NCBI GenBank assembly: GCA_947038515.1
Contig: CAMQWJ010000014.1
Coordinates: 1-47,051 of the forward strand
DNA: 47,051 nucleotides
Direction of reading: 5' to 3'
Source of the DNA: an uncultured Fusobacteriaceae bacterium
Lineage (GTDB): Bacteria; Fusobacteriota; Fusobacteriia; Fusobacteriales; Fusobacteriaceae
Position numbers and translations under genes: made by a program. This document shows, in pieces, positions 1-47,051 of this stretch; the stretch's first letter is position 1, and every line of letters begins with the position of its first letter. The notes below the pieces were generated by a model, which did no database searches, was not told the origin of the DNA, and was given only the letters and a program-made list of their open reading frames with translations.

Positions 1-308
1 TTCTTTCCTTTTTCCAATAACTCCATTGTCATTCCTATCTTTTTTCTTAAAGCTACTTTCCCTTTTTCGTCTCTTCCATAGATCGGTACATCTTTTAATT
101 CTTCTCCATCTTTTATTTTTATTATTTCTCCATATATATCTTTCTTCGTTCGGAGAAAATAATTTGGATTTAACGCTTTGGATAAAATTGTACTTTCTTT
201 TTTTTCTAACATTTTCATATTTACAAACTGCCAATCTAAATTTGCTAACTGACAAAATGATAAGAGCTCTCTTTTAGTTATTTCTGGCTCTTTTGGTTTT
301 TCACTCAT
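1..308 (-). CDS. Partial paralogue of the 324-aa unknown protein (5' part only)
   Basis: An open frame runs from the ATG at 306-308 to the window edge without a stop (102 codons). It starts MSEKPKEPEITKRELLSF, identical to the start of the gene at 1553-2527. It also shares the block FLRTKKDIYGEIIKI and the block KKIGMTMELLEK, with scattered changes between them. A GGGGGAT ribosome-binding site precedes the ATG, and the gene follows the 352-aa gene at 324-1382 by 15 nt, exactly as in the other copy. It is therefore the second gene of a second tandem unit, cut by the window. Function is unknown. Confidence 0.75.
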   Translation of the reverse strand, partial: MSEKPKEPEITKRELLSFCQLANLDWQFVNMKMLEKKESTILSKALNPNYFLRTKKDIYGEIIKIKDGEELKDVPIYGRDEKGKVALRKKIGMTMELLEKGK

Positions 309-323
309 TTCTTATCCCCCTTT

Positions 324-1382
324 TTAGAATATTGATATATTTTTATTCCAATATATTATTTCTTCTGCTTTTATTGGTGTCCCAAATTTTTTAATAAGTG
401 TTCCACCTTTCTTTTCTTTATCATATATTGATAATATATAGGTTTTTATATTTGAATAATAATCTCTAAAATTTCCTTCGTTGTGCAAATCATCTCTTTT
501 TTTCATTTTAAAGTTATGTATATTTATCAACTTATCTTCTTCACTCGTTAACTTGTATCCTTTTGTTATTTTTGATACAAATTCATTTTTTGACTTCTCT
601 GTTGGATACTCTACCATTTTTCTATAATAATTCTTCTTCCTCTCTCCCAAATCACTAAACATTGACTTCTCCAACTCCTCAAAGTTATTACTTAAGATTC
701 GCTCATCTACAAAGTTTATTTCTAACATGGTATAATCATACATTCCTTTCTCTTTTAACATCTCTACATAACTCCATATCTTTTCTCTATATCTCGCTTC
801 TTCTACTTTACTTAATTTCTTCGTGAATATATATATAAACTGCGTTAACATCAATTTCGGATCTTTATTCAATCTTAAATTTTCTACACTTTCTTCAAAA
901 GTTGTTCCTAATGTGACATAGACTTGTGGCTCATTATTTAAATCTGTCAAATGATATTTTACAATTGTTTTTGCTCTTACAAATTTTCCAAAATGTTCCT
1001 CTAATAGTTTTTGAAAATATCTTTCTGTATCTTGGGTCAATCCTACCAGTCTATAGCTATCTCCTGACCTTACTAATCTTCCTCTCTTTATATCTACATA
1101 TGCTTCTACTGTATGTTCTTCTTCTTCTGGAGTTCCTATTTTAGATATAGGGACTATTTCTGTTTGATAAAACGACTCTCCTGCTGCACTCCTCTTATAC
1201 AAACCACCTATATCAAACTCTTCTCCATAATCTTTTCTTAACTGGTCTTCTAGCATTTTTCTTGCATTCTCTGTTGTTGCTCTTGGCTTGCTATAAGCAC
1301 CTTCTTTATTTAACAGTTTTACACTTAATAGAACTAATAATATTATTCCTAATAAACAGTATAGTATTTTCTTATTCTTCAT
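324..1382 (-). CDS. Membrane-anchored protein of unknown function, copy 2 (352 aa)
   Basis: The N-terminus has a short basic stretch and one hydrophobic segment (about residues 4-24), so it is a signal anchor or uncleaved signal; no lipobox is visible. The remainder is hydrophilic and probably sits outside the cytoplasmic membrane. I do not recognise the family. It is a close paralogue of the gene at 2543-3601: the first ~245 residues differ at only a few positions (K/N near residue 22, TTEN/TAEN, LEDQ/LDEQ), but the last ~105 residues differ at roughly a third of positions. Start context is AGGGGGATAT-ATG. A 324-aa-family gene follows 15 nt downstream, so the two are probably made together. 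Confidence 0.7.
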   Translation of the reverse strand: MKNKKILYCLLGIILLVLLSVKLLNKEGAYSKPRATTENARKMLEDQLRKDYGEEFDIGGLYKRSAAGESFYQTEIVPISKIGTPEEEEHTVEAYVDIKRGRLVRSGDSYRLVGLTQDTERYFQKLLEEHFGKFVRAKTIVKYHLTDLNNEPQVYVTLGTTFEESVENLRLNKDPKLMLTQFIYIFTKKLSKVEEARYREKIWSYVEMLKEKGMYDYTMLEINFVDERILSNNFEELEKSMFSDLGERKKNYYRKMVEYPTEKSKNEFVSKITKGYKLTSEEDKLINIHNFKMKKRDDLHNEGNFRDYYSNIKTYILSIYDKEKKGGTLIKKFGTPIKAEEIIYWNKNISIF

Positions 1383-1552
1383 ATATCCCCCTAGTATTCT
1401 TTTTTTATATTAAAACAATACTTAATTTTTTAAATATTCTTTTAATATATCTACTTTATTAAATTAATTTTTTTATAATTAAATATTTATCTCTTATATA
1501 AAGACTTTAGTTCATAATTAGATATATGTCAATAGAACTACTCTATTAGTTT

Positions 1553-2527
1553 TCATATTTTATATAACCTTTCTTTATTGTTTACTATGGATAGATTCTT
1601 TACCACTCCTCCATATACTGTTAGCCCTACTACTCCACAATAAATTACTTGTTCTAAAATTGCTTTTCTTTCTATTCGTTCTACTTTATTTTTCATGTTT
1701 TCTTCTATTATCTCTCGTTCTGGTATGTGTAAATAGGACCATCTTTCTAGTATGATTTGTTCTTCCATGGATAAATGCCGTGTATCTCCCCAATCTTTTA
1801 ATTTTTGTTCTGGTATTTGACCTCTCAATACTAATAAGATATCTTTAGTTGCTTTCTGTACTATTTTTCCTTCTGTTTCCTGTTCTGGGTTTCCTTCAAA
1901 TATTTTTACTTCACTATCTGTACTCCAACTTGATTCTAAATAATCTTTATTTCTTTTCTTTTCCAATATTTTCTTTACTTCTGCTTTTAATCCTTCCTTT
2001 TCTTCTCTTTCTTCTCTTAAATATCTCGCTCTCACTTTTCTTTCTATTTCTTCTTTACTCAGTTTTTTATTTACTTCTTCATCAGCTAATTCTTTTCCTA
2101 TTTCTATATTTATTTCTTCCTCTCTTGATCCCTTCATCATCTCACATGATAACTTATAGTTGTCATATCCCTCTATTACTTCCCATTCGTCTAAATATTT
2201 CCCTTCAGAGTTTCCAAACTCTTTCTTCTCCAGTAACTCCATTGTCATTCCTATCTTTTTTCTTAAAGCTATTCGCCCTTCTTCGTCTCTTCCATAGATT
2301 TCTATATTCTTCCACTCTTTTACTTTGTCTATTTTTATTATTTCTCCATATATATCTTTCTTCGTTCGGAGAAAATAATTTGAATTTAACGCTTTGGATA
2401 AAATTAGGCTTTTTTCTTTCTCTCTCACAAATTTCAAATCTACAAATTGCCAATCTAAATTTGCTAACTGACAAAATGATAAGAGCTCTCTTTTCGTTAT
2501 TTCTGGCTCTTTTGGTTTTTCACTCAT
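1553..2527 (-). CDS. Unknown charged protein with C-terminal hydrophobic segment (324 aa)
   Basis: Unrecognised family. Residues 1-110 form a mixed region shared with the partial copy at 1-308. Residues ~150-215 are extremely rich in Glu, Lys and Arg and look helical or coiled-coil. A region containing DTRHLSMEEQIILERW follows. One hydrophobic segment (about residues 291-313, ILEQVIYCGVVGLTVYGGVV) lies near the C-terminus, suggesting tail anchoring or a pore-like segment. There is no signal peptide. The gene starts 15 nt after the stop of the 352-aa gene (2543) with GGGGGAT as ribosome-binding site, so the pair looks like a functional couple. Toxin/immunity or envelope roles are possible but unsupported. 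Confidence 0.65.
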   Translation of the reverse strand: MSEKPKEPEITKRELLSFCQLANLDWQFVDLKFVREKEKSLILSKALNSNYFLRTKKDIYGEIIKIDKVKEWKNIEIYGRDEEGRIALRKKIGMTMELLEKKEFGNSEGKYLDEWEVIEGYDNYKLSCEMMKGSREEEINIEIGKELADEEVNKKLSKEEIERKVRARYLREEREEKEGLKAEVKKILEKKRNKDYLESSWSTDSEVKIFEGNPEQETEGKIVQKATKDILLVLRGQIPEQKLKDWGDTRHLSMEEQIILERWSYLHIPEREIIEENMKNKVERIERKAILEQVIYCGVVGLTVYGGVVKNLSIVNNKERLYKI

Positions 2528-2542
2528 TTCTTATCCCCCTTT

Positions 2543-3601
2543 TTAGAATATTGATATATTATTATTCCAATATATTATTTCTTCGGACTTTCTAGCTGCT
2601 CCAAAATCTTTAATAATTAATCCACCTTTTCTCTCTTCATCATAAATTGATAGTATATAGGTTTTTATATTTGAATAATAATCTCTAAAATTTCCTATTT
2701 CATCCAGCTCTCCCCTTTCTTTCATTTTAAACTTATGGAGATTCTTTGATTTTTCTTCTTCACTCGTTACCTTGTATCCCTTACTTACTTCTTTTACAAA
2801 GTTTTTTCGGGATTTATTTGTCGGATATTCTACCATATATTCATAAAAATTTTCTTTCCTCTCTCCCAAATCACTAAACATTGACTTCTCCAACTCCTCA
2901 AAGTTATTACTTAAGATTCGCTCATCTACAAAGTTTATTTCTAACATGGTATAATCATACATTCCTTTCTCTTTTAACATCTCTACATAACTCCATATCT
3001 TTTCTCTATATCTCGCTTCTTCTACTTTACTTAATTTCTTCGTGAATATATATATAAACTGCGTTAACATCAATTTCGGATCTTTATTCAATCTTAAATT
3101 TTCTACACTTTCTTCAAAAGTTGTTCCTAATGTGACATAGACTTGTGGCTCATTATTTAAATCTGTCAAATGATATTTTACAATTGTTTTTGCTCTTACA
3201 AATTTTCCAAAATGTTCCTCTAATAGTTTTTGAAAATATCTTTCTGTATCTTGGGTCAATCCTACCAGTCTATAGCTATCTCCTGACCTTACTAATCTTC
3301 CTCTCTTTATATCTACATATGCTTCTACTGTATGTTCTTCTTCTTCTGGAGTTCCTATTTTAGATATAGGGACTATTTCTGTTTGATAAAACGACTCTCC
3401 TGCTGCACTCCTCTTATACAAACCACCTATATCAAACTCTTCTCCATAATCTTTTCTTAACTGCTCATCTAACATTTTTCTTGCATTTTCTGCTGTTGCT
3501 CTTGGTTTGCTATAAGCACCTTCTTTATTTAACAAGTTTACACTTAATAGAACTAATAATATTATTCCTAATAAACAATATAGTATTTTTTTATTCTTCA
3601 T
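2543..3601 (-). CDS. Membrane-anchored protein of unknown function, copy 1 (352 aa)
   Basis: Paralogue of the gene at 324-1382 with the same length, the same hydrophobic N-terminal segment (about residues 4-24) and the same end (KNISIF there, NNISIF here). Identity is almost complete to about residue 245 and then drops sharply. The conserved segment FRDYYSNIKTYILSIYD reappears within the divergent tail. The promoter-proximal sequence ATACTAGGGGGATATATG is also shared. This is the first gene of the first two-gene unit. No catalytic motif is apparent. Confidence 0.7.
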   Translation of the reverse strand: MKNKKILYCLLGIILLVLLSVNLLNKEGAYSKPRATAENARKMLDEQLRKDYGEEFDIGGLYKRSAAGESFYQTEIVPISKIGTPEEEEHTVEAYVDIKRGRLVRSGDSYRLVGLTQDTERYFQKLLEEHFGKFVRAKTIVKYHLTDLNNEPQVYVTLGTTFEESVENLRLNKDPKLMLTQFIYIFTKKLSKVEEARYREKIWSYVEMLKEKGMYDYTMLEINFVDERILSNNFEELEKSMFSDLGERKENFYEYMVEYPTNKSRKNFVKEVSKGYKVTSEEEKSKNLHKFKMKERGELDEIGNFRDYYSNIKTYILSIYDEERKGGLIIKDFGAARKSEEIIYWNNNISIF

Positions 3602-3819
3602 ATATCCCCCTAGTATTCTTTTTTACTTAAAATTCTTATCTTCATCTATTTTTCTCCAATCTTTCTTTAAAGTATACATTACTTTTATTTAATTTACAAA
3701 TTAGCCTCTTAAATAACATTTTAAACTTCTAGTCTCTAAATTCTAGCTTTCCCTTATGCTCTATCAAAAAGGTAATTTTTATTTTATAACACAAATATTT
3801 TAATTCCATCCTCTTAATA

Positions 3820-3858
3820 AAATAGAGAACCACAGAATAATTTCTGTAGTTCTCTATT
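3820..3858 (-). terminator. Terminator of the corrinoid uptake operon
   Basis: A long inverted repeat, AATAGAGAAC plus ACAGAA pairing with TTCTGT plus GTTCTCTATT, lies 15 nt past the stop of the ABC ATPase gene. A T-rich stretch follows on the minus strand. The rest of the gap 3602-3872 shows no other structure I can support. Confidence 0.75.
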
Positions 3859-3872
3859 TATTAGATATAGGT

Positions 3873-4622
3873 TTATAAAAAAATTACCAGAGGTGTTTGG
3901 TTTGTTGGGTGTTTTACTACTTTACACTGAATATCAAAAATTTCAAAAATATTTTTCTCTGTAAATACTACTTCTGGTGTCCCCTCTAAAATTAATTCAC
4001 CATTTTTAATAGCATAAATATAATCACAATACGAACTTGCAATGTTCATATCATGAATAACTGATAAAGTCGTTCTATCTATCTCTTTTATCAATTTCAT
4101 TATTTGAAGTTGATATTTAATATCTAAATGATTAGTTGGTTCATCTAATATTAATAATTCACTTTTCTGAACTAGAGCTCTGGCAATTAAAACTCTTTGC
4201 ATCTCTCCACCTGATAATGTTAAAAAACTTCTATCTTTTGTATGTTCCATACCAACTTGTTTTAATGCTGAAATTATTTCTTCTTTTTTATATATGGAAA
4301 AAATTGATTTTTCATGAGTATACCGCCCCATTTCAACTATTTCTTCCACTGTAAAATCAAAATTAATCTCTTGCTTTTGAGCCAATATAGCCACTTGTTT
4401 AGCTAATTCTCTTGGTTTGTATTCCTCTATTAAAATATCATTAACAGTAATCGTTCCTTTCTGATATTTAAGATATCTATATACATTTTTCAAAAGAGTA
4501 GTTTTACCACAACCATTTGGTCCTATAATTCCAACATTTTTTTTTGATTTTACATTTAAACTTATATTTTTTAATATTTCAATATTTTCAATAGAGAAAT
4601 TTAAGTTTTTAATTTTTAACAT
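3873..4622 (-). CDS. btuD: Corrinoid ABC transporter ATP-binding protein (BtuD-type)
   Basis: ATPase subunit of an inner-membrane importer of the FecCD/BtuCD class. Visible motifs are Walker A GPNGCGKTTLL (about residues 34-44), signature LSGGEMQRVLIARAL (about 137-151) and Walker B LLILDEPTNHLD followed by the switch histidine in SVIHDMN. At 249 aa the length is normal. Its ATG directly follows the permease stop (TAGATG), indicating translational coupling. The family alone cannot separate iron-siderophore, haem and B12 systems. The assignment to corrinoids rests on the cobalamin riboswitch at the head of the operon. Confidence 0.85.
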   Translation of the reverse strand: MLKIKNLNFSIENIEILKNISLNVKSKKNVGIIGPNGCGKTTLLKNVYRYLKYQKGTITVNDILIEEYKPRELAKQVAILAQKQEINFDFTVEEIVEMGRYTHEKSIFSIYKKEEIISALKQVGMEHTKDRSFLTLSGGEMQRVLIARALVQKSELLILDEPTNHLDIKYQLQIMKLIKEIDRTTLSVIHDMNIASSYCDYIYAIKNGELILEGTPEVVFTEKNIFEIFDIQCKVVKHPTNQTPLVIFL

Positions 4623-5669
4623 CTAATTTCCTCCAAATCTATAAGTTTTTTTTCTTAGCATATTCAAGAAAAAAGGTGCACCTATAAGGGAAGTTATAAC
4701 TCCTATTGGTATTTCTTGAGAACTTAATATACTTCTACTAAGAGTATCAGTAAAAATTAGAAATAATCCACCTAAAAGTACAGATATAGGAATAATTTTC
4801 TTATGATTTCCTCCCACTAGTCCTCTTACTATATGAGGAATAACAAGCCCCACAAAACCAATGATTCCAGTGTTAGAAACAACAATTCCAGTTAAAAAAG
4901 TTGCTACTAATACAATTAAAATACGAGTCTTTTTAACATCTACTCCAAGAGAAATAGCATTTTCATCTCCTGTTATTAAAATGTTAAGCTCTCTATATTT
5001 AGGATATATTAAAACAAGTGAAATTATTAAACTAAAAAATATAAAAGGGACATATTCCCAATTAGAACCTGATAAACTCCCAGCCATCCAGAAAAGTGCA
5101 GAACGAACTTCTCTATCATTTGGTGCAATCATTATCATTAATGTCGTTATACCTGAAAAAAAAGATGATACTGCAACTCCAATCAATACTAGTTTAGAGG
5201 TTGAAAATGAACTTGCTCCTGAAAAATAGAATACAATAAAGGCTGTTAAAAGTCCAAATATAAAAGAAACTAATGGAACTGATAAAAAAGGTGCACTTCC
5301 TAAAAATAATAGGGCTAATACTGCTCCAGTACTGGCTCCTGAAGATATTCCTAATATATATGGACTCGCTAATGAATTTCTTGTTAGACACTGCATTAAT
5401 ATTCCCACAAATGCAAGAGCTCCCCCTGAAATAAAACCTATAATTAATCTTGGGATTCTCAAGTTCCAAACAATAAGTTCTGAACTTGCTTTCCAATTTT
5501 GAGTAAATATTTCTCTATTCAATGTTTTATTGACAATTATCTTATATACATCCCCTGTATCTAAGGAAACAACTCCAAAAGTAACTATAAATATAGAAAA
5601 TAGGCAAATAGTTATAATAAGAAGTAAAGAAAGTGTTCTATAATTTTTAATTGATTTTATCAATGGCAT
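4623..5669 (-). CDS. btuC: Corrinoid ABC transporter permease (BtuC/FecCD family)
   Basis: A 348-aa polytopic membrane protein with about ten hydrophobic segments and the FecCD hallmarks: an N-terminal segment ending in LRIPRLIIGFISGGALAFVG, then GISSGASTGAV, and near the C-terminus FVGLVIPHIVRGLVG and ILSSQEIPIGVITSLIGAPFF. The last of these forms the coupling region with the ATPase. It would pass the substrate delivered by the binding protein across the inner membrane. The 5' end overlaps the binding-protein gene by 23 nt, and the 3' end abuts the ATPase gene. Substrate assignment comes from context, mainly the riboswitch. Confidence 0.85.
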   Translation of the reverse strand: MPLIKSIKNYRTLSLLLIITICLFSIFIVTFGVVSLDTGDVYKIIVNKTLNREIFTQNWKASSELIVWNLRIPRLIIGFISGGALAFVGILMQCLTRNSLASPYILGISSGASTGAVLALLFLGSAPFLSVPLVSFIFGLLTAFIVFYFSGASSFSTSKLVLIGVAVSSFFSGITTLMIMIAPNDREVRSALFWMAGSLSGSNWEYVPFIFFSLIISLVLIYPKYRELNILITGDENAISLGVDVKKTRILIVLVATFLTGIVVSNTGIIGFVGLVIPHIVRGLVGGNHKKIIPISVLLGGLFLIFTDTLSRSILSSQEIPIGVITSLIGAPFFLNMLRKKTYRFGGN

Positions 5670-6537
5670 TTTTCCTCTCTCCGTGCAATCCTATTGCGAT
5701 TTTTTTTACTCCTTGATTCATTCTGATACCAGCTGAAAGATATTCAAGCCCTACAACTATAAATTTATTATTTTTTACAGCTTCTAAATCTTTAATTGGA
5801 GATTTTTCTTTTAAAAATTTTATTTTAGATTCAGCAGTGCTACTTCCATAATCAACAATCAAAATAAATTCAGGATTTTCTCCTAAAACTTTTTCCCAAC
5901 TACCATTTATAAAATTTCCATTAGTTTCAGAAAAAATATTTTTTCCACCAGCAAGATCAATAAGAGTATTTGGAATACCACTTCCCCCTATTGTAAAAGG
6001 TAAAATAGTACCTGAATCATATGCAAAAATTTTCTTTTTTTCTACTGGTAAAGTAACTTTAATTTCTGTTAATTCTTTTTCCATCTTTTCAACTACTTCT
6101 TTTGCATTTTTCTCCAAGTTAAATATCTTTCCTAATTCTAAAATATCAGCATACACTGTCTCTATCTTATTACTTTTTAATGATTTTATAATCAAAACTC
6201 TAACTCCATTATTTTTTAGTTCTTCCACTGGTCCTAGATTTTTACGATCAAGAATAGAATCCCAACCAGTTAGAAAATCTGGCTCCACTGAATAAAAAAG
6301 TTCTTTACTCATATTTTTTTCTGACAAAACTGGTATTTTATCATATTTTTCTTTTAACTCTGGTAGTATAGGATTATCTAGCCACGCTGTTCCTATCATT
6401 TGTTTTTCTGCTCCAATAGATAACAAAATTTCTGTTGTAAATTGAGAAGTAGAAACAGCTCTTTTAGGAACTGTTGAAAAAGCAAAACTATTTAAAACTA
6501 ATATACCAAAGAGGATACATATATATTTTTCTTTCAC
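5647..6537 (-). CDS. btuF: Periplasmic corrinoid-binding protein (BtuF/FepB-like)
   Basis: A 296-aa class III substrate-binding protein. It has a signal peptide (hydrophobic residues 5-20, ending near SFAFS) and two lobes: TSQFTTEILLSIGAEKQMIG starts the first, and AYDSGTILPFTIGGSGIPNTL followed by LAGGKNIF starts the second. No lipobox cysteine is present, so it is likely soluble in the periplasm. The start is GTG with GGAG seven bases upstream. It lies between tonB and the permease gene and overlaps the latter. BtuF is inferred from the riboswitch; the fold alone would also fit haem or siderophore binding. Confidence 0.8.
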   Translation of the reverse strand: MKEKYICILFGILVLNSFAFSTVPKRAVSTSQFTTEILLSIGAEKQMIGTAWLDNPILPELKEKYDKIPVLSEKNMSKELFYSVEPDFLTGWDSILDRKNLGPVEELKNNGVRVLIIKSLKSNKIETVYADILELGKIFNLEKNAKEVVEKMEKELTEIKVTLPVEKKKIFAYDSGTILPFTIGGSGIPNTLIDLAGGKNIFSETNGNFINGSWEKVLGENPEFILIVDYGSSTAESKIKFLKEKSPIKDLEAVKNNKFIVVGLEYLSAGIRMNQGVKKIAIGLHGERKNAIDKIN

Positions 6538-6552
6538 AATAATCTCCTTTCT

Positions 6553-7254
6553 TTATCTGAAATTAAATTTATAGTTTTTATAAAAATAAAATTTAATTTT
6601 TTTATTTTTATAGACAATAGGCTCAAACTTAAAGGATTTTATTGATATTTTTACTTCTTCACGAAATCCATATGATGTTTGATTATCTAAAAATATAATC
6701 TCTTCAACTTTACCAGTTAAACCAATTAAAAATTTAGTTTTTATTATAACTTCTTTCTTATATCCCATTCTTTTTGCCATCTTTGGATATTTAGGTGGGA
6801 CTTCCTTTATTATTCTATAATTAATATCACTGTTTAAATCCATATCTCCAATATAACTACCATCAGAAGATTGAGTTAATTTATTAAAATCTCCCTTTTG
6901 TAAACCACTGTTTTTTACTAATGAAGTATTATCTGAAACCTCTGTTTCTTTATTTTTTATTTTGTTTTCTATTTTTTTTACTTTCTCTACTTTAATTTTA
7001 TGTTTCATTTTATTTTGTTTTTTTATTTTAGACTTCTTATTAGTTTCAATTTCTTTTTCTTTAACTACACTCTTTTTTTCTATATCTTTAGTAGAATTTG
7101 AATTTTTACTACTACTTACACTAGAACTTAACCTATTTACAGATACTTGTATTTTTCCTATTTTTAAATTAGGTTTAGGAGCATTAATAAAATAACTATA
7201 AAAACCTAGAAAAATTAATAAATGTATAAAGATTGATATCATATAATGTTTCAC
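6553..7254 (-). CDS. tonB: TonB energy-transducing protein
   Basis: A 233-aa protein with one N-terminal membrane helix (about residues 4-24, preceded by MKHY), then a long Lys/Glu/Ser-rich periplasmic linker (about 40-130) in place of the usual Pro-rich linker. It ends in a TonB C-terminal domain (about 150-233) starting PPKYPKMAKRMGYKKEVIIK. It spans the periplasm to open the outer-membrane receptor encoded just upstream. The likely start is GTG after AAGGGG. ExbB and ExbD are not in the window, so it must use a pair encoded elsewhere. The Lys-rich linker is unusual beside enterobacterial TonB. Confidence 0.85.
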   Translation of the reverse strand: MKHYMISIFIHLLIFLGFYSYFINAPKPNLKIGKIQVSVNRLSSSVSSSKNSNSTKDIEKKSVVKEKEIETNKKSKIKKQNKMKHKIKVEKVKKIENKIKNKETEVSDNTSLVKNSGLQKGDFNKLTQSSDGSYIGDMDLNSDINYRIIKEVPPKYPKMAKRMGYKKEVIIKTKFLIGLTGKVEEIIFLDNQTSYGFREEVKISIKSFKFEPIVYKNKKIKFYFYKNYKFNFR

Positions 7255-7290
7255 AAGATGCCCCTTATTTCAATTTAATACATAAAAAGA

Positions 7291-9324
7291 TTAAAAACTA
7301 TATTTTATACTCACTGTATAAACTCTTCCAGGTGCAGGTAGTTTTTGTTGTATAACATATTCATCTCCCAACGGAGACCAACCCCAAGCTCCTACATATC
7401 TTGCATACTGTTCATCAAAAACATTGTCAATTCTAGCAGTTAATAGTAGGTTATCATTTATTCTATATGATGAAAAAATATCTAAAGTTATATAACTCTT
7501 TACTTTCTCTTCATATTTTGAAAGATTACTTTCAGGTCCTGTTGAAGGTAAAACACTAGTATCAAGATATTTTAAATAATCTAAATTATAAATAGAACCA
7601 TGATAAAGAGCATCTGCTCCTACAGAAAAATTAGGTGTGAAATTATATGTTGTTCCTAAAGTTAGTTTCCAGTTTGGTACACTTGGCAGCTCTTTCCCAT
7701 TGGTTATATCATTAGATTTAATTTCATGGTGTAAATAAGTTACTCCACCTCTAACTGTCAATTTATCAAAATAATGTTCCATATAAAGTTCTGCACCAAT
7801 TTTATTAACTTTCCCAATATTAGCAGTAACACTTTTATCCCATTCATCAGGGTCTAAAGGTATTTTTGAATATAAATAATTGTTTGATTTTGTATAATAA
7901 ACTGAAGCTGATAAATAAGTATCATTAATATATTCTTTTATTCCAAGTTCAATAGTATTTGTTGTTTGTGATTCAGGTTCTCCCTGAAAAGTCCCTATTT
8001 CTGATACATCTGGAGTTCTAAATGCTTGAGCATAGCTTAAATATGCTGAACCTGTCTCTGAATATAAATAATTTACAGCAAGTTCTATAGAAGTATTATT
8101 AAATTTCTTATTATCTTTTTGATACCATTTATCTGCTGGAATAACTCCAGTTAATTTTTTATAATAGAAATCGTAGTTAGTAAAATCTCTTCTTATTCCT
8201 TGAGTAAACTGGAACTTATTATAATTAATTTTATTCAATACAAACAGCCCATAATTATCTTTTTTAGATTCTAACGTTCCTCTATCTGCTGTACTCTCTG
8301 AATCTGTATGATATGATAAATCTCCACCTAAAATAATATGGCTATCTGTTAAGTATTTAACTTTAAATTGTGATCTTATATACTCTTTCCTCTCTTTATA
8401 TATATTAGTTTTATATTTTCCTAATTTTTTATCATATGGTGATGAATCATTATGTAAATAATTTGCAGATAATAAAAATTCAATATTTTCATTTATTTCT
8501 TTTCGGTATTTACCTTGAAAATCATTATATTCATATTTCCTTTTATTAAGGTTTATTACCTCTTTATTATCCATATAATAAGGGATTGTCGTTCCTAAAT
8601 CCTTACTTCCTTTAGAATAATTATATTTAAATTCAATCTCACCATCTTCCAGTAAATATTTTCCTAAAAATCTAGTATTCAATTTTTCAATATCTTCATC
8701 ATCTCTAAATGCCTTTGAATTATATTGTGTTATTCCAACACTAGTTAAAAATTTATCTCCTATCATTGTACCATAATCTAAATTTTCTTCATACAAATTA
8801 TTACTACCTATTTTCATTGATAAAGAACCATAATTTAATTCTTGTTTTGCTGATTTTGTAATAATATTAATAATTCCACCAATAGCCCCACTTCCATAAA
8901 GAACTCCACCAGAATTAGGTATAACCTCTATTTTTTCAATTGTTTCCATTGGAATTTGAGATATAGAATAGCTACTTGATGCCCCTCCTCCTATTGCATT
9001 AAGAGGTATCCCATCTACAGTAACAATAATATTTTTATTGGCATACATTGGGTTTTGTCCTCTAAGATCAAACCTTATATCTCCACCTGCATATTCCTTA
9101 ACTAATAATCCCGGAACATTTCTAAGAGCATCTACTAAATCTTTTGCTCCTGTTGTCTCAATCTCATCTTTTGTTATTATAGATATATTAGAGGGGGTAT
9201 CCCTTACATTTGTTTCAAAATCTTCCGTTGATATCACACTTTCTTCAAGTCTTATTTCTTTTAGAGGTTCCCCCCATAGATTTAAACTAAGAATTAATAT
9301 TAAAAAACTAATCTTTTTTAACAA
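7291..9324 (-). CDS. btuB: TonB-dependent outer-membrane receptor, probably for corrinoids
   Basis: A 677-aa receptor with a signal peptide (about residues 1-18) and a TonB-box-like EESVIST. The plug domain (about 30-155) contains TPSNISIITKDEIE, LRNVPGLLV, VTVDGIPLNA and SGAIGGIINIITK. A 22-strand-type barrel follows and ends in VSIKYSF with the terminal aromatic residue recognised by BAM. The start is probably TTG with GGGGGA seven bases upstream. As the first gene after the cobalamin riboswitch, it should be switched off when cobalamin is plentiful. BtuB is therefore the best name, although the barrel sequence itself does not prove the ligand. Confidence 0.85.
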   Translation of the reverse strand: MLKKISFLILILSLNLWGEPLKEIRLEESVISTEDFETNVRDTPSNISIITKDEIETTGAKDLVDALRNVPGLLVKEYAGGDIRFDLRGQNPMYANKNIIVTVDGIPLNAIGGGASSSYSISQIPMETIEKIEVIPNSGGVLYGSGAIGGIINIITKSAKQELNYGSLSMKIGSNNLYEENLDYGTMIGDKFLTSVGITQYNSKAFRDDEDIEKLNTRFLGKYLLEDGEIEFKYNYSKGSKDLGTTIPYYMDNKEVINLNKRKYEYNDFQGKYRKEINENIEFLLSANYLHNDSSPYDKKLGKYKTNIYKERKEYIRSQFKVKYLTDSHIILGGDLSYHTDSESTADRGTLESKKDNYGLFVLNKINYNKFQFTQGIRRDFTNYDFYYKKLTGVIPADKWYQKDNKKFNNTSIELAVNYLYSETGSAYLSYAQAFRTPDVSEIGTFQGEPESQTTNTIELGIKEYINDTYLSASVYYTKSNNYLYSKIPLDPDEWDKSVTANIGKVNKIGAELYMEHYFDKLTVRGGVTYLHHEIKSNDITNGKELPSVPNWKLTLGTTYNFTPNFSVGADALYHGSIYNLDYLKYLDTSVLPSTGPESNLSKYEEKVKSYITLDIFSSYRINDNLLLTARIDNVFDEQYARYVGAWGWSPLGDEYVIQQKLPAPGRVYTVSIKYSF

Positions 9325-9382
9325 ATTGATTCCCCCTTTATTTTGTATTATAACGTAGTATCAATGATAAAAAATATCAAAT

Positions 9383-9414
9383 AAAAAAGTCCACCCAAAA
9401 ATAGAGTAGACTTT
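9383..9414 (-). terminator. Leader terminator between riboswitch and btuB
   Basis: On the minus strand AAAGTCTAC pairs with GTGGACTTT (one G-U pair) around an 11-nt loop, followed by a run of six T. It lies between the riboswitch and the btuB start codon. It is thus the likely expression platform: ligand binding lets it form and stops transcription. I did not find the competing antiterminator pairing by eye. Confidence 0.75.
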
Positions 9415-9431
9415 CACTGTTATATATACAA

Positions 9432-9592
9432 TAAAACGGTAAGTCTCCTGACTTAGTTTCTCCCTACTCTCACGCCTTCCCAGTCTCCCAGTGACATATT
9501 GTGATTTCGTCCACCATACAGTAGCTTTCGCTGTGTGGGATTCTCACCCAACTTCCTCTATTAAGTTAATAACACCTTTATTACTTTTTATT
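9432..9592 (-). promoter_or_regulatory. Cobalamin riboswitch
   Basis: Read on the minus strand, the leader holds the conserved elements in order: GGAAGTTGGGTGAGAATCCCACAC, the GCTACTG element, GTCACTGGG, CTGGGAAGGCG, and the B12 box AAGTCAGGAGACTTACCG (9437-9454). These match the adenosylcobalamin-class aptamer core. It stands between a good promoter (9607-9636) and the terminator at 9383-9414, just upstream of the TonB-dependent receptor. It therefore probably controls the whole five-gene uptake operon. Confidence 0.93.
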
Positions 9593-9606
9593 TAAATCTG
9601 TTCCAT

Positions 9607-9636
9607 ATTCTATCATATTTAATATATAGCTGTCAA
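9607..9636 (-). promoter_or_regulatory. Promoter of the corrinoid uptake operon
   Basis: On the minus strand TTGACA (9631-9636) and TAGAAT (9607-9612) are separated by 18 nt, and the riboswitch starts a few bases downstream. The -35 lies only about 22 nt past the stop of the membrane-protein gene at 9658, and I see no terminator between them. Confidence 0.7.
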
Positions 9637-9657
9637 TTTATAAGGTAATATCTATTT

Positions 9658-10320
9658 TCATTTATAATCTTTATCATCTGTACAATTCTGTTTTTTTTGC
9701 CCTTCTATCTCCACACAATTAAAAATAAAGTTATTTATTTTTACCATTTCTTCTACATTAACAAAATTATAATCTTTTGTTTTTAAAATTATTATTTTTT
9801 TCTTACTATCTTTTTTTTCTTTTACTTCATAATTAACAACTAAATAATTTCTGGAATTATATATTGGCAAAATAGCTTTTGATTCCCCATTTTTTAAATA
9901 TCCTATTTCATATTGTCTATTTGTAGATACATCTTCTTTATAAAAGAACAAACAAATAAATATAATGAACATAACTATAATTGGCATGATCACCAATATA
10001 GAAAAGATATTTAATAAACAATCTACTCTAGTTTTCTTCTTTTTAATCTCTCGATAGATAAAGTGACTGTACAATATAATATATGTGAGCATTATAGTCG
10101 CAATCATTAATAACATTATATAGTATCCTTTACTTAACTCTATATTAATTTGTCCCTGAGGTATCATATAATATTTTGAATATGATTTTTCTTTATTCCA
10201 CTCTATCCCTAAATAAATTATTGGTAAAATTATTGGTAATATTACTCCTATAATTGAACAATAATAACCAATTTTTTTTATACAATCCCCTCTTCCTATT
10301 TTCTTCATAATTTTCTTCAT
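9658..10320 (-). CDS. Three-helix membrane protein of unknown function, in the defence island
   Basis: A 220-aa protein with three hydrophobic segments (about residues 17-39, 68-94 and 104-131) and a hydrophilic C-terminal domain of ~85 residues ending CTDDKDYK. The start is well supported by AAGGAGGAG just before the ATG. It begins 33 nt after the DUF262/HNH gene and is probably co-transcribed with it. I do not recognise the family. Small membrane proteins beside nucleases or RTs in defence islands often act as membrane-damaging effectors, but nothing in this sequence proves that role. Confidence 0.65.
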   Translation of the reverse strand: MKKIMKKIGRGDCIKKIGYYCSIIGVILPIILPIIYLGIEWNKEKSYSKYYMIPQGQINIELSKGYYIMLLMIATIMLTYIILYSHFIYREIKKKKTRVDCLLNIFSILVIMPIIVMFIIFICLFFYKEDVSTNRQYEIGYLKNGESKAILPIYNSRNYLVVNYEVKEKKDSKKKIIILKTKDYNFVNVEEMVKINNFIFNCVEIEGQKKQNCTDDKDYK

Positions 10321-10353
10321 AATCTCCTCCTTATTTTTTATTCTAGATAATTT

Positions 10354-12402
10354 TTATTTCTTACTTAACATAAAATATATATCTTCAGCCATTCCATAGT
10401 GAACAGCTATTATTTTACAATAATTTAAAATATCAATTGCACTTAAATTTGTTTCAATATAAATACCCTCTCCAATACAAAATGGAGACCTTAGAGAATC
10501 AGAGGTATTATCTATTATATATTTATCACGTCCAGTAAAATCTTTATGCTTAATTAAATTATAAAAAACTGAACTATCTAAACTATACAAATCACAGCAA
10601 ATTTGTTTTAATAAATCTTTCCATGACGAAATAGAATATTCTGTATCCAAAATAACTAGCTGTTTTGGTTTTACACCAGTAACATTAATATCAGTTAATA
10701 TATTATATAGTGTTGTAGAGTCGATCATCTCTAAATTTTCTTTTTGCTTATTATATTTTTCAGGTAGTGGCCATATATTTAAAGCTTTTTCAAATAATAT
10801 TTGAGCTCTTTTTTTTATTGAAGTATCATCCCAAATATCATAATTCACAACATCTCGACACATCCCTATATTAGAATTTTTATAAATTTCTTTTTTATCA
10901 TTAAAAATTTTATTAGAAAGTTCTGAGTTATAAGCTGTTAAAGTTAAGTTTCCTATAGTATTTAAAAATTCACTATGAATTTCTTCAAATTTTTTACCTA
11001 ATTCAATTTGCCATTGTGGTGTAAGCTTTTTAGGCATTATATGCTCTATTGAAATTAGGTTAGTCAATTGAATTTTCTCTTTTGATGAAATATGTTCTAA
11101 CTGTTGTAAAATATATCTATCAATTTTAGTATTATATAATGGTTTTTGTATAAAAGATATTTCAAACTGCTCATTTTTTGGAAATGTTCCTGTAGAAGTC
11201 TTTTTAGATAAAATACTTAATATCTTGTCTATATATATAGGTTCCGAATTTCCCTCTATTTCACTAATTAAATTTGTAAAAATTTTATTTAAAGCATTAG
11301 ATTGAAAATTACAAATCTGTCTTCTTACTATATATGAAATAAAAATTTTTAAAATTTCTATTAACTCATCTTCTGTCATTTTTTTATAAGAGAAACAGTC
11401 TTCAAAAATATATAGTAAGACTGGATAAATTGTAGTTGATTTAAGTTGTTGAAATTGCTCAAGATAATAATTTATTCTACTGTTCTCAGAATCATAATAT
11501 AGAAACCAAGAATAATATTTTGAAAACAATAATAATTCTTCTAGTAATCCTTCTTCATCAAAATTATTTTTTGGGTTCAGTGCAAATTCTTTAAAATTTT
11601 CATATACTCTACTCTTAGCTATTATAGAATTAGTTTTCATAGTAAGGTAATCACGAACAAAATCAGATATTTTACTATTGTTTAATATTGTTTCCATTTT
11701 CAACCAATAATCAGTGTACAATCTCCCTTGTTCTGCTGCAGAATGATTCATAAGTAAAAAATTTCTAATTAAGTCACCTGGTGTTAAAGACAATCCTGTG
11801 GAATTCAAGCTTTCAAAAATTAGCTGTGGATTTTCTGATTTTTTATCTTTCTCTAACTGAATATATACAATTTCTACATTATTTAAGGCATCATAAAGAT
11901 TTTTTGGAGAAACATTTGATTCCTCTATTAAACTTTTAAAAAAATTATAGTTATTTATAATATTATTATCTTTGTCAGCATATTCATTTGCTAAAATATC
12001 TCTATATGCTACCATATCACTTTCTATAGGCTTAAGTTTTATTCTTAAAGGCTCTGAAGCTCTCTTATTAATTATATATGATTCATATATATCTTCTTTT
12101 ATATTTTCATCATCAATTAAATCGTGTAATGCTTTTAAAAATAAAGTTATACTTGTTATTCTTTGCTGTCCATCAATCACTATATACTCTATAAATGTAG
12201 GTTGTACATAAGAAACCACATAAACTACAGTCCCCAAAAAATGTTCAATTTCAAAATTATTAAGTGCAATTTTTTCAATATCTTGAAATAACCTTTTACA
12301 GTGTTCTCTTTTCCAATCATAATTTCTTTGATATACTGGAATGTTAAAAGTTCTTTTTCCAGAACCTAAAAATTCTAATAATCTTATTTTATTTGCTTCC
12401 AT
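10354..12402 (-). CDS. DUF262/DUF1524 (GmrSD-like) HNH protein
   Basis: Domains in order: DUF262 with FNIPVYQRNYDW (about residues 20-31), the nucleotide-binding-type motif VIDGQQRITS (75-84) and FESLNSTGLSL (196-206); then a helical middle; then a DUF1524/HNH-type nuclease centred on IEHIMP (452-457) with GNLTLT and N-rich residues after it; and a ~110-residue C-terminal module. This matches single-chain GmrSD-type enzymes, which cut modified phage DNA, and related DUF262 defence proteins. An upstream ATG at 12447 extends the frame, but the ATG at 12402 has GGAGG at the right distance, and the extension overlaps an hsdS remnant, so I chose 12402 (682 aa). Both motif sets look intact. Confidence 0.85.
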   Translation of the reverse strand: MEANKIRLLEFLGSGKRTFNIPVYQRNYDWKREHCKRLFQDIEKIALNNFEIEHFLGTVVYVVSYVQPTFIEYIVIDGQQRITSITLFLKALHDLIDDENIKEDIYESYIINKRASEPLRIKLKPIESDMVAYRDILANEYADKDNNIINNYNFFKSLIEESNVSPKNLYDALNNVEIVYIQLEKDKKSENPQLIFESLNSTGLSLTPGDLIRNFLLMNHSAAEQGRLYTDYWLKMETILNNSKISDFVRDYLTMKTNSIIAKSRVYENFKEFALNPKNNFDEEGLLEELLLFSKYYSWFLYYDSENSRINYYLEQFQQLKSTTIYPVLLYIFEDCFSYKKMTEDELIEILKIFISYIVRRQICNFQSNALNKIFTNLISEIEGNSEPIYIDKILSILSKKTSTGTFPKNEQFEISFIQKPLYNTKIDRYILQQLEHISSKEKIQLTNLISIEHIMPKKLTPQWQIELGKKFEEIHSEFLNTIGNLTLTAYNSELSNKIFNDKKEIYKNSNIGMCRDVVNYDIWDDTSIKKRAQILFEKALNIWPLPEKYNKQKENLEMIDSTTLYNILTDINVTGVKPKQLVILDTEYSISSWKDLLKQICCDLYSLDSSVFYNLIKHKDFTGRDKYIIDNTSDSLRSPFCIGEGIYIETNLSAIDILNYCKIIAVHYGMAEDIYFMLSKK

Positions 12403-12439
12403 AATTTTCCTCCACTTGTATTTAACCCTAAGACTACTT

Positions 12440-12508
12440 TTATACAAACATCTGTTGCAATAAACCTTTTTTATGATCTTTTTTTAATATACTTAATTCT
12501 TTTTCTAT
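12440..12508 (-). pseudogene. hsdS: Remnant 3' end of an hsdS gene
   Basis: On the minus strand this stretch reads IEKELSILKKDHKKGLLQQM then FV and a stop, the typical C-terminal helix of a type I restriction specificity subunit. Only 22 codons remain, and a stop codon precedes them in frame. The nucleotide sequence aligns along about 67 nt with the 3' end of the broken hsdS at 15675. The remnant sits between the RT gene and the DUF262 gene, with nothing else recognisable in 12509-12602. Confidence 0.8.
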
Positions 12509-12602
12509 TTACATGGGTTTCTCCTAGTAATTTAATTCTTATATTTTATTTTTTTATAATATTTTTAGTTAATATGAGGTGTCTTTATAATTCTAAAAAT
12601 AT

Positions 12603-15600
12603 CTATTTATTATTTTTCATTGATTCAAAATCTATTTTTTCTCTGTTATAAGTGTATTTAATTTTATAATTAGGTGGAGTCGGTTTAAACCTTTTCTTCA
12701 ATATTTGATCTTCATGGGTTGTTTTTTGATGCTTACGCAATCCTTTTATATCTAATGTTCCTACAATTAAATTAATATTTTCTTCTCCTTTAAAATTCAG
12801 TAAAGTTTTTTCATATGATGATTTTGGTTGTGTTATTCCAATACCACCATAATTTGCTGAATTTGATTGAACTACATAGCAATTCAAATCTCTGCTTGTT
12901 GATTTTGCTATGTCATCAAAATATTCAATATCTCGATTACATTCAGAAACTATTAGAAAATCTATTAATCCTATAAATTCACTTCTCGCTCTAATATCTG
13001 TTAATTCAAAACAATTAAAAACTGTAAAAAATACTCCTTTCCAAACAAATAAATTATACTCATGGTGTTTTTCTTGGCATGGTATTTTGAATCCACGTCC
13101 CTCTATTTCCATTTTTTCCATTGGTGAATAATGATTTTTTACTCTAAACTTAACTTCTGTATTTTTAAATTTTCCCTCTTCATAGAAAGGTAAAATAGTA
13201 GCTATATAGTTATATATAACTTTTTCCTTATTGCTATTCTCTACTTTTAAATGCTCTATTCCTACAATAATAGCTATATCATTCTTTCTAGAAAATTCAA
13301 TAATTTTCTTTATCCAAACAAATGGTAATATAAGTTCTGGAAAAATAAGAATATCCACTTTTTCTTTTCTTGCACGATTTAATATTTTATTTATTTTTTG
13401 ATTTCTTTCAAAACTAATATTTGGTTTACCATCTAAGTTATTTGTCATATCATTATCTTTAACTTCCAATATTCCTAAACCTATTTTTATTTTTTCTTTT
13501 CTATTTTTATCATCAATACAATTAATTTCTATTTTATATTGGTTTTCATTCTCATATTTTTTTAAATTATTATATTTTTCAAGAACTTTAAAATTTTTGC
13601 CTTTTATCGAATATTTCTTAAAATTTTTATAAGAATTATTTTCTATTTTTATTTTTTCATCTTTTATTCTATTTATTATAAAGTCTACTAACACAAACTC
13701 ATCATAATGAATAAATCTTGGAGAAAAGTATAATTTTTCTTCAGATAGTTTTTTATCTTTAAAAAAATTAAAGTAATCAGCTTTAAAAAAATTTATTTTT
13801 TCATCTTCTATTTTTATACTATCACTTTTTTCAAGATAATTTCCTAAAGGTATATTGATATATCTTTGTCTTAACATATTACTTGTTAAATAATTTTTAC
13901 TAATTTTTTTTAAATCAGATAGCTTATCTTTTATTATTTTTTTATTATATAGAGTAAATTTATCAAAAGAATTAATATTTAATGCACAAGAGAGAGAAAA
14001 AATTATATCTAAGTGTTCTTTTAAATCTACTTTTAATACTTTTATCTTCTCTTGATCATTTATTACTTTATCTCCATTAATTTTATTAATTTTTTCTATC
14101 TCTTTATATATTTCTATATATATTTCTATTAATTCTTTATATTTTTCTCTACTTAAAAAATATGTAAATAACTTTTCCCAAAGTAATGAATATTTTATTA
14201 AATATTTCCCTTTAAAAAATAATTTTATTTCTTTTATAAATCTATCATTTTTTGTAGAAGCACTGTGATTATTTGCGCTGATTATTTTAGATAAGAAAAT
14301 TGACAATTGTAACTTATCCTCTTTTAGAGCATCAATTGCACTAAAATTATTAATAGTTCCGTTACATTGAATATCTAATGCACTATTATTAAAAGTTTCT
14401 AATAACTCTTCTTCATCTTCTGGTAAAAAATTAAAAACACTAATATTATCTTTTATTTTTTTATTAAATATATCTATAATAGCATGGGTTTCATCACTTT
14501 TAAAGAGATATACTTTTAATTTTTCACTTGAAAATTCAAAATTATTATATTTAAGAGAATTACCAAAAATAAATCTATCTTTATCAAATTCTTCAACTTC
14601 TTCTGATTCTTTAACTTCTTTTAATTCTTTAGGTTTAATATGAAATAAATCCTCTAATATTTTTTTTGTTGTTTTTTCTAATAATGGTTTATTTATTTTA
14701 AATACAAATATAAAATCATCAACATATCTTCCATAATAATCCATTTTTAAATTTTCTTCAATATATTTATCTACTTCCTTTAATGCATAATTTGCAATTA
14801 TTGGAGATGATAGCAACCCTATAGGTAATGAGTTCTCTTTTTTATTTCTTTCTTTATTTAGAGAATCACTATATTTTTCATTTATTTCTTTTATTATATT
14901 ATTTAATACTTTTTCTTTCTTATTATTAATATTCTCATTAAATTCTTTAGTTTCGTTTTCATTATTAATAAAATTTAAATTTAATATTTCAGTCGGTATA
15001 TTATAATAAAACTGTTTTATATCCATTGAAATTATTGCTATATCATTTTTATCTTCTTCTAACATTTGTTTTGCTTTCGTTAGTGCCCTATTTCTCCATT
15101 TTTGATATTGTACATAATAAAGTTTGAATATTTTTTTATTATTTTTTAATTTTATTATTTTTTTTATTCCATTACTATAAATAGTTTCTTCTTTTATACT
15201 ATTTAATCTATTTCCATAACTATTTGTTGATAAAGTATAATCAAGTTTTTTTCCCACTATTTGAGTCCATAATACTGCAATTATATGAAGTTCTATTGGA
15301 GCATCAATTATATAATTAATATTTACTGTGTGATTTATTTGATTACTATCCATAAAAAAATGGGTTATCAAACCATCCTCTTCTTTTTTTTCTTCTTCTT
15401 TTAGTGATTTAATTATTCTCTTAAAAGATATTTTTTTTATTAACTGTCCTATATAATTATTCTCATTTATTCCCTTAGCAATACATTCAAATTTTCCTTC
15501 CATTCCTCCAAAATTTTCTGCTTCAAATTTAGCAATTTGATGTTTAATATATATAGTACTACTATTATCATGATAGTAGTGACTTTTTAGTGCCATATAT

Positions 15601-15629
15601 GCTTTTTTTATTTCTGTTTTTTCTATCAT
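12603..15629 (-). CDS. Reverse transcriptase-nitrilase fusion, DRT type 1-like (UG-class) defence protein
   Basis: Counting from the upstream ATG at 15641, the RT part carries IISMDIKQFYYNIP (catalytic Asp at ~207), LPIGLLSSPIIANYAL (~272-287) and YYGRYVDDFIFVFK, with YVDD at ~306-309. A long Lys-rich helical region follows (~320-715). The C-terminal ~290 residues are a carbon-nitrogen hydrolase with Glu in FPEL (~769), a Lys in VKFRVKNHYSP (~831 or 835) and Cys in FNCFELTD (~877), so both active sites look intact. RT-nitrilase fusions are known from DRT type 1 (UG1) and related UG-class anti-phage systems. There is no group II intron maturase domain. I prefer the ATG at 15629 because GAGGG precedes it. 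It starts 45 nt after the broken hsdS and may be co-transcribed with it. Confidence 0.88.
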   Translation of the reverse strand: MIEKTEIKKAYMALKSHYYHDNSSTIYIKHQIAKFEAENFGGMEGKFECIAKGINENNYIGQLIKKISFKRIIKSLKEEEKKEEDGLITHFFMDSNQINHTVNINYIIDAPIELHIIAVLWTQIVGKKLDYTLSTNSYGNRLNSIKEETIYSNGIKKIIKLKNNKKIFKLYYVQYQKWRNRALTKAKQMLEEDKNDIAIISMDIKQFYYNIPTEILNLNFINNENETKEFNENINNKKEKVLNNIIKEINEKYSDSLNKERNKKENSLPIGLLSSPIIANYALKEVDKYIEENLKMDYYGRYVDDFIFVFKINKPLLEKTTKKILEDLFHIKPKELKEVKESEEVEEFDKDRFIFGNSLKYNNFEFSSEKLKVYLFKSDETHAIIDIFNKKIKDNISVFNFLPEDEEELLETFNNSALDIQCNGTINNFSAIDALKEDKLQLSIFLSKIISANNHSASTKNDRFIKEIKLFFKGKYLIKYSLLWEKLFTYFLSREKYKELIEIYIEIYKEIEKINKINGDKVINDQEKIKVLKVDLKEHLDIIFSLSCALNINSFDKFTLYNKKIIKDKLSDLKKISKNYLTSNMLRQRYINIPLGNYLEKSDSIKIEDEKINFFKADYFNFFKDKKLSEEKLYFSPRFIHYDEFVLVDFIINRIKDEKIKIENNSYKNFKKYSIKGKNFKVLEKYNNLKKYENENQYKIEINCIDDKNRKEKIKIGLGILEVKDNDMTNNLDGKPNISFERNQKINKILNRARKEKVDILIFPELILPFVWIKKIIEFSRKNDIAIIVGIEHLKVENSNKEKVIYNYIATILPFYEEGKFKNTEVKFRVKNHYSPMEKMEIEGRGFKIPCQEKHHEYNLFVWKGVFFTVFNCFELTDIRARSEFIGLIDFLIVSECNRDIEYFDDIAKSTSRDLNCYVVQSNSANYGGIGITQPKSSYEKTLLNFKGEENINLIVGTLDIKGLRKHQKTTHEDQILKKRFKPTPPNYKIKYTYNREKIDFESMKNNK

Positions 15630-15674
15630 TACATCCCTCATTAAAATAATATTTTTACAAAAAACATTGTAATT

Positions 15675-16821
15675 TTATATGAACATTTGTTGTAATAAAC
15701 CATCTTTATATTTTTTTATATTAATTACTTCTTTGTCTATTTTATCAATTTTTCTATCTAAAGACACTAGAAAATCAGATATTTTTTTTGTTCCAAAACC
15801 ATAGGAATATCCAATTTAATTTTTAGCATTTCACTTTTATTTAATTTACTACGACTTGTCCCATTTATACACTCTCTAATATCTTTATGAACAACAGAAT
15901 AAAATAAAAATTCTATTAATATACTTTTACTTCCCTTTAGAACATGGGCATGATTATTCACCCATGATTTACCTTTAATTATTTGAGCTATTGGCTTTTC
16001 TTTAAATTCTTCAAAATTACCACCATCTTCAGCAAGAAGAACTAAAGTTTCATTAAAAATAAAATCGTTAATATACCCTTGTATTCCATTAGCACCATAA
16101 TAAGGTACTCTTCCTTTAATTAAAGAACGTTCTGCCACGTTTAGAGGCTTTCTTTTGTTATCTAAACATTCACAAACTCCCCCAATTCTTTCTCCACCCA
16201 ATCAGGATAATCATTCCCATTCTCATCTTTAAATCGTATTTCTTGGCTAAATATCTTCTGCATCATTCCTTTTTTATACTGCTTCAACAATTCCACTTTC
16301 TTCTCTATTTTTTCTATCTTTGTATCTACTGAGGATAAAAAAGAAGAAATTTCCTCTTGTTCTGGGAGAAGAGGAAATAATACTTCTAATTCCTTTATAA
16401 CATTACTATTAATAGAATCAAAAGTACTACCTTGAGAATATTTTTGCCATTTTTTTTCATAATTAATGAGGTATTGAAAAATAAATTTTTGTGCTTCTTT
16501 TTTTCCTCGAATTGCACAAACACCTCTTCCAATGCAACTTTCAATATTTGAAGTAGCAATCGTTCCAGCAGGAGCCCTTACCGACATAATAATATCCCCT
16601 CTATTACTTTTTTTTGTTATTTCAGTAGTATATAGCCTCACTTTAATTTTTCTATTTTTGCAATCTGCATTTCCTTGTATAAGTGGTACACCTTCAAAAT
16701 CTTCATTATATGCTGATGAATTAGGAGATTGTCCCATTATTATCTTCGCCACTTCCCCCAATCTCTTCTCTTCCCAATCCCCACTAAACTCTTTAAATCT
16801 CAACTTAGGTACTTTACTCAT
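15675..16821 (-). pseudogene. hsdS: Orphan type I restriction specificity subunit with two frameshifts
   Basis: Two target-recognition domains are present: the first starts KLRFKEFSGDWEEKRLGEV and ends in the helix EKKVELLKQYKKGMMQKIF; the second starts DYPDWVEKELGE. After the G5 run at 16179-16183 the frame shifts and runs into a stop at 16162, while the second domain continues in another frame. A second shift in the A8 run at 15782-15789 truncates EQKK; in the corrected frame ISDFLVSLDRKIDKIDK leads to GLLQQMFI and a stop at 15675. The repaired length of ~382 aa is normal. No hsdM or hsdR lies in the window. It is degraded, phase-variable, or affected by sequencing error. Confidence 0.85.
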
Positions 16822-16864
16822 TTTCTACCCCTTTCTAAGTATAAATAACCTTATTTCTCTATTT

Positions 16865-17488
16865 TTATTCAAAGATACCACTAAAAAATGCAATTCCTCC
16901 CAATATTAGTATTAATAGTATTCTTTTTATAATACCACTAACTTTATCTCCCAAACTCCTATCCAATTCATTATTTGTATAATTTTCCTCTTTCTTTATT
17001 CTTCCATCTTCATAATATTCAATAAAAGGTCCATTTAATTCACCTAGAATATAAGTTTTTTCCAACTTTATACTTCCATTCTCATAATAATCTTTACTCA
17101 TTCCATCTAATTTATCATCAATATAGTTGTCTCTCGAACTAATATTTCCATTCTCATAATATTCTTTACTCATTCCATTTAATTTATCATCAATATAGTT
17201 TTCTCTCCAACTAATATTTCCATTCTCATAATATTCCTCACATATTCCATCGAATTTATCATCAATATAGTTTTCTCTCCAACTAATATTTCCATTCTCA
17301 TAATAATATTCTCTAACACCATTTAATTTATCATCAATATAGTTTTCTATTAATTCAATACTTCCACCCTCATAATATTCTTTTCTAGTACCTTCTTTTT
17401 TTCCTAAAATATAAGTGCATTCTGATAACAATTCCCCACTTTCATAATACTCTTTCACAACTCCATCTTGAACTATTTCTTCTGTCAT
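16865..17488 (-). CDS. Tail-anchored MORN/YwqK-type repeat protein 3
   Basis: A 207-aa protein made of ~24-residue repeats of the type EYYENGNISWRENYIDDKL-(N/D)G, followed by a C-terminal hydrophobic segment (about residues 185-204) preceded by basic residues. It has no signal peptide. Such repeats form beta-hairpin arrays and are labelled MORN or YwqK-family antitoxin in many genomes, without an established biochemical role. Four repeats are nearly identical at DNA level (17079-17366). It is the last of three tandem paralogues, 43 nt before hsdS. The hydrophobic tail suggests membrane attachment with the repeats in the cytoplasm, which is inference. Confidence 0.75.
   Translation of the reverse strand: MTEEIVQDGVVKEYYESGELLSECTYILGKKEGTRKEYYEGGSIELIENYIDDKLNGVREYYYENGNISWRENYIDDKFDGICEEYYENGNISWRENYIDDKLNGMSKEYYENGNISSRDNYIDDKLDGMSKDYYENGSIKLEKTYILGELNGPFIEYYEDGRIKKEENYTNNELDRSLGDKVSGIIKRILLILILGGIAFFSGIFE
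17079..17366 (-). repeat. 72-bp in-frame tandem repeat in the MORN gene
   Basis: The block around TTCTCATAATATT (plus strand) recurs at 17079, 17151, 17223 and 17295, exactly 72 nt apart. Each copy encodes 24 residues. Copies differ at only a few bases, so copy number could change without breaking the frame. Confidence 0.85.
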
Positions 17489-17520
17489 TTTCTTTCTCCC
17501 TCCCTAAAGTAATATTTCTT

Positions 17521-18204
17521 CTATCTATTTTTAACAAAATAAACTACTACACCTATTATTAGTAATTTTATTACTATATGGAATATTCTTTTTCCTAAAC
17601 TCTTATCTAATTTCCCATTTGTATAGTTTCCTACCAACTTTATTTCTCCTGTTTCAGAGTATCTAGTAAAAGCTCCATTTAATTTGCTATTGCTATAAGT
17701 TTCTTCCAATTTTAAACTTCCTGTCTCATAGTAATCTTTTTTAATTCCTTCCAATTCTCCCATAATATAATTTTTTGTACTTTTTATTTGTCCAGTCTCA
17801 TAGTACTCGGTAGAAATTCCATTTAGTTCTCCTACAGAATAATTCAACTCATAATTTCTTTTTCCATTTTCATAATATTCTCTATAGGCTCCATCTAAAT
17901 CCCCTAAAATATTATTATATTCCATTTGTAATTCACCACTTTCATAATATCCTTTAGAAAGTCCATCTTCTTTATTGTTTTTATAATTTATCTCTACATC
18001 CATTTTTCCATTTTTATAATATCCTCTACAGATTCCCTCTAAATCTCCTATAATACAATTATATTCAAGTAGTAGCTCACCACTTTCATAATATACTTTA
18101 CAAAGTCCATCTTCTTTTCCATCAATAAAATTACCCTCAAATTTCAAGTTCTTATTTTCATAATACTCTTTTACAAATCCATTTCGAACTATTTCTTTTT
18201 TCAT
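17521..18204 (-). CDS. Tail-anchored MORN/YwqK-type repeat protein 2
   Basis: A 227-aa paralogue with about eight repeats built on (E/G)YYE(S/N)G-(E/K)-L, beginning VKEYYENKNLKFEGNFIDG. The C-terminus ends in a hydrophobic segment (IVIKLLIIGVVVYFV) and KNR. Repeats are more diverged from one another than in the neighbour at 16865, so this copy is older or under different selection. It lies 32 nt from one paralogue and 30 nt from the other, all in one direction, which fits one transcript. Function is unknown. Confidence 0.75.
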   Translation of the reverse strand: MKKEIVRNGFVKEYYENKNLKFEGNFIDGKEDGLCKVYYESGELLLEYNCIIGDLEGICRGYYKNGKMDVEINYKNNKEDGLSKGYYESGELQMEYNNILGDLDGAYREYYENGKRNYELNYSVGELNGISTEYYETGQIKSTKNYIMGELEGIKKDYYETGSLKLEETYSNSKLNGAFTRYSETGEIKLVGNYTNGKLDKSLGKRIFHIVIKLLIIGVVVYFVKNR

Positions 18205-18234
18205 TTTTTCTCCTGAAATAATAATTTTTATTCT

Positions 18235-18855
18235 TTAACTCTTTAATTTTAATGCCAAATAGAATAACATCAGACCTATTACTACTATATTTATTATTAC
18301 TTTTAATATTTTTTTCCGTAGGCTTTCATCTAATTTTCCATTTGTATAATTTCCTTCTGTTTTTATTTCATACCCCTCAGAGTATTTTATAAAAGCTCCG
18401 TTTAATTGATTATTTCTATAGGTCTCTTCCAATTTTAAACTTCCTGATTCATAGTATTCCTTTCTAATCCCTTCTAAACTACCATTAATATAGTTATTTG
18501 TCACCTTTACTCGACCATTTTCATAATACTCAACTAAAAGACCTTCCACTTCCCCATTAACATAGTTATAGTCTCCTAATAATCTTCCACTTTCATAATA
18601 TTGTTTAAAGTTTCCATCTAATTTGCCATCAATATAATTATACTCTAAGAATACTGTCCCATTTTCATAGTATTCTTTGAAGTCTCCATTCCCTATTCCA
18701 TCAATGTAATTCCCCTCAAATAATACTTTTCCATTTACATAATACTCTTTAAAAATTCCATTTAGTTTCCCATTAATATAATTTGATTCTGATTGTAATT
18801 CTCCACTTTCATAATATTCTTTTACAAGTCCATCTTGAACTATTTCTTCTGCCAT
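18235..18855 (-). CDS. Tail-anchored MORN/YwqK-type repeat protein 1
   Basis: A 206-aa first member of the triplet. About seven ~23-residue repeats (for example KEYYESGELQSESNYINGKLNG) precede a hydrophobic tail (IINIVVIGLMLFYLALKL). The start MAEEIVQDGLVKEYYESGEL is nearly the same as in protein 3 (MTEEIVQDGVVKEYYESGEL), so genes 1 and 3 share a recent ancestor or have been converted. The ATG is preceded by TAGGAGGAAAGAAG, a strong ribosome-binding site. Function is unknown; the neighbouring defence genes do not by themselves show a link. Confidence 0.75.
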   Translation of the reverse strand: MAEEIVQDGLVKEYYESGELQSESNYINGKLNGIFKEYYVNGKVLFEGNYIDGIGNGDFKEYYENGTVFLEYNYIDGKLDGNFKQYYESGRLLGDYNYVNGEVEGLLVEYYENGRVKVTNNYINGSLEGIRKEYYESGSLKLEETYRNNQLNGAFIKYSEGYEIKTEGNYTNGKLDESLRKKILKVIINIVVIGLMLFYLALKLKS

Positions 18856-18993
18856 CTTCTTTCCTCCTAAAATATGGGAGCTTCTATCCCTAATATATCA
18901 TAACAACTCTGTTTCTAGCTCTTTTAAATACTCCTGTTTCCTCTATCTTTTATATATTTAGTCTTTTATATTATAACATATTATTAAGAAAAT

Positions 18994-19024
18994 AAAAAAA
19001 TCATAGCGTTTCTTCTATGATTTT
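18994..19024 (-). terminator. Terminator after the third lipoprotein gene
   Basis: AATCATAG pairs with CTATGATT around an 8-nt loop, followed on the minus strand by seven T (18994-19000). It lies 17 nt past the stop at 19041. The rest of the gap to 18856 contains an extended -10-like TGTTATAAT (about 18969-18977) that may serve the MORN genes, but no good -35. Confidence 0.75.
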
Positions 19025-19040
19025 CTTATCTTTTATTTTC

Positions 19041-19688
19041 TTATTTAGTTTTTTTAAATTTTTTAATATCTTCAACAGTAGTATAATTATTTAAGAAAAA
19101 TTTATCTGTTTTTCCTTTATTCTCTTTTAATGTTAATGAACCTCTAGGATCAATAGTAAAGATACCTTCTGAAACTGTTGTAGTCTCACTTTTTTTACCT
19201 TTATTTTTAACAATAGTTGTTTTAATATTAACCATATTTTTTTCAGCAGTAGGAGTAATATTCCAATTATAGACACTTATATTTTTTAGAGTTCTTCCCC
19301 AGTAACTAGTCTTTTCTTCCCCAGTCCAATTTCCTATTATTTCTGATTCAAGTTTTTCCACATATGTATCCATTTCTTTTTGAAGTTTCTTATTAACTTT
19401 TATATATCTTTTTCCCTCTGCAAGAAGTTCATTATTTGATTTATCAATAGTTAACTCCAGTACAAAGAATGCAACACTAGCTTTTAAAATTTCATTTTCT
19501 TTAGTGGCTGAGAACTCCTCTTTAGAATCTGAAAACTTAAAAAGATAATTATTTTTTCCATTTTCAGTTATTACAATACTTTTATCAATTTTTTTCCAGT
19601 CTTTACTAACCCATGTCCCCTCAAATCCTTCTTTTCCACATCCTATTAAAGTTAGCATTAGTATAATTAACAGTATTATTTTTTTCAT
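19041..19688 (-). CDS. Lipoprotein of unknown function, paralogue 3
   Basis: A 215-aa protein with a lipoprotein signal peptide ending in LIGC (lipobox, Cys at residue 17), followed by GKEGFEGTWVSKDWK. The FEG(T/K)W(V/I)(S/N)K(D/N)W opening is shared by all three tandem paralogues and resembles the first strand of lipocalin-like or META-like small beta proteins, though I cannot assign a family. Later shared blocks are EIIGNWT and KNMVNIKTTIVKNKG. It has its own promoter (19729-19757) and a terminator (18994-19024). Confidence 0.75.
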   Translation of the reverse strand: MKKIILLIILMLTLIGCGKEGFEGTWVSKDWKKIDKSIVITENGKNNYLFKFSDSKEEFSATKENEILKASVAFFVLELTIDKSNNELLAEGKRYIKVNKKLQKEMDTYVEKLESEIIGNWTGEEKTSYWGRTLKNISVYNWNITPTAEKNMVNIKTTIVKNKGKKSETTTVSEGIFTIDPRGSLTLKENKGKTDKFFLNNYTTVEDIKKFKKTK

Positions 19689-19728
19689 CTCTTTACTCCC
19701 CCTTTTAATATTTGTATACTCTCTTACT

Positions 19729-19757
19729 AGTATACATTATTTTTTTCTTGTTTACAA
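19729..19757 (-). promoter_or_regulatory. Promoter of lipoprotein paralogue 3
   Basis: On the minus strand TTGTAA (19752-19757) and TATACT (19729-19734) are 17 nt apart. The spacer end AAATAATG matches the promoter before paralogue 1 at 21316-21344, so the promoter was duplicated with the gene. An inverted repeat GTATACT...AGTATAC overlaps the -10. Confidence 0.6.
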
Positions 19758-19856
19758 CTCTAATTTTTATACCAATATATTTTATTATTTTTCGCTCCTA
19801 TTCTTTATTCAGAAAATAAGAAAATAAGAAAATCATCATGTTCATTCTATGTCACC

Positions 19857-20552
19857 TTATTTATTTATTTTTTGATTTTTTTTATTTGAGTTTTTTAATC
19901 CTTTAATGTCTTCAACATTATAATCATTATCTAAAAAAAGATCAGATGTCCTTCCTTTATTTTCTTTTAGCAATATTCGACCACTAGGAGAAATAATAAA
20001 AATACCTTCTGAGGTTGTTATGGTTTCCTCTTTTTCACCTTTATTTTTAATAATAGTCGTTTGAATATTTACAATATTTTTTTCATCAGTTGGAGTAATT
20101 TTCAAATTACAAATAGTTAAATTTTTTGTAATTTCTCCTTTTAAATTCCTTGTCCCTTTCTCCTCAGTCCATTCTCCTATTATTTCTAATTTAAACTTTT
20201 CCACATATGCTTCTATTTCTTTTTGAAGTTTTCGATTAATTTGTATAAATATCTCATCTTTTCCCCTATTTTTTCCCATAATAAGATCATTATTGGATTT
20301 ATCAATAATGAAATCCAACATAAATAATCCACCATTAACTTTTAAAACACCATTTTTTTCAGTACCTGCAAATGGTTCTTCTTCTCCCTCCTCTAAAAAA
20401 GTAACAATATAATTATTATTTCCATTTTCAGTTATTTGAATCTTTTCATCTTCTTCTTTCCAATCTTTATTAACCCATTTTCCTTCAAACTCTCCTTTAC
20501 CACATCCTATTAAAGTTAACATTAATATAATTAACAGTATCATTTTTTTCAT
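19857..20552 (-). CDS. Lipoprotein of unknown function, paralogue 2
   Basis: A 231-aa protein with signal peptide MKKMILLIILMLTLIGC and lipobox Cys at 17, then GKGEFEGKWVNKDWK. It shares with its neighbours the blocks EIIGEW and KNIVNIQTTIIKNKGEKEE. It has a longer Lys/Asn-rich tail than the others. It follows paralogue 1 after only 59 nt with no visible promoter, so the two are probably one transcript. It should be anchored to an outer or inner membrane leaflet; the residue after Cys is Gly. Confidence 0.75.
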   Translation of the reverse strand: MKKMILLIILMLTLIGCGKGEFEGKWVNKDWKEEDEKIQITENGNNNYIVTFLEEGEEEPFAGTEKNGVLKVNGGLFMLDFIIDKSNNDLIMGKNRGKDEIFIQINRKLQKEIEAYVEKFKLEIIGEWTEEKGTRNLKGEITKNLTICNLKITPTDEKNIVNIQTTIIKNKGEKEETITTSEGIFIISPSGRILLKENKGRTSDLFLDNDYNVEDIKGLKNSNKKNQKINK

Positions 20553-20611
20553 TTTTTATTCCTCTTTTAATATTTATTTTTTCATTTTTAGTCAATATGC
20601 TTATTAATTTT

Positions 20612-21277
20612 TTATTTAATTTTTTGAAATTTTTTAATATCTTCAACATTATAGCTCCTAAAAAAACCTTCAGTGATTTCTATTTCACCTTGAGGGGTAA
20701 TACTAAAAATACCTCCTGAAACTTTTATAGGCTCCTCTTTTTCATTTTTATTTTTAATATCAATCCTTTTAATATTTACCATATTTTTTTTAGGAGCAGA
20801 AGTAATTTCCCATTTATAAACCTCTGGTACTTCTGTCTCAACCACCCACCAATCTTCTTTCATCTCTTTCTTTTCTATCCAACTTCCTATTATTTCTGAT
20901 TTTAGCTTCTTCACATGTGAGTCCATTTCTCTATAGAATTTTTTATTGACTTTTACATATCTTTCCGTCTCTAAAATAAGTTCATTATTTGATTTATCTA
21001 TAATTACATCTATTATAATAGTGCCAAAACCTTCGTATATTATACCAACTTTTAAAATATCATTTTTTTTGGTGGCTGAAAAAGAGGCCCCTTCAGAACG
21101 TGAATAAAAGGAATCCCTTAGAATTTTAAGTAGATATTCATCTTTTTCGTTTTTAGTGATTGTAATCCATTCAGGATTTTCCTTCCAATTTTTACTAATC
21201 CATTTCCCTTCAAACTCTTCTTTACCACACCCTATCAAGGTTAACATCAATGTAATTAACAGTATTATTTTTTTCAT
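20612..21277 (-). CDS. Lipoprotein of unknown function, paralogue 1
   Basis: A 221-aa first member of the lipoprotein triplet. The signal peptide ends in LIGC (Cys 17), followed by GKEEFEGKWISKNWK. Shared blocks are EIIGSWIEKKE and KNMVNIKRIDIKNK. The sequence between residues ~40 and 80 differs most from the paralogues. A consensus-like promoter (21316-21344) lies about 40 nt upstream. No enzymatic motif is seen. Confidence 0.75.
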   Translation of the reverse strand: MKKIILLITLMLTLIGCGKEEFEGKWISKNWKENPEWITITKNEKDEYLLKILRDSFYSRSEGASFSATKKNDILKVGIIYEGFGTIIIDVIIDKSNNELILETERYVKVNKKFYREMDSHVKKLKSEIIGSWIEKKEMKEDWWVVETEVPEVYKWEITSAPKKNMVNIKRIDIKNKNEKEEPIKVSGGIFSITPQGEIEITEGFFRSYNVEDIKKFQKIK

Positions 21278-21315
21278 ATTTTAATTCCCCTCTTAATATT
21301 TTTTATCTTATCCAA

Positions 21316-21344
21316 ACTATACATTATTTTGTCCCTTTTTTCAA
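21316..21344 (-). promoter_or_regulatory. Promoter of lipoprotein paralogues 1 and 2
   Basis: On the minus strand TTGAAA (21339-21344) and TATAGT (21316-21321) are 17 nt apart, with the spacer ending AAATAATG. It stands in the 109-nt gap between modB and the lipoprotein gene. Confidence 0.6.
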
Positions 21345-21386
21345 CTCTAGTACTTTAATCTTAATTTTTATACTAATCTATTTTTA

Positions 21387-22049
21387 TTACTTTTTATACC
21401 TGTTCTTCTCATTAAAAACATAACTATATAGAACCAAAGTAATTAGACTTATTATCCCGATTATTAAAATAATTTTATTTGCTTCTGAATAATCTCCTGT
21501 TTCTACAGCTGAATAAAGAGCCATTGTCATAGTTTGAGTTTTTTTAGGAATATTTCCTGCAACTAATATTATTGCTCCAAATTCACCAAAAGCCCTTCCA
21601 AATCCCAAAATCAAACTTGAATATATATTTTTTTTCATCATTGGTATCTGAATAAATTTTAAAATTTGAAATTTTGAAGCTCCCATCTCTTTTCCTACTT
21701 CTATGTATATATCATCTATTGAAGAAAAACCATTTTTTATATTTATATACATTATTGGTAGAATAACTATTATCGTAGTTATTACTCCTGCACCCCATGT
21801 AAAAATTATTCTCTCTTGAAAGAAATAATAAAAAATTTTTCCAACAAATCCATTTCTTCCTAATATTACCAGTGAAAGGTATCCTATTGCAGATGGTGGA
21901 AAAAATATAGGAATCATAATTATACACTCTATTATTTTTTTATATTTTTCATTTGTTTTTGATAGTTTCCATCCTAAAAATAGTGTAAGCATAAATGCTA
22001 TAAATAAAGAAACCGTTACAATCTTAATTGAAATAAGTAATGGAAACAT
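21387..22049 (-). CDS. modB: Molybdate ABC transporter permease ModB (isolated)
   Basis: A 220-aa permease of the ModB/CysT class with about five to six membrane segments. It has the PFFPPSAIGYLSLVILGRNG-type motif (here IPIFFPPSAIGYL) and the cytoplasmic coupling motif EVGKEMGASKFQILKFIQIP. GFGRAFGEFGAIILVAGNIPKKTQTM follows, which is characteristic of ModB. It would import molybdate or tungstate with ModA and ModC. Neither partner is adjacent: a terminator lies upstream and unrelated lipoproteins downstream. The partners must be elsewhere or be lost. Confidence 0.8.
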   Translation of the reverse strand: MFPLLISIKIVTVSLFIAFMLTLFLGWKLSKTNEKYKKIIECIIMIPIFFPPSAIGYLSLVILGRNGFVGKIFYYFFQERIIFTWGAGVITTIIVILPIMYINIKNGFSSIDDIYIEVGKEMGASKFQILKFIQIPMMKKNIYSSLILGFGRAFGEFGAIILVAGNIPKKTQTMTMALYSAVETGDYSEANKIILIIGIISLITLVLYSYVFNEKNRYKK

Positions 22050-22127
22050 TTTCTTTTCACCCTCTATTTAAATTTTTTATATTATAATCCTAACATCTAT
22101 TTTCTATATTTTGTAAAAAATTAATAT

Positions 22128-22156
22128 TTAAAAATCCCCTCATACTACAAGGGGAT
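22128..22156 (-). terminator. Terminator after the DUF302 gene
   Basis: ATCCCCT pairs with AGGGGAT around a 9-nt loop, followed on the minus strand by TTTTTAAAT. It separates the DUF302 gene from modB. Confidence 0.8.
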
Positions 22157-22163
22157 CTCTTTT

Positions 22164-22649
22164 TTATAGTCCTGAAGATTTATCTACAATATTTTTTGCA
22201 AGTTCATCCATTTTTTTTACTATTGGATGATTATCTACACTGTAATCAGAACTTATATTAGACATTTTTCTATATCTTACCCATGTTACTTTATTTGAAT
22301 CTTCCCAAACTAAAATCTTCAAAGGAAGTTCTAAAGCTAATTTTTGATCTTTAACCATTAAAGGAGTTCCTGCTTTTGGACTTCCAAAAAGAATAACATA
22401 AGATTCTCTTAACTCCATTTTAACATCTTCTGCATTTTTTTTATGATCTATTCTAGCAAAAACCTCTATTTTTTTATCTTTTAATATTTCTTCTATTTTC
22501 TCTATAGTTTTCTTTGCATTAAAAGAACTTTTAACAGTATAAAATTTCTCCTCACTCTTACTTTCTGCCTTAACACTTATAACAGAAATAGTTAAAATCC
22601 CTAATATCATTAAACCTTTTGTCATTATACTTTTAATTACTCTTTTCAT
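22164..22649 (-). CDS. Periplasmic DUF302 protein
   Basis: A 161-aa protein with a signal peptide (about residues 8-28, ending near VKAES), then a DUF302 domain (about 35-135). The domain shows VKSSFNAKKTIEKIEEILK, VFARIDHKKNAE and FGSPKAGTPLM before LALELPLKILVW. DUF302 proteins are small alpha/beta proteins of unsettled function, often secreted or near redox and transport genes. The gene stands alone with a TATAAT-like sequence upstream (22674-22679) and a terminator downstream. Confidence 0.8.
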   Translation of the reverse strand: MKRVIKSIMTKGLMILGILTISVISVKAESKSEEKFYTVKSSFNAKKTIEKIEEILKDKKIEVFARIDHKKNAEDVKMELRESYVILFGSPKAGTPLMVKDQKLALELPLKILVWEDSNKVTWVRYRKMSNISSDYSVDNHPIVKKMDELAKNIVDKSSGL

Positions 22650-22713
22650 TTTTTCCCCCTACTCTTTTATTTTATTATACTATGTTTAAACTAAAAATAC
22701 TAATTTAAAACTT

Positions 22714-23262
22714 TTATTTCACATACTCTAAGTTTTTGACCTCTAAAAAATCATATGGAAAAACCATTAATCCACCATCTCTATCTAAATCTAACTCTCC
22801 ATATCCCAAGTCTTTACTTGTCTCATTAAAAAGTCCCCAAATATATTTAGAGCAATAGGTATAATCCAAACTTTCTTTATTTAATGTCACAATATATTTA
22901 CTTTTTCTCATTTTTTCTATATTTTTAAAAAATTGTTTTTCAAACTCTTTAGTAAAGTTTTTATACCTTAATAAAACTACTTTTCTTTTATCTTCATCCA
23001 ACCAGTCTTGATATGGTGTTTCAAAGTAACCTAAAAACGGCAAAGGAAAATCCCCTACATTATCTTGGTCTACAACTACTCCAACATGTCCATACCATTC
23101 CAATGGGCTTATTCCTTTGTTTTTTATAATAACATCTCCAATTTGTACTTTATACCATTGAGTTTCCAGTTTCTTAGCAGCCTGCCAAGGTTGTACAGAT
23201 TTAAGAGAGGAACAACTTATTAATAAAGAGCTTAAAATTAATGAACATATTATTTTTTTCAT
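22714..23262 (-). CDS. YiiX-like lipoprotein, permuted papain-fold hydrolase
   Basis: A 182-aa lipoprotein: signal peptide with lipobox LISC (Cys ~17). The domain carries VQIGDVIIKNK, then WYGHVGVVVDQ with the presumed catalytic His, and near the C-terminus YCSKYIWGLF with the presumed catalytic Cys. His before Cys is the permuted order seen in YiiX/poxvirus G6R-type NlpC/P60 relatives. It probably acts on amide or ester bonds in the envelope; the substrate is unknown. It follows nadD by 34 nt, in the same direction. Confidence 0.75.
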   Translation of the reverse strand: MKKIICSLILSSLLISCSSLKSVQPWQAAKKLETQWYKVQIGDVIIKNKGISPLEWYGHVGVVVDQDNVGDFPLPFLGYFETPYQDWLDEDKRKVVLLRYKNFTKEFEKQFFKNIEKMRKSKYIVTLNKESLDYTYCSKYIWGLFNETSKDLGYGELDLDRDGGLMVFPYDFLEVKNLEYVK

Positions 23263-23296
23263 ATAAAACTTCCTTATTTATAAGATTAACAGAAAA

Positions 23297-23893
23297 TTAT
23301 TTTTTTCTATATAAATTATTTTTTTCTATATATTTTTCTACTAAGCTAGGTACCATATTCGTAATTGGTTTTCCTAATTCTATATTTTCGCGTACATTTG
23401 TTGATGAGTAATTAAAATGTTCATTTTCAATATAAATAAATTTCTCTTTTAATTTTATATCCTTTAAAACATTTTTTCTCTCATCTTCATTCCTATTTTT
23501 TCTTTTCAAAACTATAATTTTAGAATTTTTTAATATCTCTTTATAATTTTTCCATTCAACAAAATAATTAAATGAATCTTCACCTATAATCTCATAAAAC
23601 TCAGCATTTAAATAATTCTCTTTAATTTCCATTAAAGTATCATAAGTATAAGATGGCTCTTTTCTATTTATTTCAATATCGCTAATTTCAACTTTCTCAA
23701 TATTTTCAAAAGCTATCTGACACATTTCAAACCTATATTTCCCATCTATTAAATTATTTTCTCGATGTGAAGGAACTCCCACAGGCACTATTATTATTTT
23801 ATCCAATTTTATTTTTTCAAAAACGGCTTTTATCATTTGAAAATGTCCTAAATGAATGGGATTAAAAGAACCACCAAATATTCCTATTTTCAT
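23297..23893 (-). CDS. nadD: Nicotinate-nucleotide adenylyltransferase
   Basis: A 198-aa enzyme that joins nicotinate mononucleotide and ATP to nicotinate adenine dinucleotide in NAD synthesis. It has the nucleotidyltransferase motif GIFGGSFNPIHLGHF (residues 4-18), then VPSHR and the C-terminal SSTNVRENIELGKPI, where the ISSTxIR-type motif binds ATP. Normal length. The ATG follows GGAGGTTGAAAGCATT. It lies 41 nt after the unknown 267-aa gene at the tail of the lpx/smc run. Confidence 0.93.
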   Translation of the reverse strand: MKIGIFGGSFNPIHLGHFQMIKAVFEKIKLDKIIIVPVGVPSHRENNLIDGKYRFEMCQIAFENIEKVEISDIEINRKEPSYTYDTLMEIKENYLNAEFYEIIGEDSFNYFVEWKNYKEILKNSKIIVLKRKNRNEDERKNVLKDIKLKEKFIYIENEHFNYSSTNVRENIELGKPITNMVPSLVEKYIEKNNLYRKK

Positions 23894-23934
23894 AATGCTT
23901 TCAACCTCCAGTTTTTCAAACGTTTTTTTCTAAA

Positions 23935-24738
23935 TTATAAAATTATATTTGATAGAAAATACTCTATTAAACCTTCTTCTATATTATCTAGTTTGTTTTC
24001 CTTTAACTTCTCTATTTTTTCTTTTTCTATCTTTTCTAATTTTAATTCAATAATAGAATAAAATCTATCTGTTAAAACACCTTCTTTTTCTTCAACAAGA
24101 TTTAAATATTGTAACAAATTTAACCCTTCTTGTGTTTTTAATTTTTCTCCTAATATTTTAATTCTAGTTTTTATTTCTTTTCTATCTATTTCTTTCTCTA
24201 CTAGATTTTCAAAATAAAAATAATCACTTCTTGCCTTGGTTAAGTACGACATTAACAAATAAATAATTTCATCATTTTTCATTTCTAATTTTTTAAATGC
24301 TGAAACTAATAAAGGTTTTCTTAAATCCATATTATCCATAAGTGCAAACTTTGAAATTAAATCATAAAATTTTTCACTATCTCTGAAATATAGTTCTTTT
24401 CCATACTTCAAACTATGTTCAAAACTATTTTTATATAATAGCTTAAACAATATTTCTTCTAGGTCTTCAATGGAAACATTTGACATTCTATCAATCTTCA
24501 TTATAACTTGTCTTTCTTTTTTATCTATACTTTTTTGAAAACCTTCTATCACTAAATCTATATTATTTTCTAATAATGCTACAGCAATCAATGCCATATT
24601 CATTTCTTTTCTCTTAATCATATTATTTTCTATAGAAAAATATTTTCTTTTATCTATTATTTCTGAAAAACCTATAATTGCTTCTTTTGCTCCATATTCT
24701 TCAATAAAATTTTTTATTCCTTCCACTTTTATCTCCAA
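23935..24738 (-). CDS. Conserved helical protein of unknown function
   Basis: A 267-aa protein with no signal peptide and no membrane segment, almost entirely helical by composition (Glu, Lys, Leu, Ile). The C-terminal ~40 residues (LKLEKIEKEKIEKLKENKL) look coiled-coil. The start is TTG with AGGAGG upstream. It sits 8 nt after lpxK and 41 nt before nadD, so it is translated with the housekeeping run. I cannot name a family; the helical-repeat look suggests protein binding. Confidence 0.7.
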   Translation of the reverse strand: MEIKVEGIKNFIEEYGAKEAIIGFSEIIDKRKYFSIENNMIKRKEMNMALIAVALLENNIDLVIEGFQKSIDKKERQVIMKIDRMSNVSIEDLEEILFKLLYKNSFEHSLKYGKELYFRDSEKFYDLISKFALMDNMDLRKPLLVSAFKKLEMKNDEIIYLLMSYLTKARSDYFYFENLVEKEIDRKEIKTRIKILGEKLKTQEGLNLLQYLNLVEEKEGVLTDRFYSIIELKLEKIEKEKIEKLKENKLDNIEEGLIEYFLSNIIL

Positions 24739-24746
24739 TTTTCCTC

Positions 24747-25739
24747 CTATTTCAAACTATTATCCTCTATCATATTAAACTCTATTTTTAAAACATATAA
24801 ATTTTTTATATCTAAATTTTTAGGTAACTTCACAAAATCTTTTTCTGTCGTAATTATATAATCTGCTTTATTTTTTTTAGCTTTTTCTAAAATTCTTTTT
24901 ATATCTGACTCTTGAAAATTATGGTGATCCATGAAATCTATTCTATCAATATAGCTTGGATTTAATGATATTACTGTTTTTTCAAAATTTAAAGGATTTG
25001 CTAGACCTGAAAACAATAAGACTTTTTTACCACTTATCCAAAAAAGAGGCTTTTGATTCCCTTTTAAATCTACTATTGATGTTACTCCATGAACTGCTGT
25101 AGAAACATTTTTTCCTGTTTTTTGAATTAAATATCTTTTTATTTTCTCTACTTCTTTTTCAGCTACTAAATCTGATTTAGTTATTATAAATTCTGTTCCT
25201 CTTTTTAAACCACCTTGAAAATCCTCTCTAAGTGTCCCCTTTGGAAGTAAAGCTTTCCACCCAAAAGGATTAGTTGCATCAATTAACACTATATCTCTAT
25301 CCCTCTTAAGCTTTCTATGTTGAAAACCATCATCTAAAACAATCGTATCTATATCAAAATGTTTTTTTAAAAACATACATCCCTTATATCTATCACGACT
25401 TACAACAATAGGTACTTTAAGGTTAAGAGCGTGAATGTATGGTTCATCTCCACTCTCTCTAACTTCAGCAAAAATATTTTTACCATCACTGACAAGTAAA
25501 GGATCTAAATTTCTTTTTCCTTTATAACCCCTTGACACCACAGCAACTTTTCTTCCCATTTTTTGTAATTTTTTTACAAAAAACTGTACTCCTGGAGTCT
25601 TTCCAGTTCCACCCACAGTGATGTTACCTATACAAATTATTTCTACTCCAGGGACCTCTCTTATTTTTAATATTTTCTTATCATATAATTTATTTCTAAA
25701 AGATGTAATCAAATAGTAAATAAATGCTAATATATCCAT
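24747..25739 (-). CDS. lpxK: Tetraacyldisaccharide 4'-kinase (lipid A)
   Basis: A 330-aa kinase that phosphorylates the 4' position of the lipid A disaccharide at the inner membrane. It shows the P-loop-like GNITVGGTGKTP (about residues 37-48), SRGYKG, then the acidic motif LDDGFQHRKLKRD and LLPKGTLRE. The N-terminal segment MDILAFIYYLITSFRN can associate with the membrane. It lies 16 nt after smc, away from the other lpx genes but in the same direction. Confidence 0.92.
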   Translation of the reverse strand: MDILAFIYYLITSFRNKLYDKKILKIREVPGVEIICIGNITVGGTGKTPGVQFFVKKLQKMGRKVAVVSRGYKGKRNLDPLLVSDGKNIFAEVRESGDEPYIHALNLKVPIVVSRDRYKGCMFLKKHFDIDTIVLDDGFQHRKLKRDRDIVLIDATNPFGWKALLPKGTLREDFQGGLKRGTEFIITKSDLVAEKEVEKIKRYLIQKTGKNVSTAVHGVTSIVDLKGNQKPLFWISGKKVLLFSGLANPLNFEKTVISLNPSYIDRIDFMDHHNFQESDIKRILEKAKKNKADYIITTEKDFVKLPKNLDIKNLYVLKIEFNMIEDNSLK

Positions 25740-25755
25740 TTTTACCCCTTACCCA

Positions 25756-28700
25756 TCAAAATTTAACTGGAACAATTTTTGAAATTCCAACAGATTTATT
25801 CATTGTAACACCAAAAATAGTGTCTGATTCTCTCATTGTTTCCTTATTATGTGTTATCAAAATAAATTGTGACTCATTAGTAAATTCTTTTAATTTAGCA
25901 ATAAGTTTTCTAGTATTTTTATCGTCTAAAGCTGCTTCTATCTCATCTAAAAAAGTAAATGGACTAGGTTTATACATAAAAATAGCTAAAATGAAAGCTA
26001 TTGCAACCATTGATTTTTCTCCACCTGAAAACAATGATAGGGGTTGTTGTCGCTTATTCTTGTATTTTACAACAATATCTATTTCTGCTTCCTCGTGATT
26101 AGTCCCTTCATTTAATAATAACTTTCCTTCTGAATTTTGTAAAATATCAGTACACATCTCATTAAAATTATCATTGATTTGAGTATATGCTTCATTAAAC
26201 CTCTTACTAATCTCTTCACTTATCTCTTCAATAAGTTTTAATAACATTTTTTTACTATTATTTATATCATTATACTGAGAATTAAGATAGTTATATTTTT
26301 CATCTAAAACAATAAATTCTTCTATTGCAAGAATATTTACCGTTTCAAAACTATTAATCTTTTGACTCAAAACTTTAAATAAATTTTTTCTATTTAAAAA
26401 ATCATCTTCTAAAATTTCAAAATCCTTTATTTCTAATAACTCTTTTAATTCCTCTTCTATTCTTTCTAACTCAAAGACTAGTTTTTGAAATTTTTCATTT
26501 TCTTTTTGATTTTTGTCTACTGTTTTTATAAGAGAAGTCTCTAACTTTTTTCGTTTTTCCATTAAAGTACGTTCATCTTCTGAAACTTTAGCAAGATCAT
26601 TTTTCTTATCACTTATTTCTTTGTTTTCTTTTTCATATTTTTCTAATTTACTACTAACTTCTAAATCAATAGTTATATTTTTATTATTTGCTTTTTCTAT
26701 CTCTACTTCTAGTTCTTCTATTCTTAAAATATTTTTATTATTTTCTTCCAAGATTCCATCTAACTCATTTCCAAATCTTTTCTTATCATTTTTAATTTGT
26801 TCTTTTCGATTTTCACTGTTCAAATAAAGGATTCTAATATCTGAGTACTCCTCTTTTTGAATACGAATATCTTCATTTTTACTTATTAATTCCTTACTTA
26901 TTTTTTCAATCTCTTCCTTCATATGAGAAATTCTTTTTTCTGTTGTTTCACGCTCGTTAGTAGAGTTATCTATACGTTTTTTAAATTCCTCTATATATTT
27001 AATTTCATCTTCATATTCTGCTTCTAAAACTTTAATATCACGTTCTAATCTTTCATATTTAGCTTTTGCATTTTCACTTTCTACTTCACTTTCTTTATAA
27101 TTTTTTTTCAGTTTTTCTTCTTCTAAATCTATATTACATATCTCATTTTCATATTTTTCTAAAATTTCTCGCTCGTTCTCTAAATTAGAATTACCTAACT
27201 CCATATTTTTTCTTAATATAATTAAAAGAGCACCTAAATTTTCTCTCTCTTTTTTTCTTTCTAAAATTTGAGAAAGTGTTGAATTTTGTGTTTCTCCACC
27301 TGTAATTCTTCCACGACTAGAAAGAAGTTCACCTGATATAGTTACTATATTACCATTATGTTCATTCTTTTTTAATATTTCTAATCCCACTTCCATTTTT
27401 TCAACTATAAGTAGATTCCCTAATAAAAAATCAACTATTTTTGAATATTCAGGAGCACTTGTAATTAGTTTGGCTCCTAATCCTAATACCCCTTCTCTTT
27501 TTTCTATATTTTTTAAAGGATTAACTTTTATTGTATTTAAAGCCAAAAATGAAGCCCTTCCTGATTTTTTCTCTTTAAGAACATTTACACATTTTTTAGC
27601 TATTTCTGAATTTTCTACAACAATATCTTGTAAATTTCCTGGAATTCCAGCTTCAATAGCTTTTTCTAAACCACTAGGTATATTAATCAAATTAGCAACA
27701 ATTCCATATACACCTTGAAGTTTCAGATTTAGAACTTCTTTTACTCCCTTATGTAATCCCTCATTACTTTCTTCTAGCTTAATAAGATTCCCCATTCTTA
27801 AGGAAGCTCTTTTCTCTTCATACTCATCATTTCTAAGTGTTTCAGATAATTTATTAACCTTCATGCTACTTTCTGAAATTTTATCTTCTAAAAATTCAGA
27901 CCTTTTTGATATTTGTTCAACTTTTTCTCTATTTTCTTCATTTATTTTATTTATATTTTTTAATTCTGTTTCACTAATTACAATTTTTTCCTTATAATCT
28001 AAAGTTTCTTCTTTTAATGAATTTAATTTAGTTTCACTAGTTTTTGTTCTTCTTGTTGAATTTTCTATTTCGTTCAATGCTCTTAGTTTTTCAACTTCTA
28101 GCTCCATAATCTTTCTTTTTTTCACTTCATTATTTAATTCTAAATCAGAACTTTCTTTTTCCAAAACCATTATTTTATTTGAAAACTCTTCATTTTTTTC
28201 TTTGAGTCCCATTAATTGAACATCTAAAGCTTCTTCCTCGCTATTTAATGTTTCTAAATATACTCTTTGTCCTTGAATTCGTTCTTTCGTACGTAAGTCT
28301 AAACTTTTCTTCTCTTCTATCTCTCTATTAAAACTTATTACTCTTTCAGTAATTTTAGCTTTTTCTCTTTCTAAAAGTTCAATAGAATCTCTTAATTCAC
28401 TATTTTTATTTAAATTAGATTCTATTTTTTCCCCTAATTCTTTTCTTCTATTTTCATTGTTTTCAAATAAAACATCACTTTCAAATATCTCTTTTTCTGT
28501 TAGTTCAATCTCATTTTTACTCAAATTCTTACTGTTTTCAGTTTCGATTTTTTCTTTATTTTTTTTAGTTTTATCAAATAGTAAAATAGATTTTTCCAAT
28601 GTTTCTTTCTCTTCTTTTAATTCTAAATATTCTTTTGCTTTTACAGCTTGTTTCTCTATATTTTTTCTATTTTCTCCAACTGTTTTTACAACTAATTCAA

Positions 28701-29265
28701 CTTTTTCCAATTCATCTTCTAAGTGCTTAAGATTTTTTAAAGAGTCACTACGTCTAATCTGTATTTTTTTTATTCCAGCAGCCTCTTCAATTATTTGTTT
28801 TATTTCTTTTCCTGATGAAGAAATTATTCTTTCAACTTTTCCTTGTCCAATAACAGAATAGGCACTTTTACCTATTCCAGTATCTAAAAACATACCACTA
28901 ATATCTTTAAGTCTTACTTTCTTTCCATCAATAAAATAATCATTTATTCCTGTAGTAGTTGCTTTTCTTGTTATTTTTACTACTTTACCACAATTCTCAA
29001 AGTATCCATCTTCATTATCAATATATAGAGAAACTTCTGCATAATTACTATTTTTTCCTGAACCACTAAAAATAACATCCTTGCTATCTTTAGCACGAAT
29101 GTTTTTGTAAGACTGTTCCCCTAGAACCCATAAAACTCCATCCATTATATTGGATTTTCCACTTCCATTAGGTCCGACTATAGCAGTAATTCCTCTGTCT
29201 AACTCAATATAAATCTTTTCTCCAAAAGATTTAAATCCATATATTTCAATTGCTTTTAAATACAT
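25756..29265 (-). CDS. smc: Chromosome segregation SMC protein
   Basis: A 1169-aa condensin subunit. It has an N-terminal ATPase half with Walker A GPNGSGKSNIMDG (about residues 32-44), a long coiled coil, and a hinge around residues 505-640 (GVYGIVANLINIPSGLEKAI). A second coiled coil follows, then the C-terminal half with signature LSGGEKSMVAIAF and Walker B FTFLDEIEAALDD. It compacts and separates sister chromosomes with ScpA/ScpB, which are not here. It starts 18 nt after rdgB. Length and architecture are normal. Confidence 0.95.
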   Translation of the reverse strand: MYLKAIEIYGFKSFGEKIYIELDRGITAIVGPNGSGKSNIMDGVLWVLGEQSYKNIRAKDSKDVIFSGSGKNSNYAEVSLYIDNEDGYFENCGKVVKITRKATTTGINDYFIDGKKVRLKDISGMFLDTGIGKSAYSVIGQGKVERIISSSGKEIKQIIEEAAGIKKIQIRRSDSLKNLKHLEDELEKVELVVKTVGENRKNIEKQAVKAKEYLELKEEKETLEKSILLFDKTKKNKEKIETENSKNLSKNEIELTEKEIFESDVLFENNENRRKELGEKIESNLNKNSELRDSIELLEREKAKITERVISFNREIEEKKSLDLRTKERIQGQRVYLETLNSEEEALDVQLMGLKEKNEEFSNKIMVLEKESSDLELNNEVKKRKIMELEVEKLRALNEIENSTRRTKTSETKLNSLKEETLDYKEKIVISETELKNINKINEENREKVEQISKRSEFLEDKISESSMKVNKLSETLRNDEYEEKRASLRMGNLIKLEESNEGLHKGVKEVLNLKLQGVYGIVANLINIPSGLEKAIEAGIPGNLQDIVVENSEIAKKCVNVLKEKKSGRASFLALNTIKVNPLKNIEKREGVLGLGAKLITSAPEYSKIVDFLLGNLLIVEKMEVGLEILKKNEHNGNIVTISGELLSSRGRITGGETQNSTLSQILERKKERENLGALLIILRKNMELGNSNLENEREILEKYENEICNIDLEEEKLKKNYKESEVESENAKAKYERLERDIKVLEAEYEDEIKYIEEFKKRIDNSTNERETTEKRISHMKEEIEKISKELISKNEDIRIQKEEYSDIRILYLNSENRKEQIKNDKKRFGNELDGILEENNKNILRIEELEVEIEKANNKNITIDLEVSSKLEKYEKENKEISDKKNDLAKVSEDERTLMEKRKKLETSLIKTVDKNQKENEKFQKLVFELERIEEELKELLEIKDFEILEDDFLNRKNLFKVLSQKINSFETVNILAIEEFIVLDEKYNYLNSQYNDINNSKKMLLKLIEEISEEISKRFNEAYTQINDNFNEMCTDILQNSEGKLLLNEGTNHEEAEIDIVVKYKNKRQQPLSLFSGGEKSMVAIAFILAIFMYKPSPFTFLDEIEAALDDKNTRKLIAKLKEFTNESQFILITHNKETMRESDTIFGVTMNKSVGISKIVPVKF

Positions 29266-29283
29266 ATTTTCAACACCTTTTGT

Positions 29284-29886
29284 CTATCCTAATATTTTAG
29301 ATAACTCTTTTTCTAGTTTTTTCAATGCTTTAGTCCTATGACTAATTTTATTTTTTAATTCTCCTAGTTCAGATAATGTTTTTTCATATTCTTCAACATA
29401 AAAGTGAGAGTCATACCCAAATCCTTCTGTCCCTCTTGCAACATCTATAATTTCACCTTCTAGCTCTCCTCTAAATGAATATGTTTCACCTGTTGGTTTA
29501 GCCAAAGTTATTACTGTAACTAGTTTTGCTTTTCTATTTTTACTCTTTTCTTTCTCTATCTCTTTAATCTCATCAATTACTTTTTTACTATTTGTTAAAT
29601 CTGTAGCATTTTCACCTGAATAGCGTGCAGAATAGACTCCAGGTCTACCCTCTAAGCATTCTACACACAATCCTGAATCATCTGCTATTGTTATCATATT
29701 AAGATATTTTGATATCTCTACAGCCTTTTTTTGGCTATTTTCTTCAAAAGTTTCCTTATCTTCAATAACTTCTGGTATTTCTATTCCATCATTAATAGAA
29801 TATATTTCAATATCCAATTCTGATAATATTTTTTTTATTTCTATTATTTTTTTTTTATTTCCAGTGGCTAAAAATATTTTAGTCAT
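29284..29886 (-). CDS. rdgB: Non-canonical purine NTP pyrophosphatase (RdgB/HAM1)
   Basis: A 200-aa enzyme that hydrolyses dITP, XTP and similar faulty nucleotides to monophosphates, keeping them out of DNA. Motifs: LATGNKKKIIEIK (residues 5-17), IADDSGLCVECLEGRPGVYSAR-type stretch (about 67-88, with the catalytic Asp pair), FGYDSHF and ISHRTKALKKL. It lies 2 nt downstream of rph, a pairing common in many bacteria. Confidence 0.94.
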   Translation of the reverse strand: MTKIFLATGNKKKIIEIKKILSELDIEIYSINDGIEIPEVIEDKETFEENSQKKAVEISKYLNMITIADDSGLCVECLEGRPGVYSARYSGENATDLTNSKKVIDEIKEIEKEKSKNRKAKLVTVITLAKPTGETYSFRGELEGEIIDVARGTEGFGYDSHFYVEEYEKTLSELGELKNKISHRTKALKKLEKELSKILG

Positions 29887-29888
29887 CT

Positions 29889-30602
29889 TTATTCTCCTAT
29901 AATGCTATTTTGTAATTCCATCAATTTTTCTATACCTTCTCCAGCTAAATCCAAAAGTTCATTTAGTTGAGCTCTTGAATATGTTGCCTCTTCTCCTGTA
30001 CCTTGTATTTCTATAAATTCTTTTGAAGAACCCATAACAATATTCATATCTACATCAGCTGATGAATCTTCTAAATAGTCTAAATCAAGAATTGCTACAC
30101 CATTTACAACTCCTACACTGATTCCTGCTACATTTCCTATTAAAGGATTCTCTTTTAAAGTTCCATTTTTAAGAATCTTTTTTATTGCCAATGCTAAGGC
30201 AATATATCCACCAGTTATGGATGCAGTTCTTGTTCCACCATCAGCCTGAATAACATCACAATCAATTGTGATAGTCTTTTCTCCTAATTTTTCTAAGTTT
30301 ATTCCTGACCGTAAAACTCTTCCTATCAATCTTTGAATTTCCATTGTTCGACCACCTAGTTTTCCTCGTGTAGCCTCACGCTGATTTCTTTCTCCTGTTG
30401 CACGTGGAATCATGCTATATTCAGCAGTTAACCAACCTTTTCCTTTGTTTTTCAAAAATGGAGGTACTTTATCTATAACAGTTGCAGTACATATAACTTT
30501 TGTATTTCCAAATTCTATTAACACAGAACCCTCAGCATATAGATTAAAGTCTTTAGTAATTTTTATTTCTCTCAATTGATTATAAGCTCTATTTTTTCTC
30601 AT
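29889..30602 (-). CDS. rph: Ribonuclease PH
   Basis: A 237-aa phosphorolytic exoribonuclease that trims tRNA 3' ends. It carries [37 protein letters not shown] (the phosphate-site region), [20 protein letters not shown] and DVDMNIVMG with the metal-binding acidic residues. Length is normal. The start is ATG with AAGGAGT upstream. It lies 4 nt after msbA and 2 nt before rdgB. Confidence 0.95.
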
Positions 30603-30606
30603 TTTT

Positions 30607-32367
30607 TTACTCCTTTTCTTTTAAATTATTTTTATCTCCAAACTGGATAGTATAAAGACCTTTATACGCTCCATCTTTTTTAATTAACTCTTCATGAGTT
30701 CCAACTTCAAGTATTTTTCCTTGTTTCATTACAACAATTTTATCTGCATCTACTATTGTTGATAGCCTATGAGCTATTACAAATGTTGTTCTATTTTTCA
30801 TAAGCTTCTCTAATGCTTCTTGAACAAGCTTTTCTGACTCACTATCCAAAGCTGATGTAGCCTCATCTAATATCATTATTTCAGGATCTTGAATAAGAGC
30901 ACGAGCAATTGCTAACCTCTGCTTTTGACCTCCTGATATAAGAGTTCCTCTTTCTCCTACTTCTGTATCAAATCCTTTTTCCATTTCCATAATAAAATCA
31001 TAAGCATTTGCCATTTTTGCTGCTTCTATAACTTGTTCATCTGTAACATTCTCTTTTCCAAACCTTAAATTTTCTGCAACTGTTCCACTGAAAAGAATTG
31101 TTTCTTGTGGAACTATCCCTATATAATTTCTATATTCTTTTAAAGCATAATTTCTTATATCAATATTATTAACTAGAATAGTCCCTTCCTCAATTTCATA
31201 AAATCTTGGAATTAAATTTACCATTGTAGTTTTTCCACTTCCACTTTGACCTATAAGAGCAATTACTTCCCCACGCTTAACTTTTAAATTAATATCGTCC
31301 AAAGCTTTTTCTTTTTTATTTTCATACTTAAAACTAACATTTTTAAACTCTATAGTCTCAGCTTTTCCTGAGAATGTTTTTACCTCACCATGATATTCTT
31401 GTTCTAATGCTAATTCCATTATCTCTATTACTCTATCAGCAGATGGCAATGCTTCTTGTAAAGAGTTGTTTTTTTGGATTAACCTTTTTAATGGCTGTTG
31501 CATTAATCCTACAGCAGTTAAAAAAGAAACTAAGTCTCCTGCACTCATTTTACTTGTAACTATATTATAAGCTCCATAAAGTGCCACAAGTAATATCATA
31601 AAAGTAGCTATAACTTCATTTATAGGTGAAACCTTTGCACTAATTTTTCTACTTCTATATGATTTTTCAAATTCATCTTGACTTAGTTGTTTATATTTAT
31701 GAATCATTACTTCACTACGATTAAAAGCTTTTATTATACTTATTCCTGAAAGAGATTCTTGAATAAATGCAACAACTTCTCCCATTGTATCTTGCCTTAC
31801 TCTTCCAGACTCTCTAATTTTTTTCGTATATTTTCTTACAGTGCTTATAATAAGTGGAAGAACCACTAAACTAATTAAGGCTAAAACATAATCTACTTGA
31901 AACATTCTAAAAGTCAAAGCAAGAACTGCTATTGCCTCTTTTCCCATATCAAACATTATAAAACCAATTTGACCTAGAATTGAAGTATCACCTGATAACC
32001 TACTCATTAAGTCACCTAATTTGTTTTTTTTAAAATAACTTAGAGGTAAATATTGTAAATGTTTAAAAACATCCACACGAATATCTTTTTTTATAGTTTC
32101 AGTAACATAACTAGAAGTAATATTTGCATAATATCCACTAACAACTTTGATTATAGTTGTAATTCCTATTGCACCTATAATCAAAACCATCATTTTTCTA
32201 TTTTTTGCAATAAAAACATCATCAATAAGATATTTTGACAACCAAGCAGGAAGTGCGGCAGCAAGTGAAGTTACTGTTGATAATATAATAACTCCTAGCA
32301 TTAACCATTTATGCTTTAGGCTATATTCAAAAAATGTCTTTAAAGATTTATTTTTTATAATTTTCAT
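30607..32367 (-). CDS. msbA: Lipid A export ABC transporter MsbA
   Basis: A 586-aa half-transporter. The N-terminal membrane domain (about residues 15-310) has six segments. The C-terminal ATPase has Walker [17 protein letters not shown] (about 365-380), the Q-loop, signature [16 protein letters not shown] and Walker [14 protein letters not shown], then the switch His in VIAHRLST. It flips the lipid A core to the outer leaflet of the inner membrane. It lies between lpxB and rph with one base between lpxB and its start, which supports MsbA over a generic exporter. Confidence 0.9.
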
Positions 32368-32368
32368 T

Positions 32369-33445
32369 TTAGTTTCCTTTTAAAAAATATTTGCTGTAAT
32401 TTTTTAAAATATCGTTTCCAGAAAGTTTTGAACGGACCTCTCTTATATCTAATTCTACAGTCTTTTTATTTTCTCTTAGATTTTCAATATTTTCTTTTAT
32501 ACTTTCAGCAGTATATTGTTCTTGTATTAATTCTGGGAATACTTCCTTATTTAAGGTTAAATTAGGTAAAGATATATATCCCACTTTTAGTATATGTCTT
32601 GCTATGAAAACATTTAAAGCACTTGATTTATATACAACAATTGTCAAAATACCTAGCAATGCAAGTTCCAGTGTAACTGTTCCAGATGTTGCTATGGCTA
32701 TTTCAGATTTTTTTACTAACTCTGATAAACTAGATTCTGTTTCCAGCTTTAAATTTGAATATAAAGATAAATCTTCTTTTATCCAATTTTGATCCTCATT
32801 TCTTGCTAGTTTTAGTAGAAAACTTGTTTGTGGCATTTGTTTTACCACTTCAAGCATAGTAGGAATCATTTTCTCCACTTCTTGCTTTCTACTTCCTGGT
32901 AATAAAAGAATATTATTTTCTTCTCTCTCTACTTTTAAGTATTTTTCACTTAATGGATTTCCAAAATATACTGCCTTTATATCATGTTTTTTATAAAATT
33001 CAACTTCCCATGGAAAAATTACTACAATATGGTCAGCTAATCTTAATTTTTCAACTCTTTTTTCACCCCAAATCCAAACTTTAGGTGGAATATAGTAAAA
33101 AACTTCTACCTTAGGTGCTTCTTTTTTTATTAATTCTAAGAATCTTAAATTAAATCCACCATAATCCACTAAAATAATTTTATTTATTTTTTCCTTTTTT
33201 ATAATATCTATATATTCCTGTGATTTATTCTTCAAATATTTATATTTTTTTACAGCTTCTATAAACCCCATAACAGCTATTGAATCAATAGTATCTAAAG
33301 GTTTCACTCCTGCTTTTATACTTTTTTCCCCTACTACACCCATAAAAGTAGATTCTGGGTCAATAGACAAAATATTTTCAACTAAATATGAAAGATGCAA
33401 ATCTCCTGAAACTTCTCCAACTGAAACAAAAAAATTATCCTTCAT
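32369..33445 (-). CDS. lpxB: Lipid-A-disaccharide synthase
   Basis: A 358-aa GT19 glycosyltransferase that condenses UDP-2,3-diacylglucosamine with lipid X to the disaccharide. It has SVGEVSGDLHLSYLV at the N-terminus (8-22), YYIPPKVWIWGEKRVEKL in the middle and LLLPGSRKQEVEKMIP, then AIATSGTVTLELALLG in the nucleotide-binding half. It is 2 nt from lpxI and adjacent to msbA. Peripheral inner-membrane enzyme. Confidence 0.94.
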   Translation of the reverse strand: MKDNFFVSVGEVSGDLHLSYLVENILSIDPESTFMGVVGEKSIKAGVKPLDTIDSIAVMGFIEAVKKYKYLKNKSQEYIDIIKKEKINKIILVDYGGFNLRFLELIKKEAPKVEVFYYIPPKVWIWGEKRVEKLRLADHIVVIFPWEVEFYKKHDIKAVYFGNPLSEKYLKVEREENNILLLPGSRKQEVEKMIPTMLEVVKQMPQTSFLLKLARNEDQNWIKEDLSLYSNLKLETESSLSELVKKSEIAIATSGTVTLELALLGILTIVVYKSSALNVFIARHILKVGYISLPNLTLNKEVFPELIQEQYTAESIKENIENLRENKKTVELDIREVRSKLSGNDILKNYSKYFLKGN

Positions 33446-33447
33446 TC

Positions 33448-34245
33448 CTACCTTCCTATCATAAATATTTTATTTTTATCTGCTAATTCTATACATTCTT
33501 TTTGATCCAAAAACAGCATTTTTTTAGAATCCATTACAATTCCTCTTGCTCCAATTTCAACTAATTTTTTAATTGTATTTATTCCCACCGTTGGAATATC
33601 TACCCTCATATCTTGTTGAGCTCTTCCCATTTTTATCAAAATAGTATCCCTTCCACTTAGTAGACCACCTCTTAAAATGGTAGCATCTGTTCCCTCTATT
33701 CCTTCTATTGCCACTATTGAGCTATCTTTACATATTATACTTTGTCCGATATCTAGTTTCCCTAATGCTATTCCTGCTTCTAGTCCTATTTTAATTGTTG
33801 CCTTTTCTTCAGGTGTTGGTGTTGAAGTAGTATAACATTTTTTTTCAACCATTAATGTTTTTAAAAGATAATTTTGCGGTAAAATTTTTATTCCATTTAA
33901 TTTGAAAAATACAATAGTTCCAAATAGAAGAGTTTCATCTTTCCTATCTGGAAGTTTTTTTAATAGTTTAGTCCCTATTTCATCTAATTCTAAATTTTCA
34001 AATATCAATTTTTTTTCAACTTTCCCTAGCATTATTACTTTTAAAATATTATTTTTTAAAAAATATTTAGTTATTTCACCAACGTTTCCAATATTAAATT
34101 CTTTATAGTTTTTATGAGCTTTTATTTCAGGTTCAATACTAGAAAAAAGACCTACTGGGTATAATTCTATATTTTCATTAGTAGATTCCTTTAAAAAATA
34201 AAGAGGTAATTTCCCATTTCCTACAATTATCCCAATTTTTTCCAT
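33448..34245 (-). CDS. lpxI: UDP-2,3-diacylglucosamine pyrophosphatase LpxI
   Basis: A 265-aa member of the LpxI (former DUF1009) family, which hydrolyses UDP-2,3-diacylglucosamine to lipid X and UMP. The sequence begins KIGIIVGNGKLPLYFLKES and has the C-terminal signature DATILRGGLLSGRDTILIK, KMGRAQQDMRVDIPTVG and ARGIVMDSKKMLFLD. Its ATG overlaps the lpxA stop (TAATG). LpxI replaces LpxH, the form known from E. coli. Confidence 0.92.
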   Translation of the reverse strand: MEKIGIIVGNGKLPLYFLKESTNENIELYPVGLFSSIEPEIKAHKNYKEFNIGNVGEITKYFLKNNILKVIMLGKVEKKLIFENLELDEIGTKLLKKLPDRKDETLLFGTIVFFKLNGIKILPQNYLLKTLMVEKKCYTTSTPTPEEKATIKIGLEAGIALGKLDIGQSIICKDSSIVAIEGIEGTDATILRGGLLSGRDTILIKMGRAQQDMRVDIPTVGINTIKKLVEIGARGIVMDSKKMLFLDQKECIELADKNKIFMIGR

Positions 34246-35024
34246 TATCTCGTAAGCCCCCTATTTTGGTTACTAACTTCTATAAATTGATACAGATATT
34301 CTATATTTTTATCATTTTCAAAATCTTTTTTTAATTTTTCTAAAATTTCTTTCATGGATAGACTAGATCTAAAGATAATTTTATAAGCATTTTTTAAATT
34401 AATAATCTCCTCTCTAGAAAACCCTCTTCTCTTCAATCCAATTCCATTTAAAGATCTCATTTCAGCCTTATTACCTTCTGCTAACATAAATGGACATATA
34501 TCTTGGTTTATTGCACTAGCTCCACCAATCATGGAATATTTTCCTATTCTACAAAATTGATGTACAGGAGTTAATCCTCCTATAATAGCAAATTCTTCCA
34601 CTACAACATGTCCTGCTAAAGTTACACTATTAGCAAGAATACAATTATTTTCAACAATTACATCATGTGCAACATGAACATAAGCCATCAATAGATTATT
34701 ATTTCCTATTCTCGTTTCCCATCTGTCTGTTGTACCTCTATGAATTGTTACAAATTCACGAATCTGGTTTTTATTTCCAATTACAGTCTTTGTAGGTTCA
34801 CCAGCATATTTTAAATCTTGTGAATTTTTTCCAATGGATACAAATGAATAAATTGTATTTTCTTCACCTATTTCTGTTATTCCCTCAATTACTACATGGG
34901 ATTGAATTTCTGTATTCTTTCCAATTTTTACATCTTTTCCTATAATTGAATACGCACCTATTCTTACTCCCTCACCAATTATAGCTCCTTCTTCAATTAT
35001 AGCTGTTTTATGAATCCTTTCCAA
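34245..35024 (-). CDS. lpxA: UDP-N-acetylglucosamine acyltransferase
   Basis: A 259-aa left-handed beta-helix enzyme that transfers the first hydroxyacyl chain in lipid A synthesis. It shows hexapeptide repeats (residues ~8-190), the catalytic His in AYVHVAHDVIVENNCI, and GHVVVEEFAIIGGLTPVHQF followed by GGASAINQDICPFMLAEGNK. The start is TTG with GGAGG seven bases upstream. It sits between fabZ and lpxI, the usual order in this pathway. Confidence 0.95.
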   Translation of the reverse strand: MERIHKTAIIEEGAIIGEGVRIGAYSIIGKDVKIGKNTEIQSHVVIEGITEIGEENTIYSFVSIGKNSQDLKYAGEPTKTVIGNKNQIREFVTIHRGTTDRWETRIGNNNLLMAYVHVAHDVIVENNCILANSVTLAGHVVVEEFAIIGGLTPVHQFCRIGKYSMIGGASAINQDICPFMLAEGNKAEMRSLNGIGLKRRGFSREEIINLKNAYKIIFRSSLSMKEILEKLKKDFENDKNIEYLYQFIEVSNQNRGLTR

Positions 35025-35065
35025 AGGGAAGCCTCCTTATTTAGTCTATTTTTTCTCACTTATTC

Positions 35066-35491
35066 TTATTTATCAGCGATACTAAATGTAAAACTGGCCT
35101 CTGCTACTATTTTCCCGTCAACTTTTGCCACTCCACTTGCTTTTACTATCTGACCTCTCTGCTTATCAACTTTTGCCTCATAAATAAGCTGATCTCCTGG
35201 TCTAACAGGTAATTTAAATTTAATGTTTTCAAGAGCTGCAAAATAAGGAACTTTATTTTCTAAACCGTCCATTACAAGAACTCCTAAACACTGTGCTAAT
35301 CCTTCTATGATTAAAACACCTGGCATAATAGGATGCCCTGGAAAATGTCCGTTAAAAAAATTTTCATTTATAGTTACATTTTTTAACCCTACTACTCTTC
35401 TTTCTTCTACATCCATTTCAAGTATTCTATCCACCAATAAAAATGGATATCTGTGTGGTATTCTTTTCATTATCTCCATAATATCTAACAT
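35066..35491 (-). CDS. fabZ: 3-hydroxyacyl-ACP dehydratase FabZ
   Basis: A 141-aa hot-dog-fold dehydratase of fatty acid elongation; it shares the hydroxyacyl-ACP pool with LpxA. Motifs: IPHRYPFLLVDRI (residues 11-23), FFNGHFPGHPIMPGVLIIEG with the catalytic His, then the active-site helix EGLAQ. The family start MLDI..IM is conserved although the ribosome-binding site is weak here. It lies 41 nt before lpxA. Confidence 0.95.
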   Translation of the reverse strand: MLDIMEIMKRIPHRYPFLLVDRILEMDVEERRVVGLKNVTINENFFNGHFPGHPIMPGVLIIEGLAQCLGVLVMDGLENKVPYFAALENIKFKLPVRPGDQLIYEAKVDKQRGQIVKASGVAKVDGKIVAEASFTFSIADK

Positions 35492-35550
35492 TTTAATTTA
35501 TGATAAGTTCTATATCTCCTTACCATTTCCTCCTTATATTCTTTTATTTT

Positions 35551-36744
35551 TTATTTTTTATTTTTCAGTTTCTTGTGATTATCTAAAAACTCTACAAAAA
35601 AAGCTCCTAACCCCCCAATAATAATACTCAGTATTACACCTATAAAAAACATCATCTTAGTCTTAGAATGGTTAACTTCTAAAATTGAAACTGGTTTTTC
35701 CAGTTTTATTTGACTACTTTCAGCTTTTTTTGAATTTTTGAGAGCTATCATATTAGTTTCAATAATTATTTTTTCTAATTTCTTTGAAATTTCCTCAATT
35801 TTGTTCTCAATAATTATTTTCTCTTCAAAAGAAGCATCTCTCCCCTCTTTTAATTCCTTTTCTTTTCTTCTAACATCATAATTAATCTCATTAATTTCTA
35901 AAAGTTGTTTCAAATATTCTTCTTCTAATTTTTCTGAAACTCTATTATTTATTTTTTCAAAACTTTTAGTCTTTAATGTTAATTTTGTGTTTCTTTCTTG
36001 CATTTTTTTAAAATAAATATTAGCTTTTTCTTTTTTTTCTTTCTGGTTTCTAGCTAATTGCCAATTAGAAGTTTTTATTTTAAATTCTTCCAGCTCTATC
36101 TCTTTTAATAATTTTATTTCTTCCAATATTTGTTTATGTTTATTTTTATCTGAAATAGAAATGACTGTTTCTGTCATATTTTTTGTCAAAAATATTTCTA
36201 TTTCAGATAAGAAAAGAACTGTTGCATTCCAATATTCTCCATATTCTAATTTTTTATTATCTTCTAACTCTTTAAATTCTTTTCTTTCTACATATTTATT
36301 TTTAAATTCTTCTATCGAATTAGTTAATAGAGAATTTAATACTTCCACTTCTAACCCTTTATCTTCTCCTATTTTTAAAGAAACATCTATTACAGGTATC
36401 TTTTTTTCTATCTTAATTCCATTAGAAAATTTTTCAAATTCAATACCTTTCGATTCAAGAAGGTTATCACTGTAAACTTTTGCTATTACCTCATTTGGAA
36501 TTATATCTTCATCTGTCCAATTATTTTCCGGCATATTTAGAGTTATTGTTCCTATTGCTTTTTTTGTTTCTTCTGTATTTTTATATCTTGTATAGCTTAC
36601 TACTCCAGAAAGTATTGTTCCAAGCAAAATAATCATAATCACTTTTTTTTTATGCTTCATTATTGTCAAAAAAATTTCATGAAGATCAAGCTCATCTTCA
36701 TACTCACTATTAATAATTTTTTTTTGATTTAACTCTTCTTTCAT
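35551..36744 (-). CDS. Wzz-like polysaccharide co-polymerase
   Basis: A 397-aa protein with a cytoplasmic head, a first membrane helix (about residues 35-53, VIMIILLGTILSGVVSYTRY) and a long Lys/Glu-rich periplasmic region that is helical and coiled-coil. A second membrane helix near the C-terminus follows (MMFFIGVILSIIIGGLGAFFVEF). Two terminal helices bracketing a periplasmic coil are the Wzz/PCP layout, which sets polysaccharide chain length. The TTG before the ATG also reads in frame; I chose the ATG at 36744 because AGGAG stands six bases upstream. There is no kinase domain. Its place between lpxC and fabZ links it to LPS. Confidence 0.75.
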   Translation of the reverse strand: MKEELNQKKIINSEYEDELDLHEIFLTIMKHKKKVIMIILLGTILSGVVSYTRYKNTEETKKAIGTITLNMPENNWTDEDIIPNEVIAKVYSDNLLESKGIEFEKFSNGIKIEKKIPVIDVSLKIGEDKGLEVEVLNSLLTNSIEEFKNKYVERKEFKELEDNKKLEYGEYWNATVLFLSEIEIFLTKNMTETVISISDKNKHKQILEEIKLLKEIELEEFKIKTSNWQLARNQKEKKEKANIYFKKMQERNTKLTLKTKSFEKINNRVSEKLEEEYLKQLLEINEINYDVRRKEKELKEGRDASFEEKIIIENKIEEISKKLEKIIIETNMIALKNSKKAESSQIKLEKPVSILEVNHSKTKMMFFIGVILSIIIGGLGAFFVEFLDNHKKLKNKK

Positions 36745-36762
36745 CAACTACTCCTTTCTTTT

Positions 36763-37590
36763 TTATATTTTTTTTAATTTTTTACAAAGCTCTGCATTTA
36801 TAAAATGACCAGCTTTTATTGCAATAACATGACCTTTAATTGGTCTATTCATTACTTTTAAATCACCTATTATATCCAACATTTTATGTCTTACAAATTC
36901 ATCTTCAAATCTTAATCCTTCTGGGTTTAGAACACCATTTTTTTCAATTACAATAGCATTTTCAAGAGTTCCACCAAGTGCTAAATTATTAGATTTTAAA
37001 TATTCTATTTCATAATCAAAACAAAAAGTTCTAGCTCTCCCTATCTCTTTTTTATATGTCTCTAAATTTACCTCAAATTCTTGCATCTGAGATTTTAAAA
37101 ATGTATGTTCAAATTTTATTCCATAAGTTATTTTATAACCGTCATAAGGTAGAATTACCACATGACTTTCTTCTTTACTAACAAAAATTGGCTCTTTTAT
37201 CACTATGGGTAAAATTTCTTCTTCTAAATCAACTATTCCAACTTTTTCTATTAAATTAACAAATTCTAATGCACTTCCATCTATTATAGGAAGTTCATTC
37301 CCATCTATTTCCACAATTAGATCAGTAATATCTAAAACTGCTAAGGCAGAAAGAAAATGTTCTATTGTATAAATCCCTTCTCCATATTCGTTTTTTATAT
37401 TTGTTCCTCTCATTAAATCAAAACAGTTTTCAGGAGCTAGATTTATAATTCTTTTTTCTATTGGTAAATCCATTCTTTTAAAAACAATTCCACCAAAAGT
37501 GGAAGGAATTAATTTCAATTTGATATTTTCCCCTTTATGTAATCCTATTCCCTCATATATAATTTCACTTTTTATCGTTTTTCTTTTCAA
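36763..37590 (-). CDS. lpxC: UDP-3-O-acyl-N-acetylglucosamine deacetylase
   Basis: A 275-aa zinc amidase for the committed step of lipid A synthesis. It has GIGLHKGE, the zinc His in YTIEHFLSALAVL, NELPIIDGSALEF and VRHKMLDIIGDLKV (zinc His and Asp), then IKGHVIAIKAGH with the catalytic His. The frame opens at an ATG at 37596, but that codon is too close to GGAG. The TTG two codons later has a seven-base spacing and gives the usual family start (M)KRKTIK, so I chose 37590. Confidence 0.93.
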   Translation of the reverse strand: MKRKTIKSEIIYEGIGLHKGENIKLKLIPSTFGGIVFKRMDLPIEKRIINLAPENCFDLMRGTNIKNEYGEGIYTIEHFLSALAVLDITDLIVEIDGNELPIIDGSALEFVNLIEKVGIVDLEEEILPIVIKEPIFVSKEESHVVILPYDGYKITYGIKFEHTFLKSQMQEFEVNLETYKKEIGRARTFCFDYEIEYLKSNNLALGGTLENAIVIEKNGVLNPEGLRFEDEFVRHKMLDIIGDLKVMNRPIKGHVIAIKAGHFINAELCKKLKKI

Positions 37591-37623
37591 AATCATACTC
37601 CTTTTTCCTATGACTCTCTACTC

Positions 37624-39795
37624 CTATTGTTTTTTTAGAAATTTTTCTGCAACAACAGAAGCTATTTCTTTTTTTCCATCAACAAATTCCACTAAAACTC
37701 TTTTTTCATCCATATCCCTAACGACTCCAAGACCAAACTTAGGGTGCATCACTTTTTCTCCCGCCTTATATACAAATACTTTACTACTTAATCTTGTACT
37801 TGTTATATTTAGATTATCTAATTTAGCTTTTTGAGGATATTCTTTTCGTGGAACTGGAATAAATTCTCTTTTTTCTGGTATTTCTAATGAATCATGAGGA
37901 ATTTCTTCTATAAATCTAGATTTTGTTCTAAATGACATTTCCCCATACATAAATCTTGAATCTGCATGTAATATATAAAGTTTTTCTTCCGCTCGTGTTA
38001 TTGCAACATACATAAGTCTTCTTTCTTCTTCCAAAGCATTTTTATCAAAATCTGCATTTTTCCCAGGAAAAACTTCATCTTCTGCTCCTGTTATAAATAC
38101 CACTGGAAATTCTAACCCTTTTGAATTATGGATTGTCATAACCTTTATATAATCATCATCTTCACTTAAGTCATCTGTAGCACTTACAAGGGAAACATTT
38201 TCTAAATACTCTCTTAATGTTACTGTATCTATAATTCTTTCGATTTCAAAAATTGAATTTCTTAATTCCTCTAAATTTTCTATTCTCATCTCATAATCTA
38301 GTGGGTAATTCTTTTCAATATAATTTTTATATTTTATTTTTTCTATCAAAGCTTGAAAAATATCTGATACTTTACAATGGTCTTGAACCATTTGAATAAG
38401 TGATACTATATCATCATAAAATTCTAACAAAGAAGTTTTCAATGCTGGACCAATCCCTTCCATTTTTTCGCATTCTCCAATAGCATCATATACAGACATA
38501 TTATTTTCTGAACTATATTGAAATATTTTTTCTAATGATTTATCACCTATTTTTCTTTTAGGAACATTTAAAATCCGAGAAAGACTAATAGTATCTTTAG
38601 GGTTATTTATAAAAGCCAGATAAGATAAAATATCTTTAATCTCTGCCCTTTGATAAAACTGCTGTCCCCCAAAAACTTTATATCTAATATTATGCTTTAA
38701 AAAAGCTTCCTCAAAATTTCTAGATTGCGCATTGGTTCTATAAAGAACAGTGAAATTTTTTAATTTTCTTCCCTGCTCTTGAAATTTTTTAATCTTTTCT
38801 ACAACATATTCTGCCTCTGCTCTTCCATCTCGTAGTTGCTCAACAGTTATTTTTTCACCATTTTCTTTACTTGTCCAAAGTTTTTTATCAAGAGAACTAG
38901 TATTATTTTTTATAACACCATTAGCGGCTTTAAGAATAGCTGATGTTGATCGATAATTCTCTTCAAGCTTTACTATTTTTGTTCCTGGATAATCTTTTTC
39001 AAAATTCAAAATATTTTTTATATCTGCTCCACGGAAACCATAAATACTCTGGTTTTCATCTCCTACCACACATAGATTCCCATGTTTTTCAGCTAATTTT
39101 TTTATAATTTTATATTGAATATCATTTGTATCTTGATACTCATCTACCATTATATATTGATATTTATCTGATAATTTCTCTAATATTTCTGGTTGCTTTA
39201 ATAGTTCATAAGTATTTACAAGTATATCACTAAAATCCATTCCATTACTTGCTTTTAATTCTTTTATATAACGACTATATACTTCTGCTATTACTTCACT
39301 ATTATTTTTATGTGGCTTATCTTTTAAATATTGTTCTGGTGTCACTCCATTTTCTTTAAGTTTTGATATTATTGAAGCTAACATCGAATCTGTTATTTTT
39401 TTATCTAGGATTACAAGTTGTTTTGTAATACCTCTAATTACTCTTTTTTGATCATCGACATCAAATATTGTAAAATTACTATCATAATTTAGAGTTTCAG
39501 CATAGACTCTCAGAACTCTTATTCCAAATGAATGAAATGTGGAAACTGTTGCTTTTCTCCCCTCTTCACCTATAAGAGTTTCAACCCGCTCTTTCATCTC
39601 TTTTGCTGCTTTATTTGTAAATGTTACTGCTAATATTTTATAAGGTGAAATTCCACATTCTAGAACCATGTGAGCAATTCTATATGTTATTGTCCTTGTT
39701 TTTCCTGAACCCGCTCCAGCTAAAATTAAAACTGATCCATTTACTTGAGAAGCTGCTTCCTTTTGAAAATTATTAAGTTTATTTAATATGCTCAT
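37624..39795 (-). CDS. pcrA: ATP-dependent DNA helicase PcrA/UvrD
   Basis: A 723-aa superfamily 1A helicase for repair and removal of RecA or stalled complexes. Motifs in order: Walker A LAGAGSGKTRTITYR (about residues 24-38), VTFTNKAAKEM, VDEYQDTNDIQY, GDENQSIYGFRGAD, LEENYRST, VMTIHNSKGLEFPVVF and RRLMYVAITRAEEKLY. The C-terminal ~55 residues (GEKVMHPKFGLGVV...) form the Tudor-like domain that binds RNA polymerase in PcrA. First gene of the run leading to lpxC, with a consensus promoter upstream. Confidence 0.93.
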   Translation of the reverse strand: MSILNKLNNFQKEAASQVNGSVLILAGAGSGKTRTITYRIAHMVLECGISPYKILAVTFTNKAAKEMKERVETLIGEEGRKATVSTFHSFGIRVLRVYAETLNYDSNFTIFDVDDQKRVIRGITKQLVILDKKITDSMLASIISKLKENGVTPEQYLKDKPHKNNSEVIAEVYSRYIKELKASNGMDFSDILVNTYELLKQPEILEKLSDKYQYIMVDEYQDTNDIQYKIIKKLAEKHGNLCVVGDENQSIYGFRGADIKNILNFEKDYPGTKIVKLEENYRSTSAILKAANGVIKNNTSSLDKKLWTSKENGEKITVEQLRDGRAEAEYVVEKIKKFQEQGRKLKNFTVLYRTNAQSRNFEEAFLKHNIRYKVFGGQQFYQRAEIKDILSYLAFINNPKDTISLSRILNVPKRKIGDKSLEKIFQYSSENNMSVYDAIGECEKMEGIGPALKTSLLEFYDDIVSLIQMVQDHCKVSDIFQALIEKIKYKNYIEKNYPLDYEMRIENLEELRNSIFEIERIIDTVTLREYLENVSLVSATDDLSEDDDYIKVMTIHNSKGLEFPVVFITGAEDEVFPGKNADFDKNALEEERRLMYVAITRAEEKLYILHADSRFMYGEMSFRTKSRFIEEIPHDSLEIPEKREFIPVPRKEYPQKAKLDNLNITSTRLSSKVFVYKAGEKVMHPKFGLGVVRDMDEKRVLVEFVDGKKEIASVVAEKFLKKQ

Positions 39796-39825
39796 TTAAG
39801 CACTCCCTTTTTTCTATTTAGTTAA

Positions 39826-39854
39826 ATTATACCATATTTTTCTTATTTTTTCAA
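39826..39854 (-). promoter_or_regulatory. Promoter of pcrA and the lpx run
   Basis: On the minus strand TTGAAA (39849-39854) and TATAAT (39826-39831) are exactly 17 nt apart, about 30 nt before the pcrA start. A TG pair just before the -10 strengthens it (TGGTATAAT). Confidence 0.75.
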
Positions 39855-39933
39855 AACTTTATATAAGGTAGAATATAAATCAAAATCTCCTTCTTTAGTA
39901 AAAAACAACTTCTTTTTTAAACACCTATTTTAG

Positions 39934-39962
39934 TTGACTAAATAATAAAATAATGATAGAAT
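39934..39962 (+). promoter_or_regulatory. Promoter of the SRP RNA gene
   Basis: TTGACT (39934-39939) and TAGAAT (39957-39962) are separated by 17 nt, and the RNA begins about 5 nt downstream. It diverges from the pcrA promoter, leaving about 80 nt of AT-rich DNA between them with no other signal. Confidence 0.8.
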
Positions 39963-39966
39963 AAAT

Positions 39967-40070
39967 AGCCGTGGTAAACAGTTGTGGCATAGTTATGGTG
40001 AACCGTGTCAGATTCGGAAGAAAGCAGCACTAAGCTATTAAATGTGGGTACAACTGATAAACACGGCACT
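39967..40070 (+). ncRNA. ffs: Signal recognition particle RNA, small bacterial type
   Basis: The conserved domain IV is present: GGTGAACCGTGTCAG, then TCGGAAGAAAGCAGCACTAAG with the GGAA tetraloop region and the AGCAGC bulge that bind Ffh. The ends pair (GCCGTG at 39968-39973 with CACGGC at 40062-40067), giving a single long hairpin of ~100 nt without an Alu domain. It pairs with Ffh to target membrane proteins. Promoter and terminator are both visible. Confidence 0.93.
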
Positions 40071-40083
40071 ATTAATGATTTTT

Positions 40084-40107
40084 AGCCATACATATATGGC
40101 TTTTTTA
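40084..40107 (+). terminator. Terminator of ffs
   Basis: AGCCATA pairs with TATGGCT around a 4-nt loop, followed by a run of T. It lies about 15 nt past the RNA. Confidence 0.85.
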
Positions 40108-40161
40108 TTTATATTTTATAAATTAAATTTTATTTTCTAACTCCAATTGTGAGGTGTAACA

Positions 40162-41412
40162 GTGTTTCAAACATTTACTCCAAATTCAAAAGATTCTAAT
40201 CCCATTATTTTCAAACAACTAGAAGAATTACAGCCTGATTTCAGCTATAATTCTTCTTCTTTCTATTGTACTTTTTCATTAAAAGGGATGATAATAAGCT
40301 ATATTGAAGTCTTGGAAACAAACAATACTTATGAAATAATTTCTATTTACGTGAATGAAAAATATCGACATCGATTATATGGAAAAAAATTAGTGAAGTT
40401 TATAGAAAATAGAGCCTCTAAGCAAAATATTGAAAAAATAGTTACAAAATTAATTCAATGTAAAGGTTTCTTTGAAAAACTAGATTTCCAATTAGAAAAC
40501 AATGAATTTGTATATGATAAAATTAACGAAAGAAAGAAAAGATACAACGAGAATAGTAAAATTTTAATATTTTCTATAATAGGAAACATTGTTCTCGCAG
40601 TATCAAAAATTTCTGTTGGAATCACTGGTAAATCACGATCTCTATTAGCTGATGGTATCAATTCTCTATCTGATATTGCTACTTCTCTTGGAATGCTTAT
40701 AGGAGTCTACTATAGCAATATTCCAGAGGATGACGAACACCCTTATGGACATGAAAAAATAGAGTCTGTTATTGCAAGTATTCTTGGAATTATTATGATT
40801 GTTACTGGTTTTGAACTTATGAAAAATAATTTTGAATTTTTATACAACTTTTCAAAAGTTAGTCTTCATACCACCCCTACTTTTACCACTATTTATTGGG
40901 GGTTATTCTCTGCTATCATTAAATATTTTATGTATTTTTATAAAAATAAAATTGGAATCAAAACTGGAAATTCTGCATTAATTGCAGATGCAAAAGATAG
41001 TAGAAATGATATATTTACTTCCTTAGGAGCTGTCCTAGGAATTTTATTAGCAATATATATAAATCCTATTTTTGATATTTTAATGACCTTTCCTGTGGCA
41101 CTCATTATTTTAAAAGAGGGATTCCATGTGATTTTTGAGAACACTCACATAATTATGGATAAACAAGACAAAGAATTTCTTGAAAAAATAGAAGAATATT
41201 TAGAAGAAAATATTTATGTAGAAAATATTCATGATTTTAAAATGAGAAGTTCAGGAAATAGAATTTTTCTTAATATGCATATTCGTTTACTAGGAGAAAC
41301 CTCTATTAGTCAAGGACATCACCTATCTGAAACTATTGAAAATTCTATTTTAACAGATTTTCCTGAAGTAAAAGAAGTACTAATACATATTGAACCTATT
41401 ATCAAACAATAA
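40162..41412 (+). CDS. GNAT-domain / cation diffusion facilitator fusion transporter
   Basis: A 416-aa protein in two parts. Residues ~1-125 look like a GNAT acyltransferase: ISIYVNEKYRHRLYGKKLVKF resembles the acetyl-CoA-binding motif, and KGFFEKLDF the usual late F(Y/F)xKxGF motif. The second Gly of the binding motif is Lys here, so activity is doubtful. Residues ~130-330 are a CDF membrane domain with metal-site residues in LLADGINSLSD and ALIADAKDSRND plus the family motif HPYGHEKIE. The C-terminal ~75 residues are the cytoplasmic CDF domain. It probably exports Zn, Mn or Fe. The start is GTG after GAGGTG. Confidence 0.85.
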   Translation: MFQTFTPNSKDSNPIIFKQLEELQPDFSYNSSSFYCTFSLKGMIISYIEVLETNNTYEIISIYVNEKYRHRLYGKKLVKFIENRASKQNIEKIVTKLIQCKGFFEKLDFQLENNEFVYDKINERKKRYNENSKILIFSIIGNIVLAVSKISVGITGKSRSLLADGINSLSDIATSLGMLIGVYYSNIPEDDEHPYGHEKIESVIASILGIIMIVTGFELMKNNFEFLYNFSKVSLHTTPTFTTIYWGLFSAIIKYFMYFYKNKIGIKTGNSALIADAKDSRNDIFTSLGAVLGILLAIYINPIFDILMTFPVALIILKEGFHVIFENTHIIMDKQDKEFLEKIEEYLEENIYVENIHDFKMRSSGNRIFLNMHIRLLGETSISQGHHLSETIENSILTDFPEVKEVLIHIEPIIKQ

Positions 41413-41430
41413 ATTTTAAAGGAGGGAATT

Positions 41431-43503
41431 TTGAATAGTTATTCTGATTTACATAAAAACTTCTCTGAAATTTCCCTACCTAAATTAACTGAAAAAGAAT
41501 CAAAAGAACTCAATAAATTAAAAAAATTAGGAATTACTTCTGTTTATTCTCTTTTAACATATTTTCCTAGGGGATATGATAATAGAAACAATTTAAAATC
41601 TATCTCTGAGCTTTCAAATAATGAATATTCTGTCATTAAAGCTGTGCCAATTTCCATTACTATTAGTAACAGTTTTAACCTAAAAAAAATAGTTAAAGCT
41701 AGAGTCCAAGATGGAACTGGTATTATTGATTTAACTTGGTTTTCCTCTCCTTATGTTGCTAAAAGTTTAAAACAGGGAACTGAATATTATTTTATAGGAA
41801 CTGCTAAAAGATCATATGGACTTCAAATGGTAAATCCAGAATATAAAATAGTTTCATCTCAAGAGAAGAAATCCTATTCTGAAATTTTACCAATTTATAG
41901 CTCTTCCAAGGATATTTCACAAAATACTCTTAGAAAATTTATAAAGAAATTTTTTAACTTTTATTCTTCTGTTCTTTTTGAGAATATTCCACTTAACATT
42001 TTAAAAAAATATAAACTCCTATCTCGACGTGATTCTTTTTTTAATATTCATTTTCCAAAAACTGAATATTTGTTAGAAGAATCTAAAAGAAGATTTGCCA
42101 TAGAAGAACTTCTAATTCTCCAAATGGGAATACTTGCTACAAGATATTTTACAAATTTAAACAACAATAATCTATATAAGTTAGAAGACAAAAAAAGTCT
42201 TGTTAAAGAATTTCTATCTAACTTAAATTTTTCTCTTACAACAGCACAAAAAAGAGTCATTACACAGATTTACAAAGAACTTTCAAATGGAAAAATAACC
42301 AATAGATTGATTCAAGGAGATGTGGGAAGTGGTAAAACTATAGTTTCTATGCTATTATTACTATACATGGTAGAAAATGGTTATCAAGGAGCTATTATGG
42401 CTCCAACAGAAATTTTAGCAACTCAACACTATCTTTCAAACTATGATAAATTTCTAAAATTAGGTGTTAAAGTAGAACTTTTAACAGGGAGTCTTACACC
42501 TAAAAAGAAGAAAGAGCTTGTGGAAAAAATAACTTCTGGTGATGTTGATATTGTCATTGGAACCCATTCACTTATTCAAGAAAATATTATTTTTAAGAAA
42601 CTTGGTCTTATTGTCATAGATGAACAACATCGATTTGGGGTTGAACAAAGAAAAGCTATTAGAGATAAAGGTATTCTTTCGAACTTAATTGTTATGAGTG
42701 CCACTCCTATTCCTCGCTCCTTAGCACTCTCTATTTATGGTGATTTAGATGTGTCTATCATTGATGAATTGCCACCAGGTAGAAAACCTATTAAAACAAA
42801 GTGTATTTCAACTAAATCAGATTTAAATAAAATGTATACTTTTATCCATTCACAACTTTCTGAAAATAGACAAGTCTATTTTGTTGCACCTCTTATTGAA
42901 GAAAGTGAAAAAATGGCTCTTAAATCAATTTATGATATTGAAGAGGAAGTGAAGATTCATTTACCTAATTATAGAATTGGAATATTACATGGTAAAATGA
43001 AAAATGCTGAAAAAGATAGTGTTATGCATGATTTTAAAGCACACAAATTAGATATTATAATATCCACCACTGTTATTGAAGTCGGTGTTGATGTCCCTAA
43101 TGCTTCAATCATGGTTATTAGTGATTCTGAACGTTTTGGACTATCTTCTTTACATCAACTACGTGGGAGAGTTGGTAGAGGCTCACACTCCTCTTATTGC
43201 TTTCTTATTTCAAAAAGTAAAAATGAAAATTCAACAGCTAGAATGCAAATAATGGAGTCTACTAATGATGGCTTTAAAATTGCTGAAGAAGATTTAAAAC
43301 TACGAAAACCTGGTGAAATCTTTGGTACTAGACAAAGTGGGCTTACAGATTTTAAATTTATTGATATTATTCATGACGTTAAAACTATTCAACTTGTACG
43401 AGATGAATGTCTTAATTATTTAAAGTTGAACGTAGGAAAGATTAATAATACTTATTTAGAAAATGATATCAATGAGAAATTTAAAAACAAGAATAAAATA
43501 TAA
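41431..43503 (+). CDS. recG: ATP-dependent DNA helicase RecG
   Basis: A 690-aa replication-fork-regressing helicase. An N-terminal wedge/OB domain (about residues 60-165, VKARVQDGTGIIDLTWF) precedes the superfamily 2 motor: RLIQGDVGSGKTIVSML (Walker A, about 290), MAPTEILATQH, VIDEQHRFGVEQR, MSATPIPRSLALSIYGDLD, TTVIEVGVDVPNAS and HQLRGRVGRG. A C-terminal helical clamp with LRKPGEIFGTRQSG follows. The start is TTG with GGAGGG upstream, 18 nt after the CDF gene. Normal length. Confidence 0.95.
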   Translation: MNSYSDLHKNFSEISLPKLTEKESKELNKLKKLGITSVYSLLTYFPRGYDNRNNLKSISELSNNEYSVIKAVPISITISNSFNLKKIVKARVQDGTGIIDLTWFSSPYVAKSLKQGTEYYFIGTAKRSYGLQMVNPEYKIVSSQEKKSYSEILPIYSSSKDISQNTLRKFIKKFFNFYSSVLFENIPLNILKKYKLLSRRDSFFNIHFPKTEYLLEESKRRFAIEELLILQMGILATRYFTNLNNNNLYKLEDKKSLVKEFLSNLNFSLTTAQKRVITQIYKELSNGKITNRLIQGDVGSGKTIVSMLLLLYMVENGYQGAIMAPTEILATQHYLSNYDKFLKLGVKVELLTGSLTPKKKKELVEKITSGDVDIVIGTHSLIQENIIFKKLGLIVIDEQHRFGVEQRKAIRDKGILSNLIVMSATPIPRSLALSIYGDLDVSIIDELPPGRKPIKTKCISTKSDLNKMYTFIHSQLSENRQVYFVAPLIEESEKMALKSIYDIEEEVKIHLPNYRIGILHGKMKNAEKDSVMHDFKAHKLDIIISTTVIEVGVDVPNASIMVISDSERFGLSSLHQLRGRVGRGSHSSYCFLISKSKNENSTARMQIMESTNDGFKIAEEDLKLRKPGEIFGTRQSGLTDFKFIDIIHDVKTIQLVRDECLNYLKLNVGKINNTYLENDINEKFKNKNKI

Positions 43504-43516
43504 AATAATTTCATAA

Positions 43517-43557
43517 AAAAAAATTCCAACATTAGAATATAATGTTGGAATTTTTCT
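43517..43557. terminator. Bidirectional terminator between recG and the FadA cluster
   Basis: A 12-bp perfect stem (ATTCCAACATTA with TAATGTTGGAAT, 43523-43551) has a 5-nt loop, with A-rich sequence before it and T-rich sequence after it. It can end recG on the plus strand and the converging adhesin cluster on the minus strand. Confidence 0.9.
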
Positions 43558-43574
43558 TATCTACTCAATAAATA

Positions 43575-43952
43575 TTAGTATCCTAATATTTGCTTTAATT
43601 GATTAAATTCTTGTATCTTTTGTCCTTCGATTGAAATTGCTTCTTTTAATTCTTTTGATATTGATTTATATGAATTTAAAAGTGATTTTTGCTCCTCTGG
43701 ATAGAAACTTTGCTCTAAACTAGACTCTAACTCTAATATTTTAGTATTTACAATTTCACTCTCTGCTACAAAAGTAGTATATTTTATTTCAGATTGTTTT
43801 GCTTTTTCTTCTTCTAATTTAAATTTTTGTTTTTCTTTTATTTCTAAAGCTTGCATTTCATTATTAATACTTTCTAACGTTGCTTCAATATTGGCATATG
43901 TAACACTTGATACTAATAATGAGATGCAAAGTAATAATCTTAATTTTTTCAT
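43575..43952 (-). CDS. FadA-family adhesin-like protein, second copy
   Basis: A 125-aa protein with a signal peptide (about residues 1-20, ending TYA) and a mature part that is one long helix-rich region with Glu/Lys heptads and no Cys. It ends in FNQLKQILGY, which parallels the end of the neighbour (FTKLQQIKGGM). FadA-family proteins are small helical-hairpin subunits that assemble on the fusobacterial surface and bind host cadherins. This copy lacks the RFYK block seen in the neighbour and in FadA, so it is a divergent paralogue. It lies 2 nt downstream of the other FadA gene. Confidence 0.75.
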   Translation of the reverse strand: MKKLRLLLCISLLVSSVTYANIEATLESINNEMQALEIKEKQKFKLEEEKAKQSEIKYTTFVAESEIVNTKILELESSLEQSFYPEEQKSLLNSYKSISKELKEAISIEGQKIQEFNQLKQILGY

Positions 43953-43954
43953 TA

Positions 43955-44341
43955 TTACATTCCTCCTTTTATTTGTTGTAATTTAGTAAATTCAGCTACT
44001 ACCATCTCATTTTGCTTCATTTCTTTTTCTAACTCTTTTCTTATTGCTCCATATTTATTAGCTAATGATGAATATTGCTCCTTGTAAAATCTTACATTTT
44101 TTATTTCTTCTAACTGTTGTTGTTTCGCTGTAACATCATTATATAAAGCTTGTTGCTCTTCAAGTTTCTTTTGTGCTGCTATCGCTTGTTGTTCTTTTTG
44201 AGTAAATAGAGCTGCTTCTTTCTGTTTTAAAGCATTATATTGATTCTCTAATTGATTAAATCTTACTTCAACTCCTCCTTGTTCTGGCGCTGCCATAGCT
44301 ACTGTTGACAACAATGCACATGCTAAAAATACTTTTTTCAT
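43955..44341 (-). CDS. fadA: FadA-family adhesin
   Basis: A 128-aa protein with a signal peptide (cleavage near AMA-AP, residue ~18), then a helical hairpin. The second helix VRFYKEQYSSLANKYGAIRK followed by ELEKEM corresponds to TRFYKSQYQELASKYEDALK and KLEAEM in F. nucleatum FadA as I recall it, and the length matches FadA (~129 aa). FadA filaments mediate attachment and invasion. A good ribosome-binding site (GAGGAG) precedes the ATG. Whether it binds the same host ligand cannot be read from sequence, since the first helix is diverged. Confidence 0.88.
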   Translation of the reverse strand: MKKVFLACALLSTVAMAAPEQGGVEVRFNQLENQYNALKQKEAALFTQKEQQAIAAQKKLEEQQALYNDVTAKQQQLEEIKNVRFYKEQYSSLANKYGAIRKELEKEMKQNEMVVAEFTKLQQIKGGM

Positions 44342-44416
44342 TTAAATCACTCCTCTTTTTTTTTATATAAATAAGTTAATTTTTAATTCAACTCATTTTT
44401 ACCACTTTATTTTTAC

Positions 44417-44836
44417 TTACTTCGCTTCTTTTACTTCTGTTTCTTTTGAATATTTCTTCATTAAATCATTCAACTTATGTTTTTCTATTATTTGATTTAT
44501 TGTTTTAATTTTTTCCTCTCTCAATTTTTGATTTACTATTGCTTGCTGTAACTGTGGAAAAACTTCACTTATATTTTTATCTTTCAAAGCCTCTAAATTA
44601 TTTTTATAAACTTCTAATAATTCATGTTGTTCTATTTGAATATCTTTTTTTGAAATACAGTTCAGATAAAATTCTATCTCTGTATTTTCTTTTAATTCTT
44701 TTAATATAGCTGTTTCTTGCTCAGTATATTTTTTTTCAACCATATCTTTTAAAATGGCCTTTTTTAATAGTAACTGTAAAGTTCTATCTTTATTTCCCTC
44801 TAATTGTTGTAATTCTACTTCTGTAATTTCTAACAT
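44417..44836 (-). CDS. SurA-N-like protein without signal peptide
   Basis: A 139-aa paralogue of the lipoprotein at 45698: both share the block (L/N)-EFYL..IS, then VFPQL(Q/K)Q..(V/I)NQ(K/R)L and KI(K/N)TIN(Q/K)I(I/V)EK(H/Y)KLND. The last part resembles the N-terminal chaperone region of SurA/PpiC-type foldases; no isomerase domain follows. Unlike its paralogue, it has no signal peptide or lipobox. An ATG seven codons upstream is also in frame, but TAGGAGG stands immediately before the ATG at 44836, so I chose that one. Confidence 0.65.
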   Translation of the reverse strand: MLEITEVELQQLEGNKDRTLQLLLKKAILKDMVEKKYTEQETAILKELKENTEIEFYLNCISKKDIQIEQHELLEVYKNNLEALKDKNISEVFPQLQQAIVNQKLREEKIKTINQIIEKHKLNDLMKKYSKETEVKEAK

Positions 44837-44875
44837 TTTTCCTCCTAAATATAACATTGTTTTTTAAACCTGTCT

Positions 44876-45643
44876 TTACATTTTATTTTTTAATTCTTTT
44901 TCCATTCCATCTAAACGCTCTAAATAGCTTTCTAACTTTTCATTTTCTAACATTAATATTTCGCTTACACTATTTGACTTCTTAATTTTTTCACCAATTT
45001 CATCATATTTTTTATTTAGATATACTGTTTCACTTGGTTTTTTCTCTATTCCAATAGCTTTTTCCAACGATATTAATTGATTCTCTTCTTCTAATAAAAA
45101 ATCAATTCTATCTTTTCCTAATTTATAAGTTTCTTTTGTTACTTCTATTTTCGTTTTCAAATCTTTTGATGATTTAAAGACTCTTTCTTCTATTGACTCA
45201 TTTAATTCTCTTCTTTTTTTATATAGTTCTCTTTTACTAACTGTTGCTTTCTCTGCTTCCTTTATCGGCATTATTTCTTCTTCCATTATTACTACTGGAA
45301 CTTCCTCTAGACTAGTTTGTGCTTTTTGTCTTTCTGCTTTTTCTTCTTCTTTTTGTCTTTCTACTTTTTCTTCTTCTTTTTGTCTTTCTACTTTTTCTTC
45401 TTCTTTTTGTCTTTCTGCTTTTTCTTCTGCTTTTTGTCTTTCTGCTTTTTCTTCTGCTTTTTGTCTTTCTACTTTTTCTTCCTCTTTTTTTTGATTTTCA
45501 ATTTTTCTTCTTTCTGCTTTTTCTTCTTTTTTCATTTCAGTTCTTAATTGTTCCAACCTCTTTTTTCCTGCACGCTCTGAACTAGCACCTGCTTGTAACG
45601 ATGCAAAAATAATTAAAGATAGTAATACAATTTTCATTTTCAC
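44876..45643 (-). CDS. Secreted coiled-coil protein with 9-residue tandem repeats
   Basis: A 255-aa protein with a signal peptide (about residues 1-20, ending LQAGA). A very charged region (about 30-110) contains about six copies of the nonapeptide AEEKAERQK or EEEKVERQK; then a Pro/Glu linker VPVVIMEEEIMP; then a helical C-terminal domain with coiled-coil heptads (KRRELNESIEERVFKSS onward). The start is GTG with GGAGG seven bases upstream. No known domain. Long charged helices in a surface operon suggest a spacer, stalk or binding partner in the envelope. Confidence 0.75.
   Translation of the reverse strand: MKMKIVLLSLIIFASLQAGASSERAGKKRLEQLRTEMKKEEKAERRKIENQKKEEEKVERQKAEEKAERQKAEEKAERQKEEEKVERQKEEEKVERQKEEEKAERQKAQTSLEEVPVVIMEEEIMPIKEAEKATVSKRELYKKRRELNESIEERVFKSSKDLKTKIEVTKETYKLGKDRIDFLLEEENQLISLEKAIGIEKKPSETVYLNKKYDEIGEKIKKSNSVSEILMLENEKLESYLERLDGMEKELKNKM
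45322..45483 (-). repeat. 27-bp in-frame tandem repeat, about six copies
   Basis: The block CTTTTTGTCTTTCTGC (plus strand) starts at 45322, 45349, 45376, 45403, 45430 and 45457, exactly 27 nt apart, with single-base differences (GCT/ACT, GCT/TCT). A degenerate seventh copy follows. Nine codons per unit keep the frame. Confidence 0.9.
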
Positions 45644-45697
45644 TTTTTTCCTCCCTAGTCAACTACTTCTTTATTTCAACTCGCTTCTTTTTTCAAA

Positions 45698-46261
45698 TTA
45701 TTTTTCTGTTTTTTTTGATGGTACTGTTTGAATAGTAGTTTTATCTACTACCTTTTTTGACACTTCTTTAACTAGTTTTTTACTTGTATTTTTTTTTGTA
45801 TAACTTTTTAAAACATCATTAAGTTTATATTTTTCAACAATTTTATTTATTGTATTTATTTTAGCAGCTCCCAATCTCTGGTTTATTAACTGTTGCTTTA
45901 ATTGTGGAAACACTTCCACTATATCTCTGTCTTTTAGTACTTTTGCATTATCTTGATAAACTTTTAATATTTCTCCATCCGTTACTACTATATTATCTTG
46001 TGAAATTGAACTTAAATAAAATTCTAACTCTAGATTTTCTTTCATTTCTTTTAATAACTTTTGTTGCTCTTCATTGTAAACATTTCCTTCCATCTCTTTT
46101 AATATAGCTTTCTTTACTAAAAGTTGTGCTCCTATATTTGGATTTGATTCTACTAATTCAATTTCTGTTTGGTTTAATTGGACTACTGGAGTTTTTGTTT
46201 CCTCTTTTCCACATCCTATCATTGAACCTACTAACACTGACAACAATAACATCTTTTTCAC
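45698..46261 (-). CDS. SurA-N-like lipoprotein
   Basis: A 187-aa lipoprotein: signal KKMLLLSVLVGSMIGC with lipobox Cys at ~16, then a helical domain with the chaperone-like block VFPQLKQQLINQRL followed by KINTINKIVEKYKLND, and a Lys/Thr-rich tail. It is a paralogue of the gene at 44417, but secreted. There is no peptidyl-prolyl isomerase domain. It may help deliver the neighbouring autotransporter or FadA proteins through the periplasm; that is inference from position. The frame opens at 46303, but those codons overlap a hairpin, so I chose the GTG at 46261 with GGAG upstream. Confidence 0.7.
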   Translation of the reverse strand: MKKMLLLSVLVGSMIGCGKEETKTPVVQLNQTEIELVESNPNIGAQLLVKKAILKEMEGNVYNEEQQKLLKEMKENLELEFYLSSISQDNIVVTDGEILKVYQDNAKVLKDRDIVEVFPQLKQQLINQRLGAAKINTINKIVEKYKLNDVLKSYTKKNTSKKLVKEVSKKVVDKTTIQTVPSKKTEK

Positions 46262-46284
46262 TTCACCACTTCTCCCTTTTTTTA

Positions 46285-46321
46285 CTGCTATAACTCTTCT
46301 CACAGTTATAGCAGTTTTTTT
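46285..46321 (+). terminator. Perfect 11-bp hairpin with a T-run on the plus strand
   Basis: CTGCTATAACT (46285-46295) and AGTTATAGCAG (46304-46314) pair perfectly around 8 nt, followed by seven T on the plus strand. On the minus strand, where the genes lie, the hairpin is followed by A instead. It therefore looks like a terminator for plus-strand, antisense transcription. Confidence 0.6.
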
Positions 46322-46341
46322 ATTTTTTAATTAATTATTGT

Positions 46342-47051
46342 TTAAAACTTGTAATTAAGTCTTGCACTGTATTTAATATCTTCATCACTTCTGTTGTCTC
46401 TCTTGTTCCATTCAACTTCAAATGTTACTCCATAATGATTCGCTTTTTCTAATCCTAACCCTACTTTTCCTCTTAGCGAACCTTCTGCTTTTTCTGTTGT
46501 TATTAAATCATAGTAACCTTCTCCACCATTCTTTAATTTTGCTTTATTTCCTGGATAGTTATCTCCTAAATCATATGCATAACCTGCATCTGCACTTACT
46601 TTTAGATTGATATTCTTTCCTAGATAAATTTTCTTACTTCCTTTCAATCCTGCCTCTAATTCTCCTATGAAGTAGTCATTTCCTTTTACTTCCAATTCAA
46701 GTCCACCTTTTGAACCTGTTTTCTCAGTAAATCCTTCCATTGCTCCATATTCTAAATTTGCTCCTCCATAAACTTTTAAATCTGTTGATAGAGTTGAGTA
46801 AGCTGTATATGATAGTTCATTCTTAAAGCTTGCTCCATATGAGCTATAACCCGCTTTATTATCATATTTTTCTGGACCTATTTGCATATTTCTCTCTGTA
46901 TCATGATAGTTATATGCTAATTCCCCTCTTGTTAACCAAGTAAATTTACTTGTTCCTAGCTTTTGTTCTCTATGAGCTCCTACTCTCAAGCTATAGATAT
47001 CTTCTTCTGAACCTGATGAACCGGCTGTATCATCATCAAATTTAAATGTTG
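46342..47051 (-). CDS. Autotransporter C-terminal beta-barrel (partial, continues beyond the window)
   Basis: The frame is open to the window edge. A TTG at 46987-46989 could be read as a start, but the reading frame continues past it (...EEDIYSLRVGAH), so this is the 3' end of a larger gene. The visible ~236 residues alternate polar and aromatic positions in short strands (TWLTRGELAYNYHD, LKVYGGANLEYGAM, GVTFEVEWNKR) and end in YSARLNYKF with a terminal Phe, as in type Va autotransporter barrels. The passenger domain lies outside. It is the first gene of the adhesin cluster as transcribed. Confidence 0.85.
   Translation of the reverse strand, partial: TFKFDDDTAGSSGSEEDIYSLRVGAHREQKLGTSKFTWLTRGELAYNYHDTERNMQIGPEKYDNKAGYSSYGASFKNELSYTAYSTLSTDLKVYGGANLEYGAMEGFTEKTGSKGGLELEVKGNDYFIGELEAGLKGSKKIYLGKNINLKVSADAGYAYDLGDNYPGNKAKLKNGGEGYYDLITTEKAEGSLRGKVGLGLEKANHYGVTFEVEWNKRDNRSDEDIKYSARLNYKF

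Follow-up and report, generated by a model that had tools for sequence, protein, structure and literature searches.

Reverse transcriptases (RTs) of the UG1 and UG5 groups have already been described as nitrilase fusions (PMC8934634), and anti-phage protection has been reported for a UG5 RT-nitrilase encoded with a 1TM protein on a P4 satellite of E. coli (Rousset et al. 2022, PMC9122126). In DRT1, the UG1 system, DNA-driven assembly, dormancy with a closed lid, and abortive infection have been described (Neville et al. 2026, PMC13275509). Its priming residue, Ser402, was mapped by mass spectrometry and an S402A mutant, and Lys1219 and Ala1223 of its lid are essential by mutation. According to the same work, the class 3 systems DRT1 and DRT5S/L, the latter of which we read as UG5, synthesize DNA without a template from a protein primer, and conservation of S402 does not extend to the other class 3 DRTs (PMC13275509).

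For the UG5-nitrilase family, the anti-phage role is thus validated while the mechanism is little known. Here, we analyze one of its members, encoded by an uncultured Fusobacteriaceae bacterium in a 47,051-nt stretch of DNA (the window). The family, the RT-nitrilase fusion, and the anti-phage activity of the E. coli homologue are known; from sequence comparison, we add a candidate primer, Ser401, the conservation of the lid in UG5, and the recurrence of UG5 RTs next to or within operons for type I restriction.

An intact RT-nitrilase of the UG5 family

The preliminary description had proposed an intact RT-nitrilase fusion at 12603-15629, naming no strand, and this is borne out by a single open reading frame on the minus strand, by Pfam and PADLOC matches well beyond chance level, and by an AlphaFold2 model. 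The coding strand carries 1012 uninterrupted codons (Table 1), while the plus strand of the same interval has stops throughout. Met5 is the more likely start, having an AGGG 5 nt upstream at what is, by eye, a better ribosome-binding spacing than that of the first ATG. The RT motifs named at the outset, SMDIKQ (residues 205-210), SSPIIAN, and YVDD, are all present. The gene occurs in single copy, and no second UG5 gene (small/large pair) was found in the host genome.

Table 1. Features of the RT-nitrilase gene and its immediate neighbors (window coordinates)
Feature	Coordinates	Strand	Basis or details
UG5-type RT-nitrilase fusion gene	12603..15641	-	1012 aa from first ATG; probable start Met5 at 15629
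RT fingers/palm	14601..15215	-	about residues 143-347; D207, SSPIIAN 278-284, YVDD 306-309
Ser401, candidate protein-priming residue, linker after palm	14439..14441	-	conservation and profile-profile alignment
Alpha-helical repeat domain	13500..14315	-	about residues 443-714; successive helices in AlphaFold2 model
Carbon-nitrogen hydrolase (nitrilase) domain	12639..13496	-	about residues 716-1001; tetrad E769, K835, E842, C877
C-terminal lid motif K986-P-T-P989-P990-N-Y992	12666..12686	-	K-x-x-P-[PA] conservation
GmrSD-type (DUF262) restriction protein, downstream neighbor	10354..12447	-	GmrSD_N 1e-38, GmrSD_C 1e-26; PADLOC Orf5/HEC-06
Second hsdS 3' tail, downstream of RT, before GmrSD	12438..12512	-	IEKELSILKKDHKKGLLQQMFV
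hsdS relic, type I specificity gene over three frames, upstream of RT	15675..16821	-	Methylase_S matches, two overlapping ORFs

The PADLOC RT_UG5-nitrilase profile (PDLC03780), which represents the same family and the same whole architecture, matches residues 5-1001 of the protein over positions 20-898 of its 907 (E=3.2e-215, 715 bits), against 115 bits (E=4.9e-34) for the Drt1a profile and E=0.012 for the retron-outgroup profile. L024, a homologue from an E. coli plasmid, reaches 1034 bits with the same UG5-nitrilase model, yet is only 23% identical to the fusobacterial protein. Pfam RVT_1 covers residues 169-327 (E=1.7e-9) and RTasNitrilase matches the nitrilase domain (1.1e-32), while the Pfam CN_hydrolase match is weak and sub-threshold, and NCBIfam holds no model for the protein. 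Of the initial assignment to DRT1 (UG1) and related UG-class RTs, the anti-phage UG kind stands, but DRT1/UG1 itself does not. Judged by these matches and by the contig scan and tree described below, the protein is a standard member of the known UG5-nitrilase family, neither DRT1/UG1 proper nor a new branch.

Domain architecture and active sites

The AlphaFold2 model, built on a 59-sequence alignment (mean pLDDT 80.7, pTM 0.85), places the RT up to about residue 380, followed by a linker of low confidence at about 400-440, a run of helices spanning 443-677, and, starting near 702, a nitrilase fold. The lysine-rich stretch of about 400 residues between the two domains, previously considered unrecognized, corresponds to an alpha-helical repeat domain, since the model shows helices there that match the architecture of DRT1 (PMC13275509). 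Its lysine richness may merely reflect the AT-rich genome. The catalytic residues are strongly conserved across 59 full-length homologues: D207 is invariant, as are both YVDD aspartates, E769, K835, and E842 (59/59 each), and C877 is present in 57, the remaining two having one Ser and one gap. The Glu, Lys, and Cys first put forward for the nitrilase stand as plausible catalytic residues, as do those of the RT.

The closest solved protein is DRT1 (PDB: 9yfd), in which RT and nitrilase are matched in the same order. When the model was used to search the PDB (fold library to April 2026) for similar folds, the best matches were amidases and carbamoylases (E~1e-9), with DRT9 further down and 9yfd not among the top matches; hence, the comparison with DRT1 rests on sequence. 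Common to both proteins are the RT, the helical repeats, the C-terminal nitrilase, YVDD, a serine in the linker, the lid, and the Cys nucleophile. DRT1 is the longer of the two (1229 versus 1012 aa), and where it has a 97-residue unresolved loop around the linker serine, the fusobacterial protein has a stretch of only about 45 low-confidence residues. Beyond the lid, the DRT1 chain ends soon, whereas the fusobacterial chain runs about 20 residues further.

A candidate priming serine and a conserved lid

Within residues 375-487, Ser401 is by far the lowest-entropy column of the alignment (0.12 bits, 59 rows), with serine in 58 of the 59 full-length homologues and threonine in the other. It lies 26-29 residues after an invariant lysine, the distance being exactly 27 in 54 of 59 rows, and the linker serine is kept in most split UG5 RTs. 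DRT1 Ser402 also lies in the linker after the palm, about 25-29 residues past the corresponding lysine (counted by eye on the alignment), and a global profile-profile alignment (hhalign) sets it opposite residue 400, one off from Ser401. Because it is near-invariant and at most one residue from S402 in this alignment, Ser401 is a candidate UG5 primer and the likely counterpart of S402, although the exact register is uncertain and a matter of judgment, given that the alignment pairs S402 with residue 400.

The lid of DRT1, K1219-x-x-P-A1223, is matched by K986-x-x-P989-P990 in the fusobacterial protein. Of 62 fused UG5 proteins, 51 carry the motif K-x-x-P-[PA]; among the others, some are incomplete or near variants and some have no motif. 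All four DRT1 relatives have it too, and so do 15 of 17 split nitrilases, the remaining two being interrupted by a contig end. Together, Ser401 and the lid motif offer two single-residue handles for asking if the large UG5 family, split pairs included, works as DRT1 does.

Distribution and phylogeny

A scan of genome contigs with the alignment as query yielded at least 528 relatives, the best 80 of which come from Bacteroidota, Bacillota, Pseudomonadota, Verrucomicrobiota, Fibrobacterota, archaea, and others. UG5 occurs both fused and as split pairs, in which RT_UG5_small and a separate RTasNitrilase gene encode the same domains in adjacent, often overlapping genes. The fusobacterial protein is one chain, whereas split UG5 consists of two proteins; DNA attached to the RT would therefore not be covalently joined to the nitrilase chain in the split form.

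The RT tree is a quick tree without bootstrap that includes two RTs from outside UG5 and DRT1. Inside UG5 diversity, the fusobacterial RT joins a clostridial group (SH-aLRT 87) and stands apart from the single clade formed by the DRT1 rows. With only those two outside RTs in the tree, the placement named in the preliminary description as evidence against an anti-phage RT, among retron or group II intron RTs, was not seen. The divergent branch once suspected is not supported, the RT lying within a very large, multi-phylum family.

Within the phylum, full-length matches (E < 1e-170) were found in three of 98 genomes, namely the host and two others (G006 and G024), and in neither of the other two genomes of the same genus. 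The two relatives are 36-37% identical to the protein of the window in the alignment and branch apart from it in the quick tree, so separate acquisitions of UG5-nitrilase in fusobacteria are likely. No relative was found in viral contigs or phage records, and hence there is no sign that phages carry the lineage.

Proposed mechanism

Directly in hand for the fusobacterial protein are its sequence, fold prediction, family, and conserved residues. We consider it probable that it is a single-gene class 3 defense RT of the UG5-nitrilase family that works like DRT1, by attaching DNA to itself. A role in defense is suggested by the UG5-nitrilase match, by full-length relatives in many phyla, by both active sites retaining the residues of active enzymes, and by the protection against phage that the UG5-nitrilase of the E. 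coli P4 satellite confers (PMC9122126). DRT1-like working is suggested by DRT1 being the closest solved protein and by the correspondence of Ser401 and the lid to features essential in DRT1 by mutation (S402, K1219/A1223). Counting against it are the published view that S402 is confined to DRT1 among class 3 DRTs, the one-residue offset in register, and the roughly 20 extra residues beyond the lid.

By analogy with DRT1, the RT would synthesize short DNA without a template, using the RT-nitrilase itself, most likely Ser401, as covalent primer. These DNA adducts would bring the proteins together through their nitrilase domains, yielding a poised oligomer. The C-terminal lid (K986-x-x-P-P) would cover the active site of the neighboring subunit, keeping it autoinhibited. 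Phage replication enzymes may then disturb the poised oligomer, and the nitrilase (E769/K835/E842/C877) could attack an essential metabolite. As in DRT1, the infected cell would stop growing or die before phage release.

That the E. coli UG5 system was assayed together with its 1TM partner counts against the single-gene part of this reading. UG5-nitrilase could instead be a sensor or regulator, with a separate small transmembrane protein killing the cell, as proposed for the P4-satellite system described and assayed by Rousset et al. (PMC9122126). A crude hydropathy scan found a small ORF with a predicted transmembrane segment just downstream at 14 of the 69 loci with enough flank, but at most loci, including the fusobacterial one, no such ORF follows, and no small partner gene recurs beside UG5 at the loci examined. 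Unlike the E. coli system, the fusobacterial gene has no adjacent 1TM partner; it lies beside GmrSD and hsdS relics, and GmrSD stands between the RT and the membrane protein encoded at 9658-10320. We therefore regard a separate membrane effector as unlikely.

A gene of unknown family (~480-490 aa) lies next to UG5 at four loci (L068, L071, L080, and L095), directly downstream in the first three.

Genomic neighborhood and type I restriction genes

The gene was first described as part of a fusobacterial defense island. The genome is fusobacterial and the neighbors are defense genes, but the island is small, consisting of the GmrSD-type gene and hsdS relics before ordinary genes resume. The third-frame tail of the upstream hsdS relic ends ...KKYKDGLLQQMFI*, some 33 bases short of the RT start, and shares a direct repeat (25/29 bases) with the downstream tail. 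The flanking tails and their repeat (12438-16821, minus strand) could represent a recombination scar. As a general integration signature the repeat was rejected, being absent at other loci tested. The upstream hsdS frameshifts could partly be assembly errors.

The hsdS tails on both sides of the RT recall a wider pattern: hsdS, hsdM, or hsdR occurs near UG5 at 15 of 82 related loci, commonly in the order hsdM-hsdS-UG5-hsdR. The RT-nitrilase might accordingly be retained in hsd operons as a guard of type I restriction that acts when the restriction enzyme is blocked. Most related loci have no hsd genes, however, and at the fusobacterial locus hsdS is frameshifted and hsdM and hsdR are absent from the window, although other contigs of the host genome carry two sets of type I M and R genes. 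Against the roughly one fifth of related loci with hsd genes, the few percent expected to hold a type I system in a random 19-kb stretch is a rough guess from the two host systems, not a matched control. Defense genes commonly share islands without being functionally coupled. We consider such a guard very unlikely. The broader conjecture that a single ancestral serine-priming and lid-latch device operates in all nitrilase-bearing class 3 RTs, with Ser401 as the UG5 primer despite the published view that the DRT1 site is not shared outside DRT1, and that UG5 proteins in hsd operons guard type I restriction, appears quite unlikely as well.

The decay of the adjacent hsdS, frameshifted twice, and the absence of the gene from two genomes of the same genus might also suggest a relic, expressed weakly or not at all in an island decaying along with hsdS. 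Beside that decayed gene, however, the RT frame runs unbroken through 1012 codons and retains every catalytic residue, and we give this possibility very little credence.

Other features of the window

By eye, the C-terminal extension of GmrSD (10354-10800, minus strand) resembles the C-terminus of a UG5-neighbor protein in another fusobacterial genome (L003:4293-4985). An Rfam scan of 9300-19000 returned a cobalamin riboswitch and no other known ncRNA of the kind that would accompany a retron or another ncRNA-dependent DRT, new ncRNA families being beyond its reach. The riboswitch (RF00174, 1.7e-17; 9421-9594, minus strand) lies upstream of a TonB receptor/periplasmic-binding/FecCD transport operon, presumably for B12 uptake. 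On the other side of the RT, three tandem genes for MORN-repeat-like proteins (16865-18855, minus strand; MORN_2 shown for the first) precede a pair of small, paralogous lipoprotein-like genes (19041-20552). Further along, a single ORF (40162-41412, plus strand) combines a GNAT acetyltransferase domain with a cation-efflux (zinc) transporter that includes its dimerization domain.
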